A stretch of DNA of 37,265 nucleotides from a virus, in IMG/VR virus record IMGVR_UViG_3300042904_000690, positions 1 through 37,265 of that record; one strand, written 5' to 3'. Below, piece after piece: positions 1-37,265 of this stretch. A program made the position numbers and the translations under genes. Positions within the stretch are counted from its first letter, which is position 1; each line of letters begins with the position of its first letter. Under the pieces are notes generated by a model that was not told the DNA's origin, made no database searches, and saw only the letters and a program-made list of their open reading frames with translations.

Positions 1-219
1 TTATACCTTTTCTATAGTAAGAATATCTTCACCACCCATATTATAGATGTACTCTTCAACACCGTGTTCATTAAGGTATCGCAACGTTCTTGACATACGA
101 CAAAAGTCCACCAACTTAAACTTCATACGTTCACCATACTTATCAATCTCATATAGTTCACCCACCTTGAGATTCTCAATAATCACCCTTACTTGCTTTG
201 CTTCATCATCTGTTAACAT
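1..219 (-). CDS. Hypothetical small protein (72 aa)
   Basis: I do not recognise this family. The 72-residue product is soluble, charged and mixed alpha/beta in character, with no membrane segment or signal peptide. It starts at an ATG reading MLTDDEAKQV, and its stop codon is the first base of the window, so the gene is complete. It is transcribed away from the next genes on the plus strand, and the divergent gap holds a perfect inverted repeat that could be an operator. Its place at the phage edge among small early genes suggests an accessory or regulatory role, but nothing in the sequence shows one. Confidence 0.55.
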   Translation of the reverse strand: MLTDDEAKQVRVIIENLKVGELYEIDKYGERMKFKLVDFCRMSRTLRYLNEHGVEEYIYNMGGEDILTIEKV

Positions 220-251
220 ACTACAAAATTAAATCCTCTTATTAATGTGTA

Positions 252-270
252 ATGCTACAAAACGTAGCAT
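252..270. promoter_or_regulatory. Inverted repeat, candidate operator
   Basis: A perfect 7-bp inverted repeat, ATGCTAC and GTAGCAT, is separated by AAAAC. It lies in the gap between the divergently transcribed genes to its left and right. The short spacer and position fit a dimeric repressor site better than a terminator, since no T-tract follows on either strand. The binding protein is unknown. Confidence 0.45.
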
Positions 271-291
271 CTGAAAACTATTTATTTACAT

Positions 292-299
292 TAGATTTG
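292..299 (+). promoter_or_regulatory. Bacteroidetes-type -7 box
   Basis: TAGATTTG matches the Bacteroidetes primary-sigma -7 consensus TAnnTTTG. No clear -33 TTG lies at the expected distance. A start site a few bases downstream would place the first ATG almost at the 5' end of the transcript, so the main target may be the gene starting at 407. Confidence 0.35.
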
Positions 300-306
300 T
301 AGGCAA

Positions 307-414
307 ATGAAAACTTTAAAATATTTTATCGGGTTGATGGGTATCTTTGTATTTACACACCCAAGCAAATGGGAATGGGAAATAAAGCAATTGAAAAAAA
401 GAAATAATGAGTAA
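307..414 (+). CDS. Possible small protein (35 aa)
   Basis: A 35-codon reading frame begins MKTLKYFIGLMGIF, with a short hydrophobic stretch at residues 6-17 and a charged, tryptophan-containing tail. It ends by overlapping the start of the next gene by 8 bases (ATGAGTAA), an arrangement that often couples translation. It lies just after a candidate promoter. It may be a small membrane peptide or a leader peptide for the next gene. No homologue is recognised and the frame could be fortuitous. Confidence 0.35.
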   Translation: MKTLKYFIGLMGIFVFTHPSKWEWEIKQLKKRNNE

Positions 415-826
415 AAGAGAAAGGAATATTGAAGTAATAGATTATATTTTAAAGACGGCTGTATCCACCAAATCAAATTATGGTATTACAGGTGTTCTAT
501 TTAATAATGATGAATACAAAGGTCAAGAGATTCGGGCTGCATTAAAATTTTTAGAAGACGAATCATTGTTAACTTTCTCCAACCCAATACATAAAGATAC
601 CTACCAGTTAACCGATAAAGGTTATTATGCTGAAGAACTTGGTTATAATATTTATTGTAAAGAGATTGGTGATAAAGAAAAAGAAAATAAAAAGCTTGAA
701 GTAATTAGAGCGAAAAAAGAATACATTGATTATAAGAATGCAAAGCTTCAAAAGTATGGTTTTTGGATTAATCTTGTTTTAGCTGTTGGTGCTATAATAA
801 TTTCAATTATAGCTTTAAAAAACTAA
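407..826 (+). CDS. Winged-helix-like protein with C-terminal membrane anchor (139 aa)
   Basis: Residues 1 to about 75 look like a winged helix: helices around IEVIDYILKT and IRAALKFLEDESLL, followed by a strand pair ending in DTYQLTDKGYYAEEL, which resembles MarR or PadR wings. Residues 85-115 are a lysine- and glutamate-rich, probably coiled-coil helix. Residues 119-137 (WINLVLAVGAIIISIIAL) form a single membrane segment, so the protein is probably anchored with the winged helix in the cytoplasm. Membrane-tethered winged-helix proteins are common in Bacteroidetes mobile elements. The role here (transcription control, exclusion or defence) is not determined. It starts within the end of the preceding small frame. 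Confidence 0.65.
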   Translation: MSKRERNIEVIDYILKTAVSTKSNYGITGVLFNNDEYKGQEIRAALKFLEDESLLTFSNPIHKDTYQLTDKGYYAEELGYNIYCKEIGDKEKENKKLEVIRAKKEYIDYKNAKLQKYGFWINLVLAVGAIIISIIALKN

Positions 827-837
827 ATATATACGCT

Positions 838-915
838 ATGAAGAAAATCATACTATCATACAAAGAATTAAGAATCATATTTTATCTAATTCCTAATCAA
901 TCAAGATGGATTTAA
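838..915 (+). CDS. Possible tiny overlapping peptide (25 aa)
   Basis: A 25-codon frame begins MKKIILSYKELRIIFY and runs 10 bases into the next gene. It repeats the pattern seen at 307-414, where a tiny hydrophobic or basic peptide overlaps the start of a larger gene. It may be a translational leader or a chance frame; no family is recognised. Confidence 0.22.
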   Translation: MKKIILSYKELRIIFYLIPNQSRWI

Positions 916-1088
916 CAATAGGTAAAAATTACCAACTCACAAGAATCACTGGTAAGGTAATTCAATTTACCTTACTTGCTTTTGATAAAGAAAAAATGAG
1001 AATTGAATTTAGATGTTTTGATGCTTCAACTGGTGGTATAGACCCATTAAGTGAAGCTGAATTCAAAAGCATTGTTGAATTGAAATAA
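906..1088 (+). CDS. Hypothetical small protein (60 aa)
   Basis: The 60-residue product reads MDLTIGKNYQLTR onward and alternates strand-like segments (YQLTRITGKVIQFTLLAFD, MRIEFRCFD), suggesting a small beta-barrel. It has no catalytic motif or membrane segment, and I do not recognise the family. A bidirectional hairpin terminator follows 42 bases after the stop, so it is the last gene of this short rightward unit. Confidence 0.55.
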   Translation: MDLTIGKNYQLTRITGKVIQFTLLAFDKEKMRIEFRCFDASTGGIDPLSEAEFKSIVELK

Positions 1089-1129
1089 TTTATATATTAG
1101 GGTTCTCAAAAACTTTAACCCTTAATACA

Positions 1130-1158
1130 AAAGGCGGTTCTTTAACTAGACCGCCTTT
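1130..1158. terminator. Bidirectional hairpin terminator
   Basis: A perfect 9-bp stem, AAAGGCGGT and ACCGCCTTT, encloses an 11-base loop and is flanked by A-rich and T-rich sequence. It sits between two convergent genes and can stop transcription from both sides. A weaker hairpin (AGGGTT/AACCCT) lies just upstream. Confidence 0.85.
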
Positions 1159-1164
1159 GTTGTT

Positions 1165-1479
1165 TTACTGCACATTAATTTCAAATACTGTTATTAAGCC
1201 ATTCCAAGCCATAAAAACAACTGGTATTTTATCTTCACATTCATATATGTCACGCCTAATATCATCTGTAAGGTCATCGTAAACACTTCTTTGATGTGTT
1301 GGTGATGCTACAACAATACGTGTATTAACCCCCTCTGGTGATGTTGGTTTTTCAATCAATACAACAACACAAGCACTAAGACCAGCATCAGCGTTATTAA
1401 AGCGTTCAACATATTCTACCTTATGGTCTTCAATTAATTCATCAGTTAGTAAATTAAATTGCTCTTCTGTCATTTTCAT
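1165..1479 (-). CDS. Hypothetical protein (104 aa)
   Basis: The 104-residue acidic, soluble protein has alternating strands (SACVVVLIEKP, TRIVVASPT, IPVVFMAWNGLITVFEI) and no recognised motif. The start ATG is at MKMTEEQFN; MTEEQFN two codons later is an alternative. It is the last gene of the leftward early unit that probably begins at the promoter near 2.4 kb, and it ends at the bidirectional terminator. No function can be assigned. Confidence 0.55.
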   Translation of the reverse strand: MKMTEEQFNLLTDELIEDHKVEYVERFNNADAGLSACVVVLIEKPTSPEGVNTRIVVASPTHQRSVYDDLTDDIRRDIYECEDKIPVVFMAWNGLITVFEINVQ

Positions 1480-1495
1480 ATTTGTTGATTTTATT

Positions 1496-1519
1496 GATTA
1501 CTTAGTTGATTACTTAGTT
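1496..1519. repeat. Two tandem 12-bp direct repeats
   Basis: GATTACTTAGTT occurs twice in tandem, followed by a partial GATTGATT. The repeat spans the stop codon of the upstream minus-strand gene and the gap before the next gene. It may be slippage, or a pair of binding sites. Confidence 0.4.
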
Positions 1520-1774
1520 GATTGATTTGTCCATCAAATACTTTTCCATACTCGGTACGTGTACCCAAATCTTGATACCATCATCTCTATATTTGATTTT
1601 ATTCTTGTATTCCCGTCCCCAGCTTTGACGGCTAATATTGTAGTGTTCTAAAAACATCGGTAATGGTAACCAGTTTTTATCTAGCATTTTCGACATAGCA
1701 ATGCTTTTCAATTCAGCTATGATCCTGTACAGCTTTTCAAATTCGTTTCTATCTAATGGTAATTCTTGTGACAT
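1514..1774 (-). CDS. Excisionase-like helix-turn-helix protein (86 aa)
   Basis: Residues 36-80 have the layout of MerR/excisionase-type DNA-binding domains: a first helix (LPLPMFLEHYN), a turn, a recognition helix starting ISRQSWGREYK, then a small wing (KIKYRDDGIKIWVHV) and a final helix (PSMEKYLM). The N-terminal 30 residues are probably a helix used for pairing. Proteins of this shape beside integrases act as recombination directionality factors, so a role in prophage excision is the best inference. A transcription regulator is equally possible from sequence alone. Confidence 0.55.
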   Translation of the reverse strand: MSQELPLDRNEFEKLYRIIAELKSIAMSKMLDKNWLPLPMFLEHYNISRQSWGREYKNKIKYRDDGIKIWVHVPSMEKYLMDKSIN

Positions 1775-1865
1775 AGTTTTAAGTGTTTTTAGAAGTAGCT
1801 CGTAGCTGTTACACTATAAGCCCTTGAGAATGGTCACTTACCTATTGTATCTGTTATTTTCATAT

Positions 1866-2171
1866 TTAATTATATACTTTAAAAAAATCTGGGTAAAGCT
1901 TTTTAGCTACTACGGTTGCTGCTTCTTTAACTGTATAAAATTCATCATCTTCTGTATGTGCAGCTAATAAACTACCAGAACCAAAACCACCTATAACCCC
2001 GTGCTTAGATATTGTTTCAACCAAATGATTCTTGATAGTTGTTTTATTTACTGGTCTTTGCATTACGGTTAAAAAACCGATACATTCAATAATCATATCT
2101 TTATCAATATTAAATTTGATAGGTAGTATCGCTATACCAGCACCCGTCTTTGTTTTCTTTGTTACTTTCAT
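1866..2171 (-). CDS. Hypothetical protein (101 aa), first gene of leftward early unit
   Basis: The product begins MKVTKKTKTGAGIAIL. It contains helix-turn-helix-like spacing around residues 36-58 (MQRPVNKTTIKNHLVETI), then a glycine-rich turn (GVIGGFGSG) and a final helix with YTVKEAATVVAKKLYPDFF. It may be a small DNA-binding protein, but no family is recognised. It lies downstream of an unusual long leader of about 210 bases with two structured elements and a GTACC/GGTAC inverted repeat. It is the first gene read from the leftward promoter near 2.4 kb. Confidence 0.5.
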   Translation of the reverse strand: MKVTKKTKTGAGIAILPIKFNIDKDMIIECIGFLTVMQRPVNKTTIKNHLVETISKHGVIGGFGSGSLLAAHTEDDEFYTVKEAATVVAKKLYPDFFKVYN

Positions 2172-2197
2172 TTCTTTTTTTTTTCTGTTACGTTATT

Positions 2198-2209
2198 GTA
2201 CCGTGGTAC
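2198..2209. promoter_or_regulatory. Short inverted repeat upstream of early gene
   Basis: GTACC and GGTAC are separated by two bases, 27 bases before the start codon of the leftward gene. A palindrome this tight suggests a protein-binding site rather than an RNA hairpin. The ligand is unknown. Confidence 0.35.
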
Positions 2210-2261
2210 ATATATAAATATCACCACTTACTTAAAAGTTAGTCTTAATTTCTATTTTTTG

Positions 2262-2316
2262 GACATAGTTATACCCCGACCCGAATAATTATTGGGCACA
2301 GGGGTTACGCTATGTC
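2262..2316 (-). other. Stable stem-loop in the leader of the leftward early gene
   Basis: An outer 7-bp stem (GACATAG/CTATGTC) encloses an ACCCC/GGGGT stem and a CCC/GGG stem capped by an AT-rich palindromic loop. Read leftward, it lies in the untranslated leader. No T-tract follows, so it is not a simple terminator. It resembles a regulatory RNA fold, or a protein-binding cruciform. Confidence 0.5.
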
Positions 2317-2335
2317 TTTTGGTACTTTAATTTAG

Positions 2336-2383
2336 ATGAAAACCTACCATTCAAGGTAAAGGTGCTGGTATCCTTGGTTTCAT
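2336..2383 (-). other. Candidate pseudoknot at the start of the early leader
   Basis: Read leftward, ATGAAACC pairs with GGTTTTCAT (one bulge) as a closing stem. Inside, AAGG can pair with CCTT while TACCA pairs with TGGTA in interleaved order, giving an H-type pseudoknot. It contains TACCTTGAATGGTA, which recurs in a similar position (with extra C and G) after the replication-gene promoter. It starts only about 5 bases downstream of the -7 box. Confidence 0.5.
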
Positions 2384-2387
2384 AGTA

Positions 2388-2419
2388 CAAAAGTACGCAT
2401 AATATTCGAGATGTGCAAG
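2388..2419 (-). promoter_or_regulatory. Leftward early promoter (Bacteroidetes type)
   Basis: On the minus strand a -33 CTTG is followed by a 20-base spacer and a -7 box TACTTTTG (TAnnTTTG). The layout and spacing are identical to the promoter at 8650-8681. It would transcribe the unit ending at 1165, with a leader of about 210 bases. Confidence 0.65.
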
Positions 2420-2547
2420 TTTATTTTGTTAAAATTGTCGGGCGTATTGAAAAAGTAGTTTATTTCTTTTATAGGATAGATAACGTAATACTACAATTCA
2501 TAGCACACATATATATGATTCTGGGTTATCTTTATCGTAAAAAAAGT

Positions 2548-2865
2548 ATGAGATTAGAAAGTATTACAAATGACAAATTCCAGAACTGGATAAACCTACT
2601 TAATAAGTATGGTGAAGAGTTCAAGAACCCAAAGACCCAAGATTTAGCTGAACAATTTTTTGATTTATCTGGATTGATTGGGACTTTTATTAATATGGTG
2701 AAGGGTAATGAAGCACAAGATGAAATTGAAGAGTTAAAAAAGTTAATCCTAATTGATTTAAATTCATTGTATAGCGACTTAAATCTATACTATGAAGAAA
2801 CACCAGATGAAATATCAAAGTCAGCCCTAAGTGATTTATATGACCATCAGAACTTCTTTAAATAA
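2548..2865 (+). CDS. Hypothetical helical protein (105 aa)
   Basis: I chose the ATG giving MRLESITNDKF because the in-frame upstream extension (from a GTG at 2413) is unusually hydrophobic and tyrosine-rich and overlaps the leftward promoter. The product is acidic and predicted all-helical (QNWINLLNKYGEEF, DEIEELKKLILIDLNSLYSDL) with no catalytic motif. It ends two bases before the SRAP gene and is probably translated with it. A partner role in DNA repair or replication is only suggested by this pairing. Confidence 0.6.
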   Translation: MRLESITNDKFQNWINLLNKYGEEFKNPKTQDLAEQFFDLSGLIGTFINMVKGNEAQDEIEELKKLILIDLNSLYSDLNLYYEETPDEISKSALSDLYDHQNFFK

Positions 2866-2867
2866 AA

Positions 2868-3608
2868 ATGTGTTATAATGTTGATAATGCTGATTCAGCT
2901 AGAAAGGTAAAGTGGAAAACAAAGAAGCTGGTTTCACCAAAGCCAGTTAATGAAGCTGTATTTCTAGTTGGTAAGGGTGTTTATCCAGCTATGCATATTA
3001 TCAAGCAAGAAGAACCAGACCTAGTTGATGTGGCTAATTGGGGACTTATACCATCTAAGATTACAAACCCAAGTGAAGCACGGGTATGGCGTGAAAATAC
3101 CCTTAATGCAAGGTGTGAAACTATCTTTGAAAAAACCAGCTTTAAGGGTAACATCTTACCACATCGGTGTCTAGTTCCTGTATCTGGCTTTTTTGAATGG
3201 CGTGACCTTAACGGTGTTAAATACCCACATTATATTACAGCAACCTTTACCGATGTTTTTTATTTAGCTGGTCTGTATGACTATTGGGTAAATCAAGAAA
3301 CTGGATTGAAACAAACGACCTTTAGCATCGTTACCACTGATAGTAATAAGTTAATGACCAAGATTCATAACCAAAAGAAAAGACAGCCGTTAATGTTGAC
3401 TGATGAAGATGCTGATAGATGGTTAAAGAATGATTTATCTGAAGGTGATGTACAAGGGTTGATGGTAAAGACACCAGATGAATTGATGAAAGCACATTCT
3501 ATACCTCGAATACAACCAAAGGTAACAGATGTGCATTCAGAAAGCCTATTAAAAGAAATTGAATACCCAGAACTTACTTTTTATGATGCACTTAATGGTG
3601 ATGATTAA
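2868..3608 (+). CDS. SRAP/HMCES-family abasic-site crosslinking protein (246 aa)
   Basis: This is a SOS-response-associated peptidase (SRAP) domain protein of the YedK/HMCES family, close to the usual family length. The initiator Met is followed by Cys2, which in the family is exposed by Met removal and forms a thiazolidine bond with abasic sites in single-stranded DNA. The other active-site residues are all visible: Asn80 in LNAR, Glu110 in GFFEW and His167 in KIHNQ. The protein protects single-stranded DNA at stalled forks from strand breaks. It forms a pair with the small helical gene just upstream. In a phage it may guard replication intermediates or counter base-excising host defences; that use is inference. 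Confidence 0.92.
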   Translation: MCYNVDNADSARKVKWKTKKLVSPKPVNEAVFLVGKGVYPAMHIIKQEEPDLVDVANWGLIPSKITNPSEARVWRENTLNARCETIFEKTSFKGNILPHRCLVPVSGFFEWRDLNGVKYPHYITATFTDVFYLAGLYDYWVNQETGLKQTTFSIVTTDSNKLMTKIHNQKKRQPLMLTDEDADRWLKNDLSEGDVQGLMVKTPDELMKAHSIPRIQPKVTDVHSESLLKEIEYPELTFYDALNGDD

Positions 3609-3609
3609 A

Positions 3610-3783
3610 TCACTTATTTAGCTTTTTTGTTTGGTAGGATTTGTAAGATGAAGATACTGCACCAATCAAAAAAAATAATATACCACTTACAGCGATAACA
3701 CAAAGCTTAATAAGGTTGAAGATTAGGGCTGCACCCTCTTTTTCTTTTTTTGAACCTTGTACCCCAAATTTTCTTCTGGTCAT
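3610..3783 (-). CDS. Small single-pass membrane protein (57 aa)
   Basis: A 57-codon frame reads MTRRKFGVQGSKKEKEGAAL, then a membrane segment at about residues 20-45 (IFNLIKLCVIAVSGILFFLIG), then a basic tail. Its start ATG overlaps the stop of the upstream minus-strand gene in a TAATG junction, the same coupling seen repeatedly in the replication operon. Together with the coherent basic-hydrophobic-basic layout, this supports a real gene. The positive N-terminus suggests a cytoplasmic N-terminus. Function unknown. Confidence 0.6.
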   Translation of the reverse strand: MTRRKFGVQGSKKEKEGAALIFNLIKLCVIAVSGILFFLIGAVSSSYKSYQTKKLNK

Positions 3784-4076
3784 TAGTTCCTTTCTTTATC
3801 GTGTATTTCTTGGAATGCATCCATTAGGTCATTCAACTGAACACCTGTAAGCTTAACTATACTTTTTCCATTCTTTGTTTCAATCTTAAATAGGTCATTC
3901 AGCTTATTTGGAATGACCACAGGATTTTGATTTAAAAGATATGGTTCTTCGTGGTTAACCATAATCTTATTTTCACCAAGGTTGATAGCTACTATATCAA
4001 CTTCGTGTTCATTGTGGGTGTGAATTTCAAGATTTGGTCTAAATTTTTCTAGGATATTAAACATCATATTGTTCAT
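3783..4076 (-). CDS. Hypothetical protein (97 aa)
   Basis: I chose the start at MNNMMFNILEKF because a good minus-strand promoter lies just upstream of it; a longer frame would run through that promoter. The product is soluble with strand-rich segments (HEVDIVAINLGENKIMVNHEE, GKSIVKLTGVQLNDLMDAF). No family is recognised. It is coupled by TAATG to the small membrane protein, so the two may act together. It is divergent from the membrane zinc-ribbon/Schlafen cassette and shares a promoter region with it. Confidence 0.55.
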   Translation of the reverse strand: MNNMMFNILEKFRPNLEIHTHNEHEVDIVAINLGENKIMVNHEEPYLLNQNPVVIPNKLNDLFKIETKNGKSIVKLTGVQLNDLMDAFQEIHDKERN

Positions 4077-4097
4077 AAGCGTAAAATTTATGTTACT

Positions 4098-4130
4098 CAA
4101 ATATATAAAATAGTACCTTTGATTAAACAA
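4098..4130 (-). promoter_or_regulatory. Leftward promoter, divergent
   Basis: On the minus strand TATATTTG matches the TAnnTTTG -7 box, with TTG 22 bases further upstream as the -33 element. The predicted start lies about 15 bases before the ATG at 4076. It overlaps the rightward promoter, so the two may compete. Confidence 0.5.
4114..4121 (+). promoter_or_regulatory. Rightward -7 box for the membrane/Schlafen cassette
   Basis: TACCTTTG matches TAnnTTTG and lies 25 bases before the start codon at 4146. No strong -33 element is seen. The cassette having its own promoter within an otherwise phage-like region fits a self-contained accessory (moron) unit. Confidence 0.45.
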
Positions 4131-4145
4131 TTTTGAAAATTTATT

Positions 4146-4667
4146 ATGAGTAAAGAAAAATGGTATAACCACCCTTGGTTACTAGCAATATTTGCTGTAG
4201 TAGGACCTGGGATTTATGATTTAATTAAGGGTTACCCCTTTTTAGATACATATAAAAAGATTATAAATTTTTTATATATCGGTATCTCCACCTTTTTTAA
4301 CTTCAACATAAAGTTATGGTGGTTATTACTTGCTATTGTAATATATAAAACCATTTCATTTTTAATTAAAAAATATCGGACTAAAGAAAAAGATTTTAAA
4401 GATTATACCTCTGGTACGCTTAAGAATTGGAAATGGAGTTGGGAATGGACACGTCCTAGTGTAAATAGTAATTGGATAGTCTCAAATTTAACGCCACACT
4501 GTTCTGCCAATGGTATGTGTGACACACAAATGTTAAGAGGTTACAATAGACAAGCTCAGATTGAATATAAATGTCCCAGATGTGGACATAACACAGGCAA
4601 CAATATAGAATATGAACGGGATATCGAAGCACTGATAATTGACAATATCCAAAAAAAGAATTTTTAA
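4146..4667 (+). CDS. Membrane protein with C-terminal zinc ribbon (173 aa)
   Basis: Two probable membrane segments lie near residues 11-25 (WLLAIFAVVGPGIYDL) and 55-75 (LWWLLLAIVIYKTISFLI). They are followed by a lysine-rich linker and a tryptophan-rich cytoplasmic domain (LKNWKWSWEWTRP). This leads to a zinc-ribbon-like region with His/Cys ligands at PHCSANGMC and a CPRCGH knuckle. The ligand layout suggests a structural Zn site. It ends 13 bases before the Schlafen-type gene and shares its promoter, so the two probably work together, perhaps as a sensor or anchor and an effector in superinfection exclusion or defence. That pairing is inference. Confidence 0.65.
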   Translation: MSKEKWYNHPWLLAIFAVVGPGIYDLIKGYPFLDTYKKIINFLYIGISTFFNFNIKLWWLLLAIVIYKTISFLIKKYRTKEKDFKDYTSGTLKNWKWSWEWTRPSVNSNWIVSNLTPHCSANGMCDTQMLRGYNRQAQIEYKCPRCGHNTGNNIEYERDIEALIIDNIQKKNF

Positions 4668-4680
4668 TCAACAATAATTT

Positions 4681-5700
4681 ATGGATAGTACTACATTTGA
4701 AAAACTACTTCAAAAATCAGAAGGTAGAATTATAGATTTCAAGCGTGAAATGTATGATTTCTCTAATGACCCAGAAAAAAAAGAAATACATTCATACGTT
4801 AAAGACGTTATAAGTTTCTGTAACACAATAAGAAATGAACCATCATATATAATAGTTGGTGTTAAAGATTTAGGTGGTGGTCAACGAGATATGGTAGGAT
4901 TAGAACACCATATTGATGAAGCAGAGCTACAAGCTAAAGTGTTTAATAAGGTTCATCCAAAACCGCTTTTCAATTATCATTTAGTTAACCATCATTCTAA
5001 GACTTTTGGTGTTTTTGAATTTCCACTATATAAATATGAAATGTTGCTGACTTCAACTGTCAACTACAAACAAACTTTAAAAATTGGTACAGCATACTAT
5101 AGAAATGGAAGTGGTAATGTTGAAATACCATTACTTGAAGCCATTAAGATTAATGATTGGTTGCGTACATTGCCAGCACCAGCAGATGAAAATATACAGT
5201 TAATTAACAAGCAAAATTTATTAGCTAAGGCAAATGATAATAATACAAAATTATCAAAGGTATTATCAGAAGTTTTAGCTTTTGCTGAAAACTATAATAA
5301 ATCTGAACTAAAAGAATTTTGTTTAGAACAAATTGCAGGTATAAAAAAGGATTTTAACAGAGAAAATCTTTTTTATAGAGGAAGCCAAATTTTCTTTTGT
5401 ACTGGACACGTTAATCAAATTAATTCCTTTGCAACGATAGGTACAGTTGCTAACTATCTTCAAAATAATAACAATTGTTATACCTATAAATTTTTAATGC
5501 AGGATTCAATTTCAAACTTAGAATCAAATATATCCCGCACAGAAAATGATAAAGGTTTTGTAAAGATAAATTCAACCACATTATCTATAGACCCGAATTT
5601 CAAACCTAAAGCCAATATTACTATTTTCATATCCCATAATAATTATATCCAAGTTTATAATGGAATTAGGCAAGCTTTGATTGAACTCTTGCTTAAATAG
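4681..5700 (+). CDS. Schlafen/AlbA_2-domain protein (339 aa)
   Basis: The N-terminal 150 residues match the AlbA_2 (Schlafen-type) layout: LLQKSEGRIIDFKREMYDF with the hallmark Glu then Asp-Phe-Lys, a helix VKDVISFCNTIRNEPSYIIVGVKDLGGG, and strands around TFGVFEFPLYK and AYYRNGSGNVEIP. Family members bind nucleic acid, and some cleave tRNA or rRNA. The C-terminal 170 residues are not recognised; they end in a small domain with ITIFISHNNYIQVYNGIRQALIELL. It is co-transcribed with the membrane zinc-ribbon protein upstream. It could be a transcription regulator, as many bacterial AlbA proteins are annotated, or a defence nuclease. The sequence does not settle which. Confidence 0.8.
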   Translation: MDSTTFEKLLQKSEGRIIDFKREMYDFSNDPEKKEIHSYVKDVISFCNTIRNEPSYIIVGVKDLGGGQRDMVGLEHHIDEAELQAKVFNKVHPKPLFNYHLVNHHSKTFGVFEFPLYKYEMLLTSTVNYKQTLKIGTAYYRNGSGNVEIPLLEAIKINDWLRTLPAPADENIQLINKQNLLAKANDNNTKLSKVLSEVLAFAENYNKSELKEFCLEQIAGIKKDFNRENLFYRGSQIFFCTGHVNQINSFATIGTVANYLQNNNNCYTYKFLMQDSISNLESNISRTENDKGFVKINSTTLSIDPNFKPKANITIFISHNNYIQVYNGIRQALIELLLK

Positions 5701-5802
5701 CTTATTTATCAACCGTTCTATAACCAATAGAATCCGTGTTTTCCTTATTGAATTAACAACCAAACCACTTTTCAAATATTAGGACGGTGTTTTCAGTTGA
5801 AA

Positions 5803-5810
5803 TAATTTTG
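5803..5810 (+). promoter_or_regulatory. -7 box before a tiny membrane-peptide gene
   Basis: TAATTTTG matches TAnnTTTG and lies 14 bases before the ATG at 5825. No clear -33 element is visible. Confidence 0.35.
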
Positions 5811-5824
5811 ATGTAAAAAACACT

Positions 5825-5932
5825 ATGAAAAAATTAATCAGAACATTCAGAATCATTGGTAACATTATATTTTTACTTTTATCCGCTGTCGTAGCTTTAA
5901 TTAAGTATTACAGACCCACCAATAACCAGTAA
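5825..5932 (+). CDS. Tiny membrane peptide (35 aa)
   Basis: The frame reads MKKLIRTFRIIGNIIF, then LLLSAVVALIKYY and a short polar tail. It has a basic N-terminus and one membrane segment at about residues 10-28. Its 3' end overlaps the 3' end of the convergent minus-strand operon by 36 bases. The candidate -7 box, basic start and clean hydrophobic core favour a real small gene. A toxin-like or lysis-related peptide is conceivable but not shown. Confidence 0.45.
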   Translation: MKKLIRTFRIIGNIIFLLLSAVVALIKYYRPTNNQ

Positions 5933-6472
5933 ACTAATACCCAGACCAACACCCAAGATTTTATTTAGTGTTTCCCTTCGTCTGGCTTTCTTTTCACTCT
6001 TATTCAATTCCTTTACAAGCTTATTACTAATTGTGGTCATAGCAGTATATGCTGAATCACACATAAGTATTTGGTTATCCTTAATCTGAATCAACCCATT
6101 TTGAATACTGTCTTTAACAGCGTAATGATTCAGCGTTGAATCAACTTGTGCTATATAGACACCAGCGGTTGCTTTTACGCTATCACAAGGTGATATGATG
6201 CTGGTGACCTTAATCATCTGTAGAAGTTTATTCTGGGTCTTGGTAAGCGTTTGTTTTGATGCTACCATCTTACTATTTGATGCAGCAAGTTCATTAACCA
6301 AAGAATCATTCACACGGTTGTAATTGGTGGTGTTGGTCTTATAACCAGAATCAATCTTATGAATCTGGGTCTTGATTCCTGGCACTGGTGATGTTCTATT
6401 ACACTTATAGGTAAGTGTGAATGTAAGTAATGCTGTTGCTAATACTATAATTGCTGTTTTAAGATTTGACAT
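5897..6472 (-). CDS. Membrane-anchored coiled-coil protein, spanin-like layout (191 aa)
   Basis: An N-terminal membrane segment (residues 5-21, TAIIVLATALLTFTLTY) is followed by a Cys at residue 24. A long helical region follows, rich in S, N, T and K and likely coiled coil (LVNELAASNSKMVASKQTLTKTQNKLLQMI). A Cys-containing central part comes next, and a second membrane segment lies at residues 171-190 (ILGVGLGISLLVIGGSVIL). The layout resembles phage inner-membrane spanins or gp-Rz-like proteins, but the second membrane helix is unusual for them and no lysis gene is adjacent. It is the last gene of the replication operon and overlaps the preceding gene by 14 bases. A membrane anchor for replication is another possibility. 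Confidence 0.6.
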   Translation of the reverse strand: MSNLKTAIIVLATALLTFTLTYKCNRTSPVPGIKTQIHKIDSGYKTNTTNYNRVNDSLVNELAASNSKMVASKQTLTKTQNKLLQMIKVTSIISPCDSVKATAGVYIAQVDSTLNHYAVKDSIQNGLIQIKDNQILMCDSAYTAMTTISNKLVKELNKSEKKARRRETLNKILGVGLGISLLVIGGSVILN

Positions 6473-6683
6473 TTAAAAATACGGTTGTACGATACTTACC
6501 ATCAGTATGGGTAAGCTTATTTTCTTTTGTTATATGACCAGCATCAACCAATTCTTTTAGTTGCTTATTTACTTGGTATTTGCTTAGTGAATATTTAGCA
6601 GCAAGTGCAGCTGGTATATATCGGTAATAACCAGCGGTTGATACCTCCGCTAAAAGGGCTATTTGAAATGGCGTTTGTGTCAT
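6459..6683 (-). CDS. Small winged-helix DNA-binding protein (74 aa)
   Basis: Residues 8-70 form a compact winged helix: helix 1 (IALLAEVSTAG), helix 2 (IPAALAAKYS), recognition helix (SKYQVNKQLKELVDAGHI) and a two-stranded wing (KYRTTVFLNV). Such small proteins regulate transcription or assist replication initiation. It sits in the middle of the operon headed by the polymerase-like gene, joined upstream by a TAATG junction and overlapping the next gene by 14 bases. Autoregulation of the replication operon, or binding to the duplicated dyad, is a reasonable inference. Confidence 0.65.
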   Translation of the reverse strand: MTQTPFQIALLAEVSTAGYYRYIPAALAAKYSLSKYQVNKQLKELVDAGHITKENKLTHTDGKYRTTVFLNVKS

Positions 6684-6772
6684 TAGATAAAGATTATGAA
6701 TAGGATTATAAATAAGATGATACCGATTGCTTCGTACCCTGTTACTTCAATTTTGAATAGTGTTTTTTTCAT
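6683..6772 (-). CDS. Tiny membrane peptide in the replication operon (29 aa)
   Basis: A 29-codon frame reads MKKTLFKIEVTGYEA, then a hydrophobic stretch IGIILFIILFIIFI. It is joined to both neighbours by TAATG junctions: the upstream gene's stop overlaps its ATG, and its own stop overlaps the ATG of the winged-helix gene. Precise coupling on both sides strongly supports translation. It is probably a single-pass membrane peptide with a cytoplasmic basic N-terminus. Function unknown. Confidence 0.65.
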   Translation of the reverse strand: MKKTLFKIEVTGYEAIGIILFIILFIIFI

Positions 6773-8358
6773 TATGCGATTTGTTTAGTGTTTATTATGT
6801 GTTTTAGGATTGGGTGAATGTTCACTTCATCAATCATTTCTGCAACCGTATCAAAACCATCATTATTGATGTACTTGATATAGAATTCTGTTATATCTTC
6901 TGGGAAACTATGAGTATCAGCTAATAGCCTAAATACAGTCATTATAGATGCCTCTGCTTGAACTATTTCTTCTTGAATAGGTTCTTGTGTCGTTTCAATT
7001 TCACTGGTGCTTAAAATGGCTTTATAGTGTTTTTCAATGGATTTTTTAGATACACCAGATTTAGCTTGAATACTTCTAATGGTTATTTTAACACCATCTT
7101 CTTTTAATTCTTTTATAGCTAGAGTTATTTTATTGATGGTGTCATCAGTTTTAATCTGATTTTTGTTTTGTCCTACACCTTGACCTTTTGCACTACATAT
7201 ACACTTGTTGGTTGTATTGTTATCTATTATTGCTTCTTTAATAAGTAGTGCAAAATCATAAGGTGTAGGACAAGATGTATGATGAGTTATTGAAGTTGAA
7301 AGTGTTCTTTTAAAGAATACATCTGAATTAACATCAATAATTGATTTAACTTCATCAATATCTTTTTCTAGGATTATTACAGCATCGTGTACTGGTATAA
7401 CGAATAGACCCTTATTAACTATATCAGTTAAGATATTTGTAATAAAAAATTCAGCTTCTAATTTTTGTAGGGTTGATGCTTTGGTATCACCATTATCAAT
7501 AGTCAATAAGAAGTTGTACATCGCTGGGTAAAGCACCTTGAATGCTTCACTATACTTGCTATTAGCTACAATCGCTTTGTTATCGTTACAAAGAATGGTA
7601 TTAAAAAAGGATTCTTTAAACCTGTCTTTATTGGCGTTAAGGTCAACACCCATCTTTTCAGCAAGCCTTTCATAAAATACACCAGCGAATACATCAGCAT
7701 TGAATGCTAAATCATTTGGGCAAAGCTGGCTAAGAAAAATTAATTGAGCATTTTTAGCGTCAATCTCTACCAAGTTACCCAACTTTGAACATAACTTTCT
7801 TCTGTATTTCTTATTTAGATTAGTTAGCGTATGGTGTACACGGCCAGTAGCTGATTGACTTATTCTTGCTTTGAATATGCTGTTATTGGTGAAGATAACT
7901 TCATCTTCAAGTTGAACACCATCATTTCTTAATTCAATAAGTAGTTCTGGTGTTATCACCAATTTTTCAAGATTGGTTAATATCTGTTTAATCTTTGGGG
8001 TAAGCTTAGAAAAATTGTTTTCAATAATGTAATTGATACGATTAATCAATTTCACACTGGTGATAGTATAATCAATCAATTGTTTTTTTGAATGTGGTAC
8101 AAGAACTTTATATGTTAAGAATTGGTAACCACCTTCACGATAATTTGAAAACACTTCAAGTATTCCTAATTCAACTAGGGTTGTTCTTAATTGGGTGTAG
8201 CTTCTATCACCAAATGTTTTTTTAAGTGCTTGACTGCTTAAGTAAGTACTTTTATTGGTATTCCTTTTTATGATAAGGTGGGTGAAGTAAAGAAGTGAAT
8301 CTTTATCAGGGTGTTCTGATACTAGGTCAAGTATCTCTGTTGTTGTTTTAATTTGCAT
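6772..8358 (-). CDS. Probable replication protein with divergent family-A polymerase-like core (528 aa)
   Basis: Four parts can be seen. Residues 1-95 look like a winged helix (SSQALKKTFGDRSYTQLRTTL, then YQFLTYKV). Residues 165-345 show, in the right order, weak counterparts of family-A polymerase motifs: TGRVHHTLTNLNKKYR (compare TGRLSSxxPNLQ), NLVEIDAKNAQLIFLSQL (motif A, Asp200), DRFKESFFNTIL (motif B region) and VIPVHDAVIIL (motif C-like HD, Asp325). Residues 405-450 hold a helix-turn-helix (ITIRSIQAKSGVSKKSIEKHYKAIL). The rest is a helical tail. No other polymerase, primase or helicase is visible in the window, so this is the best candidate replication gene. The linker around residues 362-397 is encoded by a DNA dyad that recurs upstream of the gene. 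Polymerase activity is inference. Confidence 0.6.
   Translation of the reverse strand: MQIKTTTEILDLVSEHPDKDSLLYFTHLIIKRNTNKSTYLSSQALKKTFGDRSYTQLRTTLVELGILEVFSNYREGGYQFLTYKVLVPHSKKQLIDYTITSVKLINRINYIIENNFSKLTPKIKQILTNLEKLVITPELLIELRNDGVQLEDEVIFTNNSIFKARISQSATGRVHHTLTNLNKKYRRKLCSKLGNLVEIDAKNAQLIFLSQLCPNDLAFNADVFAGVFYERLAEKMGVDLNANKDRFKESFFNTILCNDNKAIVANSKYSEAFKVLYPAMYNFLLTIDNGDTKASTLQKLEAEFFITNILTDIVNKGLFVIPVHDAVIILEKDIDEVKSIIDVNSDVFFKRTLSTSITHHTSCPTPYDFALLIKEAIIDNNTTNKCICSAKGQGVGQNKNQIKTDDTINKITLAIKELKEDGVKITIRSIQAKSGVSKKSIEKHYKAILSTSEIETTQEPIQEEIVQAEASIMTVFRLLADTHSFPEDITEFYIKYINNDGFDTVAEMIDEVNIHPILKHIINTKQIA
7168..7273. repeat. Composite dyad, copy A (inside the replication gene)
   Basis: Outer arms TTGTCCTACACCTT and AAGGTGTAGGACAA (14 bp, perfect) and inner arms TTTTGCACTAC and GTAGTGCAAAA (11 bp, perfect) are placed symmetrically, 4 bases apart on each side, around a 48-base centre. 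The whole element recurs at 8699-8806 with identical internal spacing at a constant offset of 1532 bp. It encodes the linker between the polymerase-like core and the helix-turn-helix. A replication origin or replication-protein binding site is the leading idea. Confidence 0.85.
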
Positions 8359-8404
8359 CTCATTTTATTCCTGTTTTATGTTATGATTCCTTTTTTTGGT
8401 TTTA

Positions 8405-8471
8405 CTTCGGACAGGAACCCACCAGACCGCTAAATCTGATGGGAACCGAAGGAACACTATTGCTAGTGTTC
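8405..8471 (-). other. Two adjacent hairpins in the replication-gene leader
   Basis: Read leftward, TAGAACACTA-GCAA-TAGTGTTC forms a perfect 8-bp stem. It is followed at once by a longer hairpin closed by CTTCGG/CCGAAG with an inner stem CCCATCAGA/TCTGGTGGG (one G-T wobble). They lie about 45-110 bases before the start codon. No T-tract follows the second hairpin. They may be a regulatory leader fold controlling expression of the replication protein. Confidence 0.55.
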
Positions 8472-8600
8472 TAATATAAATATGTTGATAGTTGAAGAAA
8501 ACCAAAAAAGTTTTCAATTCCATCAAAATATAATTAAGGATAATGCAAAAACACCCATAAGTAAATGGTTGAATTGATATTTCTTAATATTTTTTGCGGA

Positions 8601-8644
8601 ATAGTACCCATTCAAGGGTAGGGTTGACGAGATGAACCCCTTTC
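8601..8644 (-). other. Structured start of the replication-gene transcript
   Basis: Read leftward just after the promoter, GGGTT and AACCC form a 5-bp hairpin with a 9-base loop, followed by TACCC-TTGAAT-GGGTA. An alternative fold pairs AAGGG with CCCTT and ACCC with GGGT as an interleaved pseudoknot. The TACC(C)TTGAATGG(G)TA core matches the element downstream of the 2.4-kb leftward promoter. Confidence 0.5.
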
Positions 8645-8649
8645 TACTG

Positions 8650-8681
8650 CAAAGATACCGATTTTTTAAATAGGGTTCAAG
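8650..8681 (-). promoter_or_regulatory. Leftward promoter of the replication operon
   Basis: On the minus strand CTTG (-33) is followed by 20 bases and TATCTTTG (-7, TAnnTTTG). The predicted start, near 8644, gives a leader of about 285 bases before the replication gene. The second copy of the composite dyad lies just upstream of this promoter. Confidence 0.65.
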
Positions 8682-8698
8682 TAGACCACCCAAATAAT

Positions 8699-8806
8699 TT
8701 TGTCCTACACCCTGTCATTTTGCACTACATATACACTTGTTGGTGTTCTATCATACTATAGTTACTATTATAATAAGTAGTGCAAATCGTAAAGGTGTAG
8801 GACAAA
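8699..8806. repeat. Composite dyad, copy B (intergenic)
   Basis: Outer arms TTTGTCCTACACC and GGTGTAGGACAAA (13 bp) and inner arms TTTGCACTAC and GTAGTGCAAA (10 bp) enclose a 48-base centre, with 7-base gaps on both sides. The left 47 bases differ from copy A at only three positions; the centre has diverged but kept its length, and its reading frame is broken by a stop codon. It lies upstream of the replication promoter in a stretch without genes. An overlapping TAATTTTG box (8695-8702) could fire rightward. Confidence 0.85.
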
Positions 8807-9128
8807 GAATATTGTTTAGCATAAACATCGACCCATTTTCTGGTACAGGGGGTACTTTTGGAAAGTGTAATAAAGAATTAATGAAACCCGTATACTATGA
8901 TACAGAAGATTTATAAAGATTATGACGTGATGTCATTAAAGAAACGAGTTAGGCAGAATAATTTTGTATGCAAAAATTGAATAGTACCGTTAATCAGATA
9001 TATTTTTAAATAGCCTAAAACAGAAATACTTCTTTAAGACCGCTGTAGCTTTGATTTTTAGAACACCGCCCAACAGTCCTTTCAAAATAGAAACAAAAGT
9101 GTTATCATATAAAACAAAACCTAATACG
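8807..9128. other. Non-coding stretch with possible rightward promoters
   Basis: No convincing gene is seen here. Two matches to the Bacteroidetes -7 box occur on the plus strand, TACTTTTG at 8853-8860 and TAATTTTG at 8959-8966, both lacking a clear -33 TTG. A short inverted repeat ATGAC/GTCAT lies in between. The stretch probably serves as the divergent control region between the replication operon and the rightward genes. Confidence 0.4.
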
Positions 9129-9338
9129 ATGCTAGAGATACGCAAACGAAGCCCACGCCAACTTACCACTTTTGATGTGTTTGACACCAGATACCCAGAC
9201 CAACCACCAGTATGTGTTCTGGTGACATTCAGAGATTTGATTTACGTTTATGATGGTCATACCACAACCAACAGAATAGAGGTCATTAGCAACCCTATGA
9301 ACCTAATTGCTTACTTGGAGTCCATATATTGTAGGTAG
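9129..9338 (+). CDS. Hypothetical small protein (69 aa)
   Basis: The start chosen is the ATG giving MLEIRKRSPRQLTTF. An in-frame TTG 78 bases upstream would add a basic, less convincing extension. The product is strand-rich (VCVLVTFRDLIYVYDGH) and ends ESIYCR. No family is recognised. It is the first gene of the rightward unit that leads to the nuclease-like and sigma-like genes. Confidence 0.5.
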   Translation: MLEIRKRSPRQLTTFDVFDTRYPDQPPVCVLVTFRDLIYVYDGHTTTNRIEVISNPMNLIAYLESIYCR

Positions 9339-9418
9339 TTTAACCTATTGGAAATTTATTTTCTTCAAAAGGAGGTTTTTTGCTTTTGTCTGGATATTTA
9401 TTAGAAATGATAAATATT

Positions 9419-9961
9419 ATGACACATTCAGAAAAACACAAACACTTCACGACTGCATCAATCCGTGAAAGGTTAATCTTTAAATCAGTTGCTGATGCAA
9501 ACCCCAATCTTTTTAGTGACGTTATCTATAGTGACCCTGAAGGGTACGATGGTTGGGACGTAATATTTATCCTATCTGGTGAAACAAAACCCCGTGTGGT
9601 TGAAACTAAGGTACGTAGCAGTACCAGCACCCATTGTGGGTACACCATTCAAGAAGATAAATATCAGTCTCTAATGGTTTCAGCCTGTACTTATGTACCA
9701 ACATACATTAACTTCTTTAATGATGATAACCAAATGCTGTTGTGGTCTTTAACAGGTGATACACCAACATTTATTGATACGATGTACCAGAATAACAACC
9801 ATAACCAACAAAGACAAATAAAACTAGCAGCGGATTTACCAGCAACAGCTGCTACCAGATTCAAAGCCAACTATGACCTTACAGCCATATACAACAAAGC
9901 TGATAAAATATATAACGATAGACTACACCCAGAACACCCAAAGAAATGGAAACGAATTTAA
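9419..9961 (+). CDS. PD-(D/E)XK nuclease-like protein (180 aa)
   Basis: The core reads DVIYSDPEGYDGWDVIFILSG, then PRVVETKVRSS. This places an Asp at the end of one strand and Glu-x-Lys on the next, the signature of PD-(D/E)XK folds. A helix with QEDKYQSLMVSA follows, as expected for the family. Proteins like this in phages are Holliday-junction resolvases, exonucleases or restriction-like enzymes, and the substrate cannot be told here. The start is uncertain: a TTG at 9380 has a rare strong AAAGGAGG ribosome site just before it, while ATGs at 9407 and 9419 fit Bacteroidetes habits. The gene overlaps the sigma gene by 16 bases. Confidence 0.6.
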   Translation: MTHSEKHKHFTTASIRERLIFKSVADANPNLFSDVIYSDPEGYDGWDVIFILSGETKPRVVETKVRSSTSTHCGYTIQEDKYQSLMVSACTYVPTYINFFNDDNQMLLWSLTGDTPTFIDTMYQNNNHNQQRQIKLAADLPATAATRFKANYDLTAIYNKADKIYNDRLHPEHPKKWKRI

Positions 9962-10590
9962 AAGACCTTGATGTAAACGATTATAAATACTATGTGAAAA
10001 AAATAGCTAATTCCTACCAAGTATCGAACGATGTTAGAACTGAATTAATTCAAGAAGGTTTGATTGGTGTATATGAAGCAAGTCTAAAATATGACCCAAT
10101 ACACGGTAATAGCTTCATAAGCTTTGCTACAACGTACATCAAGAAAAATATGTCAATATACCTTATGAATAACTTAAGGACTGTTAGAGTCCCTTCAAAT
10201 AAGCTAAGAGCGTTAAGAAAGTACCAAGCGATTGAAGACCCAGATACAGCTGATTTAAGCGAGTTTTCAAAATCAGACTTACTATTCATCAACTCTAATG
10301 GTCATAAACCAGAACTAAGCACTGATGAACCAATTAATGATGAATCTGATTCAACATTACTTGATGTATATCAACCAAGTGATGAAGAAAGACCTGAAAT
10401 TATTGATAAGATGCTTAAAGCTGTCAATGAACTACCAGAAAATGACAGGTACTTAATCACAGCATATTACGGTCTTATTGAAGATAGTAAGACACTTGAA
10501 GCAATTGGTCAAGAACAAAACCTTACCAGAGAAAGGATTAGACAAAAGATAGCTGCCATTCAAAAAAAACTAAAAGAAATATTAAAATAA
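9946..10590 (+). CDS. Phage sigma-70-family factor (214 aa)
   Basis: Region 2 is clear at residues 10-80: YVKKIANSYQ, then ELIQEGLIGVYEASLKYDP, then SFISFATTYIKKNMSIYL, ending NNLRTVRVPSN, which resembles the region 2.4/3.0 border of RpoD-type factors (RTIRVP). Region 4 is at residues 150-214: LPENDRYLITAYYGL, then TLEAIGQEQNLTRERIRQKIAAIQKKL, a proper helix-turn-helix. Residues 95-150 are an acidic linker. It should redirect host RNA polymerase to phage promoters. The three-copy late motif, the first copy 790 bases downstream, is the obvious candidate target. Confidence 0.9.
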   Translation: METNLKDLDVNDYKYYVKKIANSYQVSNDVRTELIQEGLIGVYEASLKYDPIHGNSFISFATTYIKKNMSIYLMNNLRTVRVPSNKLRALRKYQAIEDPDTADLSEFSKSDLLFINSNGHKPELSTDEPINDESDSTLLDVYQPSDEERPEIIDKMLKAVNELPENDRYLITAYYGLIEDSKTLEAIGQEQNLTRERIRQKIAAIQKKLKEILK

Positions 10591-10654
10591 TCTGGCTTTT
10601 GCTAAAAGTCCAGGTATTTATATTAAACACCATAACAGAAATAAAAAAAACATT

Positions 10655-10861
10655 ATGACCCCAAAAGAAAAAGAATTCCTTAGACAGCTTAAAGACCTGT
10701 TTAATCCAGAACCAGAAGAAAATGAAATCATTAAACTGGCTATCATACTGCAACTGCAAAAAGCCTATGAAAACCAGCTTTTAATGCAAAGTGACTATAA
10801 AAAACACTTCAACCAAATAACAAAAAGTATTAACCCTTTAACCGATAATGAAAATATCTAA
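10655..10861 (+). CDS. Hypothetical helical protein (68 aa)
   Basis: The product reads MTPKEKEFLRQLKDLF, is charged and almost certainly all-helical (EIIKLAIILQLQKAYENQLL), and has no membrane segment. It overlaps the next gene by 14 bases and lies between the two sigma-like genes. The position suggests a partner of a sigma factor, for example an anti-sigma or adaptor, but that is guesswork from context. Confidence 0.6.
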   Translation: MTPKEKEFLRQLKDLFNPEPEENEIIKLAIILQLQKAYENQLLMQSDYKKHFNQITKSINPLTDNENI

Positions 10862-11372
10862 TGACTGGAATAAAATTGATATAGAAAAAATCATCAACCA
10901 AGACCAACAAGAAATAAATAAACTCTATCAAATCACAAAGACCTATATTATGTACAAATTGGGTAATGATGAAGAACTATTTCACGATTGGTTAATGTGT
11001 GTAATAGCAAAGATTGAAAACTTCAACCCAAAGAAAGGTAAGTTTAGTAGTTGGGCTACCAAGATAGCAGAACATAAGCTTAAGCTTACAAAGAAGAAAA
11101 AAGCAAGAACAATACATCTAATAAGCTACGATAACACCACCATCAATACCGATGATTCACAATTAAGCTTTCTTGAAGTCAATAATAACACAGTTGATTA
11201 TGGTGAATTTAGTATTGAACAAGCCGAACACTTAGAAGAAAAACTTAGCACACTACCTACAGAAGACCAGACCTTCATCAGCGATTACATCAACAGGAAT
11301 ACCACACGTGACCCAAAGACCAGAATGAAGTTTAGTAGGTTGATTACAAAGCTAAAGAACAGCGAACATTAA
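10848..11372 (+). CDS. Second sigma-like protein with degenerate region 4 (174 aa)
   Basis: Residues 20-85 resemble sigma region 2: LYQITKTYIMYKLGN, then FHDWLMCVIAKIENFNPKKGKFSSWATKIAEHKLK, matching the ECF-type pattern of an acidic helix followed by a W-containing recognition helix. A basic patch KKKKAR follows. The C-terminal part (LEEKLSTLPTEDQTFISDYI, then KTRMKFSRLITKLKN) sits where region 4 would be but lacks a clear helix-turn-helix. It could be a second sigma factor, an anti-sigma mimic or a late activator. It ends 8 bases before the first copy of the late promoter motif. Confidence 0.65.
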   Translation: MKISNDWNKIDIEKIINQDQQEINKLYQITKTYIMYKLGNDEELFHDWLMCVIAKIENFNPKKGKFSSWATKIAEHKLKLTKKKKARTIHLISYDNTTINTDDSQLSFLEVNNNTVDYGEFSIEQAEHLEEKLSTLPTEDQTFISDYINRNTTRDPKTRMKFSRLITKLKNSEH

Positions 11373-11379
11373 GTATATC

Positions 11380-11408
11380 GTTACAAAAACAGGTTTTCAT
11401 ACTAGTTA
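11380..11408 (+). promoter_or_regulatory. Phage late promoter, copy 1 (terminase)
   Basis: GTTACAAAAACA and CATACTAGTTA are placed with an 18-base start-to-start distance. The same pair with the same distance precedes two other late genes. It lacks a TAnnTTTG box, so a phage sigma-like factor is the likely reader. The -10-like part lies 5 bases before the first ATG, so the transcript may be nearly leaderless or start at the next ATG. Confidence 0.75.
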
Positions 11409-11412
11409 AGGT

Positions 11413-11838
11413 ATGAAAATGAACAAACACAATCTTGATATTGAAGTAATCATACCTATGCTAATAGATGGTGATTCTTATAGGGTAATAGCTGCAAAGC
11501 TTGGATGTCCATTAAGCACATTGTATGACTTTATGAAGCACCCCGAACATTCCGCACACGTGAACAGTGCTTTGACCATCAGTGCAAACGCTATAGCTGA
11601 AAAAGCAGAATCTGTACTTATCAATGCTGAAGGTACGATGCCAGAGATAAGCCGTGCTAGGGAATTAGCCCAATACTATAAGTGGCTTGCTGCAAAGCGT
11701 AACCCCAAAGGCTTTAGTGATAAGTATTCAGCTGAAATTGATGTCACTGCTACAGTACAAACCTTCAAGGTGATAGTACCAGATGAAGACCCTGTTGATG
11801 ATGATACAGATGATGAAAATGACCCTTCAAAAGCATAA
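11413..11838 (+). CDS. terS: Terminase small subunit (141 aa)
   Basis: Residues 8-40 form a helix-turn-helix (IPMLIDGDSYRVIAAKLGCPLSTLYDFMKHPEH), and residues 45-100 are helical with WLAAKRNPKGFSDKY, a segment typical of Mu- and Rhizobium-phage-like small terminases. The C-terminus is acidic (DEDPVDDDTDDENDPSKA), which is usual where it contacts the motor. The protein recognises the packaging site and feeds the large subunit. It directly precedes the large subunit, separated by two hairpins. A second ATG at codon 3 is an alternative start. Confidence 0.8.
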   Translation: MKMNKHNLDIEVIIPMLIDGDSYRVIAAKLGCPLSTLYDFMKHPEHSAHVNSALTISANAIAEKAESVLINAEGTMPEISRARELAQYYKWLAAKRNPKGFSDKYSAEIDVTATVQTFKVIVPDEDPVDDDTDDENDPSKA

Positions 11839-11871
11839 ACAGACTGTTACCAGACTGTAAGAATAAAGCAC

Positions 11872-11933
11872 ACCAGCTACAAGCATTGATATTGCTATAA
11901 GGTAGCTGGTTTGTTGTAGCCCGATTAGGGCTA
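11872..11933 (+). other. Two hairpins between terminase genes
   Basis: ACCAGCTAC/GTAGCTGGT (9 bp, perfect, 21-base loop) is followed by TAGCCC/GGGCTA (6 bp, 5-base loop). Neither has a strong T-tract, so an attenuator, an mRNA-stabilising element or a packaging-site feature is more likely than full termination. Confidence 0.6.
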
Positions 11934-11951
11934 AACCCACCAAAAAACTAA

Positions 11952-13406
11952 ATGAGTAAACCAATAAACATTGAATGGGTATCTTGGAATAAGATAGTAA
12001 ATACCCATTATTTACCGATACTAAAAGACCAATCAAGAAACGTTATTCTTTATGGTGGTCGTTCTAGTGGTAAATCAAACTTTGTAGCTAAATGGCTTGT
12101 ATTCAAGTGTCTTAATGACCCATACTTCAAGTGTATTCTAGTACGTGAAGTTGCTGATACAATCAAAGAATCAAACTTTAAAGAAGTACGTTCAGCTATT
12201 GAAGACCTTGGGTTATCCCAATACTTCAAGATAACAGAAAACCCCTTACAAATCAAATGTATCAACGGTAACGGCTTTATAGCACGTGGTATGAGTGACA
12301 TTACCAAGATAAAGGGTGTGCATAATGTTAGCTGTATCTGGTTTGATGAAGAGTTCCCAAAAACAATTGAAGATTATATCACCATCAGTACATCTGTAAG
12401 AACAAACAAAGCCCAAAACAAGTTAATCTTCACCATCAACCCAGAAGTATCAGAAGCAGACTACAAAGATAATTACTTCTATAAGATGTTCTTTGCTAGT
12501 AACCCAACAGAAAAGACATTCACCAATGTAACCAGTGTTGATATAGGTGATAAGACTGTTGATATAAGCTACACCTGTCAACATTCAACGTATCTTAATA
12601 ACAGGTGGACTACAGATGCATTTAAAGCTGAAATGCTTAGTATGCAGCGATTAAACCCAGCTAAGTATGTAACGTACTGTCTTGGTGAATGGGGTAACAA
12701 AGAAACGGGTGGATTATATCACAAACATTTTAGCCGTTCTACAAACACCTCTTCAAGTGTAACCTATAATCCAGATTTAGCCCTCTTCTTAAGTGTGGAT
12801 TTTAACGTCAACCCATTTTGTTCTGCTACCATTTGGCAAATAGATGAAGATAAGAACGTCTTGTGTATTGATGAGATAGCCAGCGTCACACCAAACAACA
12901 ACACCAAGGGTATCTGTAAAGAATTCATTAGAAAGTATGCAAATCATTCTAGTGGCTTGTTTATTATGGGTGATGCATCTGGTAGAAACAAAGACACCAG
13001 AAGTGAACAAGGCTGGAATGACTACAAAATTATTGAAACCGAATTAAAGCACTACAAACCAGTCATAAAAGTACCTAGTAAAAATCCATCTATAGTTATG
13101 CGTGGTAATTTCATTAATACGCTGTTTTTAGGCGAAATTAAAGGGATTAACGTAATTATTTCAGATAAATGTGTGCATTTAATTACTGATTTAATCAACC
13201 TAAAAGAAGATTCTGATGGTGGTACTAAAAAAGAAAAGGTATCAGAAAACGGTGTCACGTTTGAAAAGTGGGGACATCATAGCGATACACTAGCTTATTT
13301 TTTATGTGAAGCACTAAGAACTGAATATGGTATCTATCAACACGGTTGTGAAAAACCTAAACCAACACTTGTATTCAAGTCTTACAATCCCAAGACAAAT
13401 TATTAA
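11952..13406 (+). CDS. terL: Terminase large subunit (484 aa)
   Basis: The DNA-packaging motor ATPase and nuclease. Walker A is GGRSSGKS at residues 35-42, and Walker B is CIWFDEE near residue 129 with the catalytic Glu. A coupling motif lies around IFTINPE. The C-terminal RNase H-like nuclease carries acidic residues in LSVDFNVNPF (near residue 281), IMGDASG (near 337) and HHSDTLAYFLCEALR (near 441). The length is normal for the PBSX/Mu-like family. It acts at the portal vertex. The next gene starts 55 bases later behind its own late promoter. Confidence 0.95.
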   Translation: MSKPINIEWVSWNKIVNTHYLPILKDQSRNVILYGGRSSGKSNFVAKWLVFKCLNDPYFKCILVREVADTIKESNFKEVRSAIEDLGLSQYFKITENPLQIKCINGNGFIARGMSDITKIKGVHNVSCIWFDEEFPKTIEDYITISTSVRTNKAQNKLIFTINPEVSEADYKDNYFYKMFFASNPTEKTFTNVTSVDIGDKTVDISYTCQHSTYLNNRWTTDAFKAEMLSMQRLNPAKYVTYCLGEWGNKETGGLYHKHFSRSTNTSSSVTYNPDLALFLSVDFNVNPFCSATIWQIDEDKNVLCIDEIASVTPNNNTKGICKEFIRKYANHSSGLFIMGDASGRNKDTRSEQGWNDYKIIETELKHYKPVIKVPSKNPSIVMRGNFINTLFLGEIKGINVIISDKCVHLITDLINLKEDSDGGTKKEKVSENGVTFEKWGHHSDTLAYFLCEALRTEYGIYQHGCEKPKPTLVFKSYNPKTNY

Positions 13407-13418
13407 ACGCTTGAAGGC

Positions 13419-13447
13419 GTTACAAAATCAATAAACAATACTATTTA
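13419..13447 (+). promoter_or_regulatory. Phage late promoter, copy 2 (head/baseplate unit)
   Basis: GTTACAAAATCA and AATACTATTTA occur at the same 18-base start-to-start distance as in the other two copies. It lies 14 bases before the ATG at 13461. The -35-like part overlaps the end of a small hairpin (AACGC/GCGTT) after the large-terminase stop. Confidence 0.75.
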
Positions 13448-13460
13448 TAATAAAACTACT

Positions 13461-14159
13461 ATGCGATTACTTAGGCTAACAGACTATATAAAACAAATAC
13501 AAAGTGATAATCTTAATCAGATTGTTGAAGGTAATTATAATACCCTTTTAGATGTTGAACAAGCTGCACAAGCTGAAATGATTTCTTATTTAGCACAACG
13601 CTATGATGTTTCAAAGGTCTTTACCGACACAACAGAATTTGACATCACATCAACGTATTCAATTGATAATCTAGTTGAATATACAGCACCAACTTTCAAT
13701 TCATCATCAACTTATTCAACCAATGATAAGGTAGTTTATTCTGGTAGCGTTTATTCAAGTGTATCTGGTTCAACAGGTGTATTACCATCAACTGGTACAA
13801 CATCTTGGTCTTATGTTACTACTGACAAAAGCCTTTATTATGCTATATCAGCTACTACAGGAAATTACCCAGATGATACAGCGTATTGGGTGAAGGGTGA
13901 TAATAGAAATCAGCAAATCGTAATGTATATGGTTGATATTACCCTGTATCATTTGCATTCAAGAATTAATCCGAGGCAAATACCAGAGGTAAGAATGATA
14001 AGATATGACGGTGCAAATGCTTTTCAAAGTGGTGGTGCTATTGGGTGGCTTAAAAAGGTTGCAAGTGGTGATGTAACCGCTGCACTGCCAACAATAACCC
14101 CAGAACAAGGTGTGAGCATCAGATGGGGTAGCATAACAAGAAACACAAACAATTATTAA
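13461..14159 (+). CDS. Mu gp36-like head completion protein with inserted carbohydrate-binding-like module (232 aa)
   Basis: The N-terminal part (residues 1-65, with VEQAAQAEMISYLAQRYDVSKVF) and the C-terminal part (MVDITLYHLHSRINPRQIPEVRMIRYDGA, then WLKKVASGDVTAALP) match the DUF1320/gp36 head-tail connector family. Between them, about residues 75-145, lies an insertion with the chitin-binding type-3-like pattern STYSTNDKVVYSGSVYSSVSG and a closing TAYWVKG. A similar module is inserted in the wedge-like protein at 18966. The connector role is family knowledge; glycan binding by the insert is inference. The stop overlaps the ATG of the portal gene. Confidence 0.75.
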   Translation: MRLLRLTDYIKQIQSDNLNQIVEGNYNTLLDVEQAAQAEMISYLAQRYDVSKVFTDTTEFDITSTYSIDNLVEYTAPTFNSSSTYSTNDKVVYSGSVYSSVSGSTGVLPSTGTTSWSYVTTDKSLYYAISATTGNYPDDTAYWVKGDNRNQQIVMYMVDITLYHLHSRINPRQIPEVRMIRYDGANAFQSGGAIGWLKKVASGDVTAALPTITPEQGVSIRWGSITRNTNNY

Positions 14160-15430
14160 TGAAAATACTAGGATATGATATAAGCTTAAATAAGATTCAA
14201 AATGCTACACCAACTCAAAGTCAAGCGTTACCAGAAAAATCAAATATTTTCAGAACACAAGTTAAGTATCAACAAACACTTTCAAGAACACGTCAAGACA
14301 TTGCAACATATCGTTCTGCACTTCAAAGTGCAGAATCAATAACATACCCAAATAGAACTGAATTATACCGTCTATACAAAGACATCGTAATGGATGCACA
14401 TCTTGCATCTCTAATTGATACAAGAAAAAAAGCAATCCTAGCTAGTTCATTTATCGTGACGAAAAACGGTAAAGAAAAATTAGAGAAAACAGAATTCTTA
14501 CAAAAGAAGTGGTTTTATGATTTTACGAATCTAGCGATGGATTCAATTTTTTGGGGTCATAGTCTTATTCAATTTGGTGATTTCGTAAATGATGAATTTA
14601 CTAATCTAAGTCTTGTACCACGTGAATATGTGAAGCCAGAATTTAATGTTGTTGTAAGCAACCCATCACTTATGACTGGTGTATCTTATTTAGAAACACC
14701 ATTTAAAGAATGGGTTATTGGTGTAGGTGATAGGAATTGTTTAGGCTTGTTATCCCAAGCAGCCCCACTAGTTTTGTGGAAAAAAAATGCATTAGCTGGA
14801 TGGGCTAACTATATTGAATTGATAAGCATACCAATTAGAATTGGTAAGACCGATACACGAGATGAAAAGACCCGTGCTAATATGGAAGAAATGCTTAAGA
14901 CTATGGGTCAAGCTGCTTATGGTATTTTTGACTTAGAAGATACGATTGAATTAATTGAATCAAGAAATACAAGCCCTTATGAAATCTTTGATAAGATGAT
15001 TGAAAGGTGTAATTCAGAATTAGCAAAATTAATTCTTGGTCAAACTTCTACATCAGACCAGAAATCTTATGTGGGTGCTGCAAATGTACACGAACGTGTA
15101 ATGCACCAAGTAAATGAAGCAGATGAAATCTTTATTGAAAACATCTTTACATACCAACTTGTGCCGTTTCTTAATATGCACGGTCTTGGATTTAATAACC
15201 TAAAGATTGAATCAGAAGCTGATGATGAATTAACCCTTCAAGATAAAGCTAAGATTGATATTGAATTACTTAAGTTCTATGAAATACCAGCTGAATATAT
15301 TCTTGAAACTTATGGTACACCAGTAATTCCAAGAACAATATCACCAAAAACAACAGATACACTAGATGATTCCAAAATAACAGATGTAACAAATAAGCTT
15401 TCTGATTATTATGGTGATAGCAAGTTGTAA
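14159..15430 (+). CDS. Portal protein, Mu gp29-like (DUF935) (423 aa)
   Basis: Recognised by NRTELYRLYKDIVMDAHLAS followed by LIDTRKKAILASSFIV near the N-terminus, the WGHSLIQFGDF segment, the WANYIELISIPIRIGKTD region, and the C-terminal ELAKLILGQTSTSDQ, then HERVMHQVNEADEIFIENIF. The protein forms the dodecameric ring through which DNA enters and leaves the head. Length is typical or slightly short. The 3' end overlaps the MuF gene by 20 bases, suggesting translational coupling. Confidence 0.9.
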   Translation: MKILGYDISLNKIQNATPTQSQALPEKSNIFRTQVKYQQTLSRTRQDIATYRSALQSAESITYPNRTELYRLYKDIVMDAHLASLIDTRKKAILASSFIVTKNGKEKLEKTEFLQKKWFYDFTNLAMDSIFWGHSLIQFGDFVNDEFTNLSLVPREYVKPEFNVVVSNPSLMTGVSYLETPFKEWVIGVGDRNCLGLLSQAAPLVLWKKNALAGWANYIELISIPIRIGKTDTRDEKTRANMEEMLKTMGQAAYGIFDLEDTIELIESRNTSPYEIFDKMIERCNSELAKLILGQTSTSDQKSYVGAANVHERVMHQVNEADEIFIENIFTYQLVPFLNMHGLGFNNLKIESEADDELTLQDKAKIDIELLKFYEIPAEYILETYGTPVIPRTISPKTTDTLDDSKITDVTNKLSDYYGDSKL

Positions 15431-16940
15431 GTACTGCAACCATATTGAGAATGCCGATAAGATAAATCTGTTTAGTGACGATGAAACGAATAAGATACTA
15501 GAAAGCATTTTTGATGGTAGCATCAAGATTGATAGTCTTAGTATTGAAATGTATGAAAAGATTGCTACCAGATTAACTGATGCAGTCTTTAAAGGGTTTG
15601 GTAAAAATTTATTTAATACTGAATTCGGTACACCAGACCACAAGATGCTTGAATCACTTAGAGAAAACGTTTATGTGTTTTCAGCTGCTAAGACATATCA
15701 ACAAACAAAAGAAATATCAAGCCTGTTAACTAATAAAGATGGTAAGGTATCATTTAGCGATTTTAAAAAACAAGCTAAAACGGTCTTTGAAAAACATAAT
15801 GAAAATTATCTGTATGCTGAGTATAACAGTGCTATAGCACAAGCAAGAAGTGCTAGTATGTGGATGGATTTTGAAAAGGATAAATCAATATATCCACAAC
15901 TAGAATACTTAACAGCTGGTGATGCTAGGGTAAGAATTGAACACGCTGCACTTAATGGAATCATAAGACGTGTTGATGATAAATTCTGGGATTTGTATAT
16001 GCCTCCAAACGGTTTTAACTGTCGTTGTACAGTGCTTCAAGTACGTGGTGAAATGGAAACTGATTTATCAACCAAGACACCACCAACAAAAAAAGAAGTA
16101 CCAGAAATATTTAGGTTCAACGCTGGAAAAGAAAAAATAATCTTTAGTAAGTCACACCCATATTTTGAAGTACCAAAAGAAGATAAAAAACTTGCATTAA
16201 AGAACTTCAATTTACCGTTACCGAAAAAAACAGTTAAAGGTGAATTTCAACCAGCAACAACAATTAATGATGTTGTAAGTCGAATGCTTAAAGCTGGTGT
16301 TGAATCTGTAAACCTGAAGGGTATGGATATTGAACACGCTAACAGCGTATTAAAAGCTGTTGAAAGTGAAAATGCTAAGTCACCATTAAAACTTAGTTCA
16401 ATTGAAACCTTTAAAAGAAAATCAAGCAGGGCTAAAGCACTTTATTATTATGGGTCACAAAAGATAACAATCAATATTGACTTAGTTGGTTATAAAGCAC
16501 CACCTGTATCAACATATCCAGAGCAGATTGAGAAAATCGTTAAACAAATTGAAACGGTCAAGGGGTATATAGGTAATAATAGATATAGTCAAAGTGATGT
16601 TTTAAAATCCATTTCAAGACTGAATAGAAGTAAAACTGAAATTGAATATAAGATGTTAAAGAATGAACCGATTAAAAAATGGTCAATGTCTACAACTGAT
16701 GATACTAAACAATCACTTGAAAGAACTATAATTCACGAAATAGGACATCATAGAGATGAAATGACTAAGAAGTCTAATCTGAATTTTTTCTTTAATAAAA
16801 ACACTGCACCAACAACGTATGGTGCTACAAATAAAGCAGAATATTTTGCTGAGTGGTACACATCATACCGAGTAAATGGTGATAAAGATGTACCAAAAGA
16901 CATTTTAAAAATATTTGAACATATAGATGGAAAACATTAG
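15411..16940 (+). CDS. MuF head-morphogenesis protein fused to a zinc metalloprotease-like domain (509 aa)
   Basis: Residues 100-210 are the phage Mu F (gp30-like) domain, ending in the diagnostic LTAGDARVRIEHAALNG, then FWDLYMPPNGFNCRCTV. Residues 275-509 are an extra domain. It contains HEIGHH at residues 442-447, the HExxH zinc motif with catalytic Glu443, and downstream acidic residues Glu477 and Glu481 (KAEYFAEWY) placed for a third zinc ligand. MuF proteins sit at the portal and can be carried into the host with DNA, and toxin-like C-terminal fusions are known. The substrate is unknown. It overlaps the next small gene by 14 bases. Confidence 0.85.
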   Translation: MVIASCKYCNHIENADKINLFSDDETNKILESIFDGSIKIDSLSIEMYEKIATRLTDAVFKGFGKNLFNTEFGTPDHKMLESLRENVYVFSAAKTYQQTKEISSLLTNKDGKVSFSDFKKQAKTVFEKHNENYLYAEYNSAIAQARSASMWMDFEKDKSIYPQLEYLTAGDARVRIEHAALNGIIRRVDDKFWDLYMPPNGFNCRCTVLQVRGEMETDLSTKTPPTKKEVPEIFRFNAGKEKIIFSKSHPYFEVPKEDKKLALKNFNLPLPKKTVKGEFQPATTINDVVSRMLKAGVESVNLKGMDIEHANSVLKAVESENAKSPLKLSSIETFKRKSSRAKALYYYGSQKITINIDLVGYKAPPVSTYPEQIEKIVKQIETVKGYIGNNRYSQSDVLKSISRLNRSKTEIEYKMLKNEPIKKWSMSTTDDTKQSLERTIIHEIGHHRDEMTKKSNLNFFFNKNTAPTTYGATNKAEYFAEWYTSYRVNGDKDVPKDILKIFEHIDGKH

Positions 16941-17100
16941 ATGTATTAACTGTAAAAATTATGTAGGGGGTTTAATATGCCTTGCATTTGAAACTATACC
17001 AGAAGAAATTCTTACTGGTGAAAACGACCACGAAAAACCTTTACCAAACCAAGATAATGATATCATATATGAACCACTAGATGAAGAACAACCAAGCTAA
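16927..17100 (+). CDS. Small Cys-containing protein of Mu-like head clusters (57 aa)
   Basis: The frame reads MENIRCINCKNYVGG, then LICLAFETIPEEILTGENDHEKP, then DIIYEPLDEE. The pattern CxxC, a third Cys, IPxEIL, a GxxxH step and an acidic end is familiar from small proteins beside gp30-like genes in Mu-like prophages. Three Cys and one His could bind zinc. It overlaps the MuF gene by 14 bases and the next gene by 20 bases, which supports real translation. Function unknown. Confidence 0.75.
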   Translation: MENIRCINCKNYVGGLICLAFETIPEEILTGENDHEKPLPNQDNDIIYEPLDEEQPS

Positions 17101-17611
17101 TAAATTAAAAAAATTCCTTAAAGACCATAAGCAAGCTGTTGAAGAATTTGTTGTTGTTATGGGTGTTGAAGCAAAGAACCACTTTGTAAGAAACTTTAAT
17201 AGACAGGGTTTTCTTGATGAAGCTGTTGACCCTTGGCAAAAAAGGAAAAACAAAAGGGGTAGTGGTAGGGGTATTCTTATCAAGACTGGCGATTTAAAAC
17301 GAAGCATCAGAATCATAAGAAAAAGTAGAAACGGTGTTACCATTGGTAGTGATTTACCTTATGCTAAGATTCATAATGAAGGTGGTTCAATAAGTAAGAG
17401 TGCTAGAAATGCTACACTTAATTTCAAGATTAAAAGTAACGGGTCAAGCCGTTTTGCTAAAGCTAAGAATGCAAACTTTCAACAAGATGTACATATTGGT
17501 AAGCACACAATAAGAATGCCTAAGCGTCAATTCATTGGTCATTCTGGTCAATTAACCAGAAAACTAGCCTTGATGTTAAGAGCTGAAATAAGAAAAGTAT
17601 TTAACCGATAA
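17081..17611 (+). CDS. Tail completion protein, gpS/gpG-like (176 aa)
   Basis: This matches the phage virion morphogenesis (tail_S) family: LIKTGDLKRSIRIIRKSRNGVTIGSDLPYAKIHNEGG is the characteristic core, with RMPKRQFIGHS near the end, followed by a helix LALMLRAEIRKVF. The protein is very basic in the middle. In P2 and Mu, relatives act in head-tail joining. The gene overlaps its upstream neighbour and abuts the next gene with no gap. Confidence 0.85.
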   Translation: MKNNQANKLKKFLKDHKQAVEEFVVVMGVEAKNHFVRNFNRQGFLDEAVDPWQKRKNKRGSGRGILIKTGDLKRSIRIIRKSRNGVTIGSDLPYAKIHNEGGSISKSARNATLNFKIKSNGSSRFAKAKNANFQQDVHIGKHTIRMPKRQFIGHSGQLTRKLALMLRAEIRKVFNR

Positions 17612-18109
17612 ATGGAATTAGAATTATTTGTTGCACTTAAGAATGAGATAGCAACAAAACTTGGTGACAAGATTAAACATATAGCACTTTGGAATAACCA
17701 ATTTTATCATTCTAATGTTGAACTTGATGAACAAGCCTTTGATTACCCTTGTGTATTCCTAGAATTTTCACAAAGCAATTTTAGAAATTTATCACAAGGT
17801 GTTCAACAATTTGATATAACGATTTCTACACACTTAGGTTTTGTATCATTTAAAACAGATGATGTTGAAATCTTAACTATCAAACAAGAATTGTATAGTG
17901 TCATTCAAAGATTCAGAAACGAATACTTTGATAAGTTAACAAGGGTTTCTGATAGACCCGATTATGACCACGATAATGTACAGGTCTTTGTTACCGAATA
18001 TACAACAACTGGTAAAGACTATACAAAAGATATTAGACCAAGCGTCCTAGTAACACCATTGCTTGATTTATCAGCATCAACAATATCCCTTAGTGGAATA
18101 ACAATTTAA
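17612..18109 (+). CDS. Probable tail terminator/neck protein (165 aa)
   Basis: The product has the alpha/beta layout of neck or tail terminator proteins: an N-terminal helix (ELELFVALKNEIATKLGDKI), strands ALWNNQF, FDYPCVFLEF and FDITISTHLGF, a helix EILTIKQELYSVIQRFRNEYF, and a final strand run VQVFVTEYTTTGKDY. The position directly after the gpS-like gene supports this. Sequence identity to known families is not obvious, so the call rests mainly on layout and synteny. Confidence 0.6.
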   Translation: MELELFVALKNEIATKLGDKIKHIALWNNQFYHSNVELDEQAFDYPCVFLEFSQSNFRNLSQGVQQFDITISTHLGFVSFKTDDVEILTIKQELYSVIQRFRNEYFDKLTRVSDRPDYDHDNVQVFVTEYTTTGKDYTKDIRPSVLVTPLLDLSASTISLSGITI

Positions 18110-18124
18110 TTAAAGAAACTATGA

Positions 18125-18964
18125 ATGTCAAGAACTATCAACCAAATCAAACAAACACTAGATGATGCACAAGCACTACAACCAGAATTATCTGCTTTAA
18201 ACAGCCCAAGCCAGACTTCAATATATAACCTATGGAAATATATCACAGCTGTTGCTATATGGATTCACGAATCACTTCTTGATTTATTTAAAGCCGAAAT
18301 TGAAACAACAATTTCAAAAGCACCTGTAGGTACTGAATCTTGGGTCACACAAAAATGTTTTGATTTTCAATATGATTCAACCACACCACAAATTGTGCAG
18401 ATGGTTGACTTTGTACCGAATTACGACCCTATTGATGATACCAAGAAGATTATCACTAGATGCAGTGTAAAGACCTTACCAAATAAGATTGTTACGGTAA
18501 AGCTTGCTAAAGAAGAACCACCAGTACCATTAACAACACCAGAATTAAATTCTATTCAAGGTTACCTTGATGATATTTCTTTTGCTGGTGTTCAATATAA
18601 CACCACATCAACTAGCCCCGATTATCTATATCTAAACGCTGAAATTTTCTATAATGGTCAATATGCAGCAATCATATCAGCAACAACAATTACTGCTATC
18701 AATAACTATCTATCTACTATACCATTTGATGGTCAAGTGAGAATAGCAAGTCTTGAAGACGCAATTCAAGCTGTTGGTGGTGTGACTGACTTAGTAATAA
18801 GCGACCTAGCATTAAGAGCAAATGCAGTACCATTTAGTGGTGCTACATATATGGTTCAAAATAAAACAACTGTTTATAATAAATACGGTCTTTCATCTGG
18901 TTATGTAGTACCAGAGTTAACCCCAAATGATTTATCAGTTAGCCTAACATTTACAACAGAATAA
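18125..18964 (+). CDS. Baseplate J-like wedge protein (279 aa)
   Basis: The C-terminal third (ITAINNYLSTIPFDGQVRIASLEDAIQAVGGVTDLVISDLAL) resembles the end of baseplate J/gp47-like proteins, where a helix is followed by VRIxxLExAIxxVxGVxD. The N-terminal half is helical (SIYNLWKYITAVAIWIHESLLDLF) then strand-rich. The length is shorter than P2 J but normal for reduced wedges. It is followed after one base by the next wedge-like gene. The location before the capsid genes, away from the other baseplate genes, is unusual. Confidence 0.6.
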   Translation: MSRTINQIKQTLDDAQALQPELSALNSPSQTSIYNLWKYITAVAIWIHESLLDLFKAEIETTISKAPVGTESWVTQKCFDFQYDSTTPQIVQMVDFVPNYDPIDDTKKIITRCSVKTLPNKIVTVKLAKEEPPVPLTTPELNSIQGYLDDISFAGVQYNTTSTSPDYLYLNAEIFYNGQYAAIISATTITAINNYLSTIPFDGQVRIASLEDAIQAVGGVTDLVISDLALRANAVPFSGATYMVQNKTTVYNKYGLSSGYVVPELTPNDLSVSLTFTTE

Positions 18965-18965
18965 T

Positions 18966-19625
18966 ATGTCAATATTTACCGTCAATTTTTCTGGCTTATG
19001 GAAAAACTTAACACCACCAGTATTAAGAAAGCCAGTTCATCAAGCTTGGGGTGATGTATTGCTTGAACCAGTTCAATATTTACGTGACCTAACATTCAAT
19101 GATTATGCTGATGGTTCTAGCTATTCACCATATACTGGTACTACAACCTATGTAACTGGTGACCGTGCCATTTATACCAACAGGGGTGTATATGAATCTA
19201 TATCTGGTTCAACAAACGTATTACCAACTGATACCAACTATTGGAATCTGGTTAATTCAAATTATATCGGTGTAAGGGAACGTGTGAAATATAACGCTCA
19301 AAAGATGGGATTTGAACACGGGTTGAATAGATGGTTTCAATGTACTGGTATTTATATCAACAATAACCCAATACTTAATACTGGTTTATTAATGGGTAAT
19401 ACAGGTGCTTATTCATCTGCATTATCTAATACATCAAACCCAACATCAGCAAGCTACTTGATTAATAACTATTCTGGTTCAACTACCAACTGCTATACAA
19501 TCTATGTACCAACAGCTGTATATAATGGGTTGGGCGTAACCAACATTGAACGTGAAAACGTGGTAAGAAGCTTTGCTGATAATTATAATCTAGCTGGTAT
19601 GATTTACAACGTAGTAGCATACTAA
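18966..19625 (+). CDS. Baseplate wedge/gpI-like protein with inserted carbohydrate-binding-like module (219 aa)
   Basis: The N-terminal part (FSGLWKNLTPPVLRKPVHQAW) and C-terminal part (YIGVRERVKYNAQKMGFEHGLNRWFQC, then TNIERENVVRSFADNYNLAGMIYNVV) frame an insertion at about residues 50-100: TTTYVTGDRAIYTNRGVYESI, then TNYWNLV. This has the same W/Y-rich pattern as the insert in the gp36-like protein at 13461. Its position right after the J-like gene fits a gpI-like wedge partner, but the core family is not firmly recognised. Confidence 0.5.
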   Translation: MSIFTVNFSGLWKNLTPPVLRKPVHQAWGDVLLEPVQYLRDLTFNDYADGSSYSPYTGTTTYVTGDRAIYTNRGVYESISGSTNVLPTDTNYWNLVNSNYIGVRERVKYNAQKMGFEHGLNRWFQCTGIYINNNPILNTGLLMGNTGAYSSALSNTSNPTSASYLINNYSGSTTNCYTIYVPTAVYNGLGVTNIERENVVRSFADNYNLAGMIYNVVAY

Positions 19626-19654
19626 AATAACATAAGAATAAAGAATAAAACAAA

Positions 19655-20536
19655 ATGAAAAAAATCTATACTGGGTATGTTGTTGACCCATCAATTCAAC
19701 AGCCTTTCACAACTAAATCGCTTGACTTTTTACAAAACGCAAATAAAGAAATGATTAATGTTTTATGTAGAACATTTATTATGCAAAAGGGTCTATCTTA
19801 CAATACAAGTGTACCATATTATTTTGCACCAACTACTATGTCATTCCCTTGTGATGGTAGTATCTTTTTCAATAATGAATTATACATTATGGCTGAAAAC
19901 TATGCTGGTTTAGATTATTGTATGATTGATTCAACAGCTGATGCAGTAGCAGACCCATTAACATTTACTGATGGTTTCAATAGAAACGTACACCAAAACA
20001 GATACTTAACATTCACAAGTGATGTGAATGATGCTTTATTTGCAGTTAGTGCAATTACTACTGTATCAGCTGCACCCGTGCCAGTTGAACAACCAAAACC
20101 AGTATCAGCATATAATATTTATGGTAACTCTGGTGTACAGTTTGGAGCAATAACAGGTTTTTCACAATCCTTAAAGTGTACTTCAGAAATATTTGATGAT
20201 GATAACCTATACAATACATCAACTGGTGTATATACGTGTCCTGAAGATGGATACTATAGAGTGACTGGTAAATGTAGGTTTACTATGCACGAAACACTAA
20301 CAGATGGTGACATTCTATTCTATGTCTATAAAAATGGTTCTGGTTATACCACTTGGGAATTTGAAAGGCTTTATGATGGTAACTATGAAATTATCTATGC
20401 AGAAGGTGATGCAATTGTGAAAGCAAACGCTGGTGATACAATTGAACTTTATGTTGTAGGGGGTTGGACAGCACCAGCTACTGCTTATGTAAGAACCAGT
20501 AATGTAATTGTACTCTTTGAGTACCTATATCAATAA
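19655..20536 (+). CDS. Tail fibre protein with C1q/TNF-like head domain (293 aa)
   Basis: Residues 1-140 are an attachment region without recognised motifs. A proline-rich hinge (PVPVEQPKPV) lies near residue 150. Residues 165-293 look like a C1q/TNF-like jelly roll: YNTSTGVYTCPEDGYYRVTGKCRF (the F-x-x-P-x-D-G-x-Y-x-V pattern), then GDILFYVYKNGS, then DAIVKANAGDTIELYVVGG and a closing strand VIVLFEYLYQ. Such domains trimerise and bind surface glycans or proteins, so this is probably a receptor-binding fibre. A terminator follows directly. Confidence 0.7.
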   Translation: MKKIYTGYVVDPSIQQPFTTKSLDFLQNANKEMINVLCRTFIMQKGLSYNTSVPYYFAPTTMSFPCDGSIFFNNELYIMAENYAGLDYCMIDSTADAVADPLTFTDGFNRNVHQNRYLTFTSDVNDALFAVSAITTVSAAPVPVEQPKPVSAYNIYGNSGVQFGAITGFSQSLKCTSEIFDDDNLYNTSTGVYTCPEDGYYRVTGKCRFTMHETLTDGDILFYVYKNGSGYTTWEFERLYDGNYEIIYAEGDAIVKANAGDTIELYVVGGWTAPATAYVRTSNVIVLFEYLYQ

Positions 20537-20600
20537 CCGAGGTTTTTTAGTTTTTACCTCTGGTAGTAGTCAAGCCCTAGCTGATAAAGTTGGGGCTTTT
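20537..20600 (+). terminator. Two consecutive hairpins, the second a Rho-independent terminator
   Basis: CC-GAGGT pairs with ACCTC-GG just after the fibre stop codon. AAGCCC then pairs with GGGCTT, followed by TTTTCTATT. Together they end the unit that begins at the second late promoter; the third late promoter starts 28 bases further on. Confidence 0.75.
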
Positions 20601-20627
20601 CTATTCCTATATATTTTAATCAAACCT

Positions 20628-20656
20628 GTTACAAAATCACTCAACCATACTAGTTA
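20628..20656 (+). promoter_or_regulatory. Phage late promoter, copy 3 (capsid/tail unit)
   Basis: GTTACAAAATCA and CATACTAGTTA occur at the same 18-base start-to-start distance as the copies at 11380 and 13419. It lies 8 bases before the protease ATG and directly after a terminator, exactly where a new transcription unit is needed. Confidence 0.8.
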
Positions 20657-20664
20657 TAGTATAA

Positions 20665-21774
20665 ATGAAGGATTTTAAATACATACAAAACATTTCAACG
20701 GCTGGTGAAGCAACAATTTTATTATATGATGTAATCGGTTGTTATGTTGATGCTGATGGGTGTATGTGTGATGGTATCAATGGTAGTGCTTTTGCTTATG
20801 AGATGGAATATTTACAAAGCAAAGCAACAAAAATTAATATCCGTATCAATTCTATCGGTGGTAGTGTTCTTGATGGTTATTCAATCATAAGTTCAATTCT
20901 TAGGTCTAAGATACCCGTTGATACTTTTATAGATGGTCTTGCAGCAAGCATAGCTGGTGTAATTGCAATGACTGGTCAAAACAAGCTAATGATGGATTAT
21001 GGAACTTTAATGCTTCATAATCCATCTGGCACGAATGACCAGAGTGTTTTAGACTTAGTAAAGTCAACGCTAGTTACAATTCTAACAAACAATACCAAAT
21101 TATCATCTGAAGAAATTTCTTCAATAATGGATAATGAAACATTTTTTAGTGCTTCTGAAGCCATTGATTTAGGGCTGGTTGATGAAATCATCACAAGCAA
21201 TAAAAAAATAAAAGTTGATACATCAAGCCTTTACAATATGGCTCAAGTGTACAACAAATTAATCAATCCAAATAAAATGCAATTAGTAAAGAATCAATTA
21301 GGCTTAGATGAAGCGGTTGAAGAAACAGTTATTGTTGAATCAATTTCTGCACTTCAAGCTGACAAAGAAGCCTTAGTAAAAGAATTAGAAGCTGAAAAAT
21401 TAGCTAAAGAGGAATTACAAAATAAAATCAATTCAATTGAAGCTGAAAAAATAGAAGCTAAGAATATTGAAATTGAAAATATGGTTAATTCATTTATCAC
21501 ATCTGGTAAAATTTCAGATGATGAAAAAGAATCAATGGTAAAGTTAGCTAGTGTTGATTTTGACGGTGTAAAAAATATGCTTTCAAAGATTGGTACTAAG
21601 ACAGCTTCAAGCATTATCAACGCTGTAAACATAGCAGCACCAACATCAGAACGTTCAACCTGGACTATTAGAGATTGGGAAAAGAAAGATTCAAAAGGTC
21701 TTGCTACAATCAAAAATGAAACACCAGAAGTGTACAATAGAATGTTCAACGAGTTCTACAACAAACAAAAGTAA
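20665..21774 (+). CDS. ClpP-like prohead protease fused to scaffold domain (369 aa)
   Basis: Residues 20-185 are a ClpP-type serine protease: INSIGGSVLDGYSI (oxyanion and handle region), Ser95 in GLAASIAG as nucleophile, and His118 in MLHNPSG. Residues 215-285 are a long charged coiled coil (ALQADKEALVKELEAEKLAKEE onward), and the C-terminal 80 residues end WTIRDWEKKDSKGLATIK. This is the usual protease-plus-scaffold arrangement, in which the coiled coil guides capsid assembly and is then removed. The capsid gene follows after a palindrome. Confidence 0.9.
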   Translation: MKDFKYIQNISTAGEATILLYDVIGCYVDADGCMCDGINGSAFAYEMEYLQSKATKINIRINSIGGSVLDGYSIISSILRSKIPVDTFIDGLAASIAGVIAMTGQNKLMMDYGTLMLHNPSGTNDQSVLDLVKSTLVTILTNNTKLSSEEISSIMDNETFFSASEAIDLGLVDEIITSNKKIKVDTSSLYNMAQVYNKLINPNKMQLVKNQLGLDEAVEETVIVESISALQADKEALVKELEAEKLAKEELQNKINSIEAEKIEAKNIEIENMVNSFITSGKISDDEKESMVKLASVDFDGVKNMLSKIGTKTASSIINAVNIAAPTSERSTWTIRDWEKKDSKGLATIKNETPEVYNRMFNEFYNKQK

Positions 21775-21791
21775 AAACACTTAAGTGTTTT
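21774..21791. other. Perfect 18-bp palindrome before the capsid gene
   Basis: AAAACACTT and AAGTGTTTT meet with no spacer, beginning at the last base of the protease stop codon. It could form a small hairpin that stabilises the abundant capsid mRNA or partly terminates, or be a protein-binding site. Confidence 0.5.
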
Positions 21792-21841
21792 CTGAATACA
21801 AAACCAAAATAACATAAAAATAAAAGACCAATGAAATATAA

Positions 21842-22771
21842 ATGGCTTTACAAAAAGAAATTTGGATTAACGACATCCAAGAAAACTTATTCAAAAACAA
21901 CGCATTCATTTTAAGAAGCGTTAATCACTCAGCTTGGGTAGCTTATAAAACAGTGCATATCCCAAATGCGGGAAGCAATCCATCAGTATCAAAAAACAGA
22001 GCTTCTTTACCAGCAACTATTGCACAAAGAACTGATTCAGATTTAACTTATAACCTATCTGAATACACAACTGACCCAATGTTATTAACTGACATTGATG
22101 CTTTACAAGTATCATACGACAAACGTGCTAGTATCTTAATGCAGCATATTGACACTCTTGGTGAAGTAATCGGTAACAACACAGCTTATGCTTGGGTTAA
22201 TACACTTGATTCAACAAGAATGGTAAGAACTACTGGTTCTGCATCAAGTGCTGCTTTAGCACCATCTGCTACAGGTACAAGAAAAGCTATCACACTTGCT
22301 GATATCGCTGCTTTACGTGCTAAGTTAGATAATGATAACACACCTTCAACTGGTCGTGTATTACTTATCCCAGCTGATTTATATAACACACAATTACTTG
22401 CTATTTCTGAATTAACAAATGCTCAATCATTTGGTACATCAGCTTTACCAGATGGTGTTGTAAATAGAATTTACGGTTTTGATATTGTTATCAGACCAAC
22501 TGTAGTTGTTTATTCTGGTGGTACTGGTGCAACTCAAACGCTTAAAGCGGTTGATGCTACAGGTACACCATCTGCACCAGCTGCAACGGATAACTTAGCA
22601 GCTATTGCTTATCATCCAAACTTCGTAGCAACTGCTTTAGGTGAAACTAAAGTGTTCTATGATGAAGACAAACCAGAATACTACGGTTCAATGTTTAGTG
22701 CATTAGTTATGCACGGTGCAGCTGCTTTAAGAAGCGATTTAAAAGGTCTTGCTGTATTAATCCAAGGTTAA
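21842..22771 (+). CDS. Major capsid protein (309 aa)
   Basis: Identified by position directly after the protease-scaffold and by composition. It has an N-terminal arm (WINDIQENLFKNNAFILRSVNH), beta-strand segments (KTVHIPNAGSNPS), a helix-rich domain (ILMQHIDTLGEVIGNNTAYAWV) and a late segment typical of HK97-fold proteins (IVIRPTVVVYSGG, then AIAYHPNFVATALGETKVFYDED). The length fits a Mu T-like or HK97-fold capsid. It forms the head shell and is followed by a strong terminator. Confidence 0.85.
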   Translation: MALQKEIWINDIQENLFKNNAFILRSVNHSAWVAYKTVHIPNAGSNPSVSKNRASLPATIAQRTDSDLTYNLSEYTTDPMLLTDIDALQVSYDKRASILMQHIDTLGEVIGNNTAYAWVNTLDSTRMVRTTGSASSAALAPSATGTRKAITLADIAALRAKLDNDNTPSTGRVLLIPADLYNTQLLAISELTNAQSFGTSALPDGVVNRIYGFDIVIRPTVVVYSGGTGATQTLKAVDATGTPSAPAATDNLAAIAYHPNFVATALGETKVFYDEDKPEYYGSMFSALVMHGAAALRSDLKGLAVLIQG

Positions 22772-22797
22772 TAAAAACCCTATCAAATTATTTAATC

Positions 22798-22828
22798 AAG
22801 CCCCTCTAAAAATTAGGGGGGCTTTTTT
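22798..22828 (+). terminator. Rho-independent terminator after the capsid gene
   Basis: AAGCCCC pairs with GGGGCTT, followed by a run of T. It should lower read-through from the capsid gene into the tail genes, setting capsid mRNA above tail mRNA. Confidence 0.9.
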
Positions 22829-22884
22829 AAAGCTAAAAAATTAAGAAGCCATACGTGGTTTCTATCAAACTAAAAATTTAATTA

Positions 22885-24378
22885 ATGCCAAATAATGTAA
22901 CAATTAATTTAGGTGCTGGTGGACTTGGTAGACCACTTGCTGGTGAAGATTTTATCTCTGGATATATTCACTATACAACTTCTTTACCATCTGGTTTTTC
23001 AACTTCAGATAGAATTAAACAAGTGTTTAGTGTTGCTGATGCTGAAGACCTTGGAATAACAGATACATCTATTGGTGAAACAAAAGCTGTAGGAACATTT
23101 ACAATCACAAATATTGGTTCAAATGCTGATACACTTGATATTAATGTTACTACACAAGTAGGTACAGTAAACTTAGGTACATATACCAAAGCATCAACTG
23201 AAACAGGTACAACAGCGGTTGCAACAGCGGTTGCTGTTATTATCAACGCTGGTACATCAACACACGGTTATTCTGCTAGTACATCAACTGCAAATGTTAG
23301 TGTAGCTGCACCAATCGGTTCTGGTGTTGGTGGTAACTCTTTCTTATTCTCAAATATCACAACAGGTACTATTGCAACAACTGGTACAACCTTCGCTGGT
23401 GGTGTAGCATCTCAAATTGATGTGATGCACTATCACATAGCAGAATACTTTAGGGCACAACCTAAAGGTGTTTTATATGTGGGTGTATATACAGCATCAA
23501 CAGACTTTAACGAAGTTGTGCTTATTCAAAACCACGCAAATGGTAAGATTAGACAGTTAGGTGTATATACACAAGCTGCTTTCAATACTAGTGCAGTTGC
23601 TTTATTACAAACACAAGCAGATTTAAACGCTGCAAACTATAAGCCACTTGAAGTTATTTATCAAGCTGATTTTTCAGCTGTATCTGACTTAACAAGCCTT
23701 ACTGACTTACATACATTATTTGGTAAAAACATTAGTGTGTGTCTTGGTCAAGATGGTAATGCAACTGGTAAGTCTTTATTCTTAGCAGCTGGTAAATCAA
23801 TCGGTTGTGTAGGTCTTACACTTGGTGCTGTTGCTTTTGCAAAGGTATCAGAATCTATTGCTTGGGTTGATAAGTTCAATATGTCAAGTGTTGAAATGGA
23901 AACGCTAGCATTTGCTAATGGTTCATTATACAATGTATTAAGTGATGGTCTTATCAATAACCTAGATGCTAAAGGGTATATCTTCTTAAAGAAATATATC
24001 GGTATCGCTGGTTCATACTTTGATAATCCATATACGTGTGTTGCTGTAACAAGTGACTACTGTAGAATCAATAACAACAGAACTATCAACAAAGTAAGCC
24101 GTGGTTTAAGAACATTCTTATTACCAGCTATTGCAAGCCCTATTAAGGTTAATGCTGATGGTACACTTTCAGAAGATGTTATAGCATCATTTAAAGCTAT
24201 GTGTAATCGTGCATTAGATGTGATGATTAGAGATGGTGAGTTATCTGCATTTAAGATAACAATCAATCCAGCACAAAATGTACTAAGCACTAATCAATTA
24301 TTTATTGATGTGAAGATTGTACCAGTAGGAACATCTGATGAAATCATAGTGAATGTAGGATATACCCTAGCTATATAA
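22885..24378 (+). CDS. Tail sheath protein (DUF2586-like) (497 aa)
   Basis: The C-terminal half carries the sheath signature: RINNNRTINKVSRGLRTFLLPAIASPIKVN, then FKAMCNRALDVMIRDGELSAFKITI and a final strand LFIDVKIVPVGTSDEIIVNVGYTLAI, which forms the inter-subunit beta exchange. Residues 75-175 are a threonine-rich inserted domain (TFTITNIGSNADTLDINVT onward), probably exposed outside the sheath. The protein contracts around the tube on infection, which identifies the phage as a myovirus. Confidence 0.9.
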   Translation: MPNNVTINLGAGGLGRPLAGEDFISGYIHYTTSLPSGFSTSDRIKQVFSVADAEDLGITDTSIGETKAVGTFTITNIGSNADTLDINVTTQVGTVNLGTYTKASTETGTTAVATAVAVIINAGTSTHGYSASTSTANVSVAAPIGSGVGGNSFLFSNITTGTIATTGTTFAGGVASQIDVMHYHIAEYFRAQPKGVLYVGVYTASTDFNEVVLIQNHANGKIRQLGVYTQAAFNTSAVALLQTQADLNAANYKPLEVIYQADFSAVSDLTSLTDLHTLFGKNISVCLGQDGNATGKSLFLAAGKSIGCVGLTLGAVAFAKVSESIAWVDKFNMSSVEMETLAFANGSLYNVLSDGLINNLDAKGYIFLKKYIGIAGSYFDNPYTCVAVTSDYCRINNNRTINKVSRGLRTFLLPAIASPIKVNADGTLSEDVIASFKAMCNRALDVMIRDGELSAFKITINPAQNVLSTNQLFIDVKIVPVGTSDEIIVNVGYTLAI

Positions 24379-24407
24379 AATAACAAGAATTAAAAAAGAA
24401 AATAGAT

Positions 24408-24836
24408 ATGGTAAATATTCCTGTACTAATCAACGGTAAATCATACAGCTGGCAAGACATCACATTAAACATTATGAATGTACCAATTGTAGGTATTACA
24501 AAAATAACTTATAGTCAAACTCAAAAATCAGAAATGATTTATGGTGCTGGTCGTTCACCAGTTTCTTATGGACTTGGAAACCTTGAAGCTACTTGTTCAA
24601 TATCTCTTAAGATGGAGGAAGTAGAAAGTATTATGAGCGTAGCCCCTAATGGGTTGCTTATGGATATTCCAATGTTTGACATTATCGTGGCTTATACTGA
24701 TATGGCATTAGTACCACGTATTCATACAATTAGAAACTGTCGTTTCAAAAATAATACACGTGACGTGTCACAAGATGATACATCAATTGATTGTGAACTA
24801 GAATTATTGTGTTCACACATTGAAATGGGTATTTAA
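24408..24836 (+). CDS. Tail tube protein (142 aa)
   Basis: A strand-rich protein directly after the sheath gene. It starts MVNIPVLINGKSYSWQDI, has a loop MIYGAGRSPVSYGLGNLEATCSI and ends CELELLCSHIEMGI. This matches the size and layout of tube proteins of Mu-like and P2-like phages, which stack as hexamers to form the inner tail. The name rests on synteny and fold-like pattern. Confidence 0.8.
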   Translation: MVNIPVLINGKSYSWQDITLNIMNVPIVGITKITYSQTQKSEMIYGAGRSPVSYGLGNLEATCSISLKMEEVESIMSVAPNGLLMDIPMFDIIVAYTDMALVPRIHTIRNCRFKNNTRDVSQDDTSIDCELELLCSHIEMGI

Positions 24837-24862
24837 TAACAACTAATAAAACTAAAAACTAA

Positions 24863-25192
24863 ATGAAAACTAAAGAAGAATTAACAACAGAATTTGAAGC
24901 ATTAAAAAATAAGTATGGTACTGTTTTTACTATTACAGCACCACTTGATGATGAAGGTGTGAAAACTGCTACAATCTTTTTAAAGAAAGCTGATAGAATG
25001 ACACACGCTATTGTAAATAAGTTATACGGTGGTGCAGACCCATCAAAAGCAATTGAAGCTTGTTTAAAAGGTAATTATATCGATGGTGATGAACTAGCGT
25101 TAATTACTAATGATGATGATGCTTTGCTTGCTTGTGAAGCACCACTAGTTGAATACTTAGCTAGAAGAACTGCTAGTATAAAAAAAAACTAG
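24863..25192 (+). CDS. Tail assembly chaperone, short form (109 aa)
   Basis: An acidic helical protein (FEALKNKYGTVFTI, then DEGVKTATIFLKKADRMTHAIVNKLYGG, then DPSKAIEACLKGNYI) between the tube and tape measure genes, the standard place of the tail assembly chaperone. Its last codons cross an A-rich slippery run immediately before the stop. In long-tailed phages the short form and a frameshifted long form together coat the tape measure during tail assembly. Confidence 0.85.
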   Translation: MKTKEELTTEFEALKNKYGTVFTITAPLDDEGVKTATIFLKKADRMTHAIVNKLYGGADPSKAIEACLKGNYIDGDELALITNDDDALLACEAPLVEYLARRTASIKKN

Positions 25193-25365
25193 AACGATAT
25201 AAAAATTTAATAGCTACAGATGAAATACTTCAAAGTAATGCTTTACTAAGACATTATCACCCAAACTTAAACATAGAAAAATTATCAGATAATAAATGGT
25301 GTTTGTATGTAAGTGAATTACTCTATGTCTTAAGAAAGACAGGTGTACTGGTCGATAAAGAATAA
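24863..25365 (+). CDS. Tail assembly chaperone, -1 frameshift product (about 167 aa)
   Basis: A -1 slip in the A9C run lets ribosomes bypass the TAG at 25190-25192 and read 58 more codons: LERYKNLIATDEILQSNALL, then RHYHPNLNIEKLSDNKW, then CLYVSELLYVLRKTG and VDKE, ending at TAA. The extension has no start codon of its own, is protein-like and ends exactly at a terminator. This mirrors the gpG/gpGT arrangement known for lambda and the equivalent in P2- and Mu-like phages. Confidence 0.8.
25180..25189 (+). other. Slippery sequence for -1 frameshift
   Basis: Nine A residues followed by C give the heptamer A-AAA-AAC (also A-AAA-AAA one codon earlier) in the correct phase, directly before the zero-frame TAG. 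No strong downstream hairpin is needed for such A-rich slips. Confidence 0.8.
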
Positions 25366-25404
25366 AAAAAGGGCTATTCAATTAAAAACTGATAGCCCTT
25401 TTTT
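25365..25404. terminator. Bidirectional terminator after the chaperone gene
   Basis: A perfect 13-bp stem (AAAAAAGGGCTAT and ATAGCCCTTTTTT) with a 14-base loop. It begins at the chaperone stop codon and precedes the tape measure gene by 20 bases. Confidence 0.9.
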
Positions 25405-25424
25405 ATTTAAACCAAATCAACAAA

Positions 25425-26879
25425 ATGAACAACAATCAAAATCTTGGATATAACATAACGCTTAAAGACCTATTTGATAAAACAATGGGTAAAGCCATTA
25501 ATTCAACTAGTAAGCTTGATGCAAAGTTTGACCGTCTTGAAAATAAAACAAAAGGTCTATCAAATGGATTAGGCAAACTTGGTGGTGTAATCTCTGGCGC
25601 TTTTGCAGTTGGTGGTGTAGTTGCTTTTGGTAATGCTGTTAAAGATTCACTAGTCAACTATGAATACTTTTCAGCTGCATTAAAAACGCTTTTAAAGGGT
25701 GATGAATACCAAGCCAAAGCGTTACAATCACAATTAGTAAGTCTTGCTAAAACAACACCATTTAGTCTTAATGAAGTTCAAGATGCAACCAAGCAATTAA
25801 TTGCTTATGGTTTTCAAGCTGGTCAAGTAGTTGACACGATGAAAACCCTAGGTGATGTATCAGCTGGTATTGGTCAACCAATTGGTGAAATCGCTTACTT
25901 ATACGGTACACTTAAAACATCTGGGCGTGTAACGCTAATGGATTTAAGACAGTTTGCTGGTCGTGGTATTCCAATCTATGAAGCATTATCAAAACGTCTT
26001 AAAGTAACTACCAAAGACATCAATAAGATGGTACACGATGGTAAGCTTGGCTTTAAGGATATTGAAGGTGCTTTCAAAGATATGACAGCTGAAGGTGGTC
26101 AATTCTTTGACCTTATGGACGCTCAAAGTAAAACTGTTGGTGGTCGTATTTCAAATCTTGGTGATGCTTGGGAACAATTAAAAGTAAACATCGGTAAATC
26201 ACAATCTGGTATCATCGCTAGTACAGTTAGTTGGGCTAGTTCTATGGTTGAAAATCTAACTGATACAATGGTTGCTGCAAATGCTTTAGATGAAGCATTA
26301 AAGAAAACCAATACAAGCCGTGCTAGTGCTGGTGGCTTTTCAAGGGTAGCTGGTAGATTCGGTTACAACACAAAGGGTAGGGAACAAGAGGGTGAAGCCT
26401 TAGCGTTTCAAAAGATGATTGAAGAAACAAAATCTCTTAAAGATGTCAAATTGAATCTTACAGTTCTTGATGTTCTTAAAAAAGAAAATGATGCACGTCT
26501 TAAAAGTTCATTAGGTAGTAATGACCCTTATGTAAGACAAACTGGTTTAGATGACTATAATGTTCAAGCATCATTATTACTTGAAACTTCAAAACAATTA
26601 GGCGGTGTTGCTAGACTATTTAAAGCAAAACCAAATGAAACTGGTGTTGATGGTACAGATAAAACAAAAGCATCTGATTCAAGCCTTGGTACAGGAATAG
26701 AAGCTAGTGTAGCACGTCCACAAGATTTACATATCAATATAGAAAAGCTGGTTGAAGAACTGAATCTGTATTCACAAAATGTATCTGAAGGTACAGGCTG
26801 GATTAAAGACGAAATAACAAAACGATTGATTGAAGCCGTGAATGATGTCAATTATATCAACAAACAAGGTAAGCAATAA
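25425..26879 (+). CDS. Tape measure protein (484 aa)
   Basis: Residues 60-260 match the tape measure N-terminal domain (YEYFSAALKTLLKGDEYQAKALQSQL, then LAKTTPFSLNEVQDATKQLIAYGF, then GRVTLMDLRQFAGRGIPIYEAL). A hydrophobic segment lies at residues 47-63 (GGVISGAFAVGGVVAFG), as expected for the part inserted into the host membrane. The protein sets tail length. At roughly 0.15 nm per residue, 484 residues would mean a fairly short tail of about 70 nm. The stop overlaps the next ATG. Confidence 0.9.
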   Translation: MNNNQNLGYNITLKDLFDKTMGKAINSTSKLDAKFDRLENKTKGLSNGLGKLGGVISGAFAVGGVVAFGNAVKDSLVNYEYFSAALKTLLKGDEYQAKALQSQLVSLAKTTPFSLNEVQDATKQLIAYGFQAGQVVDTMKTLGDVSAGIGQPIGEIAYLYGTLKTSGRVTLMDLRQFAGRGIPIYEALSKRLKVTTKDINKMVHDGKLGFKDIEGAFKDMTAEGGQFFDLMDAQSKTVGGRISNLGDAWEQLKVNIGKSQSGIIASTVSWASSMVENLTDTMVAANALDEALKKTNTSRASAGGFSRVAGRFGYNTKGREQEGEALAFQKMIEETKSLKDVKLNLTVLDVLKKENDARLKSSLGSNDPYVRQTGLDDYNVQASLLLETSKQLGGVARLFKAKPNETGVDGTDKTKASDSSLGTGIEASVARPQDLHINIEKLVEELNLYSQNVSEGTGWIKDEITKRLIEAVNDVNYINKQGKQ

Positions 26880-27553
26880 TGGAAAATAATTTTCAAACTG
26901 GTCAAGTGGTTGCTAGTGAATTAGCATCACAAGCCAAATTAATAATCAAAGCTTTTGGTCTTGCTGCACTTAAACCAAAGTTCTATACCATATCAAATGC
27001 AGAACAACTATCAACTGAAAAACAAACAAGAATTGAAGGTATTAAAAATGCTGATAAAGGCTTCTTTGGTTTACCTGTATTTGATGTACTAACATTTGCT
27101 GATAAGGAATATCAAACACTGGATAAAGAAACTATTAGTATAAAAGAGTTTTCAATGGGTGTAGCACTTATTGAAGTTAATCAAGCTAAAAGAATTATTC
27201 AAACACCAATACAGGGTAGAAATGGTGATGTAAAAGAATACATAAGTGATGGTGATTATAACATAACAATACGTGGTGTTATTTCTACTGTTAATCAAGA
27301 CACTTACCCAGAAGATGAAGTAGCTGAATTAATCAAGTTTTTACAAGTACCAGAATCAATTGAAGTAGGTAGTAATGTACTAGCAAGATTTGGTATTACT
27401 GACATAGTAATCACCAGCTACAATTTTCCACAAGAAGAAGCAATGCGAAATATTCAACGTTTCGAGATTCAAGCATTAAGTGAAACACCTTTTGAAATTA
27501 AATCAACCAAAGAAAGTAAGGGTGCTAATAATCAACAAAAATCATTTTTCTAA
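26879..27553 (+). CDS. Baseplate/tail-tip adaptor, DUF6046-like (224 aa)
   Basis: A strand-rich protein with PVFDVLTFADKEYQTL, then FSMGVALIEVNQAKRIIQTPIQGRNGDVKEYI (a pattern I associate with Bacteroidetes-phage DUF6046 proteins), then YNITIRGVISTVNQDTYPEDEV and RFGITDIVITSYNFPQEEA. It lies between tape measure and hub with one-base junctions, so it is likely a hub adaptor or LysM-type tail-tip protein. The exact role is inferred from position. Confidence 0.6.
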   Translation: MENNFQTGQVVASELASQAKLIIKAFGLAALKPKFYTISNAEQLSTEKQTRIEGIKNADKGFFGLPVFDVLTFADKEYQTLDKETISIKEFSMGVALIEVNQAKRIIQTPIQGRNGDVKEYISDGDYNITIRGVISTVNQDTYPEDEVAELIKFLQVPESIEVGSNVLARFGITDIVITSYNFPQEEAMRNIQRFEIQALSETPFEIKSTKESKGANNQQKSFF

Positions 27554-28614
27554 TGCTTAGACTTTATTCAAAAATAACATTTACAAAGTATGACCTGAAG
27601 ACTAAGAAAGAGGGTGATATAATCATATTCAATTTTGTAAACAATATTGAAGTTGAAACCAGTTATGAAGACTTAACAGATACAGCTTCAATTACAATAC
27701 CAAGAAAATTAAATTTTGATGGTAAACCGATTGCAACACAAATAGATTCAATATTTAAACGTGGTGATAAGGTCAAGATTGAAATGGGTTATTTTCCAGA
27801 ACTAAGAACTGTTTTTGAAGGTTTCATTTCAACGGTTTCAATTAATGCACCAATTCAAATTGAATGTGAAGACCAAATGTTCTTACTTAAGCAAAAACCA
27901 ATTCTTTACCCTTTAAGATATGGTAGCATCACCAAGGGTAAAAGAGGTGGTACACTTAAGCACCCTAAAATAATACCAACAAAGATTAAGCTTAAAGACT
28001 TCTTGAATGATGTTTTACTTGATGGTACTGGTATTGATTTCAAATGCTTACTAGATGTAGAAATCAATGTTAAGCGTTTCAATAGTAGTGCTGCAAAGGT
28101 TCTTGATACACTAAAAAGTGAATATGGTTTTTATTCATACTTCGTTGATGGTGTTTTAAATGTTGGTTTAGCTAGTGATACTAGTGATACCAATACAGTT
28201 GATTTTGAATTTGAACATAACATCATAGATGATTCAAGCCTAAAGTATCAACGTGAAACTGATATACGATTAAGAGTAAAAGCAGAATCAATTGATAGTA
28301 AAACGAATGCTAGAAAGGTTGTTGAAGTTGGTGATGATGATGGAGCGTTAAAAGATTTCAAGATTCAAAATGCTACTGAAGCAGAGTTAAAAACCTTTGC
28401 TGATTTAAAGCTTAAAGAATTTAAGTATGAAGGTTACACGGGACGTTTCACCACGTTTGGTGAAGACTATATCAGACACGGGGACGCTGCAAATCTGGTA
28501 AGCAAAAGATACCCAGAAAAGAACGGTGTCTATCAGTGCAAATCAGTTAAAAGAATCTTTGGTATGAATGGCTATAGGCAAATAATAGAATTAGGTATAA
28601 AACTTAAGAATTAA
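27553..28614 (+). CDS. Baseplate hub protein, gpD/gp44-like (353 aa)
   Basis: The layout fits late-control gpD and Mu gp44 hub proteins: an N-terminal barrel (NFVNNIEVETSYEDLTDTASITIPRKL), then VKIEMGYFPELRTVFEGFISTV, then IQIECEDQMFLLKQKPI. A middle domain (VKRFNSSAAKVLDTLKSEYG, YSYFVDGVLNVGLA) and a C-terminal barrel (GYTGRFTTFGEDYIRHGDAANLV, then GVYQCKSVKRIFG) follow. The hub joins the tube to the spike. One-base junctions link it to both neighbours. Confidence 0.85.
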   Translation: MLRLYSKITFTKYDLKTKKEGDIIIFNFVNNIEVETSYEDLTDTASITIPRKLNFDGKPIATQIDSIFKRGDKVKIEMGYFPELRTVFEGFISTVSINAPIQIECEDQMFLLKQKPILYPLRYGSITKGKRGGTLKHPKIIPTKIKLKDFLNDVLLDGTGIDFKCLLDVEINVKRFNSSAAKVLDTLKSEYGFYSYFVDGVLNVGLASDTSDTNTVDFEFEHNIIDDSSLKYQRETDIRLRVKAESIDSKTNARKVVEVGDDDGALKDFKIQNATEAELKTFADLKLKEFKYEGYTGRFTTFGEDYIRHGDAANLVSKRYPEKNGVYQCKSVKRIFGMNGYRQIIELGIKLKN

Positions 28615-29174
28615 TGAGTAATAAGAATGATATAAAAAGTGCAATTAGAAGCCTTGCTAGAAATGATGATGAAATCTATTCAATCTTATGTACTGTATCA
28701 AGTGTTGATTTAGATAATAACACTTGTGATTGTGTACCGATTAATGAAGCACCAGATTTACTTGATGTCAAGTTAATGCCAAAAGATGAAGATGGTGAAG
28801 TGAAAAAAGGCTTCTTGATAGTTCCTGTTATCGGTAGTGTCGTAGTTGTTACGATGCTAAATAATGAAGATGGTCACGTGACTATGTTTTCAGAGGTTGA
28901 AGAAATTCAATTGAACGGTAAGAATTTTAAAGGTATTGTGAAGATTGAAGAACTGGTTGATAAGCTTAATAATCTTGAAGATGCTTTCAATAATCACATA
29001 AGCAATTATAACAACCATATCACAGCATATAATACACATACACACGCTGGTGTAACTGTTGGTGGTGGTATGACTGGTATAACAACACCAGATACACCAG
29101 ACACCCAAAATCTAACACTAACACAAGTTTCAGACTTGGAAAATGACACCGTATTACACGGTGATGGTATTTAA
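28614..29174 (+). CDS. Baseplate central spike, gpV-like (186 aa)
   Basis: Residues 20-95 form an OB-fold-like barrel (EIYSILCTVSSVDLDNNTCDCVP, then FLIVPVIGSVVVVTML). Residues 95-150 lead into a helical or repeat shaft, and the tip contains HTHAGVTVGGG. The H-x-H motif there matches the metal-binding tip of P2 gpV-like spikes, where iron is held at the membrane-piercing apex. It is assembled as a trimer under the hub. Confidence 0.85.
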   Translation: MSNKNDIKSAIRSLARNDDEIYSILCTVSSVDLDNNTCDCVPINEAPDLLDVKLMPKDEDGEVKKGFLIVPVIGSVVVVTMLNNEDGHVTMFSEVEEIQLNGKNFKGIVKIEELVDKLNNLEDAFNNHISNYNNHITAYNTHTHAGVTVGGGMTGITTPDTPDTQNLTLTQVSDLENDTVLHGDGI

Positions 29175-29185
29175 TAATTAATCAA

Positions 29186-29500
29186 ATGGCTAATGTACAA
29201 GACATCAATATCACAAGTGATTTTGATATAGAAATAAAAGATGGTGATTTCAACATAGTTGATTCAGACCCAAATCATATTGAATTAATCATCAAGTGTA
29301 ATGTGGGTGCTTATAAGGAATACCCACTTGTTGGGTTTGGTATTGATTACTATCTGGCTTCAAATGGTACAGAACAATTAATAAAAAGGAATTTATCAGT
29401 TCAATTGAAAGCGGATAACTACCAAGTAAATGAAATTAAAATAAATAAGGGTACTGGTAACAATGTAGAATACTTCGTTGATGCTTTAAGAATTCAATAA
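29186..29500 (+). CDS. gp25-like baseplate wedge protein (104 aa)
   Basis: The small protein has strand pairs (FDIEIKDGDFNIVDSD), a helix HIELIIKCNVGAYKEYPLVGFGI and a C-terminal barrel (SVQLKADNYQVNEIKINKG), the layout of GPW/gp25 family wedge proteins. It normally initiates sheath assembly at the baseplate. It is near the spike, as in P2 and Mu, even though the J-like wedge genes are 11 kb upstream. It joins the next gene with a TAATG overlap. Confidence 0.75.
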   Translation: MANVQDINITSDFDIEIKDGDFNIVDSDPNHIELIIKCNVGAYKEYPLVGFGIDYYLASNGTEQLIKRNLSVQLKADNYQVNEIKINKGTGNNVEYFVDALRIQ

Positions 29501-30192
29501 TGGCTAATAAAACATACATAAATAAAAATATCAAATCACTAATTGACTTAACGGTTGAATTATATGGTGACGTACGATATGCTTTTAAGCTTATAGATGA
29601 TAATGTTTTTTTAACTGGTATTCAAGATACAATAGAAGTAGGGGTTGAAATTATATTTGATGATGTTCTTTTATCATATCCAGCTAGGGTATTTAAAACA
29701 GTTACTGATTCCTATATCAATAAGAACATCAAATCACTAATTGACTTAACAGTTGAATTATATGGTGATACTAGTTATGTTTTTAAGATGATTGAAGACA
29801 ATAGTTCATTCACTGGAATACACGATGAAGTACCTGTAGGTATGCAAATTAGTTATGATGAATCAATCATTAAACAAGCTAAAACAGCTAAGAAAAAACC
29901 AGTATCAAGTGAAGAAATAAGTGGGTTTAGTACTGTTACAATTGGTACAAATCAGTCTATTTATGATATGGCTATACAGATGTATGGTCAAATTGAAGCG
30001 ATTTTTTCAATCATAAGTGATAACAGTGTTATTGATAATATCAATAATAATAATCTAGTAGGGTTGAAGATGAAATATACACCGCAAACTTTTGCGATAA
30101 CTGAATATTTCAAAACCAATTCAATAAAAATAACAACAGGAATAGCACACGGTAGGGCATTTGATAACTCATTTGACTTATCATTTAATTAA
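29500..30192 (+). CDS. Tail protein X-like protein with three LysM-like repeats (230 aa)
   Basis: Three copies of a LysM/gpX-like unit are visible. Unit 1 (residues 4-58) has IKSLIDLTVELYGDVRYAFKLIDDN. Unit 2 (residues 70-124) has nearly the same text. Unit 3 (about 145-200) is more diverged, with QSIYDMAIQMYGQIEAIFSIISDN. Each ends in a VGxxIxYD-like strand. Phage gpX and LysM proteins bind peptidoglycan or hold the baseplate. Units 1 and 2 are so alike at DNA level that they are a recent duplication. The last 30 residues are unique. Confidence 0.65.
   Translation: MANKTYINKNIKSLIDLTVELYGDVRYAFKLIDDNVFLTGIQDTIEVGVEIIFDDVLLSYPARVFKTVTDSYINKNIKSLIDLTVELYGDTSYVFKMIEDNSSFTGIHDEVPVGMQISYDESIIKQAKTAKKKPVSSEEISGFSTVTIGTNQSIYDMAIQMYGQIEAIFSIISDNSVIDNINNNNLVGLKMKYTPQTFAITEYFKTNSIKITTGIAHGRAFDNSFDLSFN
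29515..29768. repeat. Recent internal duplication, 198-bp period
   Basis: Bases 29515-29570 and 29713-29768 are near identical, sharing a perfect 23-base core (ATCAAATCACTAATTGACTT and 3 more bases), then a single change, then GTTGAATTATATGGTGA. They encode equivalent parts of two adjacent LysM-like units. Confidence 0.85.
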
Positions 30193-30193
30193 T

Positions 30194-32590
30194 ATGTCAA
30201 TAAAAAACAAAGCAAATCTTACTTCAACTCTTAACATAGCGATAACTGATGCACTAAACAATCAGAACACTAGTGTTAATGTACGTGGTATTCTACAAGA
30301 TATTATTGACAGTACACTAAATATTAGTGAAGGTGTTACTGGAATAACAGATACTTACTGGACTAGTGGCTCTACAGGTTACCAATCTGTAAAAGCAAAT
30401 AATGATACTGGTCTGGATGCAACAGGTGATTATGCTTATGCTCACGGGTGGAATGCTCAAGCTATTGGTAATGCAAGTCACGCTGAAGGGTATAATACTG
30501 TTGCATTAGGTGTCACGTCACACGCTGAAGGTGATGCAACCTATGCTAGTGGTCATACAAGTCACGCTGAAGGTTACGGGTCACAAGCCCTTGGTCATTC
30601 AAGTCACGCTGAAGGTGGTGCATATATTTTAGCCCTTATTGGTGGTACTGCTAGTGGTACTGCAAGTCACGCTGAAGGTTTAGTAACAACAGCAAGTGGT
30701 GAAGCAAGTCACGCTGAAGGAAAAGATACAATTGCAAGTGGAATTTATACACACGCTGAAGGTTATGCAAGTACTGCTAGTGGTGACTATAGTCACGTTG
30801 AAGGTGCTGGTAATACTGCTAGTGGTGAAAGAAGTCACGCTGAAGGTGGTGGGTCAATTGCCTCTGGTTACGCTGCACACGCTGAAGGTGCTGCAACAAC
30901 AGCTAGTGGTTATTACTCACATAGTGAAGGTAGTACAACAACAGCTAGTGGTGATTATTCACACGCTGGTGGTAGGTTAACAATTGCATCTGGTCATACT
31001 AGTCACGCTGAAGGTCAATATACAATAGCTGGTGGTAATTCAGCACACGCTGAAGGTTATCAAACATCTGCACTTGGCACTGGTTCACACTCTGAAGGTC
31101 AACAAACAATTGCAACTGGTAGCCAATCACACGCTGAAGGTAATGCTTCAATTGCATCGGGTAATATGTCACACGCTGAAGGTTGGAATACACTAGCTAG
31201 TGGTACTGGTTCACATAGTGAAGGATGGAATACAATTGCATCTGGATTTTTAGCACATTCTGAAGGATGGAATACAACTGCTAGTGGTACTTATTCACAC
31301 GCTGAAGGTAGACAAAACGCTGCAAGTGGTGCTAATGGTTCACACGTTGAAGGTGCTTTTAATATTGCATCTGGTCAATATTCACACGCTGAAGGTGGTG
31401 GGACTGTATCATCAGCTGATGCATCACACGCTGAGGGTGAAGAAACAATAGCTAGTGGTAACCAATCACACGCTGAAGGGAAAAATACAGCTGCAAATGG
31501 TCAAGCTTCACATTCACAAGGTTATATGACCCAAGCTAGTGGTGATTATTCACACGCTGGTGGTAACAATTCTATTGCTTCTGGTCAAACATCATTTGTT
31601 CACGGTTACGGTTCACAAGCACTTGGTGATTCAACAATAGTATTTGGTGATGGTATAATTGGTACTGAAAACAATACACTTTATACACCTAATGTTGTTG
31701 TTGATGGTAGTAGAGTAATTAAATCATTAAATGGTGGTGGTGAATTAAGTCTTGATGCTTATGGTACTTCTAGTGAAATATTATTATCTATTGATAATGC
31801 TGCTTGGAATAAGTCACAATTGTACTTAGCAGATAGTTATCTTGAATTAAGTCAGTACGATGTTGGTGGTCTAATGAAGTTATACGCTGATACTGTAACC
31901 ATTCAAGGTGAAGAAATTGGATTTGGGTTTAATAATTTTATACCTATGCAGCAAATTCAGATTAGAGATAATACTAGTCTTGCAGCAACAACAACAAGTG
32001 CATTATCAAATGCAGCCATATTTATTAATGCAGCTGAATCTTATTTTTCTTCTGGTATAACTAATTCAGTTGTACTTGGTGGTGTAAATGTAAATGCAAG
32101 TGCATCAAATACAGTTTATGTACCATACTTAAATATTAGGTATTTAACAGGTACAACCGCTGTTAACAATCTCGGTATTGATTCTAATGGTTATGTTGTT
32201 ATAGGTAACGCTGGTGGTTCAACCTTCACAGGTGGTACAGTAACTGGTGCAACTAATTTTACAGCTGGTTTATCAGCTTCTACAGTGGTTACGCCAGTAT
32301 CAAGTCAAGTTAATGCTACAACTGCACATACACTTAATCTAGGTGCTTCAAATATTATTTCATATTCAGCTACATCAAATTGTGTATTAAGTTATTCTGG
32401 TGCTGTACAGGGTCAATACTCTATTATAGTTGATAATACACTTGGATATACAATCACATTAGCAACTAGTGCTGGTTGGTATTCCAATCTAGCTATTCAA
32501 CCAAATATAACTGGTCTGGTATATATATCAGCTGTATATGATGGTTCAAGAATGTTTATAACAGAATTAGAAAGTATGGAATTAATCTAA
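30194..32590 (+). CDS. Large tail fibre with YadA-type head repeats (798 aa)
   Basis: I chose the ATG giving MSIKNKANLTSTLN because it directly follows the previous stop. Residues 1-80 are an attachment domain. Residues 81-480 contain 28 tandem 14-residue repeats of the type SHAEGxxTxASGxx, the Hep_Hag/YadA-head motif that folds as a trimeric left-handed beta-roll. Repeat 5 is 21 residues and repeat 21 is 15. Residues 490-798 are a strand-rich C-terminal part with VFGDG, then GGSTFTGGTVTGATN and a final YISAVYDGSRMFITEL. It is probably the main adhesin or long tail fibre. The stop overlaps the next ATG. Confidence 0.85.
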   Translation: MSIKNKANLTSTLNIAITDALNNQNTSVNVRGILQDIIDSTLNISEGVTGITDTYWTSGSTGYQSVKANNDTGLDATGDYAYAHGWNAQAIGNASHAEGYNTVALGVTSHAEGDATYASGHTSHAEGYGSQALGHSSHAEGGAYILALIGGTASGTASHAEGLVTTASGEASHAEGKDTIASGIYTHAEGYASTASGDYSHVEGAGNTASGERSHAEGGGSIASGYAAHAEGAATTASGYYSHSEGSTTTASGDYSHAGGRLTIASGHTSHAEGQYTIAGGNSAHAEGYQTSALGTGSHSEGQQTIATGSQSHAEGNASIASGNMSHAEGWNTLASGTGSHSEGWNTIASGFLAHSEGWNTTASGTYSHAEGRQNAASGANGSHVEGAFNIASGQYSHAEGGGTVSSADASHAEGEETIASGNQSHAEGKNTAANGQASHSQGYMTQASGDYSHAGGNNSIASGQTSFVHGYGSQALGDSTIVFGDGIIGTENNTLYTPNVVVDGSRVIKSLNGGGELSLDAYGTSSEILLSIDNAAWNKSQLYLADSYLELSQYDVGGLMKLYADTVTIQGEEIGFGFNNFIPMQQIQIRDNTSLAATTTSALSNAAIFINAAESYFSSGITNSVVLGGVNVNASASNTVYVPYLNIRYLTGTTAVNNLGIDSNGYVVIGNAGGSTFTGGTVTGATNFTAGLSASTVVTPVSSQVNATTAHTLNLGASNIISYSATSNCVLSYSGAVQGQYSIIVDNTLGYTITLATSAGWYSNLAIQPNITGLVYISAVYDGSRMFITELESMELI
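30434..31633. repeat. Tandem 42-bp repeats encoding YadA-head units
   Basis: 28 units of about 42 bp, each with a near-invariant TCACACGCTGAAGG core followed by a variable part and a degenerate GCTAGTGG or GCATCTGG. The array is a natural site for slippage and phase variation of host range. Confidence 0.85.
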
Positions 32591-34080
32591 TGAAAAGAAA
32601 GAAACACATTCCGTTTAAAAATAATTTATTATTTCATTATGACCCAAATGATATTAGGTCATACAATCCATCTGTATCAACAACAATTACCGATTTACAA
32701 GGGTCAAATAATGCAACCGCTGGTGCTGGTATTTCCAAGACAAGATTAAACGGTAATGGCGATACATTTAGGTATACTGGGTCAACATCAAATATAGCAT
32801 CTAATGCATTTGTAATGTCAAGTGCCACTAGCACAATTACGATTTCATTTTGGTGTAGGACTGAATTACACGCAACAAAAACTCAAACACTTTTTTATGA
32901 TAAGTTAGCTGGTGCAGCTAATGACCCTAATATTCATATTTATAGAGGAATAAATACTAGTGATGCTAGATTTCAATATACAACAGCTGGTGCTGCTAAT
33001 GTAACATTAAATATTCCTGGGGTTTTTACACTGTATGATAATATTTGGATTCATTTATCATTCATAATTAATTATGCTTCTGATACTATTGTAATATATA
33101 GAAACGGTTCTTTCTTCAGTAACTTTACAATAAGCGGTGCTTTATTTCCTAATGCTAATCTTGCTAAGAATATTGGTAACGCTGGTGCTGGTGCAAACTA
33201 TTTAACTGGTTCAACAGGTGGTGGTATTGGTTCGGTTCAAGTTTATAATGCTAGTGCAGCACCAGAAACAATATGTAATGCAACTCTTTATAGATTAAGA
33301 GCATTAGACCCAGATGCAGCTGCATTTTGTGCATCAACTAATGCCAATATTACAAATGCGACACAAATAAAAGCTATCAATAATTTATGTATTGATTTAA
33401 AAACATACGGTCTTTGGAATTCGTTAAGTGCTATATATCCTTTTGTTGGTGGAAACGCAACAGCACATTCAAAGAACTTAAAAAGACAGGGAAACTTTAA
33501 TATAACTTTTGTTGGTGGTGTTACTCATAATGCAAATGGAATAACAACAAATGGTACAACAGGATATGGAAATATAGGAGGTCCACCAAATGCCCTAGCT
33601 AACCTTAATGGTGAATCTATGGGTTTATATTCCAGAACATCAGCTGGTGTTGGTGTTGCAGGTACAGCTATTGATATGGGTGCTTCATCAAATGCAACTC
33701 AAAGAAGTTTCTTTTCTATTAGAGCAGCAACTGGTGTACCAGATTATTCAACAACACAAATGAATGATTCAACTATTTCAGATATTGTTTCAACTGTTAC
33801 TGATGGTAGTGGTTTACATCTAGTATCAAGAACAAGTTCAACACTACTTATGAGAGGTCAAAACGGTGTTGTAATAGGTACTGATACTAATGCAAATGGT
33901 GGTACACTATCAGCTATTAATGTTTTTATTGGTAGTAGAAATGTTACTGGTTCACCTTCTGGATTTTGTGCAAGAAATTATGCTTTTGCTTTTTATGGTT
34001 ATGGTTTAACAGAAGCACAACAATATAAACTATATAAAATAGTTCAAAAATTCCAAACAATACTTGGTAGACAGGTTTAA
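32590..34080 (+). CDS. Lectin-like (LamG/concanavalin-type) tail protein (496 aa)
   Basis: Residues 30-230 look like a LamG/ConA-like jelly roll: FRYTGSTSNIASNAFVMSSAT, then TISFWCRTELHATKTQTLF, then IWIHLSFIINYASDTIVIYRNG and a closing VQVYNASAAPE. Residues 255-490 are a second domain beginning ATQIKAINNLCIDLKTYGLWN, then IYPFVGGNATAHSKNLK, a segment I associate with tail proteins of Flavobacterium-type phages. It probably binds host glycans as a receptor-binding protein. A three-base junction precedes the next gene. Confidence 0.75.
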   Translation: MKRKKHIPFKNNLLFHYDPNDIRSYNPSVSTTITDLQGSNNATAGAGISKTRLNGNGDTFRYTGSTSNIASNAFVMSSATSTITISFWCRTELHATKTQTLFYDKLAGAANDPNIHIYRGINTSDARFQYTTAGAANVTLNIPGVFTLYDNIWIHLSFIINYASDTIVIYRNGSFFSNFTISGALFPNANLAKNIGNAGAGANYLTGSTGGGIGSVQVYNASAAPETICNATLYRLRALDPDAAAFCASTNANITNATQIKAINNLCIDLKTYGLWNSLSAIYPFVGGNATAHSKNLKRQGNFNITFVGGVTHNANGITTNGTTGYGNIGGPPNALANLNGESMGLYSRTSAGVGVAGTAIDMGASSNATQRSFFSIRAATGVPDYSTTQMNDSTISDIVSTVTDGSGLHLVSRTSSTLLMRGQNGVVIGTDTNANGGTLSAINVFIGSRNVTGSPSGFCARNYAFAFYGYGLTEAQQYKLYKIVQKFQTILGRQV

Positions 34081-34084
34081 CATA

Positions 34085-34300
34085 ATGAAAGTACATCAAT
34101 TAACAATAGAACAAAAGGATTTATTAGAGGGTCAACAATTTGCACCCGATTCATTCTTTGGAGCAACACAAGATGCTAATGAAAATTGGTTCATATCAAT
34201 TGAAGAAGTTGAGATGTGTATAAACGAATCCTTTTTATGGGTCAAGGACTTACCACTTATAGACTATAACCCAAAAATAACATCAGAATTAACCGATTAA
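34085..34300 (+). CDS. Hypothetical protein, possible fibre chaperone (71 aa)
   Basis: I chose ATG at MKVHQLTIEQ; a TTG 21 bases upstream lies inside the preceding gene. The product is acidic (FGATQDANENWFISIEEVEMCINESFLWVKDLP) and reminiscent of small proteins that follow lectin-like tail genes in Bacteroidetes phages. A fibre assembly role is only suggested by position. Confidence 0.6.
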   Translation: MKVHQLTIEQKDLLEGQQFAPDSFFGATQDANENWFISIEEVEMCINESFLWVKDLPLIDYNPKITSELTD

Positions 34301-34306
34301 AAACAA

Positions 34307-34483
34307 ATGAATGATTCAACATCAACTTTTACTCACATAGTACAAGTAGTAGGTGCTAATGTAGCAGCCTTATCAATTACCTTATCTCAAATTAATGATT
34401 TACTTACTACCCTTTCACTGGTGCTAGCAAGTTCTTATACCGTGTATAAACTGGTAAAGGATTTAAGAAAAAAGAAAGATTAA
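34307..34483 (+). CDS. Small holin-like membrane protein (58 aa)
   Basis: The frame reads MNDSTSTFTHIVQVVGANVA, then ALSITLSQINDLLTTLSLVL, then ASSYTVYKLVKDLRKKKD. It has hydrophobic stretches at residues 10-26 and 32-50 and a strongly basic C-terminus (KDLRKKKD). The size, charge and position just upstream of the lysozyme are typical of small phage holins. It starts 6 bases after the preceding stop. Confidence 0.65.
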   Translation: MNDSTSTFTHIVQVVGANVAALSITLSQINDLLTTLSLVLASSYTVYKLVKDLRKKKD

Positions 34484-34737
34484 AAGCACTTGGCAAAGTC
34501 ATCAAACTTTACTATAAGTCTAGGTGGGTTCGGTTTAATATCACCACTAATTTCAAATTCTTTTTGAAAATCTTCTTTTTCAACATCTTCAAGTCTAATT
34601 CTTTCAGCTATAAATGAAGCTGGGAATATACTATTATCAATAGTGAATTCTATTTGAATTGGTGTTAAATGTCTACCACCTTTCTTACCTAAAAAAAAAC
34701 CTTTTTTCTTGAAGTTGTACGTCACAGTATGTTTCAT
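34480..34737 (-). CDS. Hypothetical protein inside the lysis region, opposite strand (85 aa)
   Basis: The product begins MKHTVTYNFKKKGFFLGKKGG, strongly basic, then becomes acidic (ERIRLEDVEKEDFQKEFEISG) and ends FDDFAKCF. Composition and strand-like patches look like a real folded protein. Its 3' end overlaps the holin stop by 4 bases. It is transcribed against the late genes, so it may be a moron or an early or lysogenic gene. A TATTTTTG box lies directly at its start, so it may be read from a nearly leaderless mRNA. No family recognised. Confidence 0.55.
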   Translation of the reverse strand: MKHTVTYNFKKKGFFLGKKGGRHLTPIQIEFTIDNSIFPASFIAERIRLEDVEKEDFQKEFEISGDIKPNPPRLIVKFDDFAKCF

Positions 34738-34776
34738 AAACCAAAAATAACAAAAAAATGAAAACAGTTTTAAAAA

Positions 34777-35226
34777 TTGAAATTAGAAACAAATGGCATC
34801 AACCTTATCAAAAAATACGAGGGATGTAAATTAAATGCTTATTTATGTAGTGCTGGTGTACCAACAATCGGGTACGGTAATACATACTACAAAGATGGTA
34901 CTAAGGTAAAGCTTGGTGATACCATCACCCAAGAACAAGCTAATACAATGTTTATTGATATAGTACAGAACTATGTCGATTCAGTAAATCAACTGGTGAA
35001 AGTTAAGATAACCCAGAATCAATTTGATGCATTGGTAAGTCTATGTTATAATATAGGTTCTGGAAACTTTAGTAAATCTAGTGTTTTAAAGAATGTCAAC
35101 CTTGACCCCACAAAAGAAGCTGCTATAACAGCTTCATTTATGATGTGGAATAAGGCAAAGGGTAGGGTCATTACTGGTCTTACCAATAGAAGAAAAGGTG
35201 AAATAGAACTATATTTTAAGGTTTAA
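34777..35226 (+). CDS. Endolysin, GH24 phage lysozyme (149 aa)
   Basis: Matches T4-like/P1-like lysozymes: GINLIKKYEGCKLNAYLCSA, then VPTIGYGNTYY. The catalytic pattern E-x8-(D/C)-x5-T is met by Glu15, Cys24 and Thr30. QEQANTMF, QFDALVSLCYNIGSGNF and GLTNRRKGEIELY near the end are family signatures. It hydrolyses the peptidoglycan glycan strand. No signal or SAR segment is seen, so it needs the holin. The start is TTG, because no in-frame ATG gives a sensible N-terminus. Confidence 0.92.
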   Translation: MKLETNGINLIKKYEGCKLNAYLCSAGVPTIGYGNTYYKDGTKVKLGDTITQEQANTMFIDIVQNYVDSVNQLVKVKITQNQFDALVSLCYNIGSGNFSKSSVLKNVNLDPTKEAAITASFMMWNKAKGRVITGLTNRRKGEIELYFKV

Positions 35227-35496
35227 TGATTTGAAAGTAATAGCATTTAGCTTATTCATAATGTGATTAAAATCTATTGTGAAGTTATTTACTGTTGATG
35301 AATGGTCAACGGCTATTTCTGTTGCTCTTTTAAAATTATTTATTTCCATACCTACGTGTTGTAGTTCACCAACAGTATGTGCATTAGCAGTTAAACCACC
35401 TTCAAGAAGATAATCTTCATACGCTTTTTCTCTTTCATTAAGCCTATTAGTTAACTTATTAACTAAATCATTTAATTGTTCTTTATAATTTCCCAT
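35209..35496 (-). CDS. Hypothetical coiled-coil protein (95 aa)
   Basis: The product begins MGNYKEQLNDLVNKLTNRLNERE, a likely coiled coil, and continues helical (MEINNFKRATEIAVDHSSTVNNFTI). No membrane segment or catalytic motif is visible. Its 3' end overlaps the lysozyme 3' end by 18 bases, so the two are convergent and no hairpin terminator separates them. It is divergent from the gene at 35560 and shares an AT-rich gap with it. No family recognised. Confidence 0.55.
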   Translation of the reverse strand: MGNYKEQLNDLVNKLTNRLNEREKAYEDYLLEGGLTANAHTVGELQHVGMEINNFKRATEIAVDHSSTVNNFTIDFNHIMNKLNAITFKSLNLKI

Positions 35497-35559
35497 ATTA
35501 TTATTTATTAATTATTTTTATATAATCAAAATACAAAAATTTTTAAAACTTCAAAAAAA

Positions 35560-35925
35560 ATGAATGAATTATTTAGAATATATGAAACATTACCAGATTG
35601 GGAAGGTCGTAAAATTACTTATGGTGATTTAACTGGTGGGTATATTGGTGCTTATCATAATAAGAAACAAGTAGCATTAGCCTATTTAAGTGAAAATATT
35701 GTTGGTGCTGAAGATAGACCTGTATTAATGAATATTAGATATCTTGATGGGTATGACAATATTACTATTAAAGATACGATGTTTCTGGTTTGCCAGTTTT
35801 ATTATGGTGATTTTTTCATTGAAGAAAATCTACGTCAAGAACTGTTACCATATATAAATGCACCAGACCAAATATTTAAACACTTACCCTTTGCAACAAC
35901 AACAGACCAGCCTATAAAGTGCTAA
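35560..35925 (+). CDS. Hypothetical protein (121 aa)
   Basis: A soluble protein with strand-rich segments (LTGGYIGAYHNKKQVALAYLSENIVGAEDRPVLMNIRYLD, then MFLVCQFYYGDFFIEENLRQELLPYI). No family is recognised. It is followed by a strong bidirectional terminator shared with the integrase. The placement between lysis genes and integrase is common for accessory (moron) genes. Confidence 0.55.
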   Translation: MNELFRIYETLPDWEGRKITYGDLTGGYIGAYHNKKQVALAYLSENIVGAEDRPVLMNIRYLDGYDNITIKDTMFLVCQFYYGDFFIEENLRQELLPYINAPDQIFKHLPFATTTDQPIKC

Positions 35926-35931
35926 AACAAA

Positions 35932-35962
35932 AAACCCAGATTTAAGTCTGGGTTTCTTTTTT
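35932..35962. terminator. Bidirectional terminator between accessory gene and integrase
   Basis: A perfect 9-bp stem AAACCCAGA and TCTGGGTTT with a 6-base loop, flanked by an A-run and a T-run, separates two convergent genes. Confidence 0.92.
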
Positions 35963-37265
35963 ATATATCTAGTTTATCCATCATACCGTCAAGGCTTTCA
36001 ACGTTGAGTTCTTCAAGATAACGCTGGGTCACCTTAATATCTTTATGACCAAGGGCTTTACTAATGGTTTCAATATCATTAGTTGATTTTTGTACAGCTG
36101 ATGCGAAACTATGACGACCTATATGTGTGGTAATTTTTTTAGAAATACAAGCATCATCAGCTATTTCTTTTAGTAAGCTATTTATATATGATGTTTTACG
36201 ACCAATTTCTTTTTTGAATTCCCTTTTAGTGAATGTAAATACAGCTGGTGGTAAAAAAGGAAAAATTAAATCATCTGGTTTTGAATTTGGCTTAACATAT
36301 AAATCAAGGGTAGCTTGAATCTTTGGTGTTATCTTATAGCTTTTAAGAGTAAAACCAGTACTACCTTTTTTCATATTATATGTGATACGACCATTAAGGA
36401 TATTTTTAACCCTCATTGAAATAGTGTCTTCAACCCTAAGACCAGCTAAACGTACTGAAAACATAAATGCCTTTTGAACGTTGAACTTTGCGGTGTATGG
36501 CTCGTATGGTTCATTTTCAAATAATTCTAGTTCATCTTGGGTTAACCGTTCTTTATATTTCTCTACTATAACAGGCATAGTATAGCTTTTAAATGGGTAT
36601 ATATCGCTGGTGATAATCTCTAAGTCTTCAATAGCATAGTTGTTTATACGTCTAAGACGTTTCATATTAGTGTGTACACTAGAATCACTTGCTGGTTCAT
36701 CACCATTGATTACCTTAAAAAGATATTTTTCAAAACTCTTCAAGGTGTTTTTATCCATATCTTCAAATTCAGTTGTTACTGGTAACCCTTCTTTTTCTAA
36801 GAAACCAGCAAAATGACCCTTGGTAGTGATAAAGCCTTTTTCGGTAGGGTAGTTATCATCTGCATTTAATTCATCAATCATTTTTTGAAATATGCTTAGA
36901 ACGTCTTTTTTTACCGTACCATCTTTAACAGCCTTTACTAAGAATTCTTTCTTGATATTGGGTTGTGATTCCTTTTTTGCTTTATAGGTTGATTTGTAAT
37001 CTGTAAGCTTATCATCCAATTCTTTGTTCTTATAAGCATTTTCTTTGTCTTTATTATTGACCCATTTTTGGGGTATGACCACACGTTTGCTATTATTACC
37101 CTTGGTGACCACCGTCCCAAAATGTTCATTTTTACAGTAAATCTCTGTTTTGACCCTCTGTTTTTTCCCATTTTCGGTTATGACCAGTAGTATCTCGTGA
37201 ACACCTTCACGGTTTGGTCTTGGGTTTAATTCGTACCTAAATGATATGTCTTTCTTCTTTTTCAT
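35961..37265 (-). CDS. int: Tyrosine recombinase integrase (434 aa)
   Basis: The catalytic domain (residues 235-434) contains Arg277 in RLAGLRVED, a lysine in MKKGSTG near 300, His381 and Arg384 in HIGRH, His407 in LGHKD, and the nucleophile Tyr416 in TQRYLE. Residues 105-225 are the SAM-like core-binding domain (KGHFAGFLEKEG, then NTLKSFEKYLF, then MKRLRRINNYAIE), and residues 1-75 form a strand-rich arm-binding domain. The layout is typical of Bacteroidetes phage integrases. The start codon is the last base of the window, so the promoter and attachment site are outside it. Confidence 0.95.
   Translation of the reverse strand: MKKKKDISFRYELNPRPNREGVHEILLVITENGKKQRVKTEIYCKNEHFGTVVTKGNNSKRVVIPQKWVNNKDKENAYKNKELDDKLTDYKSTYKAKKESQPNIKKEFLVKAVKDGTVKKDVLSIFQKMIDELNADDNYPTEKGFITTKGHFAGFLEKEGLPVTTEFEDMDKNTLKSFEKYLFKVINGDEPASDSSVHTNMKRLRRINNYAIEDLEIITSDIYPFKSYTMPVIVEKYKERLTQDELELFENEPYEPYTAKFNVQKAFMFSVRLAGLRVEDTISMRVKNILNGRITYNMKKGSTGFTLKSYKITPKIQATLDLYVKPNSKPDDLIFPFLPPAVFTFTKREFKKEIGRKTSYINSLLKEIADDACISKKITTHIGRHSFASAVQKSTNDIETISKALGHKDIKVTQRYLEELNVESLDGMMDKLDI

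Follow-up and report, generated by a model that had tools for sequence, protein, structure and literature searches.

The window, a stretch of 37,265 nucleotides analysed at its full length, is a prophage (G000:C58:11632-48896) inside a contig of 181.8 kb that belongs to an assembly of 4.06 Mb. We identify it as such because ordinary chromosomal genes, such as those for GMP synthase and LysM proteins, precede it, an integrase gene closes it at one end, and genes for the terminase, a Mu-type portal, a head protease and the capsid form an ordered run (PHROGs, Pfam; Table 1). To judge by the genes present and by a relationship to flavobacterial phages, the host is probably a member of the Bacteroidota. 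Immediately 5' of the virion genes, two sigma-family genes sit in neighbouring transcription units. The gene for the first of these proteins, sigma 1, is overlapped by 16 nt by an upstream gene whose product is without match in PHROGs, Pfam and NCBIfam, while the gene for the second, a sigma-like protein of 174 aa, is overlapped by 14 nt by the gene for a 68-aa protein and is itself the final gene ahead of the terminase small subunit gene, terS. A sequence-only reading of this DNA had placed two sigma-like genes in tandem just before the late genes, with a small helical protein between them; its coordinates, lengths and gene order proved exact, terS and terL come next, and the intervening protein is predicted to form three helices.

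Table 1. Features of the sigma locus and its surroundings, with two compared genes from other phages. Positions are those of the window unless a locus is named.
Feature	Position	Strand	Basis or context
528-aa family-A-polymerase-like protein	6772-8358	-	possible replication protein
Gene of unknown function	9419-9961	+	ATG start, open frame from 9380
Sigma 1, 214 aa	9946-10590	+	Pfam regions 2 and 4, PHROG 351, RpoS structures, RpoD alignment
68-aa helical protein	10655-10861	+	orphan
Sigma-like protein 2, 174 aa	10848-11372	+	Pfam Sigma70_r2; ECF profile; length comparison
Late motif copy 1, GTTACAAAAACAGGTTTTCATACTAGTTAA	11380-11409	+	before terS
Terminase small subunit (terS)	11413-11838	+	PHROG 1482, 6e-11; Pfam Sf6_terminase
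Terminase large subunit (terL)	11952-13406	+	Pfam Terminase_3, 5e-38
Late motif copy 2, GTTACAAAATCAATAAACAATACTATTTAT	13419-13448	+	before Mu gp36-like gene
Late motif copy 3, GTTACAAAATCACTCAACCATACTAGTTAT	20628-20657	+	before head maturation protease and capsid genes
Phage integrase	35961-37265		closes the prophage
Small ECF-like gene, congener's prophage	L015:7048-7512	-	immediately before terS and terL
gp35, Nonlabens phage P12024L, annotated 'Sigma-70 region 2'	L144:4492-4971	+	four genes before terL

Sigma 1 aligns with RpoS and RpoD along regions 2 to 4 and is nearest to these two proteins. In agreement with the earlier claim that its regions 2 and 4 are clear, both exceed the Pfam cut-offs (Sigma70_r2, 32.7 bits against 24; Sigma70_r4, 32.8 bits against 24.1), and the protein matches PHROG 351 (sigma factor) at 2.2e-33 and RpoS structures at 3e-17. 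Judged by these matches, sigma 1 is a complete but minimal member of the sigma-70 family. In an alignment with two host RpoD-like proteins, its recognition helix reads LTRERIRQ where host RpoD has LTRERVRQ and the short region-3 finger segment STDEPINDESDSTLLDV is kept, while region 2.3 reads TYIKK where both host proteins have WWIRQ. We infer that the -10 preference of sigma 1 is probably altered.

The 174-aa protein carries an ECF-type region 2 that scores 29.6 bits against Pfam Sigma70_r2 (cut-off 24; residues 26-87), with the segments DEELFHDWL and FNPKKGKFSSW aligning to ECF regions 2.2-2.3. This profile match answers the doubt, raised along with the tandem arrangement, as to whether the second protein has a sigma region-2 fold at all: its region 2 is real. 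The same protein gave no Pfam region-4 match, and against the ECF superfamily model NCBIfam TIGR02937 it reached 28.1 bits, below the cut-off of 42.9, over model positions 15-126 of 165. A profile built from 13 sigma proteins matches it through a clear region 2 and a still visible region 4.1-like helix, the match ending at residue 147. Since two comparable phage sigma-like proteins likewise show no Pfam region-4 match in their C-terminal halves, the missing match is by itself weak evidence, and length weighs more. When region 4 is measured from where region 4.1 begins to where the last helix ends, it spans 35 residues in the 174-aa protein, compared with 45-46 in 12 ECF/sigma proteins, 49 in a thirteenth (h124, measured to a later end point) and 43 and 44 in two phage sigma-like proteins, which makes it some 10 residues shorter than in any of these 15 sigma proteins. 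By this measure, about one helix's worth is missing inside region 4; according to the alignments, the lost piece may be the helix that opens the helix-turn-helix or the latter half of region 4.1, and the other reading frames across the region-4 stretch of the gene did not contain it. The description of the second protein as region-2-like with no convincing region 4 is thus borne out. We file it, from these profile results, as sigma-like rather than as an ECF sigma factor, because the region-2 domain is present but the full-length ECF model scored below its cut-off and region 4 gave no match and is shorter than normal.

Searches of the IMG/VR, phage, plasmid and GTDB contig collections and of 87 family and 395 class genomes returned no close homologue of the 174-aa protein, the weak matches being to ordinary sigma factors only, and AlphaFold, run on it without an alignment, gave a mean pLDDT of 35. 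The isolation of this protein, the loss of about one region-4 helix and the replacement of the core-binding Q of region 2.2 by H would all suit a sigma mimic or competitor that acts on the core enzyme or on sigma 1 to lower or time late transcription, or else a decaying copy of an ECF gene. Its frame is nevertheless intact, its region 2 lies above the cut-off, and its gene, coupled to the adjacent one, occupies the place that late activators have in other phages; we regard a mimic or a decaying copy as distinctly improbable.

The 68-aa protein is a candidate partner of the 174-aa protein. Its predicted model consists of three helices (residues 3-16, 24-44 and 46-59) with a moderate mean pLDDT of 73, and a PDB search with this model returned no fold match. 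The protein matched neither sigma2 nor sigma4, and no homologue was present among the loci fetched as terminase relatives. A weak similarity to the effector-associated domain EAD11 (Pfam, E 0.002) lies below the cut-off.

The late genes share the bipartite motif GTTACAAAAnCA-N7-ATACTAnTTAw, of which the window contains three exact copies where 0.01 would be expected by chance, while the rest of the 4.06 Mb genome contains none, even with one mismatch. All three copies are on the coding strand, 33-42 nt ahead of a late gene's start codon, and the genes after the third include those for the protease and the major head protein as identified by PHROGs. Around the motif, 23 of 42 columns are invariant, and two of the copies have a partly palindromic second block. 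The three late motifs to which the sequence-only reading had referred are therefore real, and their distribution argues strongly that they form a late promoter or operator specific to the phage. Because the motif occurs exactly three times genome-wide, each time before a late gene of the prophage, a dedicated phage specificity factor is likely. Bacteroidota promoters differ from E. coli promoters, and a search ahead of these genes did not turn up the host-type TTTG/TAnnTTTG promoter. Seven IMG/VR contigs that contain the motif pattern encode no relative of either sigma protein, and we took these occurrences as chance. We also note that the motif stops just a few bases short of the start codons (11380-11413, 13419-13461 and 20628-20665); a sigma70-like reading that takes ATACTA.TTA as the -10 element would therefore make the late mRNAs nearly leaderless.

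Which protein might read this motif is the least certain step of the model that we favour below. The main rival to that model is that sigma 1 acts by itself as the late sigma factor, with the 174-aa and 68-aa proteins tuning its activity or being dispensable, because both DNA-reading domains are present in sigma 1 only and the motif consists of two blocks. A reading with a sigma70-like spacing is available (GTTACA, 17 bp, TAKTTA), and the TRER-RQ residues of the host primary sigma factor recur in the recognition helix of sigma 1 while its -10-reading part is changed, so that sigma 1 itself may recognise the late promoters. This explanation would, however, leave an intact and translationally coupled second sigma-like gene in a late-regulator position without a task, and a small ECF-like gene fills that position in two other phages of the host group; we consider it doubtful. 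A second explanation dispenses with sigma factors as readers of the motif and assigns this role to a phage polymerase, the 528-aa protein, in which the segments VEIDAKNAQ and IPVHDAVII resemble, by eye, motifs A and C of family-A polymerases. This protein is without database match to any RNA polymerase or known family, its relatives are distant, unannotated frames in phage records of 595-642 kb and in one family genome, and two sigma genes would be superfluous beside such an enzyme, and we give this idea almost no weight.

Altogether, we tentatively favour, at something short of an even chance, a cascade of two steps, with the 68-aa and 174-aa proteins acting jointly on the late motif, because the layout of the genes equals that of gp28 and gp33/gp34 in phage SPO1. 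In this cascade, phage factors would bind the core RNA polymerase of the host and bring it to the three late sites instead. Sigma 1 would be made first and help to express the 68-aa and 174-aa genes, after which the 174-aa protein would dock on the beta' clamp via its ECF-type region 2 and, with its reduced region 4 and the 68-aa protein as its probable partner, open the late promoters. The curated cut-offs passed by both region 2s and by region 4 of sigma 1, together with a motif that is exclusive to the three late starts, speak for this model; against it, the two conserved blocks of the motif suggest two DNA-reading domains, yet region 4 of the 174-aa protein is abnormal, sigma genes are absent from the terminase relatives examined, and the late mRNAs would have almost no leader if ATACTA.TTA is the -10 element. 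A candidate signal for the proposed order was rejected: TCYRGRTATTTAT at 9389 and 10609, considered as a promoter class of the two sigma operons, has 25 matches against 22.5 expected when two mismatches are allowed, and 1276 of 2000 shuffles reached the local similarity of the stretches upstream of the two operons. The proposed order is therefore without support from sequence, because the candidate motif shared by both sigma operons is no better than chance. The sequence-only reading had offered a cascade, a sigma factor with a co-factor and a sigma factor with a mimic as options; the two sigma-family proteins, the phage-specific late motif and the SPO1-like layout stand, while the sequence does not separate the options from one another. 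The locus is probably the late-transcription switch of a temperate Bacteroidota phage.

The parallel with SPO1 lies in arrangement. In SPO1, the middle sigma factor gp28 (225 aa) is, like sigma 1, complete and about 220 aa long, and the more divergent late sigma factor gp34 (197 aa) has its start overlapped by 4 nt by the small gene for the accessory protein gp33 (101 aa); here a protein of 214 aa is followed by one of 68 aa whose gene overlaps that of the 174-aa protein by 14 nt. The resemblance does not extend to sequence: we found no kinship with gp33, no convincing kinship with gp34 and nothing beyond the general sigma fold, and gp33 matches Phage_Gene33 (PF25742) at 1.9e-38 while the 68-aa protein does not. 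Moreover, gp34 keeps a region 4, which the ECF profile follows almost to the end, in contrast to the shortened region 4 of the 174-aa protein, and SPO1 genes 28 and 33/34 are about 20 kb apart, whereas the sigma genes here sit in neighbouring transcription units. SPO1 is also a virulent phage of Bacillota, while the present prophage is temperate. If our inference is right, the locus would work like the SPO1 system and yet not be a member of the SPO1 type, because the 68-aa protein falls outside Phage_Gene33 and sequence kinship is lacking.

The combination of a present region 2, an incomplete region 4 and a small helical protein encoded by an overlapping gene also invites comparison with T4. 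By this analogy, the 174-aa protein would supply domain 2 only, and the 68-aa protein would sit on the beta flap in place of domain 4, with no reading of a -35 element. Unlike the present motif with its two blocks, however, T4 late promoters lack an upstream element. In T4, gp55 resembles sigma factors in domain 2 only and has a short, hydrophobic-acidic C-terminus that binds the clamp, and gp33 is a sigma4 mimic (PMC2988020). The clear similarity in region 2 and the candidate small partner fit this scheme, although a region 4.1-like helix is still visible up to residue 147; the end of the 174-aa protein, ITKLKNSEH, is however basic and unlike that of gp55, and the 68-aa protein has similarity neither to sigma4 nor to gp33, which makes a split sigma factor of the T4 kind quite unlikely in our view. 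Sigma2 and sigma4 are likewise carried by separate proteins in SigO-RsoA of Bacillus subtilis (PMC8103513), which shares with the present locus two sigma-family proteins encoded by adjacent genes and differs from it in that sigma 1 carries both domains.

Returning to the two-step cascade, the position of the 174-aa gene has counterparts elsewhere. None of 80 IMG/VR loci and 8 loci from class genomes, all fetched by their terminase, has a sigma gene before the terminase, and the sigma pair is accordingly not conserved among the terminase relatives examined. In two phages of the host group whose terminase neighbourhoods are unrelated to that of the present prophage, namely the prophage of a congener and Nonlabens phage P12024L, a small ECF-like protein of 154-159 aa is nevertheless encoded few genes before terS/terL. 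These two proteins differ from the 174-aa protein in their nearly normal region 4 of 43-44 residues, and no second sigma gene is present in the stretches examined, unlike at the present locus; a search of the phage collection with the 174-aa protein did not retrieve P12024L. The late regulators RinA/Ltr of staphylococcal phages are encoded directly upstream of terS (PMC13123087), as is the 174-aa protein, with the difference that RinA/Ltr are activators of about 130 aa and the proteins here belong to the sigma family. The place before the terminase is thus a recurring site for a sigma-like late regulator, because the congener's prophage and P12024L keep an ECF-like gene there and RinA/Ltr occupy it likewise. 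ECF-like genes at this site are possibly a widespread, undescribed type of late regulator in Bacteroidota phages.

Phage sigma cascades in the literature cited here come mainly from SPO1 and T4, and late sigma strategies are known from a few laboratory phages; the present pair would be a variant of these and not a new class. What the prophage adds is a compact Bacteroidota case with two sigma-like proteins, one small partner and three promoters, which raises the question of how far domain 4 can be reduced in a working sigma factor. We speculate, while considering it unlikely, that the 174-aa protein is an ECF-derived late sigma factor minus one domain-4 helix that functions only together with the 68-aa protein, the latter replacing the lost part and contacting the -35-like block. 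If true, the two proteins would form an independently evolved two-piece late sigma factor. As the genome has the late motif nowhere but before the three late genes, a reporter and few proteins would suffice to test the system directly.

Finally, we note several features elsewhere on the prophage. Between the divergent gene for the 528-aa protein and the sigma operon lies about 1 kb without an assigned gene (8359-9379), in which a candidate frame of 95 aa may be present at 9051-9338. The same gap contains, ahead of the late-strand genes, a long inverted repeat (8699-8806) with 34-nt arms that are 82% complementary and 40 nt apart; it overlaps a stretch whose translation is 63% identical to part of the 528-aa protein, and it could possibly be an operator, an origin or a decayed duplicate. 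Further upstream are a gene for an SRAP-domain protein (SOS-response-associated peptidase; 2868-3608) and one for a Schlafen/AlbA_2 domain protein (4681-5700), possibly a regulator or a defence gene. An 809-aa tail-associated protein (30161-32590) contains dozens of degenerate SHAEG-type repeats, comparable to those of trimeric adhesin heads.
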